IMG/VR virus record: IMGVR_UViG_3300047299_000023
Location: 1 to 42,638 of that record
DNA from: a virus
Length of the DNA: 42,638 nt
Direction: 5' to 3' (one strand)
Positions 1-42,638 of this stretch are shown in pieces. Below the pieces are notes generated by a model that had not been told where the DNA came from, did no database searches, and saw only the letters and a list, made by a program, of their open reading frames with translations. Numbering within the stretch: position 1 is the first letter of the stretch; each line of letters opens with the position of its first letter. The position numbers were made by a program, and so were the translations under genes.

Positions 1-1
1 G

Positions 2-1540
2 TCATTGAGGTTTAGCTCCTTCTGAGATTACTTTGCCTGCCGTTTGTGTGGCAGTTTCTGCGACCATTGCTTGTTGTGCTTGGTCTTGTGCAGCGGCTTG
101 TTCACCTTGCTGCTCTTGTGCAGTCTTGACGAACTTACCAGCAGCGAGGCCGTGGCCGTGGAAGATTGTTGCGTAGATTACATCCAGCTTGAGTGGCCCG
201 GTAATCTGCGGAGGCAGACTACCGATACTTGCCACATCACCTAGTGCTGCTCGCATTGATTCAAGGTCGCCGCTTCGTGACAACGCATCAAGGCCCGTAA
301 CAATCGTACGTTCAATCTGCGTCTTGCTCAAGTCAAGTTCAACGGCTTGCAATAACCAGTCAGCGACTGGCCCTTGGAAATCAACAGCGATCCGCGAGTA
401 GGTACCACCGAGACTTGTCTCAAGCTCTTGCGCCTGTTGACGAATCTCCTCAGCGGTAACACGCTCGGCGTCACGAGTGACTGCACTGTTCATCAAGAAC
501 CCACGCCCAATGCGCTGGATATAGTCACCTGCAATAGCTTGCACTACTTGCAGATCACCGGGCTTGCTGTTGGCAATCAGTGACACGTCACCTTCGAGGC
601 CGGGCAGTGCTGCACCGTTCTCGCTTTCCTCCAAGTCCTCAGGCTTAGTCACGCCACCGGGATTAACCAGCCAGCGGAACTCTGAGGATAGGATAGCACC
701 CTTGATCTGAGACTCACTAAGGGCAGACAAAGCTGCGAAGTCACCGGAGTAGTCCTCCACCAGTCCCGTGCCATAATCAGCTTCATCACTGATCTGCCAT
801 GTCAAGGCACGGTAGGGTAACTTGTCCTCAGGCCAGTAACCATCGAACTCAGTTGGCAATCGCTTGGTGTCCACCCACTGAGACATGCGGTACTTACCGT
901 CACGCTGCCGTTCAATCCATTGGAAGAACTGCACCTCAGTTTCAGGGTTGCATTTGACCTTGTTTGCTAACAAGTAATCTTGCACCTTCTGCTCAAGCTC
1001 ATCGTACATTACCTTCTCACGAATGAGAATGGTCTTGACTTTGCCCGATGCAGTGCGGCGCACACAATATGACTTGACGCCATACACACGCATCTCGTCT
1101 TCCTTCTTGCGAGGGAGGTACACGAGTGCGTTACCAAGCACAACGAGGTTCGCTAGTGTCTGGTAAAGTTTGGGACGCACAGTGCCACGGCGGTCAAGCT
1201 CTTTGATAGCTTGCTGTTCGCCCTTGGCTAGTGCTTCGTCAATGTCCGCCTCGGGGATGCCCTGCGCGACAGCCTTCTTCTTCCATTCAGGCTTAGCCTC
1301 TAAGCGGAAGAAGGGACGCGATGGTGCAAACAAAGCGAGTACGAGTTTGTTGACAATGTGATTGACTGCCTGTGCACCTACTGATTGCCAGTCGTGCGAC
1401 AGTTCATCATTGTCTTGTTTGTAGTTGTCCTCTGTGCAGAGGCGCGGCAAAGTGAAGCCAGCGTACTTCTCGCTGCGGTTAATGAATCCACGCCGCAAGC
1501 CAGTCAACTTAGTCCACTCGCCTAGTGCGGTGTTCTTCAT
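2..1540 (-). CDS. Portal (head-tail connector) protein, T7 gp8-like
   Basis: The 512-aa product fits the T7 gp8/phiKMV portal family in length and sequence (for example ALSALSESQIKGAILSSEF and VTAEEIRQQAQELETSLGG). In this family twelve copies form the ring through which DNA enters the prohead and to which the tail attaches. The C-terminus is rich in Gln and Ala (about residues 470-500), usual for these portals. A GGCCACTATG context precedes the ATG, and the gene follows a gp7.3-like gene by 8 bp. The TGA stop is at the window edge. An AGGAG (positions 20-16) and an ATG (5-3) overlapping the stop form the likely start of the scaffold gene, whose body is at the other end of the window. The identification is very secure. 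Confidence 0.95.
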   Translation of the reverse strand: MKNTALGEWTKLTGLRRGFINRSEKYAGFTLPRLCTEDNYKQDNDELSHDWQSVGAQAVNHIVNKLVLALFAPSRPFFRLEAKPEWKKKAVAQGIPEADIDEALAKGEQQAIKELDRRGTVRPKLYQTLANLVVLGNALVYLPRKKEDEMRVYGVKSYCVRRTASGKVKTILIREKVMYDELEQKVQDYLLANKVKCNPETEVQFFQWIERQRDGKYRMSQWVDTKRLPTEFDGYWPEDKLPYRALTWQISDEADYGTGLVEDYSGDFAALSALSESQIKGAILSSEFRWLVNPGGVTKPEDLEESENGAALPGLEGDVSLIANSKPGDLQVVQAIAGDYIQRIGRGFLMNSAVTRDAERVTAEEIRQQAQELETSLGGTYSRIAVDFQGPVADWLLQAVELDLSKTQIERTIVTGLDALSRSGDLESMRAALGDVASIGSLPPQITGPLKLDVIYATIFHGHGLAAGKFVKTAQEQQGEQAAAQDQAQQAMVAETATQTAGKVISEGAKPQ

Positions 1541-1548
1541 AGTGGCCT

Positions 1549-1878
1549 TTAGATGCGGATGCTAGAACCGGGAGTACCCGTGTTGCTAGGAGGTGTACGG
1601 AAGTTTTGACGTGCCTTAGCCACGTTGCGGTTCAAGCGCCCTGTGCCAATGTTGACCTCAGCCTCGCCACCTTGTGCACCTGCGGCTGCTTGTGGTGATG
1701 CTTGTTGCACACTCACGGAGGCGGTGCCTTGTGCTGTGGAGTCTGTTGCAACTTGCTGTGTTGGTTGCGCTTGTTGCTGCTGTTCAGGAGTGATACCGAC
1801 AGCCTGTGCGACTGAGCCGACAACTTGTTGAACTGGTTTGGTTACTGCCTTGAGTGCAGAAGATACTGAGCCGCCCAT
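1549..1878 (-). CDS. gp7.3-like tail assembly / adsorption protein, copy 2
   Basis: This 109-aa protein starts MGGSVSSALKAVTKPVQQVV and ends GSSIRI. T7 gp7.3, a small virion protein needed for tail assembly and adsorption, similarly starts MGKKVKKAVKKVTKSVKKVV and ends GGGINI, and sits just before the portal gene as here. The middle is low-complexity and rich in Gln, Ala, Thr and Ser (QQQQAQPTQQVATDSTAQG). It looks flexible. The upstream neighbour has the same kind of termini, so the two appear to be diverged tandem copies. The assignment rests on the ends, the size and the synteny, not on a conserved core. Confidence 0.6.
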   Translation of the reverse strand: MGGSVSSALKAVTKPVQQVVGSVAQAVGITPEQQQQAQPTQQVATDSTAQGTASVSVQQASPQAAAGAQGGEAEVNIGTGRLNRNVAKARQNFRTPPSNTGTPGSSIRI

Positions 1879-1880
1879 GA

Positions 1881-2222
1881 TTAAATCCGAATTACGTTGC
1901 CCGCTGGAGTAGCGGTTGATTGATAAGCAGCACGCTTACGTGCCGTTGAAGATGTGCGCTTTGCTGCTACCACTTCTACCTCAGAGGCAGTAGTGGGTGC
2001 CTTGGCATCTGCAATCTCTTGCTCTACCTTAGCGCGGGCCGCAGCGTTCTCCTGCTGCATAGCTGCACCACGTGCAGTCTCGCGGGCCTGTGCCGCTTGT
2101 GCGTCAGCAGCCTCTTTAATCATGCGAGCCTGTCGGTCTGCTTGCGCTTGTGCGTCCCCCGCCGGGTCAATGCCCAGCGCCTTGAAAGGCACGGACACCA
2201 ATTTCTCTACAGTACCACCCAT
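1881..2222 (-). CDS. gp7.3-like tail assembly protein, copy 1
   Basis: This 113-aa protein starts MGGTVEKLVSVPFKALGID and ends GNVIRI, the same kind of termini as the next gene. The central part (about residues 22-75) is a charged, Ala/Gln-rich helix such as AQAQADRQARMIKEAADAQA, probably a coiled coil. This differs from the Gln/Ser-rich linker of its neighbour. The gene lies 2 bp upstream of that neighbour, and its ATG overlaps the stop of the acetyltransferase-like gene. Position before the portal and the paired termini suggest a gp7.3-type virion component. Function is inferred from T7, and the sequence evidence is limited to the ends. Confidence 0.5.
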   Translation of the reverse strand: MGGTVEKLVSVPFKALGIDPAGDAQAQADRQARMIKEAADAQAAQARETARGAAMQQENAAARAKVEQEIADAKAPTTASEVEVVAAKRTSSTARKRAAYQSTATPAGNVIRI

Positions 2223-2659
2223 TAGAGTTTCCTTGTAAGATGTTGATGAGTTGCTTTGTAACCAAAGCGGCTAAGCAAGCGTGCACGCTCAGCATCACCG
2301 AAGTCAGTGCCGATGATGATGGAGGTGCAACCATTGGCCTGTGCATATTCCTCTATTGAGAGCATTGCCTTGCGCATGCCCAGAGGTGTACCTGGGATGT
2401 GGTAAATGAAGTGCTCACATAACACTTTGTCGTCGTTGGCAAAGCCGTAGCCCATACCACAGAACATTAAGTAACGGCCATCTCCTACGATAGCGTGCAC
2501 ATCAGGGTGCACATCTCGTAGCGCCATCATAAGCTCGTGCTCTACACGGCCCCGTGCATAGTCGGGGCGGCGCAGTAAGAACTTATCTACAATATCTGGC
2601 AGGAGGCCTAGCAGTTCTGGACAGTCAGAGGCTAACGTGTAATTAGCGCCCAACGACAT
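2222..2659 (-). CDS. GNAT-like acetyltransferase-fold protein, virion region
   Basis: This is a 145-aa protein. The C-terminal half reads like a GNAT acyltransferase fold: a helix (GMRKAMLSIEEYAQANGC), a strand (SIIIGTD) and a closing RFGYKATHQHLTRKL, the usual end of GNAT proteins. Similar proteins occur between RNA polymerase and portal in many T7-like phages, where they are annotated as acyl-CoA N-acyltransferases or internal virion proteins. Their substrate is unknown. I do not see a clean acetyl-CoA pyrophosphate loop (Q/RxxGxG/A), so the enzyme may be degenerate or purely structural. The gene overlaps the preceding small gene by 17 bp. Confidence 0.6.
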   Translation of the reverse strand: MSLGANYTLASDCPELLGLLPDIVDKFLLRRPDYARGRVEHELMMALRDVHPDVHAIVGDGRYLMFCGMGYGFANDDKVLCEHFIYHIPGTPLGMRKAMLSIEEYAQANGCTSIIIGTDFGDAERARLLSRFGYKATHQHLTRKL

Positions 2660-2819
2660 AGCCTTCTCGCAGTAGTTTTAGTACATGCTGAATGCCTAAT
2701 TGAAAACCTGCTTGCAGGTCAGTGGTGTCTCGCTGTACCGCAGGTGCTGGGAGTTTCTTCTCCAAGTCTTCATATACCTCTTTGGTCAGGCGAGCCATAG
2801 TTTTGGTTTCGATGGTCAT
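2643..2819 (-). CDS. Small protein between RNA polymerase and virion genes
   Basis: This is an open frame of 58 codons starting MTIETKTMARLTKEVYEDLE. The ATG at 2819 follows an AAAGGA ribosome site (CCAAAGGATTCGCATG), and the stop lies inside the next gene. It is the first gene after the promoter-like motif at 2840-2851. phiKMV relatives also have one or two small genes at this place. The protein looks helical and charged, with no membrane segment or signal peptide. Function is unknown; I infer a minor morphogenesis role only from position. Confidence 0.65.
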   Translation of the reverse strand: MTIETKTMARLTKEVYEDLEKKLPAPAVQRDTTDLQAGFQLGIQHVLKLLREGYVVGR

Positions 2820-2839
2820 GCGAATCCTTTGGTTGCTTG

Positions 2840-2851
2840 CGTTATATGGAT
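2840..2851 (-). promoter_or_regulatory. Candidate phage RNA polymerase promoter, copy 1
   Basis: The minus strand reads ATCCATATAACG, identical over 12 bp to the copies at 29788-29799 and 42034-42045. It starts within the RNA polymerase stop codon and precedes the block running from the 58-aa protein to the portal. All three copies stand before late gene blocks on the coding strand. That is what a promoter of the single-subunit polymerase should do. Function is inferred. Confidence 0.55.
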
Positions 2852-5295
2852 CACGAGAAGAAGTAGTGCGAATCTAGCACTTCTCGCAGGTTGAGGGTAC
2901 CCTTCTTGGGAGGCACAGGGCACACTGGGTATGCCCTAGCAAACTCCTCGATAGGATCGTTCTGCTCGTACATCTTAACGAACACCTCACGGATGATGTG
3001 ATACATCTCCTCGGAGTCAGCAGCGTGGGTACCGTAGTCATCGTGGATCATGGCTAGGTCAAAGCCCTTGTCAGCACAGGCGGCTGATACAAGGTGCAAG
3101 TGTGACGCATCCATGCTGTGCACAAAGTTAGGGGCCAAGCCTGTGGCATGACGCCGACCATGTGCTTCGTCCTTCTCGGACAAAACCTTGAGGCGGGTGA
3201 TGCCGTTGATGCGGGTAGTGATGCGGTGCTCGTTGACTTGGTAGTACGCTTGTGTACTGATGAACCCAGATGGTGTAACCCATGAGATCACGCCATCGTT
3301 CTCGTCACCGTACTTGTCCACGATCAGCTTGGCACAGGCACTCAGCCAGTCCATAGCCTCACGGCTCTTAACCACCACGTCACCAATAGCGGGCCACGCA
3401 TACGTCATCAGTACGGTAGCAGCAGCGTAGTATTCCTCTTTGGCAAAGCATGGAGCCTTACCATCCTTGAGGTAATCGTCGATCACGTACCGTACTGCAC
3501 TGCGCTTGGTCACACCGTAGGGTGTAGTCATCACGCTGCGCTTTACCACACTGCGGTCAATGCCGTGCTCCAACCAGCGGTAACGCAACACTGCATCCTC
3601 TGGGTCAGTAGCTGCCTGCATACGCTTGACAGTAGCCTCAGCCACCTTGCGGTAAATATCCTCCATCACCTTGTTGTTGGTGAGGTTGGTAGCTTGACCG
3701 CCAACTTCATCACGCAGCATGGCAGAGAAGTTCTGCAAGCCGTTGCATGAACCATCCATGCTCACAGCGATGCGAGACTCAAAGCCCTCGGGGTCGATCT
3801 GCCACTCCGCGTACTCAAAGCACCACGCCAAAAATTGTAGTGGGCTGTCTGCGTCTTGCCATTCAGTTCGATTCACGGGGTCGCTCGCAATCGCCATGAG
3901 CATCTGGTCTTTGTCCTTGTGCCAGTCAACACGCTCTTGCAATGTCGCCTTGTCAAAGCCCCACTTGTTTGCACCGTGGATGAGGAACCAGCGGCGGGCA
4001 TGCTCAGTGTGCAGTGGCTTGCCCTTGGAGAAGTGCAACAGCGCCTTCTGCAAGTCAGAGCCTTGTGGGTTAATGCCGTACGTCAAGGGGTAGAAGCGGC
4101 CACGGCTATCAGCGAAGTACACAAAGTAGAGATCGTCGTACTCTTTGAATGTTTCTGCTGCACGTGTCGCGCTGTAGAAGCGAGCGTACTTGGTGCTGAG
4201 CAGTTTACGTTCTGTGTACCAGTTTGTCATGGAGCGTTTCCAATCAAGGAACTCCTCCATCTGTTTGCCTTCGAGCTTGCTCGTGTCCGGCGTAGCTTCT
4301 AACCAGTCAGGGCGGGCAGGCCGTGTGGTGTCACGCATGCTGACAATCTCACCGATGTTGCTGTACTCCGCAACCTGCATGATGGTGTCAAGCACACGAG
4401 TGTTCACGCGCCACGCTGTACGCTGCAACTGGTTCAGCCCCTTGAGTACCTTAGGCATGTGCGCATCACGCAACAACTGACGTGCGGAGCTGTGCGCCTT
4501 GACCATGTAAGGGTGAGCACGGATCATGTCACGTGTGTGGAACCCGCCTTCATTGAACGCAGTCCAGTCACGTGGTGGCTCAACGCATGGGCCGAAGATA
4601 GGAGACATGATCTCCACGATACCCTTGATCTTGTTGATGATCTCAGAGACTTCAACAGTCAGGTGCACATCGCGGTCAGCCATACGGCCTGCTATCTTCT
4701 TGCCGTTACGCATAGCAGGTGGCTGAATAAAGATCATGCCTAAGTTTTGCAGGCGCTCAAGCAGGTACATACCCACTTGGTCACGGGAGCCTGTGTCCCA
4801 TGTGTCCAACTCAATGCCTTCCTTCTCAGCCTGCAAGCGAAACACAGTCATGCGGTGACGCAGGTTCTTTGAGCGCTTGCGGTTGAAGTCGTTGGCAAGC
4901 GTGTGATACAGGTCAGGTGAGATGTGCGCAATCTGTGATAGCACCAACTCGCAGTGAATGGTGCGGCCTACGTTGTACGCCGTGGGGCGTAGCTTGTTGT
5001 CGCCGTTGTTGCTGAGCATGATGGATAGCACAGTGCGCACAGTGAGCAGAGCAACTGCTTCAAGATCAAGCGGACGCAACAACTGAGCATGAGCCGCACG
5101 CTTACCGGGGTGGCACTCCATCACATCAGTGTGGAGGATGCGTGCTAATGGCATAACGTAATCACGAAGGATAGTTGCAGCGTATGGATTGCGGGCAGCT
5201 TCGCCTGCTTCCTCTGCACGGTTGAGCCTAGCACGGCATCGGTCAATGCCTTGGCTATACATGCGGGTTTCAATTTCTTGTTGCGTCAGTTTCAT
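2851..5295 (-). CDS. Single-subunit DNA-dependent RNA polymerase
   Basis: The 814-aa protein carries all the landmarks of the T7 RNA polymerase family. These are DSRGR at D396 (T7 DxxGR), motif A MDGSCNGLQNFSAMLRD with catalytic D514, motif B KRSVMTTPYG with K585 and Y593, and motif C IHDDYGTH with D752. The conserved GLAPNFVHSMDASHL precedes motif C. T7 ends in FAFA; this one ends in HYFFS. The enzyme transcribes the late genes from phage promoters, independently of host sigma factors. It is somewhat shorter than T7 (883 aa), as in phiKMV relatives. The gene starts 4 bp after the ligase stop and directly precedes the virion genes, a phiKMV-type arrangement. Confidence 0.97.
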   Translation of the reverse strand: MKLTQQEIETRMYSQGIDRCRARLNRAEEAGEAARNPYAATILRDYVMPLARILHTDVMECHPGKRAAHAQLLRPLDLEAVALLTVRTVLSIMLSNNGDNKLRPTAYNVGRTIHCELVLSQIAHISPDLYHTLANDFNRKRSKNLRHRMTVFRLQAEKEGIELDTWDTGSRDQVGMYLLERLQNLGMIFIQPPAMRNGKKIAGRMADRDVHLTVEVSEIINKIKGIVEIMSPIFGPCVEPPRDWTAFNEGGFHTRDMIRAHPYMVKAHSSARQLLRDAHMPKVLKGLNQLQRTAWRVNTRVLDTIMQVAEYSNIGEIVSMRDTTRPARPDWLEATPDTSKLEGKQMEEFLDWKRSMTNWYTERKLLSTKYARFYSATRAAETFKEYDDLYFVYFADSRGRFYPLTYGINPQGSDLQKALLHFSKGKPLHTEHARRWFLIHGANKWGFDKATLQERVDWHKDKDQMLMAIASDPVNRTEWQDADSPLQFLAWCFEYAEWQIDPEGFESRIAVSMDGSCNGLQNFSAMLRDEVGGQATNLTNNKVMEDIYRKVAEATVKRMQAATDPEDAVLRYRWLEHGIDRSVVKRSVMTTPYGVTKRSAVRYVIDDYLKDGKAPCFAKEEYYAAATVLMTYAWPAIGDVVVKSREAMDWLSACAKLIVDKYGDENDGVISWVTPSGFISTQAYYQVNEHRITTRINGITRLKVLSEKDEAHGRRHATGLAPNFVHSMDASHLHLVSAACADKGFDLAMIHDDYGTHAADSEEMYHIIREVFVKMYEQNDPIEEFARAYPVCPVPPKKGTLNLREVLDSHYFFS

Positions 5296-5298
5296 ATC

Positions 5299-6189
5299 TT
5301 AATCAGGTTTCAGTTTGTCATGCCGCACACCTTTGATGCGCGGCTCTCGTAAGCTACCATCTTCGGTAATGCCAATGCACTCAACCTCGACAATCTTGCC
5401 GATGATCGACGCGGGATCAGCGAGCCATGCTCGTCGTGTGTCGTAGTCTAAGCCACCAGCACGCACAGGCTTGCCGTTGTACTCAAGCACAAGGTTGCCA
5501 GCCATGCCAGCCATCTTGCCTTCACCTTCTTCAACGCCCGTAACCAACAGGTCAAAGGACATTACAGGCTTGACTTTGATGAGTTCACCATCTCGCGCTG
5601 TGCCTTTGCGCCACGGGGCTTTAAGGTCACGCATGATGAGGCCATCGTAGCCGCCCTCAGCAACGAGCTGGTTAGCAAGCTGCTGTGGCATGTAGGTTCC
5701 CGGTGGGTAGTAAGCCACCTCTCGCAGAGGCGAGTTAGGAATGCCGAGCTTACGCATGTTGAGGCAGATGTGCTTGAGGCGCTCGTCGTATGCAACTGGG
5801 TCATATCCTTCATCGAAGGCACGGGCTGACACAATATCGTAGACGACATACACAAGGTCTGGTTGGGCAGCATGCCGCCTGAACGCGCCGCTAATATCAG
5901 GGAATTTGGTAGCATCTTTCCACACCTCACCGAAGATTACCCAGCCCACACCGAACTGCGCATTGCACGCTTGCACGATGTGGTCACAGGACTTAACCAG
6001 TTCACCAGTGCGTGACTGAGCGAAGCCTGCATGAGCAGGCAACTCAGTGTGCACAACCATGTGACAGCCATCGTACTTACGTTGGCCGATGTGCGTTGAC
6101 TGCGCTAACTCATCAAGCGTGTGCGCCTTCTTGTAAGCAGACGCCTGCTTGTCGAACTCAGTTGCTTTCTGAATGATGTAGTCAGCCAT
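5299..6189 (-). CDS. ATP-dependent DNA ligase
   Basis: This is a 296-aa nick-sealing ligase of the small phage type. Adenylation motif I is RKYDG with the nucleotide-accepting Lys at residue 38 (counted from MADYIIQ). Motif III-like VIFGEVW, motif IV DGLIMRD and motif V ELIKVKP follow in order, and a C-terminal OB-like part ends in IKGVRHDKLKPD. I chose the ATG at 6189. It follows a weak GAGCAAG and overlaps the upstream stop by 8 bp, in keeping with the tight packing. An upstream in-frame start at 6240 would lie inside the previous gene. The ligase would join Okazaki fragments and repair nicks. It is the last gene before the RNA polymerase. Confidence 0.93.
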   Translation of the reverse strand: MADYIIQKATEFDKQASAYKKAHTLDELAQSTHIGQRKYDGCHMVVHTELPAHAGFAQSRTGELVKSCDHIVQACNAQFGVGWVIFGEVWKDATKFPDISGAFRRHAAQPDLVYVVYDIVSARAFDEGYDPVAYDERLKHICLNMRKLGIPNSPLREVAYYPPGTYMPQQLANQLVAEGGYDGLIMRDLKAPWRKGTARDGELIKVKPVMSFDLLVTGVEEGEGKMAGMAGNLVLEYNGKPVRAGGLDYDTRRAWLADPASIIGKIVEVECIGITEDGSLREPRIKGVRHDKLKPD

Positions 6190-6439
6190 GAAACGCTTGC
6201 TCCGTTTGTTCCATTGCGTCAGCGATAATGCCGACAGCATCTTGGAACTTGGTTGTGGCGGTGAGCTTCTCAGCTAACTGTGCGTACAGGTCAGCCTTCA
6301 TGTCATCATTGCCGAAGCCACACACATCGACTGCATGGTACAGCGCGTCCTCCAAGTCCTCGATAGGCAGCGTGCTACCATCAGGGTCTTTGGAGTAGAT
6401 CGCCATAGCAATCACAAATGCTTTTGCTGCGATGGTCAT
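6182..6439 (-). CDS. Hypothetical protein, replication region
   Basis: This is an 85-aa acidic, mainly helical protein (MTIAAKAFVIAMAIYSKDPD at the start; EDLEDALYHAVDVCGFGNDD in the middle). It has no transmembrane segment strong enough to call and no enzyme motif. Its ATG overlaps the stop of the DUF5664-like gene (ATGA), and its own end overlaps the ligase start, so translation is probably coupled. I do not recognise the family. Confidence 0.75.
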   Translation of the reverse strand: MTIAAKAFVIAMAIYSKDPDGSTLPIEDLEDALYHAVDVCGFGNDDMKADLYAQLAEKLTATTKFQDAVGIIADAMEQTEQAFHG

Positions 6440-6957
6440 GCGTTGTCCTTCAAGTACAGCTCCAGCTTAGCCAGTGCATTCCATGCTTCGTGAGCAAGGT
6501 GCAATGAGCCGGAGTCTTTGTCGTGTGTCTCACCCTTACCGCGCTTCAAGCGGTGACGGCCTTCGGCATCTGAGTAGCGGGCAAAGCCGTTGGCAACTTC
6601 TTTCCATCCGTTGTCGGTGTACTTTGCTGCACCATCAGTGCCAACCTTAATAACTGCTTCGAGCGCATTAGCGAAGCCGTCGAGTACGAGGGCAGGCCGG
6701 AGCTTACCAGCGTCGAGCTTCGCGCCCGGTGCATGTTGGTCAATGCCATTGGGGTCAGTCTCCTGATAGAGCGCTCTAACAAAACGAGTTGCACGCCACT
6801 CAAGCTCAGTCTCACCAAGCTCAAGGAGGCCAATGTGATACTCACCGCAGTGTAGTCCACCAGCAGCTACAGTGTATGTCTCACCATTTTGGATATGCTG
6901 TGTCGCGCACTTATCGTCAACGCATACAACACGATCTCCTACTTTAAATTCACTCAT
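6436..6957 (-). CDS. dATP/dGTP diphosphohydrolase-like protein (DUF5664 type)
   Basis: This 173-aa protein appears to have two parts. The N-terminal 65 residues (FKVGDRVVCVDDKC, NGETYTVAAGG) look like a small SH3/KOW-type barrel. Residues of about 80-173 match the pattern of the DUF5664/dGTP_diPhyd_N family: KLDAGKLRPALVLDGFANAL, GAAKYTDNGWKEV, RHRLKRGKGETHDKDSGSLH and AHEAWNALAKLELYL. In phages with base Z this family hydrolyses dATP/dGTP. It is also common in phages without PurZ, where it may tune the nucleotide pool. I see no PurZ here, so a base-Z genome is not suggested. The function is inferred from the family. Confidence 0.7.
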   Translation of the reverse strand: MSEFKVGDRVVCVDDKCATQHIQNGETYTVAAGGLHCGEYHIGLLELGETELEWRATRFVRALYQETDPNGIDQHAPGAKLDAGKLRPALVLDGFANALEAVIKVGTDGAAKYTDNGWKEVANGFARYSDAEGRHRLKRGKGETHDKDSGSLHLAHEAWNALAKLELYLKDNA

Positions 6958-6965
6958 GTGATTCC

Positions 6966-7745
6966 TTAGTTAGCCAACAGCGCACGGCGCTTGGCTTTGC
7001 TGTTGATTGTGAAACGATCACGACTCCAACCACCGCATGAGTTGCATCGGTAACGATGGTACTCGCTCACGTTGGTACGCACCACGCCATCCTTCTCAAC
7101 GTCATGGCTTCCGCACTTAGGACATGCGATCTCCTCGCTTGCCGTGTATGCTGCCACGTTGGGGTGGCCTGTCACCCAAGGGCGCAGCTTGAGGTACACC
7201 TGCTCCATTGAGAGTACGTCAGGGATGTTGTACTTGCGCATCGCAGCCCAAGCCTTTGGGTTGTCATTCAAGCACTCAGCCCACAGCTCGAAGCCGGGGA
7301 ATGCTTTGTGCTTTGACTTCTGAATCTTGGACAGGTACGTGCTCAACCACTCCAGCTTGTTGCTGGTGAAGGCTGCGACTTGTCGTGCCATCAGCATGGT
7401 GTCAATGACACGCACGGGTGATGGAGGTGGCAAGTCATGCAAGATCATACGAGCACGCATCTTACGCATGTCGAATCGCTTGCCGTTCTGTGCAATCAAG
7501 AAGTCATAGTCGTGCATGATTTCCCACAAGCGTTGCACAATCGCTTTGTCATTGAGCGGATCACCTGCTGTGTCCATGTACTCAATGGTCTTCTTGCTAC
7601 CGCCCAAGGGCTTGAAGCAGAAGGAGAGGATTGTCCACTCGCGGTCAATCTGATTGAGGCCTACGTTCTGATCGAACAAACCCCACGTGTGTGCACGCAG
7701 TGGGCTTGTCTCAATGTCGATCAGACCGATACGTGCTTCACTCAT
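6966..7745 (-). CDS. DnaQ/RNase H-like 3'-5' exonuclease with C-terminal zinc ribbon
   Basis: This 259-aa protein starts with exonuclease motif I, IGLIDIETSP, with D10 and E12. It has a middle motif LIAQNGKRFDMRKMRARM and motif III NIPDVLSMEQVYL, where an Asp is expected to complete the metal site. A four-cysteine zinc ribbon follows: CPKCGSHDVEKDG and then YRCNSCGGW. The ATG at 7745 is preferred over the one at 7760 because it overlaps the preceding stop (ATGA) and has GAGG upstream. The fold is that of predicted RNase H-like exonucleases. A role in DNA degradation, repair or recombination is inferred from the neighbours (endonuclease VII, 5'-3' exonuclease). Confidence 0.8.
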   Translation of the reverse strand: MSEARIGLIDIETSPLRAHTWGLFDQNVGLNQIDREWTILSFCFKPLGGSKKTIEYMDTAGDPLNDKAIVQRLWEIMHDYDFLIAQNGKRFDMRKMRARMILHDLPPPSPVRVIDTMLMARQVAAFTSNKLEWLSTYLSKIQKSKHKAFPGFELWAECLNDNPKAWAAMRKYNIPDVLSMEQVYLKLRPWVTGHPNVAAYTASEEIACPKCGSHDVEKDGVVRTNVSEYHRYRCNSCGGWSRDRFTINSKAKRRALLAN

Positions 7746-7915
7746 TGGCATGCCTCGCATGTAGTGTCGCCGGACTGGTCACGGTTACAGACCAAGGGTG
7801 CGTCACTGTCGAAGTCCAATACAGCTTGTGTTGGTGATGGAGTGTGCGTTGGTTGTGCATACCCGCTGCCTTCGTTCTCGGCCATAGGCAGGGCCACTGG
7901 GTTAATGTCGGTCAT
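7742..7915 (-). CDS. Small cysteine-containing protein
   Basis: This is an open frame of 57 codons. It starts MTDINPVALPMAENEGSG and ends CNRDQSGDTTCEACQ, with three cysteines in the last 15 residues that could bind a metal. The ATG overlaps the endonuclease VII stop (ATGA), and its TGA overlaps the ATG of the DnaQ-like exonuclease. This gives a fully coupled string of genes and makes the frame credible despite its size. The middle is Pro/Thr-rich and probably unstructured. Function is unknown. Confidence 0.6.
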   Translation of the reverse strand: MTDINPVALPMAENEGSGYAQPTHTPSPTQAVLDFDSDAPLVCNRDQSGDTTCEACQ

Positions 7916-8289
7916 GCTGATTCCTTCTTTGCCTCGCGGCGTTTCTTTGCTAACTTCTTAGCGCGTTCCTTCTTCTCCTCAACCGTGCGGTGTGTTGGAT
8001 AGATGGGATGGTGTGAATAGTCCTGCTCAATGTACTGAGCAACACGGCTGAGCATGTTACCTAGGCGTGAGCCAAGCAAGTGATTGATACGACGAGCGTT
8101 CTCAATCTTGCCTAGCATTGCGTTGCACCCACGGTGCAGCACAGCACGCACGCGGCCTGTCTTGTGGTCATGGTCAAGCACATCACTGCCTGCCTCAATG
8201 CGTTCACAACACAGCATGCACAAACCACCTTGCTCAGAGAGCATCTTGTCGCGCTGGACTTTGACCTGTGAGGCGGTGAGCTTCGTCAT
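7912..8289 (-). CDS. Recombination endonuclease VII-like protein
   Basis: This 125-aa nuclease belongs to the endonuclease VII (His-Me finger) family. It has C24xxC27, then DHDHKTGRVRAVLHRGCN with D39, H40, D41, H42 and N56. The second zinc pair appears as H52xxC55 instead of two cysteines. The active-site order matches T4 endonuclease VII. The C-terminal tail (EEKKERAKKLAKKRREAKKE) is very basic and may bind DNA. In T7-like phages this class resolves branched DNA before packaging. The gene start overlaps the exonuclease by 56 bp. Confidence 0.9.
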   Translation of the reverse strand: MTKLTASQVKVQRDKMLSEQGGLCMLCCERIEAGSDVLDHDHKTGRVRAVLHRGCNAMLGKIENARRINHLLGSRLGNMLSRVAQYIEQDYSHHPIYPTHRTVEEKKERAKKLAKKRREAKKESA

Positions 8290-9214
8290 ACTTATCTTTC
8301 ACTCGGTTACGGATGAGGTCGAGGGCGTGTGCCAGCGGTGGGATGTGCGGGAATATAGACCACACGTTACCCATGTCAGCTTCACGATCATGTCGTAGCC
8401 ACAACAGCAGTGCCTGCTCCATCATGCGATGAGGCCAGTCGCTATCGTAGTACGATTCATACAGTGTGCGCACAGTGACAAACGCATCCACATTGCTTGT
8501 GGTGTCTGCCAAAAATTTCTCTGCTGTTGCAGGGCCACACTGCTTCTTGCTACCCTTCTCATCAACGTAGTACGGTAGGCCGGGGATGTTGTCAGCGGTG
8601 TCACCGTGCAGCATCTGCAACCAGAACCACTTGTGCCCATACTGTAGTCCACCTGATACCACTGAGTACGCACCGCGAGGTACGAACGTCAGGGCCATTG
8701 TGTCCCAGTCCATGTGCAGCCCGGGTAGCATGCGCATGTCTTTGTCCTTGGTACACATGACGCACTCAGCGCCATCGTAGTACGCAAAGAAAGCTAGGCC
8801 ATCATCAGCTTCACGTGTTGCCCAGTTCTTCACACGGAAGGCAGGGCCAGTGTAAGTCTCTAGCCACTCACGAAGGTACGCCCAGTTCTTAGGCTTGCGC
8901 CCTGACTTGCGTTGACCTTGGTATGGTTTGACTGTGCTGATAAGGAAGCGATCTCCCTTAGTGCTACTGGCTGCGGTGAGATGCACGATGACACGCTCAG
9001 CCCCAGCATACTCACGCATAGTGTCAATCTTATTTGCTGCCACATTGCGTGAAGTTTCAATCGTTGTGTCGTCATTGCCGCCTGCCCAATATGCAATCAT
9101 GTCACCATCAATGTGCAGCACACGCCCCGGCACAATCTCCGGGGCCTTGCTCACACATGGCTCTTGCTCAGCCGCTGCGTTAGCAGCAGCCTGCATCCAT
9201 GATGTGTCAGTCAT
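8234..9214 (-). CDS. 5'-3' exonuclease, T7 gp6-like
   Basis: This 326-aa FEN-like nuclease has the acidic metal-binding clusters in order: HIDGDM (D36, D38), READDGL (E135, D137, D138), TKDKDM (D157, D159) and GDTADNIPG (D205, D208). A helix-hairpin-helix-like GPATAEKF follows. In T7 the equivalent removes RNA primers and degrades host DNA for nucleotides. The ATG overlaps the stop of the upstream gene (TAATG). The first 30 residues are a poorly structured Ala/Glu extension. Confidence 0.93.
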   Translation of the reverse strand: MTDTSWMQAAANAAAEQEPCVSKAPEIVPGRVLHIDGDMIAYWAGGNDDTTIETSRNVAANKIDTMREYAGAERVIVHLTAASSTKGDRFLISTVKPYQGQRKSGRKPKNWAYLREWLETYTGPAFRVKNWATREADDGLAFFAYYDGAECVMCTKDKDMRMLPGLHMDWDTMALTFVPRGAYSVVSGGLQYGHKWFWLQMLHGDTADNIPGLPYYVDEKGSKKQCGPATAEKFLADTTSNVDAFVTVRTLYESYYDSDWPHRMMEQALLLWLRHDREADMGNVWSIFPHIPPLAHALDLIRNRVKDKYDEAHRLTGQSPARQDAL

Positions 9215-10014
9215 TAGACCATGCTGTTCAATGGATCGTCGTCAGTCTTGGCAGGAGCCGTGGCTGTCTCAGGCAAGTCCAGTGTCTGACCGTTGCCAGC
9301 CAGCAGCATGGCGATGGGTGAACCAGCGAAGTTCACAGCGGACTTGATCTTGTCTTGGAACACGTTGAGGCTACGAACCTTGTCACCCTCACCAGCAGTG
9401 CCATCAATGAAGATGCAATCCCACATGGCCTTGAGCATGGTAGGCTCAGCATTCCACACGAACAAACGCAGTGGGCTGATAGCTGCATCGACCACGAGTT
9501 CACGTGTCTCTCCAGTCTCAGGATCGTCGTAACGGGGAGGGGCGATGGTGAAGCCAGCGTCATCCTTGAGGTTGGCATACGTCACCTTGTCTGCGCCTTC
9601 ACCCTTGGTGGTGTGAATCACGGTACCACGGAATGCTTCGCCGAGCAACTGGCTCATGTGAGTAGCAGCACCCTTGTAGTTCATGCGCTTGAACAACTTG
9701 AAGAACGCAGCCTTCTCGTTGAGCGAATGGTTGAGGCGCAAGGTCACACGATGTGGAATCTTCTCGCCGCTGTCCAACACTTTGGCTGCATGCTTGGGGC
9801 CAGACAATTCAAACGTCAGCCACACTTGGTTCTCAGTCTTGGGTGGCTTGCCGGGAATGTTGTTCTCGTGCTTGCCAACTTCAACGTAGCCAATGAAACG
9901 CAAGCGGCAGGGGCCTGCCTCGGGTGGTGTGTAGTCACCGCCGCCGCCCTTAACGGCCTCGTTCATGTTGGGGCCAGTTGCTGCAACAGCAGCGGTCATT
10001 GATTTAATGTCCAT
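9214..10014 (-). CDS. Putative single-stranded DNA-binding protein
   Basis: This 266-aa protein lies between the DNA polymerase and the exonuclease. An OB-like strand pattern is visible (CRLRFIGYVEVGKHEN, then VWLTFELSG). The C-terminus is Pro/Thr-rich and ends with the acidic TDDDPLNSMV, resembling the acidic tails with which SSB proteins contact polymerase and helicase. The Gly-rich GGGGDYTPPEAG near residue 25 looks flexible. phiKMV relatives carry a similar-sized protein at this place. The overlap with the polymerase stop is 11 bp. I consider an SSB role likely but not proven by a diagnostic motif. Confidence 0.6.
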   Translation of the reverse strand: MDIKSMTAAVAATGPNMNEAVKGGGGDYTPPEAGPCRLRFIGYVEVGKHENNIPGKPPKTENQVWLTFELSGPKHAAKVLDSGEKIPHRVTLRLNHSLNEKAAFFKLFKRMNYKGAATHMSQLLGEAFRGTVIHTTKGEGADKVTYANLKDDAGFTIAPPRYDDPETGETRELVVDAAISPLRLFVWNAEPTMLKAMWDCIFIDGTAGEGDKVRSLNVFQDKIKSAVNFAGSPIAMLLAGNGQTLDLPETATAPAKTDDDPLNSMV

Positions 10015-12466
10015 CGTTTGCTTTCAAGTAGGTGGGTGTATACCCGTTCATGTATGTACTGCGCAAGGCAGCACGAAGTTCTCTGCTCCGCGCTTTGAAC
10101 GCATCGCCTGAGAATTTGATTTCCTCTCCCATGTTTGCACCGCACACGGTGTCACTCGGGACAGGTAAAGGTAGCGGCCACTTGAACCACCACTCCATGA
10201 AGTCGCTCGCACCTTCCATGCAAGCGTGCATCAGAGCAGCGGCCTCGTCCTTCACACTGATGTGAGAGTCAGAGTAAGCAGCATCATGCACTGTGTTGAC
10301 TAGCAACGACAGGCCATCGAAGTTATTGCGAGCATACCATGCACGCACCATAAGCCACATCGCAGCCTTCATCCACTCACCGCCTGTGCCCTGCACCTCA
10401 TAGTTCTTGATCTCCGTTGGAGTGAACGAGGCCAGCACACCGCGCTTGAGTTGGTAGTCCATCGACGTGGACTCACGGTATGTGTACAGCTTACCATCTG
10501 GTGTACGCACACGGCTAATGCCGAGCTGCACCATGATAGCTTGGTTGAGTGGATGCGGTACCATCACGTTGGTTGGCTTGCGGTTGCGCTGAATCTCAGT
10601 CGCACGCTTCTCGAAGTAAGCGTCGATCTCAGGCCAACGCTCTTGCTCAGCCAGTGTCAACGCTTCGACTTCCTCAAGCGGCATGCCTGTGCTTGATGCA
10701 ATCTTCTTTGCACCTGCACCGTATGCACGCTGGAATGAGAACGTCTTAGCACCAGTACGCTTGTAGTCCCACTCGTCCACCGATGGGTGGTACACACCAT
10801 CCTTGTCAGTGAAGCCCTTGCACAAGTTGAACACCTCTTGGTATTCCATGTGCTCCTTGAGTGCGAGGCGCATGCAGTGCAGGTCAGTGCCCTTCTGCAA
10901 GTCTTCGATCAACAGCTTACACATGGTGAGGATAGCTTGAACGTACACCTCAAGTGAGGAGAAGTCTGACTGTCCGATCACACCATCGGTACCAAAGCGT
11001 GACACGAAGATAGTCTTCACGTCTGACTTGTTACCCTTGGGAATGTTCTGCAAGTTGGGGTTGCTTGACGAGAAGCGCCCAGTCACTGTGCTCGTGTGGT
11101 TGAGCATGTGGTGGATGATACTATCAGGCTGCACCAGTGTGAGCATGCCCTTCTGTTCACCAGTCTCAGGGTCTTCGGTGATGAAGTACGTGGTCAAGTC
11201 CTTGCTCATCGCAGTCACCTTACCGAGCATCTCCAAGAACGGTACGTCCTTGCGGTTGCCAAGCAACTCAATGATCTCAGCAGCTACAGAGTACAGGCCG
11301 GGTGTGCTTGATGCCCACTCGTCGAGCGGTGTAGTGTAGCCCTTGAACTGCATTGGCACCTTGGTGTTGCGGCCCTTGGGTTTGGTTACGTCATCGACCT
11401 TGACCTTCTTGGTCTTGTACTCGCCAGCATTCTTGCCACCCTTGAAGGTAGCGTACTTGAGTTCAGAGATTTCCTCAGGTGGCATGAGCGTGGTGCTACC
11501 ATCTTCGAGCACCCAACCTTGCACATCCTTCTGTGCATACGCCAGCTTGGGACGATCACCCTCTGGACGCATCTCGTAGTCATGGCGTAAGATCGTACCA
11601 CCATCAGCGGTGTCGTACTCATACGCATCGTATCGAACCTCACCACCGAAGATGAGCGGCGACAAGTGATAGCGATTTGTCCAGTTGAAATCAAACGGCA
11701 AGTCAGCGGGCAAGAACTTGCACAGCTCCTGCTTGTTCGCATCTAACTTGACAGCCAGCTCGCCTGCAATCTTGAGGCCTAGCTCCTTGTCAACGTACAT
11801 GCCGTTGCGTTCCATCTCAATGGTGGCAATGAGCGATCCCATGTTGAGCAGGATGCTGCGGCTCTGGCCCGTGGCCTGTGCCTTGGCTACTTGCTTCAAG
11901 AAAATTTCTCTGGTATTTCCTATGTCACCCTCACGTCTGCGGCCAGTGGGTTGCTTGGTCATTGGGTCAAGCAAGTCCTCACCAATCAGGTAACGCTTGA
12001 GCAAGTCAGGATCAATCTCCTCAGTGGGTACGCCCGCTTCCCACAACAGCTTGACCTCATCCACCTTGGTGTCACAGCCATAGCGCAAGGCCATGTCATC
12101 CAGTGACAGCATGTGCGATGCTTGCGTCTGTCCATCCAACAGATACTCAGCAAGCTGAATGTCCCACAAGTTACCACCTTGGGCAACCCATGCCATCCAC
12201 GCTTGTAGTACCTGCGGGTCTTTCAACAGATGCAGCAAGTCGAACTTGATGTTGGCACCAACGAGCAGCTTAGTCTCAGGGACTAGCAACTTGAGCAACC
12301 ACTCATGTCGTTGGTTGTTTTGCGTGGCACGGAAACACTGCGGCTTTGGTTCAGCCTTAGTGCACCACCCACTGAGCACCACCCAGTTACGTTCGTCAAA
12401 GGCGTTGGCCTTGCGCTTGTAACTGGTGTGGATTGTGGTTTCAATATCTACTACAGCCCATGTCAT
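10004..12466 (-). CDS. Family A DNA polymerase with 3'-5' exonuclease domain
   Basis: The 820-aa replicative polymerase starts with exonuclease motif I, VVDIETT (D7, E9). The polymerase domain has motif A SDFSSLEVY (D501), motif B KTFSFQRAYGAG (K574, Y582) and motif C TVHDAAYSD (H727, D728). Motif C reads HDA where most family A enzymes, including T7, read HDE. The region of about residues 175-420 is long and contains insertions such as TKKVKVDDVTKPKGRNTKV. I prefer the ATG at 12466, which overlaps the previous stop (ATGA), to the TTG at 12478. It probably works with the helicase and primase upstream; whether it uses host thioredoxin cannot be told. Confidence 0.96.
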   Translation of the reverse strand: MTWAVVDIETTIHTSYKRKANAFDERNWVVLSGWCTKAEPKPQCFRATQNNQRHEWLLKLLVPETKLLVGANIKFDLLHLLKDPQVLQAWMAWVAQGGNLWDIQLAEYLLDGQTQASHMLSLDDMALRYGCDTKVDEVKLLWEAGVPTEEIDPDLLKRYLIGEDLLDPMTKQPTGRRREGDIGNTREIFLKQVAKAQATGQSRSILLNMGSLIATIEMERNGMYVDKELGLKIAGELAVKLDANKQELCKFLPADLPFDFNWTNRYHLSPLIFGGEVRYDAYEYDTADGGTILRHDYEMRPEGDRPKLAYAQKDVQGWVLEDGSTTLMPPEEISELKYATFKGGKNAGEYKTKKVKVDDVTKPKGRNTKVPMQFKGYTTPLDEWASSTPGLYSVAAEIIELLGNRKDVPFLEMLGKVTAMSKDLTTYFITEDPETGEQKGMLTLVQPDSIIHHMLNHTSTVTGRFSSSNPNLQNIPKGNKSDVKTIFVSRFGTDGVIGQSDFSSLEVYVQAILTMCKLLIEDLQKGTDLHCMRLALKEHMEYQEVFNLCKGFTDKDGVYHPSVDEWDYKRTGAKTFSFQRAYGAGAKKIASSTGMPLEEVEALTLAEQERWPEIDAYFEKRATEIQRNRKPTNVMVPHPLNQAIMVQLGISRVRTPDGKLYTYRESTSMDYQLKRGVLASFTPTEIKNYEVQGTGGEWMKAAMWLMVRAWYARNNFDGLSLLVNTVHDAAYSDSHISVKDEAAALMHACMEGASDFMEWWFKWPLPLPVPSDTVCGANMGEEIKFSGDAFKARSRELRAALRSTYMNGYTPTYLKANDGH

Positions 12467-12894
12467 GTCAGCACCCAAACGATTTGTTTGTTGCGTGTTG
12501 TGCCTGAGTCCTTGATCTTGCCTGCTCGTGTCAGCTCAGCAAAGCGTGGCGTGATACTGTTGAGGCGCAGCGTTGTGCGGTTGGCAATCTCCTCGCCAGT
12601 GCAGCCACCATGCACAGCCAGCTCAATCAGAATGTGATCCTTGATGCTGGCGCGGCGTGTCGTTGCAGCGATGGCAGCGCGGTGGCTAGTGTCAGGGTCA
12701 GTGTTGCGTGCAGGGTGGTAGTCCTCGCGCTTCACCCAGATCACGTTGGGTTCAAGGCAGCGCACGTTGTGGCAACACAGGCCGTGCACCTCATCCTCGT
12801 CATCGAACACGCAGCCATTACAGCCGCTGACCTCTGTTGCTCGTGGCTCTGTTGTCAGGCCATACTTTTCTACTTCATCGTTCTCTAAGTACAT
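12463..12894 (-). CDS. Cysteine-rich protein with C-terminal winged helix
   Basis: The 143-aa protein has a cysteine cluster in the N-terminal third (GCNGCVFDD, then LCCHNVRC; C25, C28, C40, C41, C46) that could bind zinc. It also has the NTDPDTSHRAA element (about residues 64-74) seen in many phage replication-region proteins. A winged helix-turn-helix follows (EEIANRTTLRLNSITPRFAE, then LTRAGKIKDSG). The ATG follows AGGAG at 5-nt spacing, which supports the start. It lies between helicase and DNA polymerase. It may bind DNA or act as a regulator; function is inferred from the fold only. Confidence 0.7.
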   Translation of the reverse strand: MYLENDEVEKYGLTTEPRATEVSGCNGCVFDDEDEVHGLCCHNVRCLEPNVIWVKREDYHPARNTDPDTSHRAAIAATTRRASIKDHILIELAVHGGCTGEEIANRTTLRLNSITPRFAELTRAGKIKDSGTTRNKQIVWVLT

Positions 12895-12902
12895 ACGAAC
12901 TC

Positions 12903-14216
12903 CTAAACATTTGAGGGCATAACATAGCGGCCCTTCTCGCCATCGAAGAACACCTCACAGCGTGGCTCACGTGGGCCACCACTGCGGTGCAACTTGTTCT
13001 TTGTTGTGTTGATGTAGCGTGAGTTGGTAAGCATGGGATCATTGCTCGCACCAATCGTAATGATTGCCTCGGCTGCACCCTGCTTACCTGTCTTGCTATC
13101 CTTGAGCATACCAAGCGTGGGCCATTGCATGCCATCACCTTCGCTGCTGATCTGCGAGGTTGCAATGACAGGCACATCGTACTTCACGCTAATGATACGT
13201 GCCCACTGGTACATGGCTTCGAGCAACTGGTCAGTGCGCTGCCCGTTGTTGCCTGCCTCGCCACCGAACTTGATGTTGTCCACCATGTCGAACACGATGA
13301 GGCCGGGTGGTACCGTGCGGATAATATCCTCAACTTCATGCGACCAGAAATCGTGAATGTCAAATATTTTAATTATGTCCCAGCGCCCGCCCACTGCCTC
13401 GTCATACTTCTCACGCAGCAAGTTCTTCTTGCCCTTGTCACTCGCGGTGTTGCTCCACTTGATAAGGTCAGAGATAGGTGCGTTGAGTGCTGATTGATAG
13501 CAGCGTTGAATGATGCGCTTGCCCGGCCCTTCGTTGTTGAACCACAGGATAGAGCGTGCATCATCTGCGGCGTACATCTGCTGCACCTGTGGTGCCATGT
13601 ACGTCAGCTCGGATGTGAGGAACGTGGTCTTACCCTTGTCAGGTCGGCCAGCCACCACGATGAAGTCACCACCACGCAGCGGGCGCATGCTCATGTTCAA
13701 GCAGTCGAGTCGCCAGTGTAGGCCCACGTCATTCTTCTCGTCTTCGAGTAACGATTCGATGGACGTGTCAACCCAAGGTACCTTCACCTTCTTGTTGGTT
13801 TCAATCTCGAACTCCTCGACGATGCGACGAGTCTCCATGTACAGGTCAACCTCTGCGCCCTCGTTGTATTTCTGCAAGAGGTCAGTGAGTTGCGAGGCTT
13901 TGGCTGCTGCAACTAGGCGAGGCATCACGCCTTGTTTGATTGCATCAGGTACATCAGCCGCCATCGACGCAAAGATTGCATCGAACGCAGCGTAGTTCTC
14001 AGGCTTGAGCTTCGGATGCGCGAACGCTTTGAACCACTTACCGAACAGGTCACTGTCGATAGTCTCGACCTCGGGAAACTCTTTGTAAAATTTTCCAAAG
14101 TCATCCAAGATAATCTGAGTCTTCGCGTCGAGTGCATGCTTGGGCACAGCGCGGATCAATCGGTCATGGACAGTGCGATGCTTGAGCAAGCGCATTACTG
14201 TCAGGTCAAGAGACAT
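12903..14216 (-). CDS. Replicative DNA helicase (DnaB/gp4-like)
   Basis: This 437-aa RecA-fold helicase has Walker A AGRPDKGKTTF (K196), Walker B LIVFDMVDN (D310), the motif VPVIATSQIS, and a C-terminal NTTKNKLHRSGG that would supply the arginine finger. The N-terminal 170 residues are helical, as in DnaB-type helicases. In T7 primase and helicase are one protein; here and in phiKMV they are separate. The gene overlaps the primase end by 16 bp. It should unwind the replication fork as a hexamer. Confidence 0.95.
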   Translation of the reverse strand: MSLDLTVMRLLKHRTVHDRLIRAVPKHALDAKTQIILDDFGKFYKEFPEVETIDSDLFGKWFKAFAHPKLKPENYAAFDAIFASMAADVPDAIKQGVMPRLVAAAKASQLTDLLQKYNEGAEVDLYMETRRIVEEFEIETNKKVKVPWVDTSIESLLEDEKNDVGLHWRLDCLNMSMRPLRGGDFIVVAGRPDKGKTTFLTSELTYMAPQVQQMYAADDARSILWFNNEGPGKRIIQRCYQSALNAPISDLIKWSNTASDKGKKNLLREKYDEAVGGRWDIIKIFDIHDFWSHEVEDIIRTVPPGLIVFDMVDNIKFGGEAGNNGQRTDQLLEAMYQWARIISVKYDVPVIATSQISSEGDGMQWPTLGMLKDSKTGKQGAAEAIITIGASNDPMLTNSRYINTTKNKLHRSGGPREPRCEVFFDGEKGRYVMPSNV

Positions 14217-14992
14217 TCAAGTTCCTTTCTCGGTAATAGTTTGGGGTCTTTGTTAGGCACGACGATGCGGCAATCAACACCGAGGATGCTGAGTTGCTTG
14301 CGTGCTTTGATGTTGCCCTTGATACCCGCTGGGTCAGGGTCAAGCATGATGATGACGGGTTTGTTTTGTGCTCGTATCAGGTTGGCAACACCATCGGTGA
14401 TGGCTGTGCCCATGATAGACCACGCTTGTGTTACCTTACTGCATCTGTATGCAGAGAGAATGTCCTCAGTCAGTACGAGTGTCGGGCCACTGCCGAACTT
14501 GGCAGCGAGCTTGTCCTTACTCACAAGGGGATTGATGTACTTGGCATGCTTCGTGTCGAAGCCTCGTGCCTGCCAGTACACGAGCACACCATTGTCATGG
14601 AGCGGCATCACCACACGTTCAAGGCGGTCGCAGTAGTAGAAACCTAGCTGCATTATATCGTCATTCGATAGCCCCGCTTTGTATAGCCACACCCTAGCAT
14701 GGGCAGGCCATTGCTGTGGGTCATGCTGCTGTGGTTGTGGTAGTTCGAGTGAGGCAGTAGCTGCCAACTCAACGCTACGCACAGCGGCGAGCTTTGCGAT
14801 TCTCTCGGATAGCGACATGCGAGGATGAGGAATCCACCCGTGGTCGGAGCATCTCCAACAGTAGGCAGAGAACCCATCCTCTTTGTGCGTCACCTTTAAT
14901 GTACGCCCAGCCCCGCAGTCGTGGTCAACACGTTCAGACCTTCCTTGTGGTAGGTGCTCGGTGTGAACGCGCCAGCTTGCGGGGTCAAGCAT
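14201..14992 (-). CDS. DNA primase (toprim)
   Basis: The 263-aa primase has an N-terminal zinc-binding-like part (HDCGAGRTL, then YCWRC). The toprim domain follows, with the conserved Glu in LVLTEDILSAYR (E176) and the DxD pair in IMLDPDPAG (D218, D220). The zinc site is unusual for having only one CxxC, with H24/C26 and a His as possible other ligands. It lays down RNA primers for the lagging strand together with the helicase encoded next. Its ATG overlaps the preceding stop (TGATG). Size is as expected for a split gp4. Confidence 0.92.
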   Translation of the reverse strand: MLDPASWRVHTEHLPQGRSERVDHDCGAGRTLKVTHKEDGFSAYCWRCSDHGWIPHPRMSLSERIAKLAAVRSVELAATASLELPQPQQHDPQQWPAHARVWLYKAGLSNDDIMQLGFYYCDRLERVVMPLHDNGVLVYWQARGFDTKHAKYINPLVSKDKLAAKFGSGPTLVLTEDILSAYRCSKVTQAWSIMGTAITDGVANLIRAQNKPVIIMLDPDPAGIKGNIKARKQLSILGVDCRIVVPNKDPKLLPRKELECLLT

Positions 14993-15270
14993 CAGGCTTG
15001 GCGCAGTGCAATGCGCTGCAATGCAGCACCCTGCCCGAACTTAGCCAGTCGCACAGGGTAACGCATCATGCGCTTGAATGCTGAGTGTGCCAACTCGATG
15101 GCGGCAATGTCAGCACTGCGAGGTACCACTGAGCGCACAGATTCGTAGCACTTGCTTGCGATGTGTCGCAGTGGGCGCTCGACTTTCAACAGCGGCAGCT
15201 TAGCGTATGCCAACTGTCGTGCTGCGTACTCAGGTGACGTGTATGTTTTCTTGCCGATGCGTGAACTCAT
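14992..15270 (-). CDS. Hypothetical basic early protein
   Basis: This is a 92-aa, strongly basic, helical protein. It has many Arg/Lys residues (SSRIGKKTYTSPEYAARQLA; FKRMMRYPVRLAKFGQG), no acidic clusters and no membrane segment. It overlaps both neighbours by 4 bp or less. The charge suggests contact with nucleic acid or with an acidic host protein, but I do not recognise a family. It is the last gene before the primase. Confidence 0.75.
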   Translation of the reverse strand: MSSRIGKKTYTSPEYAARQLAYAKLPLLKVERPLRHIASKCYESVRSVVPRSADIAAIELAHSAFKRMMRYPVRLAKFGQGAALQRIALRQA

Positions 15271-15476
15271 AATGTTTTACCTACGAAGTTTGCAGCGATG
15301 TACTCCTCAGCCAAGCGATAGGCGTCAGCCATATCCTTGCCTGTATTGCAGAGCACAGGGTGCGCATTGTGTGGACGAAGTTCAACAGCCCAGCCACCTT
15401 TGGCAACTGGTGTATCACGAACTTCAACGAGTGCATGAGGGATGCGGTTAGGCCCGCCAGCCAAGTCGCCGCGCAT
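15267..15476 (-). CDS. Hypothetical early protein
   Basis: This is a 69-aa protein with mixed strand and helix pattern (IPHALVEVRDTPVAKGGWAV, then DAYRLAEEYIAANFVG). The ATG overlaps the previous stop (TAATG). It has no recognisable motif. The C-terminal helix is of the kind seen in small ligand-binding or dimer domains, but no function can be named. Confidence 0.75.
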   Translation of the reverse strand: MRGDLAGGPNRIPHALVEVRDTPVAKGGWAVELRPHNAHPVLCNTGKDMADAYRLAEEYIAANFVGKTL

Positions 15477-15880
15477 TACTGTGCACCACCATCAACGAAT
15501 GCCAACGTGTCATCAGTAGGCACAGGGTTGTAGTTGTGTGCACGGATGGCAGCGCCAGTCACGTTGAACAACTGCTGGTCGAAGCCTTCGCCCACGCTAA
15601 TGCGATACAGCGTTGGGCCTTTCTCTTGTGGCTTGCTACCCACCACGATACCTTGCAAGGTTTGCTTGGTGTCGGCACGGCCATACACAAAGTCAACTGC
15701 TGTGCCAGCGGGCAAGCCAGCGTTGACAGCGTTCTCGATTGCGGCAGTGACAGAGACAGCGGCGAGCTGTTCATTCAATGCAGTCAAGTCCTCTTGTGCC
15801 TTGTTGAATTTTGCACTGGCGGTTTCCAGTGTCTTGATGAGTTGAGCTTGACGCTTTTGCAGAGCTGCGAGTTTGGACAT
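15476..15880 (-). CDS. Coiled-coil early protein with beta-rich C-terminal part
   Basis: The 134-aa product has a coiled coil at residues 1-45 (LAALQKRQAQLIKTLETASA and following heptads). A strand-rich domain follows (GTAVDFVYGRADTKQTLQG, VVGSKPQEKGPTLYRISVG) and ends in LAFVDGGAQ. AAGGA precedes the ATG (TAAGGAAACACAATG). The architecture suggests an oligomer carrying small beta domains. Similar coiled-coil proteins of unknown role occur in several T7-like phages. Confidence 0.75.
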   Translation of the reverse strand: MSKLAALQKRQAQLIKTLETASAKFNKAQEDLTALNEQLAAVSVTAAIENAVNAGLPAGTAVDFVYGRADTKQTLQGIVVGSKPQEKGPTLYRISVGEGFDQQLFNVTGAAIRAHNYNPVPTDDTLAFVDGGAQ

Positions 15881-15889
15881 TGTGTTTCC

Positions 15890-16222
15890 TTAAAGATTGC
15901 GAAAGATAAAGTTGTCAGTGCGGAGGTACTCAACGAGCACAGCTTCCTCACCGGATTCGAGTAAGCGTTGTGTCTCATCTTGGATGAGCAACGCAAGTTC
16001 ACCGTGCTCATCGTCACGAGCGATGACGTAATAGATGCGCACTACCTCACGGCAGAGTGCACCATCAGCCATGCGCCACGTACCGTGCGCCTCTGTGACA
16101 GTGAAGCCACCCATCAGGGCAGCGAGTGCATGCTCAAAGTCGTTGCTTACTTTGGCGAGCGGCACATAAAGACGAATCGCATGCGGCTTGTACTCCATGT
16201 GAAAGGGAATGTTATTTGCCAT
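15890..16222 (-). CDS. Hypothetical early protein
   Basis: This is a 110-aa protein from MANNIPFHMEYKPHAIRLYV. I prefer the ATG at 16222, which has AGGATAGG just upstream, to the in-frame start at 16249 inside the previous gene. It alternates strands and helices (GALCREVVRIYYVIARDD, HGELALLIQDETQRLLESGE). It has no catalytic signature that I recognise. The gene is followed by an A-rich ribosome site for the coiled-coil protein. Confidence 0.75.
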   Translation of the reverse strand: MANNIPFHMEYKPHAIRLYVPLAKVSNDFEHALAALMGGFTVTEAHGTWRMADGALCREVVRIYYVIARDDEHGELALLIQDETQRLLESGEEAVLVEYLRTDNFIFRNL

Positions 16223-16406
16223 ACCTATCCTGCTGGTTGTGTTTGCCAATCCACTTCGTGACGTAGGTTACTAAGTCCTGAGGTGGGCGAAGACCACACG
16301 CCATATTGTGCATGCACTTACGTGCTGCGTTCAACACATCGCGTGGTGGGTTCTTTGCTTCGAGGTCAGCGAGTGCCTCTTGCATGGTGAGTACAGATGC
16401 GGTCAC
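16212..16406 (-). CDS. Hypothetical early protein
   Basis: This is a 64-aa helical protein (LTMQEALADLEAKNPPRDV, LNAARKCMHNMACGLRPPQD). It appears to start at a GTG that overlaps the previous stop (GTGA); an in-frame ATG lies at codon 8. There is no clear ribosome site, so translation is probably coupled to the gene before. Function is unknown. Confidence 0.65.
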   Translation of the reverse strand: MTASVLTMQEALADLEAKNPPRDVLNAARKCMHNMACGLRPPQDLVTYVTKWIGKHNQQDRYGK

Positions 16407-16681
16407 AACAAGCCGAGTTCTTTCTTCTCAGCCTCAACTGCGATGCGCACTGCACTTGTATGCAGTAGCTGCTGAGTTTCCTCAGTGATGGCGAACTCGT
16501 ATGCACGCTGCATAATCACAGTGCGCTGCTCGAAGTCCCCCAAGATTTCTTCCTCACGTTTTACAACGCGGTCAAGCATCTTGCCGTGCAAGCGTACAGC
16601 CTGTACGATGCACTCCTCAATGGCGACCTTGGCCTTGCGTGCTGCACGCACCAAGCCTCGGGTTAAAGCTGGTGCACGCAT
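16403..16681 (-). CDS. Hypothetical helical early protein
   Basis: This 92-aa protein consists almost wholly of charged helix (KVAIEECIVQAVRLHGKMLD, RVVKREEEILGDFEQRTVIM). The ATG at 16681 overlaps the preceding TGA and stands 8 nt after AAGGAG (16695-16690). A GTG at 16684 with 5-nt spacing is an alternative. It has no membrane segment or motif. Function is unknown. Confidence 0.75.
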   Translation of the reverse strand: MRAPALTRGLVRAARKAKVAIEECIVQAVRLHGKMLDRVVKREEEILGDFEQRTVIMQRAYEFAITEETQQLLHTSAVRIAVEAEKKELGLL

Positions 16682-16830
16682 CACTCAGTCTCCTTCACCA
16701 CTGTCTTTGTGACGGTGGGTTGTTGTGCTGCGGTGCGAGCGAACTCACGAGCACGGGCTTGGCCCTTGGTGTCGGCGTTGAAGTAATGCTCCTCGGTGGA
16801 GCCATCGCGGTAGATAACGAGAACTGTCAT
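16681..16830 (-). CDS. Very small early protein (49 aa)
   Basis: The open frame starts MTVLVIYRDGSTEEHYFNAD and ends TVVKETE. The ATG at 16830 is preceded by a modest AAGGAAA, and the TGA overlaps the next ATG. The N-terminus looks like two beta strands followed by a helix (TKGQARAREFARTAAQQP). Such short proteins among T7-like early genes often bind host enzymes. That role is inference; no target can be named. Confidence 0.6.
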   Translation of the reverse strand: MTVLVIYRDGSTEEHYFNADTKGQARAREFARTAAQQPTVTKTVVKETE

Positions 16831-16839
16831 GGTGTTTCC

Positions 16840-16956
16840 TTATGAGGTGTGTTTCTCTACAAACTTGCGCAACTTGTACCCCATGTACAAGCCAAGCGTG
16901 AACATGCCGACGAGGAGAATCGTCAGCATCATGGTGAGGTCAGTGGTTGCAATCAT
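16840..16956 (-). CDS. 38-aa single-pass membrane protein
   Basis: The frame begins at an ATG overlapping the lipoprotein stop (ATGA) and ends with TAA just before the next ribosome site. Residues 8-27 form one hydrophobic helix (MLTILLVGMFTLGLYM inside it), followed by the basic YKLRKFVEKH. It is most likely an inner-membrane peptide with the C-terminus in the cytoplasm. Coupling to the lipoprotein gene suggests a joint task at the cell envelope, for example blocking superinfection. This is inference. Confidence 0.6.
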   Translation of the reverse strand: MIATTDLTMMLTILLVGMFTLGLYMGYKLRKFVEKHTS

Positions 16957-17381
16957 TTGGCAATCTTAGGCAAAGGGAATGGAACTTTGTTCACTGACTG
17001 GCAGTTGCCTTCATCCTTAGCAAATGGTTTCTTGATGAAGTCGCTGTCCAAGTAGCAGCCAAGGGCACCACTCACAGTTGAACACTTGAGGGTGTACTTC
17101 TCAATCATCTTGGAGTCCACTTTCATAATGCTGAGCGTGGCCCAGCCATCACCTTGAGGACACTCAGGTGACTGCGTTGAATCACCGTGACCCACAATCT
17201 TGAACGTGTTGTCAAAGCGTGGGTTCTCTGCACGGTAGGCAGCGGCGTTGTACTCAGCATTCGAGCGGGCTTGGTTGCGTGCATCTTCCAACGTGTTGAA
17301 CGATACAGTGTCAGGCTTACCACATGCAGCGAGCATGCAAGCAGCGAACAAGGAGGCGATAATCAGAGAGGTCTTTTTCAT
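16953..17381 (-). CDS. Early lipoprotein, candidate superinfection-exclusion factor
   Basis: This 142-aa precursor has a typical lipoprotein signal: MKK, a hydrophobic stretch and the lipobox LAAC with Cys at residue 20, followed by Gly. Absence of Asp at +2 suggests transport to the outer membrane. The mature part has four or more cysteines (PECPQGDGW, LKCSTVSGALGCYL, GNCQSV) that may form disulfides in the periplasm. It ends in a Pro/Lys-rich tail. Early phage lipoproteins such as T5 Llp block the phage's own receptor; a comparable role is inferred from location and signal only. GAAAG precedes the ATG. Confidence 0.8.
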   Translation of the reverse strand: MKKTSLIIASLFAACMLAACGKPDTVSFNTLEDARNQARSNAEYNAAAYRAENPRFDNTFKIVGHGDSTQSPECPQGDGWATLSIMKVDSKMIEKYTLKCSTVSGALGCYLDSDFIKKPFAKDEGNCQSVNKVPFPLPKIAK

Positions 17382-17403
17382 GGTAGTCTTTCAGGTTGCG
17401 GGC

Positions 17404-17514
17404 TTAGCCCATGTGAGAAGGGAAAAGAACAGGCTCGTGCGATGGGCAGCGAGGCTCAGGTTGGTGAGAAGGGAAAGGCCAGCGAACTGGCGCGGGTGCT
17501 GGTTGTGGTGTCAT
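17404..17514 (-). CDS. Proline-rich 36-aa peptide
   Basis: This is a short frame starting MTPQPAPAPVRWPFPSHQ, overlapping the upstream stop as ATGA and ending with TAA before the lipoprotein gene. FPSH occurs twice because a 13-bp direct repeat (GTGAGAAGGGAAA on the plus strand) underlies it at 17413-17425 and 17464-17476. A quarter of the residues are proline, and there is no membrane segment. Coupling supports translation, but the composition is odd and this could be a chance frame in the leader of the lipoprotein gene. Confidence 0.4.
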   Translation of the reverse strand: MTPQPAPAPVRWPFPSHQPEPRCPSHEPVLFPSHMG

Positions 17515-17780
17515 CGTGCGCTAACGATTCCAGCGGCGATTGCATGTCGGCGCAGTGAGTTGTAGATTTCAAAGGGCAGGCGGCGGTGCGGCATACAGTA
17601 ACCCTGCATCATATTATCTCGAAAGTAACGCTCGCGGCCATCGTTGTCACACTTTCCAACAGATGCAAGCACCACTGCGAACTCCTCGAAGGTGAGGTCG
17701 ATTGTGATACGCTTCTGTTCAATAGGCGGTGGCTGTACTGGTGGTTGTGGGATGCTCTTGATGTAGGAGTTAATTTCCAT
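17511..17780 (-). CDS. Hypothetical early protein
   Basis: This is an 89-aa protein. The N-terminus is Pro-rich (IPQPPVQPPPIEQKR), then a compact helical part (DLTFEEFAVVLASVGKCD; LPFEIYNSLRRHAIAAGI). The ATG follows AAGGAACCATC. No family is recognised. The pattern (ITIDLTFEEF... helix... helix) is common in small phage proteins but carries no known function. Confidence 0.7.
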   Translation of the reverse strand: MEINSYIKSIPQPPVQPPPIEQKRITIDLTFEEFAVVLASVGKCDNDGRERYFRDNMMQGYCMPHRRLPFEIYNSLRRHAIAAGIVSAR

Positions 17781-17789
17781 GATGGTTCC

Positions 17790-17990
17790 TTAGGTTGGAG
17801 TGTTGACGAGAATCTTGTCGGCGTGTGTGCCATTGAGCCAGCCAGCGCACACCTTGAGTGCGTCACCGCATGGCTCTGTGTACTTGGTGGCGTGCAGCGC
17901 ACAGCCTGTGCATTTGTTGATGGATGTGCCGAATGGCGCAGGTACCACATAGAACATGCGGCCATCTCTGTGAGTGTAGGTTTCAGGCAT
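17790..17990 (-). CDS. Small protein with four cysteines
   Basis: This 66-aa product has cysteines at 28, 31, 42 and 49 (NKCTGCALHATKYTEPCGD, then KVCAG). The spacing suits one zinc site or a pair of disulfides. The ATG overlaps the previous stop (TAATG). It is not preceded by a signal peptide, so an intracellular zinc site is the likelier reading. Function is unknown. Confidence 0.7.
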   Translation of the reverse strand: MPETYTHRDGRMFYVVPAPFGTSINKCTGCALHATKYTEPCGDALKVCAGWLNGTHADKILVNTPT

Positions 17991-18469
17991 TACAAGGCAC
18001 TCACAAAGTCTTTGGCGAACTGCAACTGGTCAACTGGAAAGTGCCCGTGCTCCTCGCAATACTTGCTCTGCTCAATCGTGTCAGCACGCATCAGTGCAGC
18101 TTCGAGTGAGTACATGCCGAACTCAGCCATGACACAGCCAACATGGATGTGACCCAGTTCAATCTCATCTACCACTACAGTGTCAGCGAACAACGCTAAG
18201 TGCAGCATGTCATGCCAGAAACGAAACGCGTAGTTAGCTTCTGGCGTGAGGTAAATGGTATTGTCAGATGCACCATCCCAGATTGGAAAGTGCGTGCTGT
18301 GAATTAGAGAATGGCGATAAGCCTTCTGTATTTCCAGCAGAGATTCAGGCGCTCTAGCATGAGGCGCATAGCTCACACCAAAGCGCTGAGAGAACCGTAA
18401 AGCCTTGGCCTCAACGAACTTTGTGAGGTTATGGCGTGAAGCTAAAAGTTGAGATTCCGTGAAGTTCAA
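17990..18469 (-). CDS. Early protein with His/Glu metal-site-like pattern
   Basis: This is a 159-aa protein starting at a TTG, with AGGAG 7 nt upstream. The region FRFWHDMLHLALFADT, then VVVDEIELGHIHVG, places H86, H90, E104, H107 and H109 close together. Such HxxxH...E..H.H spacing could bind a metal ion, and the sequence downstream is helical. It is not the HExxH of classic metallopeptidases, because D87 stands where the Glu would be. I do not recognise the family. It overlaps the gene before by 41 bp, so they are probably coupled. Confidence 0.7.
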   Translation of the reverse strand: MNFTESQLLASRHNLTKFVEAKALRFSQRFGVSYAPHARAPESLLEIQKAYRHSLIHSTHFPIWDGASDNTIYLTPEANYAFRFWHDMLHLALFADTVVVDEIELGHIHVGCVMAEFGMYSLEAALMRADTIEQSKYCEEHGHFPVDQLQFAKDFVSAL

Positions 18470-18716
18470 AATGTGCTCCTGCTAGTTGGAATGTGTCGAT
18501 GAATTTGTGGTTGTCTTCCATGAGTACGCAAGTGATGAGTGAATCACCTTGCATCATGTCAGACGTGGCGATAATCACCTCGCAAGCGTCCGCAACTTTA
18601 CCGCTGCTCTTACCCTTGTAGATGTGGTCATCAATGTGAATTGCACGGACAGCCCCAGCTTGGAACGCGTCCCAATAGGACACATGCTGGTCGTCACGAT
18701 ACATGGCTAGAATCAT
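18429..18716 (-). CDS. Hypothetical early protein
   Basis: This is a 95-aa protein starting MILAMYRDDQHVSYWDAFQA, with mixed strands and helices (AVRAIHIDDHIYKGKSS; DACEVIIATSDMMQGDSL). Its ATG has a strong AAGGAG (18727-18722) that begins one nucleotide after a long imperfect inverted repeat (18729-18818). The structure could therefore control access to this ribosome site. Function is unknown. Confidence 0.75.
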   Translation of the reverse strand: MILAMYRDDQHVSYWDAFQAGAVRAIHIDDHIYKGKSSGKVADACEVIIATSDMMQGDSLITCVLMEDNHKFIDTFQLAGAHFELHGISTFSFTP

Positions 18717-18728
18717 GTGCTCTCCTTA

Positions 18729-18818
18729 GTTGAACAAAGGGCAGCAGTAAACCCGCATGCGCCTCACCCTTAGTGAGTCTGCGTTTGTTGCTTGGCGTAC
18801 TGCTCCCCTTTGCTCAAC
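18729..18818 (-). ncRNA. Long imperfect stem-loop in early mRNA
   Basis: Two 21-nt arms (18729-18749 and 18798-18818) are inverted repeats with 19 of 21 positions matching. The 48-nt interior holds a second perfect 5-bp hairpin (CTCAC/GTGAG at 18763-18777). The gap between genes here is about 180 bp in a region where genes otherwise overlap, and no credible coding frame fills it. The element ends right before AAGGAG of the next gene. T7 early mRNAs have RNase III processing sites of such size between genes; that role is inferred. Confidence 0.6.
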
Positions 18819-18899
18819 CGTCCCGCCCAACGACACGGGAGCAAAGGTCTACATTTGATTTGGGATGAGGCGTGGTATGTAGCAGTCCACTCCTTGAGA

Positions 18900-19121
18900 T
18901 TACCAGCAGCTTGGGTCAGTGCTCACGTAATCTGGCGTATCTTCCCGTTCGAGCACTTGGATGCACTCAATCAGGCGAACATTGTAGAACTCACGCACCA
19001 TGCCGATGAGGTTGTTAAACTCGCCAGCGCTCAGGTGCTCATCTTTGTTGTTCAACGTGGCGAGGATGGCGAAGTCACCATCATACCGCGTGAATCCAAT
19101 CGTGACGCTTCGTTGTGTCAT
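18900..19121 (-). CDS. Hypothetical early protein
   Basis: This is a 73-aa protein from MTQRSVTIGFTRYDGDFAIL. I use the ATG at 19121 because GAAAGG stands 7 nt before it; an in-frame GTG at 19166 would add 15 residues but has no ribosome site. Two beta strands are followed by a helix (SAGEFNNLIGMVREFYNVR). It is acidic towards the end. Function is unknown. Confidence 0.7.
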   Translation of the reverse strand: MTQRSVTIGFTRYDGDFAILATLNNKDEHLSAGEFNNLIGMVREFYNVRLIECIQVLEREDTPDYVSTDPSCW

Positions 19122-19167
19122 GTATGGCCTTTCAAAACAGGCGTAGAACACGCTTTCAAGAGACACC

Positions 19168-19224
19168 TATGCCAAGACATAGGAATCTCCAGAAAACGGC
19201 CAGAAACCGGGTTTAATCGGTTCT
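19168..19224 (-). other. Two consecutive hairpins between early genes
   Basis: In the short gap after the first early gene, two inverted repeats occur: CCTATG/CATAGG (19168-19185) and CCAGAAACCG/CGGTTCTGG (19198-19224, one bulged A). No long T-run follows on the coding strand, so an intrinsic terminator is unlikely. An mRNA processing or stabilising structure fits better. Confidence 0.4.
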
Positions 19225-19233
19225 GGCTGGGTT

Positions 19234-19743
19234 TTACATCGCGGCTTCCGGTGCATCCACGTGGCTGACCATGCTAGGCACGTCAGATTCGGGAATGCCC
19301 ACGGCGAGGGCGAGTGCTTTCAGTTGCTCAGTCGTGCCAGTGGTGGTACCTTTGGTAGCCTTGGCGATAACTTGGCGAACGGCTTTCTGCAAGTCAAAAA
19401 CTTGGTCAGGCGCTTTGTCGGGTTTGTGGCTGTACCACATATCCTGTGCAGCGGCGAGCGCATCCGTGGATTTGTCGCGGGCATACACAAAGGGCTGCTC
19501 GGCTTTGCTTTCTTTCTGCGTGTTAGGCACAATGGCAGCATAGGCCAACAACCACGAAGCCATCGCTGTTTTACGCGCACCCTTAGGCAGTGCGTTATAC
19601 AGTCGGTTCACCACGCCAGTGTCTTTGTGCTCGGCGAAGTGCTCAAGCACGGACACACCTGTGTCTTGAATGAGTTTGTCGAGCTTGGCACCTGATTTGG
19701 CGATTGATTCGATGGCTTTGTTGATTTCAGAGATAGATTTCAT
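19234..19743 (-). CDS. First early protein, unknown function
   Basis: This 169-aa product is the first gene after the promoter-like array, so it should be among the first proteins made in the host. The ATG at 19743 (MKSISEINKAIESIAKSG) has AGGAG at 5-nt spacing; the in-frame TTG at 19770 lies before that site and is rejected. The N-terminal half is helical (KLDKLIQDTGVSVLEHFAEH; GARKTAMASWLLAYAAIVP). It resembles conserved hypothetical early proteins of other podophages by this pattern. A host-takeover role is inferred only from position. Confidence 0.8.
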   Translation of the reverse strand: MKSISEINKAIESIAKSGAKLDKLIQDTGVSVLEHFAEHKDTGVVNRLYNALPKGARKTAMASWLLAYAAIVPNTQKESKAEQPFVYARDKSTDALAAAQDMWYSHKPDKAPDQVFDLQKAVRQVIAKATKGTTTGTTEQLKALALAVGIPESDVPSMVSHVDAPEAAM

Positions 19744-19763
19744 GGTAACTCCTAAAGAGTAAA

Positions 19764-19815
19764 CCTGCAAAATCGCAGGCCATTGGCGTCAGACGGACTA
19801 ACGCCAACAGTCTGA
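19764..19815 (-). promoter_or_regulatory. Leader structure: possible pseudoknot plus hairpin
   Basis: On the transcript strand TCAGAC-TG-TTGGCG-TTAGTCC-GTCTGA-CGCCAA forms two interleaved perfect 6-bp inverted repeats (19783-19815), the pattern of an H-type pseudoknot. A 5-bp hairpin CCTGC/GCAGG (19764-19779) follows, then the AGGAG of the first early gene. The structure would lie in the 5' leader of early mRNA. Base pairing is seen in the sequence; folding and function are inferred. Confidence 0.45.
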
Positions 19816-20157
19816 AATTTGTAGCCAGCTATAGATGCGAGAACTCCTCATCCCCAACTGTATAAACGAAGTCCCACACACCCTACCACAATATCTTTCA
19901 CTTGTGGCGAGTGAGCACGCATCGCTATTCTTGGCCCACAATCTCACCATCCCATCTCTGCCAACACTTGCGCAAAGTTACCCATGCGCATGCACTAACA
20001 GATACTCTAAGGCGAAGGAAACCAAACCCAGCTCTATAGCATCATGGCAGGCCTATAGCCTCACCCCGTGGTATTGTGCCAACTGCACCCACGCAAAGAA
20101 CAGAATTCCAACAGATACGCATGCAAAGCCTAAGCCCTACACTGGCGAATCAATCAG
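19816..20157. other. Early leader without convincing genes
   Basis: This stretch of about 340 bp lies between the promoter-like array and the leader structure. On the minus strand the longest frame with an ATG is about 50 codons, has no good ribosome site and an unusual Cys/Arg/Ser composition. I see no gene. It would be transcribed as the start of the early message. Confidence 0.5.
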
Positions 20158-20173
20158 GCGCTAAGATTAGCGC
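20158..20173. promoter_or_regulatory. 16-bp palindrome at the presumed early transcription start
   Basis: GCGCTAA-GA-TTAGCGC has perfect 7-bp arms. It begins 8 bp after the -10 element TATAAT (20187-20182, minus strand) and so covers about +2 to +17 of the transcript. It may be an operator for a DNA-binding protein or a 5' RNA hairpin that stabilises the message. Both are inference. Confidence 0.45.
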
Positions 20174-20180
20174 ATGGTGG

Positions 20181-20700
20181 CATTATACCACACTTTCACA
20201 GCTCACACTAGGCGCAAACCTCAGGCAGAAGCCCTATCGCTTTCCATAGCGTTTACCGCTTGGTGTATTGTATCACACTTTCCACCATCTTGCAACAGTC
20301 TAGACATTCAACCGCACCACGGCTGTCTAGATTCTTGGCCTATACCCCTGAGCCAACAGGATTCGTATAGGTTGCTTTGTTGCATGGTGTGCATTGTAAC
20401 ACACTTTAAACACACTGCAAAGCCCTAAGGCTTTACGCTATGTTCAAAACACTAATGAAAGCATTATAGCACAGAATACGCTAGTTGCTACCATTAGCCC
20501 ATTGTACAGGATAATCCCTGTTAGTTCTTTCACTGTTGGCATTGTATCACACTTTCATTCTTGATTGTGCAAGTATACCACATAACACGCAAAGCATTGT
20601 ACCACAATTATGCTCAATGCGTACCATGTAGCGCTTGGCACCTGTTGCAATAGTTCAATCATACAATTCCCTTCTGTTGATGTGCATTGTATCACACTTT
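20181..20700 (-). promoter_or_regulatory. Array of extended -10 promoter-like motifs
   Basis: On the minus strand the motif AAAGTGTGnTAYAAT recurs. Good copies are at 20182-20196 (TGGTATAAT, a perfect extended -10), 20267-20281, 20393-20407, 20463-20477 (TGCTATAAT, less conserved upstream), 20541-20555, 20596-20610 and 20686-20700. A weaker TGGTATACT lies near 20573. All point towards the early genes. Most lack a good -35 box; the copy at 20267 has TTGCAA at 17-bp spacing. TGn-TAYAAT is the host sigma-70 extended -10 signature, so these are probably the host-read early promoters. The conserved AAAGTG upstream is not part of that consensus and may bind another factor. Confidence 0.6.
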
Positions 20701-20740
20701 TAAACCTTACAGATAGTGCGCTCGCTTCGCTCACTGCCCG

Positions 20741-20987
20741 CATTCTGTGCTGTGCTCTGTGCTTGGTAGCTCAGTGCATGGTGTGCATTGTATGTGTCTA
20801 TTCTTACATGTTCCTGACTGTGCATTGTCTGTGTTCTGTTCTGTGCTTTGCCTGTGGTTCTGTGCATCCATGCTGTGCATTGTGGCTGTGTGTGCTCTGC
20901 CTGTGCTCTGTGCTTGGCTGTGCTGTGCCTTGTGGTTGCCTGTGCATTCTCTGTGTGTTCTGTCTGTGTTCTGGTGGCATTCTCACC
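20741..20987. repeat. T-poor tract with degenerate GCACAG repeats
   Basis: The plus strand here is made almost only of T, G and C, with CTGTGC/CTGTGT repeated more than ten times. The minus strand is therefore A/C/G-rich with GCACAG units. The frames that run through it on the plus strand are by-products of this composition. The tract lies between the late gene end and the early promoters, where T7-like phages keep their terminal repeats. Confidence 0.5.
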
Positions 20988-21291
20988 TTCGGTGGCCTCT
21001 TAATAGATACGGCTGACCGTTCATCTGGCTTTATATGTACCGCATTGTCACCTGTGCATTGTGCACTGTAATGGTGCATTGTGGCCCCAGCATACAGCAT
21101 GGAACATGAAACAGATACCGCACACGCACGCACAGGCTAGCCCGCATTACATGAGCACGCATTACAGGCCATTACAGCCCCAACAAGGCCCCTAAAACGC
21201 ACGGCCTAGCCTACCCTACCTGCCCATCATCACAGGCCCTTTACGGCCCTCTAATCTGTGCGCATGGATAATAGCATCAGCCCCTGACTTA
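20988..21291. other. Gene-free segment near presumed genome ends
   Basis: About 300 bp contain no credible gene on either strand. Three copies of CATTACA occur at 21145, 21160 and 21170. A physical end of the phage DNA could lie here, but a collapsed terminal repeat cannot be seen from one copy. Confidence 0.4.
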
Positions 21292-21376
21292 CCGCGCACG
21301 CGCACGCATACACGCGCACATCACGCGCCCGCACGCGCACACGCGCAGGCACGCACGGGGGTAGGCGCACGCGCTC
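21292..21376. repeat. CG/CA alternating tract
   Basis: About 85 bp consist mostly of alternating pyrimidine and purine, as CGCACGCGCACG-like units with short interruptions. Such DNA can take the Z form and is unlike everything else in the window. It lies 55 bp beyond the last late gene. Confidence 0.55.
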
Positions 21377-21431
21377 GGATCGGAGGTGCCCCTTCGCTTA
21401 TGCTACCCAAATTTAGGTCGCAACTACGGCG

Positions 21432-21797
21432 TTAAGGCTTAGCCCACTCGCGCAATGCCGCCTTATCGTCGTTACATTTACGGAGGGCTGAGCGTAACTG
21501 GCCGACATACCCTAGCAATAAGCCGTTGGTGGTCACGTCAGCAGCAAGAGGCTCAGCGCAATCTTGGAGCAGGGCCACAGGAGGCGTATCGCGTTCCTTG
21601 ACCCGCACGTACTCAGTGCTCCCGCACCCAATCAGCGACAGCAGTAGGTAAAGGCACAGCAGCCCATTCAGGAGCCACGGCAATAGCCGCTTGTTGTGCG
21701 GTGATTGAGGCACGTAATCGCCGTTCGCGTTCGTCACGCTGTGCGGATTGAAGTGCGGCCACAGCCGTGAGGCGTTTGGCAGCTTGTTCTTGGGCAT
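21432..21797 (-). CDS. Outer-membrane spanin (Rz1-like lipoprotein)
   Basis: This is a 121-aa protein nested out of frame in the end of Rz and running beyond it. The lipobox LIGC puts the lipidated Cys at residue 58, after the hydrophobic LLPWLLNGLLCLYLLLS. The long N-terminal extension before the signal resembles T7 gp18.7. The start is supported by a perfect AAGGAGG 6 nt before the ATG. The mature part (STEYVRVKERDTPPVALLQD) would reach across the periplasm to Rz and fuse the membranes in the last step of lysis. It is the last late gene. Confidence 0.85.
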   Translation of the reverse strand: MPKNKLPNASRLWPHFNPHSVTNANGDYVPQSPHNKRLLPWLLNGLLCLYLLLSLIGCGSTEYVRVKERDTPPVALLQDCAEPLAADVTTNGLLLGYVGQLRSALRKCNDDKAALREWAKP

Positions 21798-21939
21798 CTA
21801 GGGCCTCCTTTTGCAGTCGGATGGTACCTGACTGTCGATCAATGATTACAGCGGCTTGTAGGGCCTTCTGGTGCGCCCACGAGGCATACCCAGTCAGGGC
21901 CAAAGCAAGGGCCACGAGGGCGGCAATGAGGTATTTCAT
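21613..21939 (-). CDS. Inner-membrane spanin (Rz-like)
   Basis: This 108-aa protein has one N-terminal membrane helix (residues 4-20, LIAALVALALALTGYAS) and then a long charged coiled coil (KEALDAQEQAAKRLTAVAAL, SAQRDERERRLRAS). This is the standard i-spanin layout, cytoplasmic N-terminus and periplasmic rod. It ends in a Trp-containing VADWVREH. It pairs with Rz1 encoded in the overlapping frame. The ATG overlaps the end of the acetyltransferase gene. Confidence 0.88.
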   Translation of the reverse strand: MKYLIAALVALALALTGYASWAHQKALQAAVIIDRQSGTIRLQKEALDAQEQAAKRLTAVAALQSAQRDERERRLRASITAQQAAIAVAPEWAAVPLPTAVADWVREH

Positions 21940-22349
21940 AGGTCAATCTTCCAGTATAGGCCATCTTCCCAGCCCCACTTCTCCTGCGGCTGATACATGC
22001 GGAACCCAGCCCGTATGAGGCCGTTGTTGCTACGCCAATTCCAGTTGGCTGTGTCAGTCACACAGGTGCGCACGCCAGCCTTGCGCATGGCCTTGAAGGC
22101 TGCGCGGAGCATGCGGGGATACAGGCGGTTGCCTTCGTGGGCCGGGAGCGTCCCAGCGCGTTTGAGGTACCAATACGAGCTGTTGTCGTGCATCACGATG
22201 AATGCCACTGGTTTGCCATCCTTATAGCTAAGCCAGTACAAATAAGCGGGATCATCTGCGATAGGCTCATCACCGGGTAGGCAGAGGCGCTGTAGTTCGT
22301 CTATTGCTTCACTATATGGCTTGGCCTTTACTGAATATCCCGTAGACAT
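21936..22349 (-). CDS. GNAT-family N-acetyltransferase in the lysis cassette
   Basis: The 137-aa product from MSTGYSVKAKPYSEAIDELQ has the GNAT layout. A strand pair (YWLSYKDGKPVAFIVMHDN) is followed by the acetyl-CoA region AGTLPAHEGNRLYPRMLRAA, a helix KAMRKAGVRTCVTD and a final NNGLIRAGFRMY motif. I use the ATG at 22349 (AAAGGG upstream) in place of an in-frame start at 22433. It overlaps the endolysin end by 22 bp. It could modify a small molecule or a protein N-terminus; a lysis role is not shown. The fold assignment is fairly secure, the substrate unknown. Confidence 0.75.
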   Translation of the reverse strand: MSTGYSVKAKPYSEAIDELQRLCLPGDEPIADDPAYLYWLSYKDGKPVAFIVMHDNSSYWYLKRAGTLPAHEGNRLYPRMLRAAFKAMRKAGVRTCVTDTANWNWRSNNGLIRAGFRMYQPQEKWGWEDGLYWKIDL

Positions 22350-22795
22350 AGGGCCCTTTCGTCTTGGCGGCGCTTGGTTAGCCCCGGCAACTTGACGGCC
22401 CCGGCGTAATCCCAGCGAAGTAGTTGATTGCAAGCGCCGATGTGGTCGCCTGCGTTGAGTTTCTTGAGTAATGTGGACTTAGCTAAGTTGCCTCGCCCCA
22501 CGTTGAAGGTAAAACTGGTGTAAGCGTCAAGCTCACCCTGAGTTAGAGGCACCTGAGCTAAATCAAGTACGGCATCTGCGGCCTCACGCGCATCGACTGC
22601 GAGTAAGTCCAAGCATTGCTGGTCAGTGCGCCATTGTCCACGAGCAGCCGTAGCTGTATGCCCGTAGCAAATGGTTGGCACGCCCCACCCGTAAGCGGGG
22701 TCTTGATAAGCGGAGTTGCTTTTACCTTCGTGAGTGGCGATAAAGCCAAGCCCGGCTACGCTCACCACAAGGGCTGCAAGTCGGGCTTTACTCAT
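22328..22795 (-). CDS. SAR endolysin, GH24 lysozyme
   Basis: This 155-aa muramidase has the GH24 triad in THEGKSNSAYQDPAYGWGVP and the following TICYGHT: E23, D32 and T41. The N-terminus (LAALVVSVAGLGFIA) is a weakly hydrophobic helix rich in Ala and Gly, placed directly before the catalytic Glu. This is the hallmark of signal-arrest-release endolysins, which wait tethered in the membrane until the holin collapses the potential. NVGRGNLAKSTLLKKLN is the usual GH24 second half. Its ATG overlaps the preceding stop (TAATG). Confidence 0.92.
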   Translation of the reverse strand: MSKARLAALVVSVAGLGFIATHEGKSNSAYQDPAYGWGVPTICYGHTATAARGQWRTDQQCLDLLAVDAREAADAVLDLAQVPLTQGELDAYTSFTFNVGRGNLAKSTLLKKLNAGDHIGACNQLLRWDYAGAVKLPGLTKRRQDERALCLRDIQ

Positions 22796-23286
22796 TAGGC
22801 GTTGTTGGTCACGGGCTGAGCTGTGAACGATGCCACCAAGTTACCAGACAAGTCACGCAAACCATTGGTACCGGGCGCAGTGTAGGACACTGTAACCGCA
22901 GTAGCAGGGAAGTTAGCAGAGTTTGTCAGGACAACGGTGCTACCCAAGATGGCAACTGCTTGGACGTTACCGCCGCCAGTAGTGGTGAAAGATGTATGGT
23001 CAGGTACCACGTTCATCAAAGGCTCACTCAATGTGACAACCAACGTCTTTGGTGCAGCGGTACGATTGATAGCAGCCGACACAAACGTGGGGAGTACCGC
23101 ATCCACGAATGCAGACACAGCAGCGATGCACGCAGTGAAGAAAGTGGTCAAGCTCTTGGCTTGCTCAGTCTTGCCGCCCTTGAGGGAAGCCATCACTTCG
23201 GTGTAGCTGATTGCCTTGACGCATTGCTTCTGCAATTCAAGACCAGAGCCAATGAAGCCGGGAGAGGGGAGAGCGTCGAATTTCAT
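22795..23286 (-). CDS. Ig-like/SwmB-type domain protein of unknown role
   Basis: The 163-aa protein has a helical N-terminal half (EVMASLKGGKTEQAKSLTTF, then FTACIAAVSAFVDAVL). Its C-terminal beta domain (about residues 68-163) resembles the SwmB/Big-like family: KTLVVTLSEPLM, NVQAVAILGSTVVLTNSAN, AVTVSYTAPGTNGLRDLSGN. Such domains usually sit at surfaces. The gene is wedged between large terminase and endolysin, where T7-like phages differ most. It could be a head decoration or virion-surface protein. I infer this from the fold; there is no direct evidence. Confidence 0.65.
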   Translation of the reverse strand: MKFDALPSPGFIGSGLELQKQCVKAISYTEVMASLKGGKTEQAKSLTTFFTACIAAVSAFVDAVLPTFVSAAINRTAAPKTLVVTLSEPLMNVVPDHTSFTTTGGGNVQAVAILGSTVVLTNSANFPATAVTVSYTAPGTNGLRDLSGNLVASFTAQPVTNNA

Positions 23287-23288
23287 AG

Positions 23289-25049
23289 TTACTTTCTGTA
23301 TTTGGCAAAGAGGCCTTTGCGCTTTGAGGGAACACCGTAGCGGGTGTGGTTGAGTGGGTCGCGGATAAGTTCAGCGTATTCTTTGTCACGCTGGCGCTTG
23401 ACCGCATCATCTTGGTTCTGTTGGAGTAACGCCTGCCAGTACCGAACTGCGCCTTCAAGGGCGTCAGCACGGTCATCATGGACAAGAGCATTCCGCTCGC
23501 GTGTCATCTTCGCTAGTTGATGAAACAAGCTGTACTGCATGCGTTGCGCCGGAGCGTATCTGTTGCAGTCCTCAATATCACGTTCAATGATTGACTCATT
23601 CACAATCAATGCACCCCGCCCGATCACAGGCTCAAGGGTGTTAATGATCCGCTGTTCTTTCTGTCCGTGCACCATGTCGTCTTCGACGGCGCACTTATGC
23701 ACTTTGTGTAGCACTGGGAGGAACACTTCACGGAATGCACCGTAGCCCATGTTCTTCTCAATGATGATTGTGTTTGGCTTCCAAATAGCCACGCGCTTTG
23801 CAAGTTCTTCCAGTACAGTGAGAGAGTAACCACCGGGCAACCCACCTATGTCTAGGAGGAATACGTTGCCGTTTAGGAAACCTGTGACAGCGTAAGCAGT
23901 CTCGTCACCGTTAATACCGCCGCCAGCCGGATCAATGTAGCAAATGATGCCTTGGAACTGTGCAGTCTCTGGAGAAAGCTCGTGAGGTGTTGACACCTTA
24001 AAACCAAACGTGTGAACGTGGTAGTCACGAAGCGAGGCTCCACCGAATCCACGAACGATTGACATAGGCATGCGCGACTGCACAGGCATAACGACCAGTT
24101 GTTCGAGTTTCAATGGGTAGCGTAATGCGTCCACCAGTTTGGTGTTCAACATGTGCTGTAGTTGGAAGTAACTTGTGCCCTGATCGAGTTCCTTCTTCTG
24201 TAGGATTTCCTCGTTCATCAACACAGCGTCGATAGGTTGGCCTTGATCGCCAAGTAACCCACCACCAAACGCAAGCTCTGGGTTCATCTCCAACTTGCGG
24301 ACAATGTATGGAGCCAAGTGCTCACCGTAGTTGTCGCGCTGCTTGGGTGTAGGGTAGCGGCCCGGCCAAATGCGGATAGCCACGCCGCGCCCGGGCAGTG
24401 TGTTGTAGATGGACTCCATACTCTGCGGTGTACCTAGCCAGATGATCCGGCCAGTCGAGCAGATGGAAGTAAAGTCAAGTGTCAGGTGCAGAAGCTGTGC
24501 ACGTTGTACCGCTGTGGTTGAGTTCTTCATGGACTCAATATCGTCAGCAATCAACAAGTCAGCACGCTTACCCTGCAAGTTACCAGTGATACCCACGCAG
24601 GCAACGCTTGGCGACTTGTCTACGCCCTTGAGGGAGTAGTGCACATCGAAGTGCTCAACCGAGCTGCGGTCGCCGTTGTTGGTATCAGGGCGCATGCACT
24701 CAAGTTCATCCATCGTCATAATGATTCGGATGACCAAGGTGCTAATGTCGCTGGCCTGTGCACCACCCGCTGACAGAATCAGCACGCGGGCACGGGGATT
24801 GTGGATGAGAGTCCACACAGCAAACGCTGCGCAAATGGTAGTCTTTGCTTGACCACGCTGCGCCTGCACCATCAGGTAGTGCGGGCCGTGCGCGATGAAC
24901 ATGGCAATGTCATGCTGAATCTCAGTCGTGCTGAAACCCAGAAGGAGCATCACCTCCTCAAGAAAAGGAATGAACTCTGTGTAGTGCTTCTGCACCACTT
25001 CGAGTTTGCGCCACCGTAGCAGGGCGCTTTGTGAGGACTCACGTGCCAT
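23289..25049 (-). CDS. Terminase large subunit, T7 gp19-like
   Basis: This is the 586-aa packaging motor. Walker A is QAQRGQAKTT (K69) and Walker B is DLLIADDIE (D169, D170, E172). The nuclease domain has IDPAGGGINGDETAYAV (D373), NTIIIEKNMG and DDRADALEGAV. The C-terminal LIRDPLNHTRYGVPSKR is typical of the T7 branch and contacts the portal. It translocates DNA into the prohead and cuts the concatemer, in T7-like phages with creation of direct terminal repeats. Confidence 0.96.
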   Translation of the reverse strand: MARESSQSALLRWRKLEVVQKHYTEFIPFLEEVMLLLGFSTTEIQHDIAMFIAHGPHYLMVQAQRGQAKTTICAAFAVWTLIHNPRARVLILSAGGAQASDISTLVIRIIMTMDELECMRPDTNNGDRSSVEHFDVHYSLKGVDKSPSVACVGITGNLQGKRADLLIADDIESMKNSTTAVQRAQLLHLTLDFTSICSTGRIIWLGTPQSMESIYNTLPGRGVAIRIWPGRYPTPKQRDNYGEHLAPYIVRKLEMNPELAFGGGLLGDQGQPIDAVLMNEEILQKKELDQGTSYFQLQHMLNTKLVDALRYPLKLEQLVVMPVQSRMPMSIVRGFGGASLRDYHVHTFGFKVSTPHELSPETAQFQGIICYIDPAGGGINGDETAYAVTGFLNGNVFLLDIGGLPGGYSLTVLEELAKRVAIWKPNTIIIEKNMGYGAFREVFLPVLHKVHKCAVEDDMVHGQKEQRIINTLEPVIGRGALIVNESIIERDIEDCNRYAPAQRMQYSLFHQLAKMTRERNALVHDDRADALEGAVRYWQALLQQNQDDAVKRQRDKEYAELIRDPLNHTRYGVPSKRKGLFAKYRK

Positions 25050-25312
25050 CAGTGCATACCCTCTGGCATGGCCTCGTGGAAGTCAGGAAGGGCAGGAGGG
25101 TTGCGCTTAGCGCGACGAGCCTCCATGATCTTCTCCAACTCGCCCAAGGCGTTGTCATCACTCGGAGTACAAGTGATGTTGTTGTTCTTCAAGAAGCTGA
25201 TGGCTGCGCTAATTTCCGCAGCCGTGGCCTCGCCACCCTCAATGCGTTCAGTGAGGTGAGTGGCGATAGCATTATGCAGTACGCTGAGCTGTGACTCAGT
25301 TGCTTTGGACAT
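25049..25312 (-). CDS. Terminase small subunit
   Basis: This 87-aa protein from MSKATESQLSVLHNAIATHL lies between holin and large terminase, as T7 gene 18 does. The centre, AAEISAAISFLKNNNITC, is typical of autographivirus small terminases, followed by a helix (ALGELEKIMEARRAKRN). I use the ATG at 25312, with GGAG 7 nt before, and reject an upstream TTG at 25324. It would recognise the packaging site and hand DNA to the large subunit. Confidence 0.85.
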   Translation of the reverse strand: MSKATESQLSVLHNAIATHLTERIEGGEATAAEISAAISFLKNNNITCTPSDDNALGELEKIMEARRAKRNPPALPDFHEAMPEGMH

Positions 25313-25520
25313 GATGTTCTCCAATCTCGCATCGTGGCTTTACCACGTCCTTGTAGATTTGGTAGAGCTTCTGACCGATGAGCAATGTTGTGTAGATGAG
25401 CGTGGCCCACACCACCAACTCATTGACTGAGTAACCAGCAACTGTCGCAATGGACACTGTGGTGGGTGGGCCAACTTTGGCAGCGACTGCTGCCACGGTT
25501 TCTGTGTGATGATCTGTCAT
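25296..25520 (-). CDS. Holin, T7 gp17.5-like
   Basis: This 74-aa protein has one membrane helix (about residues 33-50, NELVVWATLIYTTLLIGQK) and a short charged C-terminus. T7 gp17.5 has the similar pattern LNEWFYVAAIAYTVVQIGAK and sits at the same place, after the tail fibre genes and before the small terminase. It would depolarise the membrane and release the SAR endolysin. Two His residues near each end are unusual but not diagnostic. It overlaps the small terminase by 17 bp. Confidence 0.82.
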   Translation of the reverse strand: MTDHHTETVAAVAAKVGPPTTVSIATVAGYSVNELVVWATLIYTTLLIGQKLYQIYKDVVKPRCEIGEHHVQSN

Positions 25521-25522
25521 GG

Positions 25523-27190
25523 TTAGAACACGATAGGAGAAGGTGCACAGCAGGACTCAGCATCGTCGTCACCGACTTGACTAGAGCCGCCGTAGCCAGA
25601 CATGAGCAACTGCCCATCGTCAAGCAAGAACAAGGAAGCGCCCTCGTTGGTATGACCTGAGGTGTTAATGTCCACCACAGTGCGCACACCGCCAATAGGA
25701 ACTGGTGTAAATGCTGCACGGTTTGTAAAGTCACCAACACCTAATGCGCCGTTGGCGTTGTAGCCAGTGGCGTACACTGCACCATCAGAGGCGAGCAGTA
25801 GGGTGAAGCCATAGTCAGTGGTACCACCAATCACAATCTTACTTACCGTGGTGCCAGCGTTAAGCGGCAAACCAGTGAGCTGTGTGAACGTGGTCAAGTC
25901 ACCAACTGCACGACCAAGTTGACCTTGGTTGTTACGGCCTGTAACCCAGATTGTGCCATCAGTCTTCTTGATGATGGTACTTGGGTAGTCGTACGCACTT
26001 GTGTACACATCTGCTACGTTGGTGCTCACCACGATGGGTGTAGAGATAGCTGTACCAGCAACCGCCCCACTACCAATGCACCCGTAGTTGCTTGTGCCCC
26101 AGCCGTAGAGGGTGCCCGTGGTAGATAGTGCGAAGCATCCGTAAGCGAACGGGAATAGTTTGGCAACTGTGATATTGTTTGTAACGAAGTACGCAATAGC
26201 CGTGGGGATGTTTGCTTGTGTGGCATTACCATTACCGAGCTGGTACTCACCGTTGTAGCCCCATGCGTAGGGCACGCCAGCAGTAGTGAGTGCGTAGTAC
26301 GTAGTGTAGCGCTCACGCCCTGCGTAAATCGAAGCTACGTTAGTGAGCACAGGAAGTTCTGTGAACACGCTGCGTTGCACAACGTCACCTTGACCAAGTT
26401 GGCCGTAACCGTTGTAGCCACATGCGTGCACTTTACCATCAGAAGTCAAGACGCAAGTGCTGCCATAACCCTCGGGTGAGAGCGTATGTGCAACTGATGT
26501 GACTGTCTTGCCAATCAATGAACCGTAGTCGCTAGAACGTACTGGCACATAGCGGTTGGTCGTGTCATTCACACCGAGTTGTCCGTAGCCATTGGAACCC
26601 CATTGCCAGAGTTTGCCGAGTGTGTCGATAGCGCGGCTACCTACATCACCGTAACCTGTGTAAAGTTTAGACACGCCAGTGAAACCGAACGGGAATGCTG
26701 TCTTCTGTGGCGAGGTCTTGGCATTGGTGCTGTTACCAACACCCAAACCATACGCATCGTTAGCACCCCAGCCGCGCACAGTGCCATCATTCATAATGAC
26801 CATAGGGCGGCGGTACGCAATACTGCGATGCTCAAGTAGTTTGGCAACCTTCACGCCCGAGCGTGTTTCCGGCACGCCCCACACGGGGAGGCCCGTGACT
26901 GAATCAATCTTGAGCACTTGTCCTGATGTGCCCTTGGGCAAGCGGACAAGTTGTGCACCATCAAAGTAGATGAGGTCGCCTGAGGCTGCGCCAATATTGG
27001 CCGAACCTTGGGCGGCGAGTGCCCATGTTACACCGTTGTCGCTGGGAGTAACGCCAGTGACTGACGCACCCACACACACGAAGGAGTCACCGTTGTAACT
27101 CACCACGTCTTGCAGCTTGTACGTTGTACCTGCTGCGTACGCGCCACGCCATGTGAACGCGATTTTACCGAGAGAGACTGTAGCAGTCAT
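25523..27190 (-). CDS. RCC1-type beta-propeller tail protein 2
   Basis: This is a 555-aa protein. Residues of about 8-45 (FTWRGAYAAGTTYKLQDVVS, YNGDSFVCVGAS) resemble the small domain often found at the start of tail fibre modules. The rest consists of RCC1-type repeats of about 50 residues, each centred on a W/G-rich strand: VRGWGAND, LWQWGSNGYGQLG, VHACGYNGYGQLG, PYAWGYNGEYQLG, LYGWGTSNYG, IWVTGRNNQGQLG, VYATGYNANGALG and LLMSGYG. That gives a seven- or eight-bladed propeller. The end QVGDDDAESCCAPSPIVF mirrors that of the neighbour. Its place after the tail fibre gene makes it a likely receptor-binding protein; this is inference. Confidence 0.8.
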   Translation of the reverse strand: MTATVSLGKIAFTWRGAYAAGTTYKLQDVVSYNGDSFVCVGASVTGVTPSDNGVTWALAAQGSANIGAASGDLIYFDGAQLVRLPKGTSGQVLKIDSVTGLPVWGVPETRSGVKVAKLLEHRSIAYRRPMVIMNDGTVRGWGANDAYGLGVGNSTNAKTSPQKTAFPFGFTGVSKLYTGYGDVGSRAIDTLGKLWQWGSNGYGQLGVNDTTNRYVPVRSSDYGSLIGKTVTSVAHTLSPEGYGSTCVLTSDGKVHACGYNGYGQLGQGDVVQRSVFTELPVLTNVASIYAGRERYTTYYALTTAGVPYAWGYNGEYQLGNGNATQANIPTAIAYFVTNNITVAKLFPFAYGCFALSTTGTLYGWGTSNYGCIGSGAVAGTAISTPIVVSTNVADVYTSAYDYPSTIIKKTDGTIWVTGRNNQGQLGRAVGDLTTFTQLTGLPLNAGTTVSKIVIGGTTDYGFTLLLASDGAVYATGYNANGALGVGDFTNRAAFTPVPIGGVRTVVDINTSGHTNEGASLFLLDDGQLLMSGYGGSSQVGDDDAESCCAPSPIVF

Positions 27191-27198
27191 AATGATCC

Positions 27199-28854
27199 TT
27201 AAAAGCGAATGGGTTGCGGGGTGCTAGTGTTCTCACCATCATCGTCACCATTCATGCTGTACTCACCTTGACCAGATACGAGCACCTGCCCAATGTCATT
27301 GAGTGCATACACTACGTTGGAGTGCTGTGATTCATAGCGATAGCCGCCAAAAGCGAAGTCCACAATGGGACGCTCGCTGAGATAGAAGCTATTGGGCATC
27401 TGTGACTCTGTAAATAGTCCGTTACCTGATTGTCCAGCAAGTCCACCACCCCAAACAACAAGCTGCCCATCAGAGCGCAGTGCTGCACCTGTAGCGCCAT
27501 ATTGTGCACCCTGTACACGGAGTTTCACAATGTTTGTTAAGTAGCCTGCGCCAATGGTTGCCCATGTAGTAGTATCTGTACTGTTTGCACCGTTGATGTT
27601 AAAGCCTTGATAGCCCCGTGCCTGCACAGTACCATCGTTCATAAGCGCAATCGCAACTTGGTAGCCACCGAAGGCCACGTAAATATCTTTTACGTTTGTA
27701 TGGAAGGGCGTACCTGTAGGCGGCAAGTCTGGAGCCATCGAATAGCCCATGCCAGTTTGTCCAGCACCAACACCACGAATGTACACGTCACCATTCTCAA
27801 AGAGAATACCTGAACCCCAGTCGTACTGTTGCCCGGCGACCCAGTGTTGATCGTCCTCACCCCAAAACATTTTCTTAACACGACGACCACCAAGGTCAAG
27901 ACGGTTATGAACAGTCCAAGAGTTTGTAGTATTCCATGACAGGGCGTTGTCACCAGCAGTCCATGCGTAGCCATCGTAGTCAATGAGGCACGATGCGCCA
28001 TAGTAGCCACCGTTGGTCACGGCGTATTTCATCGGCACAGTTGCAGTAATTGGAATGAGAGTAGCTGTTGTGATAACACCAGTCACACCCAAGCCTGCAC
28101 AGCCAGTTTGGTTATAGCCCCACACGTACACGCGCCCTTGGTCATCACGAGCCATAGGTGTTGGGTAGTTGGTATTGCCATAGTGACAATGCACATCAAC
28201 AATCTTTGCGGTTGCTGGAATGCCAGAGAAACCGTTGAGTTTTACTGGAGTGCGTACAACGCCCGTTAGGCCGCGCCCCGACATGCAGTTAGCATCATTA
28301 GAGCCGCTGTACCACAAGCCACCAGTTGTGTCAATGTAGAAGCTGTTTGCCCACGTGCACACTACTTTTGCAATTTCTATGCCCTTGGGGAAAACTGCCC
28401 GGCTAGGTGTCCAGCGAGAAGCACCACTATCAGTGCGCCCATCGCCTAACTGCCCAGCATCTGTACGTCCAATGCTGCGTACTGAGCCGTCAGTCATAAC
28501 AAACATGCCAAAGCGGTTGGTAGCATAGGCACCCCGATGGTTCTGTACTGTGTCCATCAGGCGGGCACAGGTAGTGCCATTACGGTCAAGGGTGTAGCGA
28601 AACTCAATAGAGTCATCTACGTTACTGTGCAACGCTTGTCCATCAATACCGCCAACACTTGCACCGCCTGTAAGCATGTGACCCTTGGTGATGGCATCTT
28701 GCTGACCCAGCAGGAATGGTTCCCAGTTGCCGTTACGCATCACGTACAGACCACCAGTTTTAAATACAACGTCACGCTCGGTGTACGTTCCGGTGCTTAC
28801 AAAGTCGCCTTGCCAGATGTAGCCAAGCGCTTCAATGTTCATTTGTAAATTCAC
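27199..28854 (-). CDS. RCC1-type beta-propeller tail protein 1
   Basis: This 551-aa protein has the same layout as the next gene: an N-terminal YIWQGDFVSTGTYTERDVVF segment, a linker, then RCC1-type blades (VRSIGRTDAGQLGDG, LWYSGSNDANCMSG, VYVWGYNQTGCAGLG, VYIRGVGAGQTGMG, VQARGYQG, LVVWGGGLAGQSGNG, VLVSGQGEYSMNGDDDG) and the end TPQPIRF. The blades are more divergent than in its neighbour, so the two are old duplicates. The ATG overlaps the tail fibre stop (ATGA), which ties it to the fibre. It probably sits at the fibre tip or tailspike and binds a cell-surface molecule. Confidence 0.8.
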   Translation of the reverse strand: MNLQMNIEALGYIWQGDFVSTGTYTERDVVFKTGGLYVMRNGNWEPFLLGQQDAITKGHMLTGGASVGGIDGQALHSNVDDSIEFRYTLDRNGTTCARLMDTVQNHRGAYATNRFGMFVMTDGSVRSIGRTDAGQLGDGRTDSGASRWTPSRAVFPKGIEIAKVVCTWANSFYIDTTGGLWYSGSNDANCMSGRGLTGVVRTPVKLNGFSGIPATAKIVDVHCHYGNTNYPTPMARDDQGRVYVWGYNQTGCAGLGVTGVITTATLIPITATVPMKYAVTNGGYYGASCLIDYDGYAWTAGDNALSWNTTNSWTVHNRLDLGGRRVKKMFWGEDDQHWVAGQQYDWGSGILFENGDVYIRGVGAGQTGMGYSMAPDLPPTGTPFHTNVKDIYVAFGGYQVAIALMNDGTVQARGYQGFNINGANSTDTTTWATIGAGYLTNIVKLRVQGAQYGATGAALRSDGQLVVWGGGLAGQSGNGLFTESQMPNSFYLSERPIVDFAFGGYRYESQHSNVVYALNDIGQVLVSGQGEYSMNGDDDGENTSTPQPIRF

Positions 28855-29768
28855 AGAGTCACCACCAGTTCATTGTTAATGATTGAGAAGGTCAAGCCCT
28901 CGCTAATCATGGAGGACTCAAAATCACTGGCGGTAAACTCACCGTCTCGCCCAAATGTGAGTAGGAGTTCTGAACCGTCAGCGGAAACTTTAAAGCCGTA
29001 GAAGACAGGGCGGGCTGTTGATGCTACGAACTCGTAGCCAGACTCGTCAGCCTTAACCTGCAAGAACTGCATAGCAGCACCTACGACAGACGTAGGCAAA
29101 CCAGCAGCAATCAAGCGGGCGGTTGTCTGCGCCAGCAAGTCTTGCATTGTGCTAGTGATTGCAGCACTGTCTGCTTCAAGCTCGCTCAGGATTGCGTTAC
29201 CATCCGTGTTGATAGTATTGATCTTGTCGTTACCGATAGAGGTAAGGTCAGCAATCGCTGTGGTCGCAGTCTGTTCTGCTTCGGCAGCAGAGGCAGCGGA
29301 CGCAGCAGCGGCGGCTTGTGACGCAGACTTAGCGGCCTGCGCCTCAGTGATCGCATTGTTCGCCGCGTCAAGTGTAATTGTGATAGAGGTCGTCAGTTGC
29401 TTGACAATATCAGCGTTTGATGCGTCAGCAGTCTCAGCGCCGATAAACACAGCTTGCTGTGCCACCTTATCCAAGTTAGCCTCAGTCAAGCGGCTACCAG
29501 TTGTGAAGTCTACCAGCGGGCCACCCTTAGGCGTGTCGCGGTAGATAACGATGTTCTTCCCTACAGGGATAGGAACACCAATGTCGATTGTGAAGTCACC
29601 CACAAACATTGAGGGCAAGATTTCAAGGTCAACCCGTGCTAGTGTCTCGGCGTCCTCAATGTACGCCTTAACATGGGTCTTATCCATGTAGCCACCAGAG
29701 AAGCTGAACTCGAACTGTGTGTTCACACCATCACCGGGAACCCGATATGTCGCGTATAGCGTAGTCAT
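28851..29768 (-). CDS. Tail fibre protein with T7 gp17-type N-terminal anchor
   Basis: The first 150 residues of this 305-aa protein match the T7 tail fibre N-terminal domain: YRVPGDGVNTQFEFSFSGGY, VGKNIVIYRDTP and SRLTEANLDKVAQQAVFIGA. This part attaches fibres to the tail tube. An Ala/Ser-rich coiled coil follows (AAKSASQAAAAASAASAAEA), then a short beta domain. It lacks a large receptor-binding head, so it is likely an adaptor on which the two following propeller proteins are mounted. GGAG precedes the ATG and a promoter-like motif lies 20 bp upstream. Confidence 0.9.
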   Translation of the reverse strand: MTTLYATYRVPGDGVNTQFEFSFSGGYMDKTHVKAYIEDAETLARVDLEILPSMFVGDFTIDIGVPIPVGKNIVIYRDTPKGGPLVDFTTGSRLTEANLDKVAQQAVFIGAETADASNADIVKQLTTSITITLDAANNAITEAQAAKSASQAAAAASAASAAEAEQTATTAIADLTSIGNDKINTINTDGNAILSELEADSAAITSTMQDLLAQTTARLIAAGLPTSVVGAAMQFLQVKADESGYEFVASTARPVFYGFKVSADGSELLLTFGRDGEFTASDFESSMISEGLTFSIINNELVVTL

Positions 29769-29787
29769 ACGTTCTCCAAAATTATTG

Positions 29788-29799
29788 CGTTATATGGAT
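29788..29799 (-). promoter_or_regulatory. Candidate phage RNA polymerase promoter, copy 2
   Basis: This is the same 12-bp ATCCATATAACG on the minus strand, between the large internal virion gene and the tail fibre gene. It is immediately downstream of a UUCG hairpin. The context (short intergenic gap, same strand, start of a gene block) supports a late promoter. The function is inferred. Confidence 0.55.
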
Positions 29800-29800
29800 G

Positions 29801-29816
29801 CGGGGCCGAAGCCCCG
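29801..29816 (-). terminator. Stable UUCG-loop hairpin after the internal virion genes
   Basis: The transcript strand reads CGGGGC-TTCG-GCCCCG, a perfect 6-bp stem closed by the very stable C(UUCG)G tetraloop. It lies 7 bp after the stop of the 1603-aa gene. No T-run follows, so it may be a weak terminator, an mRNA end-stabiliser or a processing site. I cannot decide which. Confidence 0.45.
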
Positions 29817-29822
29817 TTACCA

Positions 29823-32800
29823 TTACTCTTTGAGCGCGTTTACACCAATCAGGAAGAAAGGCGTACGGCTAAACGGCAGCGCTTTCGCAACCTTGTACGG
29901 ATCAGTAGGATCGTGCACGGCTTTGCCAACGTCTTCAATATAGCCAGCGGCAGGCAGCACGGAAGACACAATGCTACCACTACCCTTGCGGCCACCAGTC
30001 TCAGTGCCAGCCACGCTACCCAACAAGTCCATGACCTCACCAGCAAAGCCGGAGGAGCCAACGTAGTTGAGAGATGCACGTGCTAAGTTCAATGGGTCAA
30101 GCTGCTTAGCGAGGTACTCATCTTTGTCTGCGCGGCCCTGTGCACTGAACGCGATACGCGCCAGCACAACAGGCATAGCAAACGCCATTGAGCCTACCAA
30201 GATACCCATAGCACCAGCTACACCGTGGTTGCCTTTGTTACGCGCCCACTGCTTCTCCAAAGCTACCAATGGGAAATTGCGGAACTGCGAGAGCAAGCGG
30301 CCCATGTCGCTGTGTGTCCAGCGGCCAGTCTCGCCAATGAATGAACCTTGGATGATCTGGTTGCTGCCACGCACAACGGCTTGGTGAAACTCGTTAGCTG
30401 CGTCAATGTCGCTGATCTTTGAAATGTCAAACTCCTTGATGCGGCCAAACGCATCGCGCTTGACAACCTTCTCCATCTCAGCTTTGAACACTTCACGTAC
30501 ACGCGGCGAGAAGCCCATGTCCGACAGCGCCTTATCATCAGTACCTTCACGAATATACCGCAGTGCCTTGTGCACAATTTGCTCCGACATACCACGCACC
30601 TGAGCAGCGTGGATAGCGCGGTGCATAGACAGCACGCTAGACACGTGAGCACCAGTCTTGAGCGCACGGTCAAACCATGTCACGGACTCATGCCCATAGC
30701 TTGAGTAGTTCGCCTCTGGGTTCGTGTGCATGGTAGTCATGGTGTAACCATCAAGACCAAACTCACCGCCACCGCCGAACTGCTCCATGTGACCCAAGAT
30801 ACCGTTCTCCACTTTCTCACCGCGTGCAATGGCGTGCACCTCGCCGATCAAGCGTGGCATATCAACGATGGACTCCAGCGTGTTCTTCACACCAACAGCC
30901 CACACACCGTTGAAGGATTCACCAAACTGCGGGAAACCCATGCCACCCAGCTTCACTAGCGAAGTAACGGAGAGCAGACGATCCATGCCGCGTGTGCGTG
31001 CATCACCGAAAGGCCGACCAAGGAACTCAGCAGCAATCTGGTCAAACGCCTTCATCACTTGCTCGTGGTTCTTGTCTTTTGGCCCGTGCATCAGCGCCGT
31101 GCGCAGCAGGGTCAGGCCCTGTGCACCCATCACACCGTGATTAGCCAGCGCCACTTCGCCGCTCACGCGACTTGCGTAGTTGCTCAGCAATGTCAAATGG
31201 TCAGTGTTGAACAAGTCCATAAGTGTGCCCATGCTGCCATCAGCTTTGGGGAACGCTTGGTTCAAGTTCAAGTGCAGACGCTTCTTCGTATGCCCTGCAC
31301 CACCAGCAGAGTAGCGGCCCATTGCAGCGCCTACTTCTTCTTTGGTCATGCCCATAGCTTCAAGCGCACCGCGCACCATCTCCGCAGCAGCGGGGTTATG
31401 CACGTTGGCAGGAATCTCGTGTCCACCGAATGCGTTGACGCGGGCGTGGTTCAAGTACGTGCGGGCCGGCTCCTCAGCGAACTTGGCGTCGAAGCCTTCG
31501 ATCTCTTGGAACTGCTTTGAGAGTACATCAGAGAAAGCACGCAGTTGATCTGGTGTCATCTCCTTGATGCGGCCCGAGGCCAGTACGTGAGGCATGTAGC
31601 CACGCGAACTTTCTGGGAGCCGTGCCCATCCAACAGTCTTTGTGTCAACCTGTGCAACACGCATGCGCTCATACGCTTTCTCAAGCGTGTCGGCAGCTTG
31701 CGCAACCAGTGGATGTGGCTCCGTCTTCTCACCGTGCAGACGTGAATCTTGCTCAGCAGCGACAGCGCGGTTAAACGCGTCACGGTCACGGACATTCCAG
31801 TGATCCTTGATTGCGTTACCGCCCACCTCATCGCGCCATGCAGCGTAGAAGCGGTCAAACTCCAACTTGCTGTGGCCGATGTACCCTTTCTCAAGGATGT
31901 ACTTAGACAGCGCGGCAGTAGCACGACGACCACTTGCACCAGACGCATTCTCCAACAACACACCAGCGACCATGCGAGCAACTGGGTTGGGGCTGATAGC
32001 CATGATGGTAGCAGGCAATGCCACGTTGAAGGTGTCGTTGTTGCCAAGCATTGACTTGAGCAACTCCTCATCTGTTGGGTTATTCACATTCCACTTCTCA
32101 GCCTGCTTGTAAATGTCAAGCACAGCCTTGAACTCGGAACGCTCACGTGGTGTACCCTGCGGCATCAAGTCCAGACCGTTACGCTTTGCCACTTCCTCAT
32201 TAGCTGGATCAATGCGGGGTGCAGTAGTAGGTGCAGCCAGATCATCAGCGCCAGCAGTGGCGGCAGCTTTTGGAGCGGGAGCAGCCTCAGCAGCAGCGGC
32301 TCGGTTGGATGCACGCACACCTTCAATGAACTGCTCAAAGCTCTCGGAGGCGCGTAGCATGCCTTTGTCCTGTGCAGTGGTGAACAGGTCAACAAGGCGC
32401 TTGAACAATGCAGCCACCATGCTCACAAAGTTCTTGTCGTACATGACAGTAGCACCGGGGCCGATACCACGTGCGCCTGCTTCGCTATACTTTGAGAACT
32501 GCTCAGCCAAGAACTCCTCGAAGTTGCCATAATACTTATCAGCAAATGACTTATCGCGGGCGCTCGCAATCGCTTGATGCAGCGACTTGTCGCCCATGTT
32601 TGCGTTCTCGCTGTGCACCATTGGGCTGCGCAGCATCAATGCGTCAGCAGCTTTCTTTGGTGTACGATACAGCAACGCCCAGTCCTTGTATGCCTGCAAC
32701 AGTTTATCTAACTGCTCAGGTGGTAGGTTTGGAACGAACTGTCGAGAGATCATGTGACCAAGCTCGTGCGTCAGCGTGCTTGCTAGCGTAGCAGAACCGG

Positions 32801-34634
32801 GGCGTAACGCAATCAGTGACGCTTGCTTGGAAATAGCCACGTGTGCACCGTCAGGTATAATCATCTCGCCGCTGATGTTGCGGGTCTGAATAACCTTTGA
32901 GAGCACGATTGTGCGACCGGGCAAGAACTCCTTATACAGCGGCGTGAGCATCTGTTGGTACAACTTAAAGATTGGGAGGTCTTTAACGCTGTCCGATAAA
33001 TGCACACCCTCGCCCAGTGCGTGCACAGTATCCACGTCAAGCTCTGGGCTGTACGCCTTGAGTTTGGATTCACCCTCCTGTGTACGCATCAGCATCTCAC
33101 GCGTGGTCAAGTCCATGCGGCTGTCGTAGCTAGGTGCAGCATTGAGGTCATCCATAGCGTGCGCTTCAACCGACAGCTTACCGGGTTCCGCAGTCTTCGC
33201 CATGCCCTTGATGCGCTCGCGCACCTGCTTGCCATATTCACGTGCACGCACTTCGGAGTATCCCGTGGAGTCCATAACGAACTTGAGGTAATCGGCATCG
33301 CGTTTACTGGGCTTGTTGCCAGCAATGATGTAGGCAGCGCGATCAACGTCATTTGCAAACTCAAGATCAAACTGCTTTGCGCCATAGGAGTAGCGCGGTG
33401 CAGCCTTTGCAAGTGCGGCAGGCAGGGCAGTAGGTGCCTCTGTGGGTGTAGCCTTCGGGGTTGCCTCAGGTTCTACTGTTTTCACAGCGGGCACTTCGTC
33501 TGCTGCCTTTGCAACAGTACCATCTGCCTGTGCTTTTGGGGCCTCTACAACTGGAGGCTCCTCGGGAGGCATCTCGTCGAGGTTGTGTGCTGGGATGCGA
33601 TCATCTTCTTTTGCGCGTGTAGCTGCGGCTCGTTGCACAGTAGCAACTTGCTCACGCTCAAGGCGCTCAGCCTCTTTAATCTTCACTTCGTCGGGTGCGT
33701 CTTTACCCACGTTCTCAAGGGCCTGCTGCATGATCTTTGCCTTGCGCATTTCGCCTTCGACACGAATGCGAGTAGCAAGACTTTCTTGCGCTTGCTTGTA
33801 AGCCAGCGGGCCAGTCACGGTAGATGGGATCAAGCCCATCATTGCAGCAGCACCGTAATCATACATTGACTTGTGCTCGCCCATAATATCTAACGCGCCC
33901 TCAACAGCCACGTTACCAACCACGTTTTCTGCTACGTTCGACACGACAGCCGCAGCCTTGCGGCCCTGTAACGCAAGCTGCGTTGAACTCAGGCCCAGTT
34001 TTGCAACGGCCCCGCTCATGCCAATGCCCGCTACCCAGTTCACTGGGTTTGCAATGCCAGCCAACAACCCATAGCCTATTTGTCCAGCAGTGCCTGACGT
34101 AGCGAGAATCTCAGCGTTCTCACGCTGGGTCTTAATACGCTCAACTCGGTGATCCCAGTCGTCTTTGTTGTTCGCACCTTGAAGAAGCTCTTGCTCCTCG
34201 TCAGTGTAGCCAGCAAAGTATTTCTCCCAATTCTTGTTGCGGTCATCGCGCCATGCAACATCCAGTCGATCAGTTGATGGACGGATTGTGCGCACAAGCG
34301 CATCAATGTACGGGGTCATCTCGTTCTGATAAGCAGCGCCTACTTTAGCAGTAAACCCTACAGACTGGTCAGCAGCGTATTTAGCGCGAGCTTGCGCGTC
34401 GAGCTGCTCTGCCAACGATGGTTCGTCCGCGATCATACGTGGGTCAGTCGCAGCATACATGGAGTTTGCTTTGGGACGCAGGGACTCCACTGGTGCCTGC
34501 GGCTTCTTTCCCTTACCACGTGGGAGTGGGCGTGGCCCACCAACTTGGTCGTACATCGTAGAAGCGGCAGTGCGTGCGCCGCCCGTTACTCCATCATTTG
34601 CAGGCAGGTCGCCTGTCACTTCATCCAATGTCAT
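29823..34634 (-). CDS. Large internal virion protein, gp16-like, with HELGH motif
   Basis: This is a 1603-aa ejected core protein at the T7 gene 16 position; its ATG overlaps the previous stop. It starts with a disordered segment, then membrane-active-looking segments (GQIGYGLLAGIANPVNWVAG). A Pro/Ala/Glu-rich linker spans about residues 345-415. A zincin-like motif THELGHMISRQF follows with H623, E624 and H627, and EEFLAEQF (E707/E711) could give the third ligand. The long C-terminal part is helical, with hydrophobic stretches (GAMGILVGSMAFAMPVVLAR). I do not see the lytic transglycosylase that T7 gp16 has near its N-terminus. It probably helps to bring DNA across the envelope; the peptidase activity is inferred. 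Confidence 0.9.
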   Translation of the reverse strand: MTLDEVTGDLPANDGVTGGARTAASTMYDQVGGPRPLPRGKGKKPQAPVESLRPKANSMYAATDPRMIADEPSLAEQLDAQARAKYAADQSVGFTAKVGAAYQNEMTPYIDALVRTIRPSTDRLDVAWRDDRNKNWEKYFAGYTDEEQELLQGANNKDDWDHRVERIKTQRENAEILATSGTAGQIGYGLLAGIANPVNWVAGIGMSGAVAKLGLSSTQLALQGRKAAAVVSNVAENVVGNVAVEGALDIMGEHKSMYDYGAAAMMGLIPSTVTGPLAYKQAQESLATRIRVEGEMRKAKIMQQALENVGKDAPDEVKIKEAERLEREQVATVQRAAATRAKEDDRIPAHNLDEMPPEEPPVVEAPKAQADGTVAKAADEVPAVKTVEPEATPKATPTEAPTALPAALAKAAPRYSYGAKQFDLEFANDVDRAAYIIAGNKPSKRDADYLKFVMDSTGYSEVRAREYGKQVRERIKGMAKTAEPGKLSVEAHAMDDLNAAPSYDSRMDLTTREMLMRTQEGESKLKAYSPELDVDTVHALGEGVHLSDSVKDLPIFKLYQQMLTPLYKEFLPGRTIVLSKVIQTRNISGEMIIPDGAHVAISKQASLIALRPGSATLASTLTHELGHMISRQFVPNLPPEQLDKLLQAYKDWALLYRTPKKAADALMLRSPMVHSENANMGDKSLHQAIASARDKSFADKYYGNFEEFLAEQFSKYSEAGARGIGPGATVMYDKNFVSMVAALFKRLVDLFTTAQDKGMLRASESFEQFIEGVRASNRAAAAEAAPAPKAAATAGADDLAAPTTAPRIDPANEEVAKRNGLDLMPQGTPRERSEFKAVLDIYKQAEKWNVNNPTDEELLKSMLGNNDTFNVALPATIMAISPNPVARMVAGVLLENASGASGRRATAALSKYILEKGYIGHSKLEFDRFYAAWRDEVGGNAIKDHWNVRDRDAFNRAVAAEQDSRLHGEKTEPHPLVAQAADTLEKAYERMRVAQVDTKTVGWARLPESSRGYMPHVLASGRIKEMTPDQLRAFSDVLSKQFQEIEGFDAKFAEEPARTYLNHARVNAFGGHEIPANVHNPAAAEMVRGALEAMGMTKEEVGAAMGRYSAGGAGHTKKRLHLNLNQAFPKADGSMGTLMDLFNTDHLTLLSNYASRVSGEVALANHGVMGAQGLTLLRTALMHGPKDKNHEQVMKAFDQIAAEFLGRPFGDARTRGMDRLLSVTSLVKLGGMGFPQFGESFNGVWAVGVKNTLESIVDMPRLIGEVHAIARGEKVENGILGHMEQFGGGGEFGLDGYTMTTMHTNPEANYSSYGHESVTWFDRALKTGAHVSSVLSMHRAIHAAQVRGMSEQIVHKALRYIREGTDDKALSDMGFSPRVREVFKAEMEKVVKRDAFGRIKEFDISKISDIDAANEFHQAVVRGSNQIIQGSFIGETGRWTHSDMGRLLSQFRNFPLVALEKQWARNKGNHGVAGAMGILVGSMAFAMPVVLARIAFSAQGRADKDEYLAKQLDPLNLARASLNYVGSSGFAGEVMDLLGSVAGTETGGRKGSGSIVSSVLPAAGYIEDVGKAVHDPTDPYKVAKALPFSRTPFFLIGVNALKE

Positions 34635-36916
34635 TGATTACCTTTCATCTTTCGTTGATACTCTCGGTATGCTGCCCATTCTTCGGGCTTAGCGTAGATG
34701 CTAGGCATCTCCGAGGGTGGTCGAATAGAGCCAAGCAAAGACTTCTTACCGTATGCTTTGATTTGATCTGAGTTGATGACGATGGGTACGTCATTGCTGC
34801 CTTGAACGACAGCGTGAAAATAAGCCTTACCGCCACGATCAGCGACACGGTAGAGCTGTAGCTTGTCCACATCAAGGCCACGCTCCTGCGCAGCTACTTT
34901 CAATGTGGCATCAACAGCTTGTCCCATCTTCTCAGGTGACATGAACTCCTTACCACCAGCCTGAAAGAATGTCTCAATGCCGGGTTGTGCACTGTCACGT
35001 GACCATGCCCAACGACCAGCCATCTCAAGACCGTCAGCCTTGGCGCCACCCATCGCCATCTTGAACAACGCATCACCACTGGCCTGTGTGCCGAAATTGC
35101 GCACGTGCGGTGTAAGCGCCTGTAGCATGTTGTTCATGCTACCATCAGACATGGTGTAGTCCTTGAAGAACATACCGGGTGCCATAGCGTTGATACGCTT
35201 GGTCACATCTTTGAGGGCTTCTTTCTCCAAAGGCTTCATGTCAGTGAGGCTACGCTTTGCTTGTTGGAATGCAACGTCAGCGAGTGCAGCGTTCTTTGGA
35301 TCAGCAGGATCACGGCCACCCATTGCAGCACTGAATGCTTGCAAGCGCTTATGGTCAGCAGCACCGAAGTACCGTACCTGTGCTTCTTGCCCACCAGTCT
35401 CAGCCATGTTCTTCCAAATGTCAAACGCCTTACCAAAGTTGGGATGGTACGTCTGACCGCTCACCGAGTTCACAAGAATCTCAAGCGTGTTCTTTACGTG
35501 CGGGTTGACGTACCCAGCGAGTGCGTTGTCCACCAGCATCTTGTTTGCAAGTGCACGGTTTGTCATCACAGTCTCAACTGTGGCATTGGGTGGAATCTCA
35601 GTCAAGCGGTTCCACTCAGCGTTGAATACTTCTTTGACGAGTGCAGCAGCACGGCCACCTTGGTCATGCGCAGTAGCTGCGCCACCCATGCGAATGGTTT
35701 GTACCATCATTGCACGTGCGGCCTCATTGTCAGTTTGTGTAGCAGCAGCGGAGGCAGTGGCACGCTGCATGCGGAAGACAGCGGACATAGCTGCACGCTC
35801 GTCAGCCACGTAGTCACCCTTGCGGATCAACGGCTGCGAGTTGCCGGACTTGGTGCGGTACTCGTTGTTGAGTTCATCGTACAGTTGGTGCACACGCTTC
35901 GCAGAGATCAAGCCGTTCTGTGCGTCCTCTTTGATTTGAGAGATGCGCGGGCTGTACTCAATCGCAGCCTCAGAAGCGTGGTTCACTTCAAAGCGGTTAA
36001 TCATGCTCTCAACTGCGAGGCGCTTCTCAGGATTCATGCGTGACACTACACCCGCTTCACGGAATGCAGACACTGCGTGGAAGTTGCCCTTCTCAGCCAT
36101 GAGGCCCATCGACGTAGCGAGGTCTTTCTCCCACGATTCAGGGTCAGCGCCCATTGCAGGCGTACTCACGGCCATGAGCGCATCCTTGCGTTGTTGAATC
36201 TCCTCAGGCGTGTAGATGCCGGGTGATGCAGTTTGTGCAAGATTCAGCAACGAGCCTTGTGTCAGAATTGAATCAACACGTTGACGGCTCAGGTTTTCCT
36301 GCTGCCACTTGTAGTGCTCTTTCGTTTGACGCTTAATGAGCTGCGGGGCCATCTGCATGGCACGCATCTGCACAGCAGAATCAGTTGCTGCATCGCCCGT
36401 AGTCAACGCCTTCATGGACTCCGCGAGCACCTTAGGGATAGACTCTGGGCTGTGCGTGCGGAGCTTCTCCATTTCTTGCTCTTGCTTAGCAGCCCAGCTA
36501 CCCACTGATGTTTCTACAGTGTACGCACGTGCACCCTCAACGAGTGGAGCGTCACCATAAATCTTTGTGTACCACGGCTGATTGTTTACAATGTCTTGCA
36601 TTGCTTCACCAGACGCGGCCTTCTGCATACCTTTGAGGAACTGCTCCTCACGCATACGCTTCATGTGCGGGGCCATAATATCCTCGCCAACTTTCGTCAG
36701 CATTTGGATAGTGGCATCAGCACCAGCGCGGTCAACGCCCGGTGCCGCTGTGGTCAGGCCCGGAGCAACACTACCGCCCATGCCCATTTGCACAGGTACT
36801 GCTTGACCCTGTGGCCCAGCACCTGCACGTACTGCGTCAGGCGGCACGAACGTGAACGTACTTGGGCCACGCTCCTCGCCACCTTGACCTTTCTCTGAAA
36901 ATCCAGCCCAAACCAT
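34631..36916 (-). CDS. Internal virion (core) protein, gp15-like
   Basis: This 761-aa, mostly helical protein stands in the gene 15 position between the gp14-like and gp16-like genes. It is close in length to T7 gp15 (747 aa). It is rich in Met, Ala and Gln, with helical stretches (EAMQDIVNNQPWYTKIYGDA; MLTKVGEDIMAPHMKRMREE). In T7 the protein forms the periplasmic tunnel for DNA during infection. The C-terminus EEWAAYREYQRKMKGNQ overlaps the next gene by 4 bp. Confidence 0.85.
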   Translation of the reverse strand: MVWAGFSEKGQGGEERGPSTFTFVPPDAVRAGAGPQGQAVPVQMGMGGSVAPGLTTAAPGVDRAGADATIQMLTKVGEDIMAPHMKRMREEQFLKGMQKAASGEAMQDIVNNQPWYTKIYGDAPLVEGARAYTVETSVGSWAAKQEQEMEKLRTHSPESIPKVLAESMKALTTGDAATDSAVQMRAMQMAPQLIKRQTKEHYKWQQENLSRQRVDSILTQGSLLNLAQTASPGIYTPEEIQQRKDALMAVSTPAMGADPESWEKDLATSMGLMAEKGNFHAVSAFREAGVVSRMNPEKRLAVESMINRFEVNHASEAAIEYSPRISQIKEDAQNGLISAKRVHQLYDELNNEYRTKSGNSQPLIRKGDYVADERAAMSAVFRMQRATASAAATQTDNEAARAMMVQTIRMGGAATAHDQGGRAAALVKEVFNAEWNRLTEIPPNATVETVMTNRALANKMLVDNALAGYVNPHVKNTLEILVNSVSGQTYHPNFGKAFDIWKNMAETGGQEAQVRYFGAADHKRLQAFSAAMGGRDPADPKNAALADVAFQQAKRSLTDMKPLEKEALKDVTKRINAMAPGMFFKDYTMSDGSMNNMLQALTPHVRNFGTQASGDALFKMAMGGAKADGLEMAGRWAWSRDSAQPGIETFFQAGGKEFMSPEKMGQAVDATLKVAAQERGLDVDKLQLYRVADRGGKAYFHAVVQGSNDVPIVINSDQIKAYGKKSLLGSIRPPSEMPSIYAKPEEWAAYREYQRKMKGNQ

Positions 36917-36925
36917 AGGGACTCC

Positions 36926-37696
36926 TTATTTAAGTGAATACTGACTCGGGCTCGCCTTGAAGCTATACGCATTGGAAGGCCCGCTGCTCAAGCTGTAGGG
37001 ATTGCTCGCATCGTATGGTGACGGCGTAGCCTGAACACCACTACCCGTACCAGTCTCTGCGCCGGGTGCTGGCCCCGGTTGCCCACCAGTGATAAGCGCC
37101 AGTGCGTGCTGACCAGCGGAGATCACGTCAGACCAGATGTTATCGCTGATGAGGTTCTCTTTCGCAATCGACTTGCTGTAGTCAATGCCAGCATTGATGT
37201 ACGTCATGTCAAGCCCAGCGATTGTCTGCGGCATGATACCGCTGATCTGGCCGAGCATGTCATAGGTTGCTTGACCTTGCGCCTTGCTACGTGCTTGTGC
37301 AGCACGCGCATTCTTGAGCTGCATGGTACGGTCAATCATGTCAACCGCATTACCACCTGTGCCTGTCATAGCAACGTGGGCGCTGTACGCACCCGCCGCC
37401 TCAGCAGCAGCGAGCTGCGTTTCTAAGCTACCTGTGGTGAACGCCTCTTGCATACGCTGCAAGTTGGTGACGCCTGCCTCAAGGTTCTTAGCACCCGCAG
37501 CCAACCGCCGCTTGTTGTTCTCGGTCTGCATGTAGTATGCGAGGCCAGTCTGTGCAGCTTTGGATTCATTCTGTGCTTCACGAATTTGATTCGCAGCATC
37601 AGCCTCCGCTGCCCAGACTTGGTTCTGAGCACGACGAACAGCGCGAGAAGAAGCACCATTGAAGATGCTCATAAACACGTTAGGACTACCTGCCAT
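36926..37696 (-). CDS. Internal virion protein, gp14-like
   Basis: This 256-aa protein is in the gene 14 position. The N-terminal two thirds are long helices (QVWAAEADAANQIREAQNES, NNKRRLAAGAKNLEAGVTNL). The C-terminal 50 residues are rich in Gly, Pro, Ser and Tyr (NPYSLSSGPSNAYSFKASPS), a flexible tail. T7 gp14 forms the outer-membrane pore of the ejection channel. The assignment is by order, size and composition. Confidence 0.82.
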   Translation of the reverse strand: MAGSPNVFMSIFNGASSRAVRRAQNQVWAAEADAANQIREAQNESKAAQTGLAYYMQTENNKRRLAAGAKNLEAGVTNLQRMQEAFTTGSLETQLAAAEAAGAYSAHVAMTGTGGNAVDMIDRTMQLKNARAAQARSKAQGQATYDMLGQISGIMPQTIAGLDMTYINAGIDYSKSIAKENLISDNIWSDVISAGQHALALITGGQPGPAPGAETGTGSGVQATPSPYDASNPYSLSSGPSNAYSFKASPSQYSLK

Positions 37697-37705
37697 GTTT
37701 GCTCC

Positions 37706-40243
37706 TTATACTCGCTTGGAATTATAGAAATACTGACCAGTCCATTCAAGGCTTGTCAGCGTCATTGGGTACCACTCCTTCGATGCAATCTTCAAAGTGT
37801 ACGCACGTACCTCACGTCCGATGAACACGGGCACAGAGCCTTTGTGCACAGCCTGCTTACCCACCACGTTGGTAATGTCACCAAGGATGCGGGAGTTGAA
37901 GCTGAGCGCAATGTCAGAGCTGAACTCAGTCGTAGTCGTAGCCTCAAGGCGTGCAGTGTCAACGTAAGCGATAGTCACACGCGTGCATGTGAGGTAGCCT
38001 GTCACAACCACGTTACCCTTCTCATCGCGCATGAATGGGTTGGTCATCTCAATGTAAGAGCTGAATGGTGCACCGCACACAAGGTCACTCTCAGGTACAT
38101 TGGGGAACTCGCTCATCATGCTGGGCACGTTAGCGAGAACAGCGTCACCTTGTAGGTACGCATCTGTCCCACGCTTGTACGCAGTATGCACGGCGGTACC
38201 CGCATGCCACGAGCGACTAGCGTTGCCATTCATTACGGCGCTATATGGACGTGCCGAGTCAACGTAGGGCTTAGCATCTAGCTTGGGCAGCAACGATGCA
38301 CGATCAACACTGATCCATGTGCGGGTCACGCCGCTTGCATCTACAGCAGTACGCGCCCAGTACAGGAGAACCTGCCCACGGTACACGCTGAAACCAATAA
38401 GGTCGCCCAACATTTCGTCGAACTCCCAGCGGCTCCACGAGTCAAGCAAACGCTCACGCCCACCAAGCGAATCAATGTAGCGGAATGTGTAGATCGTGTT
38501 GTAGTTGTCGTCCGTGCGGGCCAGCAGCATGTTAGGTGAAGTTGTAGCGATAAACTCCAACGGCGTGCCGGGGATGTAGTCGTACAGTTGCTGCGTCAAT
38601 TCACTGCTATTACTCGTGTCGGACACATCACCAATGGTGAGCTGATACACCTGCGAGACGCCCTCACGCTCCTTCATGTAGAACACCAAGTCACCAGAAG
38701 CCACAGGCTCCGCAGTGGTTGTGTCCTCATGTGAGCTTGACTGAATCACAGAGATAGTGGCAGGCGTAACAGGGTTGCGGCCAGAGATGCTATACTGTGC
38801 CTTATCACCGAACAACAGCAAGGACTTATCGAACAACACGCTGTTGCGGATAATGTCATTCTCTGCACCCGTCGAGAACACCTCAACCGGGTCAGTGTCA
38901 ACCACAGTCAGCACCGATGTGCGGAAGAAGTTGAAATACTCACCAACCTCGCTCATGGAGATAACGGAACCACTACCAACCACAAGGCGGTCTTGGAAGT
39001 TGCCCACGTAGGTGATCGGGTTGTTGATGAAGTAAGGTGCACGGTTCGTGTCCAAGTCACCCACAGTGCGGCCACCCAAGTCGGGGATGGTCAAGCTGGG
39101 CACAAGCGTGCGTAGCTTCTCAGGCGTGCTCGCAATATAGAAGTGCTCGTCCTCGACAGTACCCAGAGCAAACCACACACCGGGTGTGAAGCTATGCGAT
39201 GCAGCCTCCTCCCACACTACATCAGTGTAGCCAGTGGTACCGGGGACGCGAGCAACAGCTTTCAAGAAGTAAGCTGGGTCGTTGTCCTTAGCCTGCACCT
39301 TGATGATCTTGCCAACGTAGTGCATATTGGTGAGCTGCGAAGCCTCCACCACGGACTGATGTGCAGCACGTAGGAACGTACCGTCACCGTTGTCGTTCAC
39401 TGTGATACCTGTGAGGGTAGCGTCATCAATGAACAGGTGACTACCATTACGTGTGACCGTGATACCTTGTGCAGCGATAAGCGTGCGCAGTTGTTCGGCC
39501 ACGGCCTGCGGCTGTGTAGCAGCAGCGGCTGAACCCAGCCATGCGGTCACGGCAGAGTTGTAGGCGTTCACACGGTCATTGACTTGCTTTTGATAATCAG
39601 TAGCGCCCGATGGAATGTCGGAGGTTGTCAGCGTACCTTGGTACGAGCTGCTTGGTGTGGTGTACGTGATGGTCGTGATTGTGCCGTTGCGGGTAATCAC
39701 CACTGTGTACGTACGCGAGTACGCGCCACCCTTCACCCAGATAGAGCCGTAGCGGCGGTTTGACACAGGCGTGAACACGTCCGTGCTCGCACCCGCTGGG
39801 ACATGGGCCTTGCCCGCGATCACCATGATGCGCCCAATCTGGGCCACGCCGGACACACCACCGTTGATGATGCTCAAAACGTCCGTATCGGCGCTATCGT
39901 ACTCGACTGGTACGTTGGTATTGGTCGCCTTATTAAAGCAGTACAGCGGGGCTGTAGACGCGCCTGCGGGGCGTGCTGCTTTGCGATACAGCAAGTCGTA
40001 CTCAGTCGTACTGATTTTGAACCCACGGGTAACGAAGCTGCGCAGGTCAGCCTTGTCATCGGCAGCGGGGTTCACGAGGATTGGAATGTCAATGAGGTGG
40101 TCTGTGCCCCGGCGGCGGGCCAAACCAGCCACAGGGTCAGAGAGCATGTTGACCTGCTCGCCATGCTGACCGTCGAGGCGGGCCTCGGGAATCTGTTGGC
40201 TCACGCCACGGTGAACAGTTGCGTATGAACCGCTAACTTTCAT
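37706..40243 (-). CDS. Tail tubular protein B, gp12-like
   Basis: This 845-aa protein starts with the family's typical YATVHRGVSQQIPEARLDGQ and has VNMLSDPVAGLARRRGT shortly after. GDKAQYSISGRNPVTPATIS and WSRWEFDEMLGDLIGF are further well-conserved family segments. It forms the conical nozzle of the short tail and carries the fibres. The size is close to T7 gp12 (794 aa). It lies 9 bp after tail tube A. Confidence 0.95.
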   Translation of the reverse strand: MKVSGSYATVHRGVSQQIPEARLDGQHGEQVNMLSDPVAGLARRRGTDHLIDIPILVNPAADDKADLRSFVTRGFKISTTEYDLLYRKAARPAGASTAPLYCFNKATNTNVPVEYDSADTDVLSIINGGVSGVAQIGRIMVIAGKAHVPAGASTDVFTPVSNRRYGSIWVKGGAYSRTYTVVITRNGTITTITYTTPSSSYQGTLTTSDIPSGATDYQKQVNDRVNAYNSAVTAWLGSAAAATQPQAVAEQLRTLIAAQGITVTRNGSHLFIDDATLTGITVNDNGDGTFLRAAHQSVVEASQLTNMHYVGKIIKVQAKDNDPAYFLKAVARVPGTTGYTDVVWEEAASHSFTPGVWFALGTVEDEHFYIASTPEKLRTLVPSLTIPDLGGRTVGDLDTNRAPYFINNPITYVGNFQDRLVVGSGSVISMSEVGEYFNFFRTSVLTVVDTDPVEVFSTGAENDIIRNSVLFDKSLLLFGDKAQYSISGRNPVTPATISVIQSSSHEDTTTAEPVASGDLVFYMKEREGVSQVYQLTIGDVSDTSNSSELTQQLYDYIPGTPLEFIATTSPNMLLARTDDNYNTIYTFRYIDSLGGRERLLDSWSRWEFDEMLGDLIGFSVYRGQVLLYWARTAVDASGVTRTWISVDRASLLPKLDAKPYVDSARPYSAVMNGNASRSWHAGTAVHTAYKRGTDAYLQGDAVLANVPSMMSEFPNVPESDLVCGAPFSSYIEMTNPFMRDEKGNVVVTGYLTCTRVTIAYVDTARLEATTTTEFSSDIALSFNSRILGDITNVVGKQAVHKGSVPVFIGREVRAYTLKIASKEWYPMTLTSLEWTGQYFYNSKRV

Positions 40244-40252
40244 AGTGTCTCC

Positions 40253-40858
40253 TTAACGGTAACGTGCACGACGACCACCAGACCACGGGCGGCGGTAGCC
40301 AACAATGTTTGCAAGAGTAGCAGCCACACCGGGACGTGCTAGCATGTTAGCCTTCTTGCGACGAATGTGCTCAGCGTTGAATACAACGAAGGCGCGTTGA
40401 CGACGATCAGTTAAGAGCTGCGTCTTAGCTGCATCACCATCAATGGAGTTCTGAAATTGAATGAGGGCCTCAGCACCGATGTACGCACGGGCAGACATTG
40501 GCAGCTCATCAAAGGCTACCAAGCGGTGCAGGCGCACGGGTACAGAGTCATCGAATTTGTAAGTGCTATCGTCGTTGTTGTAGAGCTTACCATTACGCAT
40601 GGACACATTGGGTGACACAGCGATAGAGTCTACCGACAGACAATCTGACGGCAACAGGATTTCCTGATTACCGACTTGAGGAATTAGGGTTGGTGTTTCC
40701 ACGTTGAACCACCACTGGTCAGCCTGAATGCTGGCCTGCGCTACGTCGATGGATGCGAGTGCGCGTGGAACTACAGGATGAAATGCGTCAAGGTCGTTGA
40801 CTGGGAGTTCACCAAGCAGGCCTAGCATCTCGTTCACGATAGTGAGAGTTGTAATCAA
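40253..40858 (-). CDS. Tail tubular protein A, gp11-like
   Basis: This adaptor protein of about 201 aa sits between portal and nozzle. T7 gp11 has [20 protein letters not shown]; the corresponding part here is LTIVNEMLGLLGELPVNDL. WWFNVETPTLIPQ matches the T7 WTFNIEEGITLLP region. There is no ATG near the start. GGAG (40868-40865) precedes a TTG at 40858 by 6 nt, and I use that. A TTG at 40876 would lie inside the terminator loop and before the ribosome site. An ATT start at 40855 cannot be excluded. Confidence 0.9.
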   Translation of the reverse strand: MITTLTIVNEMLGLLGELPVNDLDAFHPVVPRALASIDVAQASIQADQWWFNVETPTLIPQVGNQEILLPSDCLSVDSIAVSPNVSMRNGKLYNNDDSTYKFDDSVPVRLHRLVAFDELPMSARAYIGAEALIQFQNSIDGDAAKTQLLTDRRQRAFVVFNAEHIRRKKANMLARPGVAATLANIVGYRRPWSGGRRARYR

Positions 40859-40874
40859 AATTTTCTCCAAAAGC

Positions 40875-40905
40875 AAAAAACCCCCACCGAATAAACGATG
40901 GGGGT
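40875..40905 (-). terminator. Strong intrinsic terminator after the capsid gene
   Basis: On the minus strand a 10-bp stem (ACCCCCATCG with CGGTGGGGGT, one G-T pair) has a 6-nt loop and runs straight into TTTTTT. It stands 24 bp after the capsid stop, exactly where T7 keeps its late terminator T-phi. Partial read-through would make capsid mRNA more abundant than tail mRNA. Confidence 0.9.
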
Positions 40906-40928
40906 ATTTGTGGCTAGGCCAGTGGTGC

Positions 40929-41945
40929 TTACGGCAGCATCAATGCGCCAGCGTACTCAGCACGGTTAGGGCCGACAGCGAAGGCCAAGTGGCTGTCCAC
41001 GAACCAAGACTTGTACAGCTTGTCGTAGAACACGTCAGTGGTCAACGGGATTGTCTCACCGCCCATGATGGCACGTGGGCTGAATGCCAACACGCCGAGC
41101 TTCGAGAAGTCGCCGTCATAAGCATTGCCGTTACCAGCGTTGGACAAGTGGTGGCCTGTGATGTTCAAGCCAGCGGGCAAGTTGTTCGAGCTGAACACAG
41201 GCACGCCGTAGGTCTTCAAGACCCAAGCATCGTTCACTTTGTTGCCAGCGGCAGTGACGTACTCAGTGTTGACCAACTGCTCAGCTTGGATCAGAGTGTA
41301 GTACTCCTCAGGCTTCACAACGATCATCACGTCATCATTGCGTGGGTCAACGTCTTTGTTCTCGAACTTGACCATCAAGCGAGCCAAAGCTGCGTACAAC
41401 TTGGCAGGGTCTTTCAAGTCCAATGCCGAGGCCAACACTTCTTGGTTGCCACCGAAGTGACCAGAAGGTTTGCCAGAGCTACCCTTAGAGAAGGTAGATT
41501 GTGTCAGCAACGCGGCCTTCACAGCTTGGATGAAGAACGCTTGATCCCAGAACTTAGCAATCTCTTTGCCTTGTTCAGTAGCGACTTCGCGGCGCACGTC
41601 GATCTGAGTTTGGAACACGTCCAGCAATGGGAACGATTCGCGGGCTGCAACCACAGTATCAACAGTCACAGAGTTCTTAGAGAAATCAGACTTGATACCG
41701 TCGAGTTGTTGGCCGGGCACAACCTTCTGCAAGGTCGATTTGCCAACTGCGTGGTTGGTGAATGTCGCAGTACCCTTCACGGTACGGACAGGCACAACAC
41801 CTTGCAACACCGAGCGGCGTGCAATGGTACCTTCAACCATGCCAGTAAATTCTTCAATGACAAGCGCCAGCTTCTCGGCTTGAGTGGAGTCAACGCCGTT
41901 GATAGCATTGGGGAACGTGACATTAAAGGTGTCGTCTAAGGCCAT
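40929..41945 (-). CDS. Major capsid protein, gp10-like
   Basis: This 338-aa HK97-fold capsid protein is close in length to T7 gp10A (345 aa). Family segments include LALVIEEFTGMVEGTIARRS, QGVVPVRTVKGTATFTNHAV, DVRREVATEQGKEIAKFWDQ, NDDVMIVVKPEEYYTLIQAE and FYDKLYKSWFVDSHLAFAVG. It forms the head shell around the scaffold. GGAG precedes the ATG (TAGGAGCCTACAATGG). It has its own upstream promoter-like motif and a terminator downstream, in keeping with high expression. Confidence 0.96.
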   Translation of the reverse strand: MALDDTFNVTFPNAINGVDSTQAEKLALVIEEFTGMVEGTIARRSVLQGVVPVRTVKGTATFTNHAVGKSTLQKVVPGQQLDGIKSDFSKNSVTVDTVVAARESFPLLDVFQTQIDVRREVATEQGKEIAKFWDQAFFIQAVKAALLTQSTFSKGSSGKPSGHFGGNQEVLASALDLKDPAKLYAALARLMVKFENKDVDPRNDDVMIVVKPEEYYTLIQAEQLVNTEYVTAAGNKVNDAWVLKTYGVPVFSSNNLPAGLNITGHHLSNAGNGNAYDGDFSKLGVLAFSPRAIMGGETIPLTTDVFYDKLYKSWFVDSHLAFAVGPNRAEYAGALMLP

Positions 41946-42000
41946 TGTAGGCTCCTATTTAAAATCCCGCCTTAAGATAGTCGGCGGTTAAGTTTAGAGA

Positions 42001-42045
42001 AACGAGGCCCGCCGCATGCAGCGGTCAGGTTCTCGTTATATGGAT
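42001..42045 (-). promoter_or_regulatory. Candidate late promoter copy 3 and leader stem before capsid gene
   Basis: ATCCATATAACG (42034-42045, minus strand) overlaps the scaffold stop codon, as copy 1 overlaps the RNA polymerase stop. The following leader can fold: ACGAG/CTCGT outer stem with CCGC-TGCAT-GCGG inside (42002-42037). In T7 the capsid gene likewise has its own strong promoter with a structured 5' end. The function is inferred from this parallel. Confidence 0.55.
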
Positions 42046-42638
42046 CAATAGCCAGCGCGTTTCGCCGCGAGGCGTTGGGCTTGCAATGCTTTGTAAGCTG
42101 GGTTGTCCGCAATGTCGCGACCACCTGCTTGACGTGACAGCTCTTGCACTGCCTCGGCGTACGCCTTAGCAGTAAGAGGTGCATTACCATTACCAGCAGC
42201 ACGGGAAGCGTTAGGGTTCACAGCCGAAGCTGGTTCCTGCACGCTACCAGAACTCTTGTTGTAGCACTGTACCAAATAATTCAGGGCCATCTTAGCTTGC
42301 GCACCACCAGCAGCCAAGGCTGCGTTGATAGCTTGCTTCTCTTGTGGGTCTGCGTTTGCAGATGCCCACGCTTGGACTTGTGCCCAGCGCTCAGGGCCAC
42401 CAGCAGCCTGATGAGCCATCTGGCCCAGTGCCGCTTCGTTAGCTTGGTGCTTCTCCACTGTGTTCTTGTACGCCTGCTCAGCCAGTGCAACCACGTCTTG
42501 ATAGCCAGCAGCCTTGGGGCCGAGAGTAGCAAGTTGTGCTTGAATCAGCGTGAAGTCACCAGTCATGGCAGCTTGCACAGCAGGGTGGTCAGGGCCGAAG
42601 CCGAGGCCACCAACAAAGTTCAATGCGTAGTCCAAACC
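42045..42638 (-). CDS. Capsid assembly scaffold protein, N-terminus cut by the window end
   Basis: The frame is open to the last base of the window, and 197 codons are present. The segment GPERWAQVQAWASANADPQE matches the T7 gp9 region GRERFDALYNHLETHNPEAA, and AALAAGGAQAKMALNYLV matches its continuation. In T7 about 200 residues precede this part, against about 80 here, so roughly 100 residues are missing. The start is at the other end of the window (ATG at 5-3 with AGGAG), not the TTG at 42635. The scaffold shapes the prohead and leaves before DNA entry. The C-terminus ends basic (AQRLAAKRAGY), usual for capsid contact. Confidence 0.85.
   Translation of the reverse strand, partial: GLDYALNFVGGLGFGPDHPAVQAAMTGDFTLIQAQLATLGPKAAGYQDVVALAEQAYKNTVEKHQANEAALGQMAHQAAGGPERWAQVQAWASANADPQEKQAINAALAAGGAQAKMALNYLVQCYNKSSGSVQEPASAVNPNASRAAGNGNAPLTAKAYAEAVQELSRQAGGRDIADNPAYKALQAQRLAAKRAGY

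Follow-up and report, generated by a model that had tools for sequence, protein, structure and literature searches.

RESULTS

A short fibre adaptor and two RCC1-repeat genes occupy the fibre locus of a T7-like phage

The window, that is, the whole 42,638-base viral record analysed here, comes from a T7-like phage with a single-subunit RNA polymerase, T7-type tube and nozzle proteins and a Gp10A-like capsid protein. Its terminase is approximately 62% identical to those of Caulobacter, Sphingomonas, Brevundimonas and Curvibacter phages. The position of internal virion protein D is followed, on the minus strand, by a fibre adaptor (c), two RCC1-repeat proteins (A and B), a holin and the small and large terminase subunits:

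29823..34634, minus strand: 1603-aa ORF upstream of the adaptor, at the internal virion protein D position (assigned from position and remote similarity to the internal virion protein of L029)
28851..29768, minus strand: c, fibre adaptor, 305 aa (PF03906, 46.8 bits; phrog tail fibre families; C-terminal alignment of 14-18 cassettes)
28854..29198, minus strand: proposed docking domain, the C-terminal ~115 aa of c, kept across cassettes with otherwise unrelated adaptor N-termini
27199..28854, minus strand: A, predicted RCC1 propeller protein, 551 aa (GTG 28854) or 547 aa (ATG 28842), the faster-evolving copy
25523..27190, minus strand: B, predicted RCC1 propeller protein, 555 aa, the conserved copy
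25545..28820, minus strand: exchanged block, without DNA homology to the close relative L061 between these points
25296..25520, minus strand: T7-type holin, the gene next after B, which bounds the fibre locus (PF10746, 26.1 bits; phrog_920)

The first-pass annotation of this DNA had placed two ORFs of 551 and 555 aa at 25523-28854, preceded by a short fibre adaptor; this is exact, with A at 27199-28854(-) and B at 25523-27190(-), and the adaptor corresponds to the 305-aa ORF at 28851-29768(-). The true start of A is probably at 28842, where an internal ATG lines up with the starts of the orthologous proteins and yields a protein of 547 aa. Among the terminase relatives, KSC encodes a single 1054-aa fibre at the equivalent locus, and in Scott a 574-aa protein accompanies a short fibre. 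Elsewhere in the window, short, degenerate, CTGTG-rich tandem repeats were detected by TRF at 20809-20973, and a GNAT-family acetyltransferase ORF (PF00583) lies downstream of the terminase gene at 21936-22433(-).

A and B are predicted to be eight-bladed members of the RCC1 superfamily

Both proteins score above the curated 21.7-bit cut-off of the Pfam RCC1 family (PF00415): A with 44.2 bits (E 3e-11) over two stretches and B with 133.6 bits (E 3e-39) over seven, and the blades of the downstream copy are therefore indeed the more regular, as had been proposed. With these E-values, chance or misreading is ruled out as the source of the repeats. Over their full length the two share 26% identity (E 5e-19). 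As the first-pass annotation had noticed, their N-termini are similar, over ~45 aa, and their C-terminal ends match (GDDDGENTSTPQPIRF in A, GDDDAESCCAPSPIVF in B). In A, an N-terminal anchor of ~95 aa precedes the RCC1 repeats at ~94-547; in B, the anchor spans the N-terminal ~110 aa, has a CBM5/12-like start and is followed by repeats at 113-555.

Parsing of the sequences yields eight repeats in each protein, not the seven blades of canonical RCC1 and UVR8 (and likewise of HERC2 and RPGR), so that A and B are best described as RCC1-superfamily repeat proteins and not as canonical seven-bladed RCC1. Single-chain AlphaFold2 models built with orthologue alignments reached a pLDDT of 72.3 for A and 80.9 for B, with the anchor domains as low-confidence parts of both. 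The B model has 32 strands in a clean 8x4 pattern; in the A model eight A-B-C strand sets can be made out, several of them with a weak fourth strand. In Foldseek searches of the PDB, UVR8 came first for both models (E 3e-20 for A and 9e-30 for B) and the top matches were UVR8, HERC2, RPGR and RCC1, all with a probability of 1.00 and an rmsd of 4.5-6 Å; this high rmsd fits the comparison of eight repeats with seven-bladed references. The profile search and the structure prediction, both of which had been suggested together with the original assignment, thus agree with RCC1-type propellers, and the repeats together with the strand pattern of B lead us to predict eight blades for each.

The adaptor combines a variable tail-attachment domain with a shared C-terminal domain

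Residues ~4-149 of c correspond to the N-terminal, tail-attachment domain of T7 gp17 (PF03906, 46.8 bits against a cut-off of 25.2). The Pfam search gave no other family match for the 305-aa adaptor and did not find PF03906 in A or B. The N-terminal part varies by phage, being a T7 fibre domain in the window and other fibre anchors elsewhere, while the last ~115 residues (~190-305) form a conserved domain common to all cassettes regardless of tail type. A tblastn search with this C-terminal domain gave no match. Among 399 genomes of one order, the adaptor C-domain, A and full-length B were found only in the centre genome, so the exclusiveness of the adaptor C-domain rests on one positive.

A and B always occur together

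We gathered ~140 loci, comprising ~60 distinct cassettes, by independent scans with A and B profiles. The A genes were retrieved with A patterns and the B genes with B patterns, so that co-occurrence is not built into the sampling. Local profile searches recovered c-A-B in constant order and strand at all loci save at contig ends. After removal of duplicates, all 73 B genes preceded by 1.8 kb or more of sequence have A, and all 80 A genes followed by 300 nt or more have B. The adaptor was also present in 70 of 72 cassettes. In one exception, a Sheuella prophage (L164/L050), a deletion runs from c residue ~49 to A residue ~282; in the other (L104), c has diverged. The deletion junction of the Sheuella amnicola prophage lies at 7627-7776 of L050 (also in L164) beside an intact B, a decayed cassette. 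In a Tepidicella genome (G003, contig C16, 487-1485), a second copy of A sits at the contig edge beside a complete cassette, perhaps reflecting two module-bearing prophages.

In good agreement with the proposal of a duplicated and diverged pair, A and B form two separate clades in the tree (support 99/98 and 97/97), which excludes a recent tandem duplication and indicates that the duplication is old. The A and B distance matrices are near-identical (r=0.973 over 63 cassettes, Mantel p 0.001). Among GenBank phages, tblastn with A returned one weak record, and the matches of B were confined to generic RCC1 repeats or to the anchor domain; we thus found no GenBank phage record with the cassette. 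A limited search of the open-licence literature likewise retrieved no paper that describes an obligate A/B pair together with a separate adaptor across podoviral and siphoviral tails.

The pair is exchanged as a block between phages with different tails

The cassette resides in lambda-like siphoviral prophages, in T7-like phages and in phages with other podovirus-type portals and terminases. In Burkholderiales prophages it lies between the tape measure protein and the lambda-like minor tail proteins plus gpJ. Two close relatives of the window phage, L061 and L063, match it at 96% in TerL, 92% in TerS and 97% in the adaptor N-terminus, and yet A and B of L061 are only 38% and 52% identical to those of the window. 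DNA homology with L061 is lost at 28820, ~12 codons into A, and regained at 25545, no more than ~7 codons before the end of B; A and B were swapped as one unit. The far border of the swapped block coincides with the matching C-terminal ends of A and B.

The lambda-like prophages L039 and L043 present a similar picture: neighbouring genes are 90-96% and gpJ 89% identical, while homology breaks off within A and returns close to the end of B, apart from short patches in between. In both halves of the tree the window pair groups with that of the siphoviral L039 (A 100/100, B 89/93). The window A and B also group with those of L029, and the L061 pair with L001. Always found together and passed on jointly between widely differing phages, A and B are marked as a portable cell-recognition unit. 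The same putative unit, with sharp swap borders, is used by short- and long-tailed phages.

A evolves faster than B, and both are under purifying selection

Different evolutionary rates for the two copies had been anticipated, and in one clade of 23 close cassettes dN was 0.114 for A and 0.032 for B, the faster copy being the upstream, less regular A. In A, the propeller was 2.6 times as variable as the anchor (dN 0.126 versus 0.048), while in B the two were equally conserved (0.031 and 0.035). The corresponding dN/dS ratios were 0.09 for A and 0.05 for B. Positive selection, which the first-pass annotation had suggested looking for on loop residues among close relatives, was not seen gene-wide in either protein. 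B is under strong purifying selection and retains ~94% identity between prophages from different Burkholderiales genera.

Across 25 lineages, the AB and CD loops of A were more variable than the BC and DA loops (p 2e-8, with gapped columns scored as variable and the loops taken from a medium-confidence model); within one close clade this bias was weak (p 0.04). No such bias was seen in B over the 25 lineages. By propeller geometry the anchor enters at the BC/DA side, and the variable AB/CD side of A would therefore point away from the tail.

DISCUSSION

A and B very probably act in host recognition at the tail, as the first-pass annotation had proposed. This role is suggested by synteny (the two genes follow a PF03906 adaptor, with the internal virion protein position on one side of the locus and holin/terminase on the other), by the anchor domains (that of B is also carried, by itself, on tail fibre proteins from pelagiphages and cyanophages and on T4-like fibres), by the natural fusion of a T7-type fibre to RCC1 repeats described below, and by the swapping of the pair as a unit. 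We consider it likely that c, A and B together constitute one portable host-recognition unit of the tail, and fairly likely that A and B work jointly. The notion of a duplicated receptor-binding module thus stands with regard to the RCC1 propellers, the adaptor, the duplication, the different rates and host recognition, but not with regard to two host specificities as independent alternatives.

In the mechanism that we propose, the N-terminal domain of the adaptor, of the T7 gp17 type here and other domains in other phages, would plug into the tail, and its conserved C-terminal domain would carry both propeller proteins, attached via their conserved N-terminal anchors. The eight-repeat propellers would then face outward and bind the cell surface. 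The faster-evolving A is the likely specificity head, while the conserved B may be an obligatory partner or, alternatively, a second head for a widespread receptor. Virion presence, docking via the adaptor C-terminus, receptor binding and this division of labour are our inferences. A specificity head would not usually be expected to show purifying selection as strong as dN/dS 0.05-0.09, nor the ~94% identity that B retains between prophages from several genera. On balance we lean slightly towards a self-contained hetero-pair of eight-bladed RCC1 propellers that, with its own docking domain, is an obligatory two-part receptor-binding device and moves as a block between unrelated tail types (T7-like, lambda-like and other podoviral).

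Two diverged heads on one adaptor could instead be independent receptor-binding proteins on a branched fibre, each providing an alternative host specificity. Such two-protein fibres with alternative receptors are established in the T5-like phages DT57C and DT571/2, where LtfA and LtfB, like A and B, are two tandem fibre proteins with one anchor, one variable and one conserved (PMC4728585); for A and B the arrangement is deduced from their anchors. We regard this as distinctly improbable. In T5-like phages LtfA can differ while LtfB is identical, and single-fibre relatives exist (PMC4728585), whereas independent loss or replacement of one head was not seen among relatives of our cassette: A and B were never found apart (73/73 and 80/80), are matched in divergence (r=0.973) and are exchanged jointly. 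Further differences are that LtfA and LtfB are not propellers, that their heads vary independently and that they occur in T5-like phages and are not spread over unrelated tail types. A possible but still unlikely arrangement is that only A binds the receptor and B is a structural or assembly partner, serving in the capping, trimerisation or maturation of A. The propeller and the anchor of B hardly differ in variability, while the A propeller is 2.6 times as variable as the A anchor, and variation is concentrated in the AB and CD loops of A (p 2e-8; 0.04 in the close clade) with no bias in B, which would fit, although the loop classes depend on a medium-confidence model. Against this, B possesses a tail-type anchor itself and is exchanged along with A, whereas a part with a purely structural role might have remained in place.

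Condensation of phage DNA inside the head has been suggested for RCC1 proteins of phAPEC6 (PMC7247149) and W70 (PMC11370258) and is echoed by jumbo phage annotations. For A and B we consider this extremely improbable: the annotation derives from the eukaryotic name, while A and B have tail-fibre anchors, come after a fibre adaptor and are exchanged like host-recognition genes. Moreover, PollyC and Ppr_SeaP2, cultured T7-like Pseudomonas phages, encode one protein of 865-867 aa in which RCC1 repeats follow a T7-type fibre N-terminus (the PF03906 match is weak, E 6e-5, just under the 25.2-bit cut-off). These proteins (PollyC gp12 and Ppr_SeaP2 gene 12; phrog_4219), annotated as 'tail fiber assembly' or RCC1, share both elements and the locus with our cassette but are one chain with one propeller, without a separate adaptor, an A/B pair or a B-type anchor. 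Annotations of phage RCC1 proteins widely refer to condensation of chromosomes or DNA; the cassette and the PollyC-type fusion point to the tail tip instead.

Single-chain RCC1 fibres and RCC1 repeats in phage virions are already known. The latter were found by mass spectrometry in Escherichia coli phage W70 (W70_237-239) and in GAP32 (gp1) and, like A and B, are tandem and variable among relatives (PMC11370258, PMC5259590); unlike A and B, they are linked to neither a T7 adaptor nor the A/B anchors, and their role was assumed to be DNA condensation or left open. T7 gp17 shares its N-terminal domain and genome position with c. It carries its receptor tip within the same chain, whereas here the tips are separate genes and the adaptor has only 305 aa. 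The sharp borders of the swap provide a clean natural experiment for mapping receptor specificity, and the conserved pair raises the testable question of why two different propellers are always needed.

In the marine Autographiviridae MedDCM-OCT-S30-C28 and HTVC024P, one or two small proteins bearing a B-type CBM5/12-like anchor come after the fibre, and the MedDCM-OCT-S30-C28 fibre weakly matches the adaptor C-domain; unlike in our cassette, the heads are not RCC1 propellers. At 4120-8233 of MedDCM-OCT-S30-C28 (L175), the fibre and two B-anchor proteins without propellers perhaps represent the same docking scheme with other heads. T4-like fibres of ~1,200 aa (L122, 2345-5893; L123, 843-4580) have several tandem B-type CBM5/12-like anchor motifs at their N-termini. 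An apparent RCC1 match in a paper on RcGTA turned out to be a gene number, rcc1086, and not a domain. Finally, seven RCC1 places lie in a 35-kb unannotated viral contig, Marine virus AG-345-E08 (L173).

Follow-up and report, generated by a model that had tools for sequence, protein, structure and literature searches.

A putative gluzincin-type peptidase domain in the linker of a T7 gp16-like ejection protein

Introduction

Zincin-like metallopeptidases (MPTases) have been described in polyvalent proteins that are delivered by the virion, including the virion RNA polymerase of phage N4 (Iyer 2017, PMC5512222). They fall into 12 clades (Iyer 2017, PMC5512222), and in the N4 virion RNA polymerase, gp50, the zincin comprises residues 2124-2375 (PMC5512222). 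Self-processing and host targeting have both been proposed for the zincins of polyvalent proteins (PMC5512222). The core proteins of T7 exit the capsid and form a channel across the envelope (PMC11784390; PMC8954989), and the complex of phage phiM1 has to traverse an opening that is about 30 angstrom wide (PMC11440229). The open-access papers searched contain no report of a zincin in T7-like core proteins, the related work among them being confined to N4. The general kind, a zincin in an ejected protein, is already known, while its occurrence as a module in T7-like core proteins appears to be unreported in the open literature. Here, we describe such a candidate module and compare it with its relatives.

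Results

Carrier protein and genome setting

The window, i.e. the whole stretch of 42,638 nucleotides that was analysed (IMG/VR record IMGVR_UViG_3300047299_000023), represents a T7-like podophage genome that encodes its own single-subunit RNA polymerase, portal, capsid, tube and nozzle proteins and a gp14/gp15/gp16-like set of core proteins. The protein of interest has 1603 amino acids, is encoded at 29823-34634 on the minus strand and contains the sequence STLTHELGHMISRQF in its translation. It matches phrog_342, named 'internal virion protein with endolysin domain', with E=5e-173, and a profile built from this protein and its relatives finds T7 gp16 (7eyb) at 4e-16 and the phiM1 tetrameric ejection protein, TEP (8vb2), at 3e-18. 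Homology across the body of the protein and the gene order with the gp15-like (34631-36916, minus strand, 761 aa, phrog_3883 at 1.8e-106) and gp14-like genes (36926-37696, minus strand, 256 aa, phrog_5745 at 2.6e-40) place it among the gp16-type internal virion (ejection) proteins, as had been proposed when the sequence was first read. Elsewhere on the same strand, two adjacent genes for RCC1-repeat (beta-propeller-like) proteins at 25526-27190 and 27202-28854 adjoin the gene for a short protein with a T7-type tail fibre N-terminus (28854-29768). One of the pair has a sub-threshold match to a carbohydrate-binding module, and the two may represent split, exchangeable fibre or receptor-binding modules.

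The following parts of the gp16-like protein, all encoded on the minus strand, can be told apart. The N-block conserved in gp16-like proteins (residues 94-273, 33816-34355, by profile match) is not preceded by a lytic domain, with no Pfam match in the first 260 residues. It is followed by a linker rich in Ala and Pro (residues about 345-411, 33402-33602, read from the sequence), by a segment of about 75 residues (412-490, 33165-33401), by the core of the putative zincin domain (residues about 531-775, 32310-33044, supported by AlphaFold2, VIA-align and a 33-member family), by a second, C-terminal Ala/Pro-rich linker (residues 776-811, 32202-32309, again read from the sequence) and finally by the conserved C-terminal gp16 body (residues 812-1603, 29826-32201, by alignment and profile match). 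The segment 412-490 is shared with the ejection proteins of Sphaerotilus phage vB_SnaP-R1 and Macromonas phage BK-30P (tblastn, 6e-6 and 1e-4, respectively); it also bears a weak likeness to sequences of Prochlorococcus P-SCSP1 podophages and corresponds to no known domain.

Active-site motif and its conservation

The domain carries an HELGH motif at residues 623-627 (32754-32768, minus strand), in which H623 and H627 are the predicted zinc ligands and E624 is the predicted general base. The initial annotation had noted these three residues together with EEFLAEQF some 80 residues further on, and both elements are indeed part of the open reading frame, the latter as residues 706-713 (32496-32519, minus strand). 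E707, which opens the motif E-F-x-A-E-Q-F 80 residues past HELGH (32514-32516, minus strand), is the probable third zinc ligand. A710 and E711 of the same motif are encoded at 32502-32507 and Y701 at 32532-32534 (both minus strand), the tyrosine being a candidate transition-state stabilizer by analogy to known M34-type enzymes.

An HExxH motif on its own is only weakly unusual, as 0.06 occurrences are expected per protein of such composition and 5% of shuffled sequences contain one, and it is thus conservation that must decide whether the motif arose by chance. The set of homologous domains (family or subfamily A) comprises 33 sequences that are mostly 18-33% (about 22%) identical to the window sequence. 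H623, E624, H627, Y701, E707, A710 and E711 are invariant in all of them, so that the motif is kept in relatives, a point on which the initial annotation had made its proposal partly depend. Searches with a family profile in which the motif had been masked yielded no protein possessing the domain and lacking the motif, the two exceptions being contigs that start past the motif; the training sets for these profiles had been picked by the motif, which renders the test partly circular. Invariance across the family, the masked-profile search and the confident fold prediction described below rule out a chance HExxH with no zincin behind it, a reading that we regard as practically negligible.

Predicted fold and structural neighbours

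An AlphaFold2 model of residues 488-797, calculated from the 33 sequences, reached a pLDDT of 86.7 and a pTM of 0.85. Its elements are arranged in the order helix, strands, a helix with HExxH (130-149 in model numbering) and, after a further helix plus strands, a later helix (218-234) bearing E707 and E711. The arrangement is that of gluzincins, with the conserved HExxH in one helix and the glutamate that would serve as third ligand in a following one. The best structural neighbours detected by VIA-align are the catalytic domain of lethal factor and PPEP-1, PPEP-2 and PPEP-3 with moderate Z scores of 6-8, followed by other gluzincins such as aureolysin and LTA4 hydrolase with Z scores of 4.4-4.7, whereby absence of a structural family from these lists does not exclude it. 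Foldseek matches in the PDB are weak (best E 0.026), and among predicted viral structures the best matches, which include an entry with the annotation of a large polyvalent protein, reach 2e-6.

Profile searches with family A against PDB sequences returned only weak matches, and the zinc proteases among them were centred on HExxH. The initial annotation had suggested a comparison of the domain with zincin families and with polyvalent-protein domains. The first part of this suggestion led to no match among the Pfam and NCBIfam peptidase families: ATLF of Pfam was not hit up to E 10 and Peptidase_M78 (IrrE-like) stayed below its gathering score, with 16.2-16.9 bits in two relatives and 22 needed. 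As to polyvalent proteins, the PLxRFG protein of Microcystis phage Mel-JY34 contains a domain related to family A. Taken together, the sequence family and the model provide good support for the domain being a zincin of the gluzincin kind, probably closest to the lethal-factor/PPEP type. The zincin layout originally suspected therefore gains support from conservation, predicted fold and structural neighbours, and E707 is the residue favoured as third ligand.

Presence, exchange and divergence of the domain in the gp16 linker

A single-protein query of IMG/VR contigs gave no matches, whereas a query with a full-length alignment succeeded and led to 80 relatives, which were ranked by whole-protein similarity and for which the motif was not required. 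HExxH is present in all 52 entries with a linker of at least 359 residues, and the 28 entries in which the linker has at most 300 residues are all devoid of it, some entries in these counts being near-duplicates. A second subfamily, B, with the signature HExxHAAT ... YxLxNxxEFVA, occurs in 14 relatives and is typified by Providencia phage PSTNGR1. Upon comparison by hhalign, A and B align with a probability of 93.7% and an E value of 2e-7. The two catalytic motifs coincide in this alignment, so that E707 corresponds to the glutamate that is invariant in family B. On the basis of these alignments, we consider A and B to be remotely homologous zincin subfamilies.

In a tree of the C-terminal body, all 40 rows of one clade contain a zincin, and A and B replace each other within the starred sister pairs L023/L025 and L021/L034. 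Outside this clade, B, other inserts and the absence of any insert alternate, and about one third of the relatives in the tree do not have a zincin domain. In total, 11 state changes over four states are needed. Judging from the alignments, inserts may have entered the linker at two points, immediately on either side of an 'AxLYxxAQ...' helix segment, and most A and B domains reside at the second, just past this segment. As regards other cargo, the linker insert of L045 (7544-8326) gave a weak Pfam match to GNAT acetyltransferases (2e-4), below the curated cut-off. Yet another kind of insert in the gp16 linker is present in L065 (7577-8119); a GNAT domain suspected there by eye found no support in Pfam.

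The zincin has a lower mean pairwise identity than the C-terminal body (0.26 vs 0.50) and is the less conserved of the two in 98% of the pairs, while the N-block, with a mean identity of 0.28, has diverged to a similar extent as the zincin. The dN/dS values of the zincin, 0.05-0.14, signify purifying selection.

Cultured phages and solved ejection proteins

Among cultured phages, family A is found only in Curvibacter phage P26059B. Family B is much more widespread: the PSTNGR1 domain as query retrieved 46 records, 33 of which are from Pseudomonas phages and 25 of these from phages with P. putida as host, and the domain of Xanthomonas phage DoCa2 retrieved 63, which include some proteins other than internal virion proteins, one of them the virion RNA polymerase of Vibrio phage phi 1. 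The family B profile also matched the solved ejection proteins 9sfn_G (1e-17), 8vb2_A (1e-13) and 23sg_S (7e-6), and all three retain HExxH and a later glutamate aligned to those of family B. A model of family B (pLDDT 72.9, with 80-95 in most of the core) aligns to residues 172-516 of 8vb2 with a Z score of 12 and to residues 2131-2366 of the N4 virion RNA polymerase with a Z score of 7.6. Foldseek alone, run on the same model, ranked other zincins first, with weak E values. At the level of single sequences, hhalign aligned the active sites of family A neither with the N4 virion RNA polymerase nor with phiM1 TEP, and family B did not align to the single N4 sequence either but did so to phiM1.

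8vb2_A is identical to PhiM1_43 (L094:7198-10986), in which HEAAH is located at positions 385-389 and the later glutamate at 449. Residues 268-528 of this protein have been labelled endolysin/exotransglycosidase-like on the basis of BLASTP and DALI, and a protease, HExxH or a zinc site are not mentioned in the publication (PMC11440229). We found no Pfam lysozyme match in the phiM1 ejection protein, and instead of a lysozyme-type sequence match the domain exhibits HEAAH, E449 and a match to the zincin profile. The published label is thus likely to be wrong and the domain to be a zincin, judging from its sequence. It may have been inherited from the name under which such proteins are commonly annotated, 'internal virion protein with endolysin domain'.

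The label given to phiM1 and the PHROG name suggest that the module could be an endolysin-like enzyme directed against peptidoglycan. Metal enzymes of the HExxH type that cut peptidoglycan peptides do exist. The features of the phiM1 domain just listed speak against this idea, and so do the structural neighbours, which are protein peptidases, and the presence of a separate SLT, glucosaminidase or GH108 domain in many of the zincin-bearing relatives, so that we consider a peptidoglycan-directed enzyme very improbable.

The phiM1 structure bears on a further alternative, a catalytically dead or purely structural zincin that would, for example, shape DNA grooves around the core, given that in phiM1 the packaged DNA runs along a groove lined by the equivalent domain (PMC11440229). 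Such a role would leave the invariance of the catalytic glutamate and the metal ligands in both subfamilies unexplained, and copies devoid of the motif did not turn up in the masked-profile search. We deem it improbable, if a little less so than an attack on peptidoglycan.

Relation to the lytic domain

The initial annotation had stated that a transglycosylase domain is missing from the window protein, and Pfam searches agree, as neither this nor any other recognisable lytic domain was matched; the N-terminal lytic transglycosylase of T7 gp16 is lacking from some other homologues, too, and does not strictly define the group. The gp15-like protein (34631-36916) likewise has no recognisable peptidoglycan-degrading domain. 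In a scan of the N-termini of 57 proteins, we detected SLT in 27, glucosaminidase in seven and GH108 in one, and 39 of the 57, the window protein included, contain HExxH. With about 35 of the 57 bearing a lytic domain, some 17 or more must carry both, and Curvibacter phage P26059B provides a direct example of the two in one protein. The frequent coexistence characterizes the zincin as an independent module and rules out that it generally replaces the lytic domain. The initial hint that the zincin stands in for a lost transglycosylase can accordingly not be generalized. The window phage itself is a case of a zincin present alongside no recognisable lytic domain.

Discussion

Proposed function

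On the basis of sequence conservation and modelling, we propose, with a probability of roughly 0.6, that the gp16-like core protein carries a zinc peptidase as cargo which, once ejected, cuts a protein in the cell that has just been infected. H623, H627 and E707 would bind zinc and E624 would act as general base. Situated between Ala/Pro-rich linkers, the peptidase would be packaged with the core protein and exit the capsid as part of the core complex. An opening as narrow as that of phiM1 (about 30 angstrom) implies that the domain would have to unfold at least partly and to refold outside the virion, where it may then cleave a protein of the infected cell. With linkers on both sides, the enzyme would stay tethered, and periplasm, inner membrane and cytoplasm are all conceivable places for it to act.

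It is conceivable that the peptidase is instead made for self-processing and cuts its own carrier or other core proteins, either at assembly or once ejected; release of the lytic domain or remodelling of the channel across the envelope would be possible purposes. The location of the domain between linkers would be suited for this, since a cut there would part the N-block from the C-terminal body; moreover, autoprocessing has been proposed for polyvalent-protein zincins, and P1 DdrB is a known case of a processed protein (PMC5512222). On the other hand, the N4 virion RNA polymerase is packaged uncut (PMC5512222), and 8vb2 contains a model of 1103 of the 1263 TEP residues, by which this chain seems to be practically intact inside the virion. 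The fact that about one third of the relatives do without the domain means that proteins of this type do not generally have to be cut, and Pro-Pro sites in the linkers, considered as self-cleavage sites by reference to PPEP, are not enriched (17 observed vs 23 expected). Self-processing therefore appears unlikely to us, though clearly more probable than a structural or a peptidoglycan-directed role.

For the preferred reading, a peptidase ejected into the infected cell, we favour a host target with a part in the envelope, in takeover or in defence over the ejection proteins of the phage itself, because dispensability, swapping and fast divergence fit an effector better than self-processing. 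Fast divergence and swapping in particular suggest a non-self target. It is tempting to go one step further and to envisage, with odds somewhat short of even, that the cargo slot of the core proteins serves to bring an exchangeable protease effector into the host right as infection begins, so as to disarm or remodel specific host proteins. If this were true, the ejectosome would not only conduct DNA but also deliver effectors, and its slot would hold either of two zincin subfamilies and occasionally another enzyme such as a GNAT-like domain. The question of which roles ejected core proteins have beyond the channel could be reduced to a single-residue mutant. A testable protease candidate is at hand in the apparatus with which a large group of podophages ejects its DNA; the group includes more than 40 cultured members, many of which infect Pseudomonas putida KT2440.

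Comparison with known systems

T7 gp16 and the window protein have the N-block and the C-terminal body in common, but the distance between the two amounts to about 100 residues in T7 gp16 (409 to 513) and to more than 500 in the window protein, and T7 gp16 possesses an N-terminal transglycosylase, while no such domain is recognisable here. Lethal factor and the PPEPs (MEROPS M34/ATLF) are the best structural neighbours of the zincin domain, with which they presumably share the active-site layout HExxH ... E-F-x-A-E-x-F. Identity in the structural alignments is only about 12-18%, and the window domain, for its part, lies within a virion protein.

The MPTases described by Iyer, N4 gp50 included, reside in giant virion proteins that are ejected with the DNA and, like the window domain, combine HExxH with a glutamate in a later helix; the family B model matches the solved N4 domain (see above). 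The window protein would similarly be a multidomain protein with a zincin that is injected at infection, as its homology to T7 gp16 leads us to infer. Differences are that subfamily A has an E-F-x-A-E-Q-F motif of its own, with an active site that hhalign leaves unaligned to the single N4 gp50 sequence, and that the carrier is a core protein of the T7 gp16 type, the terms 'internal virion' and 'ejection' being absent from the main text of Iyer et al. (PMC5512222). Another close counterpart is gp48 of phiM1, the tetrameric ejection protein of 8vb2. Although its domain belongs to family B and the window domain to family A, the profile of which does not align to the phiM1 protein, both are T7-like core proteins in which a zincin-type domain is situated between the N-block and the C-terminal body.
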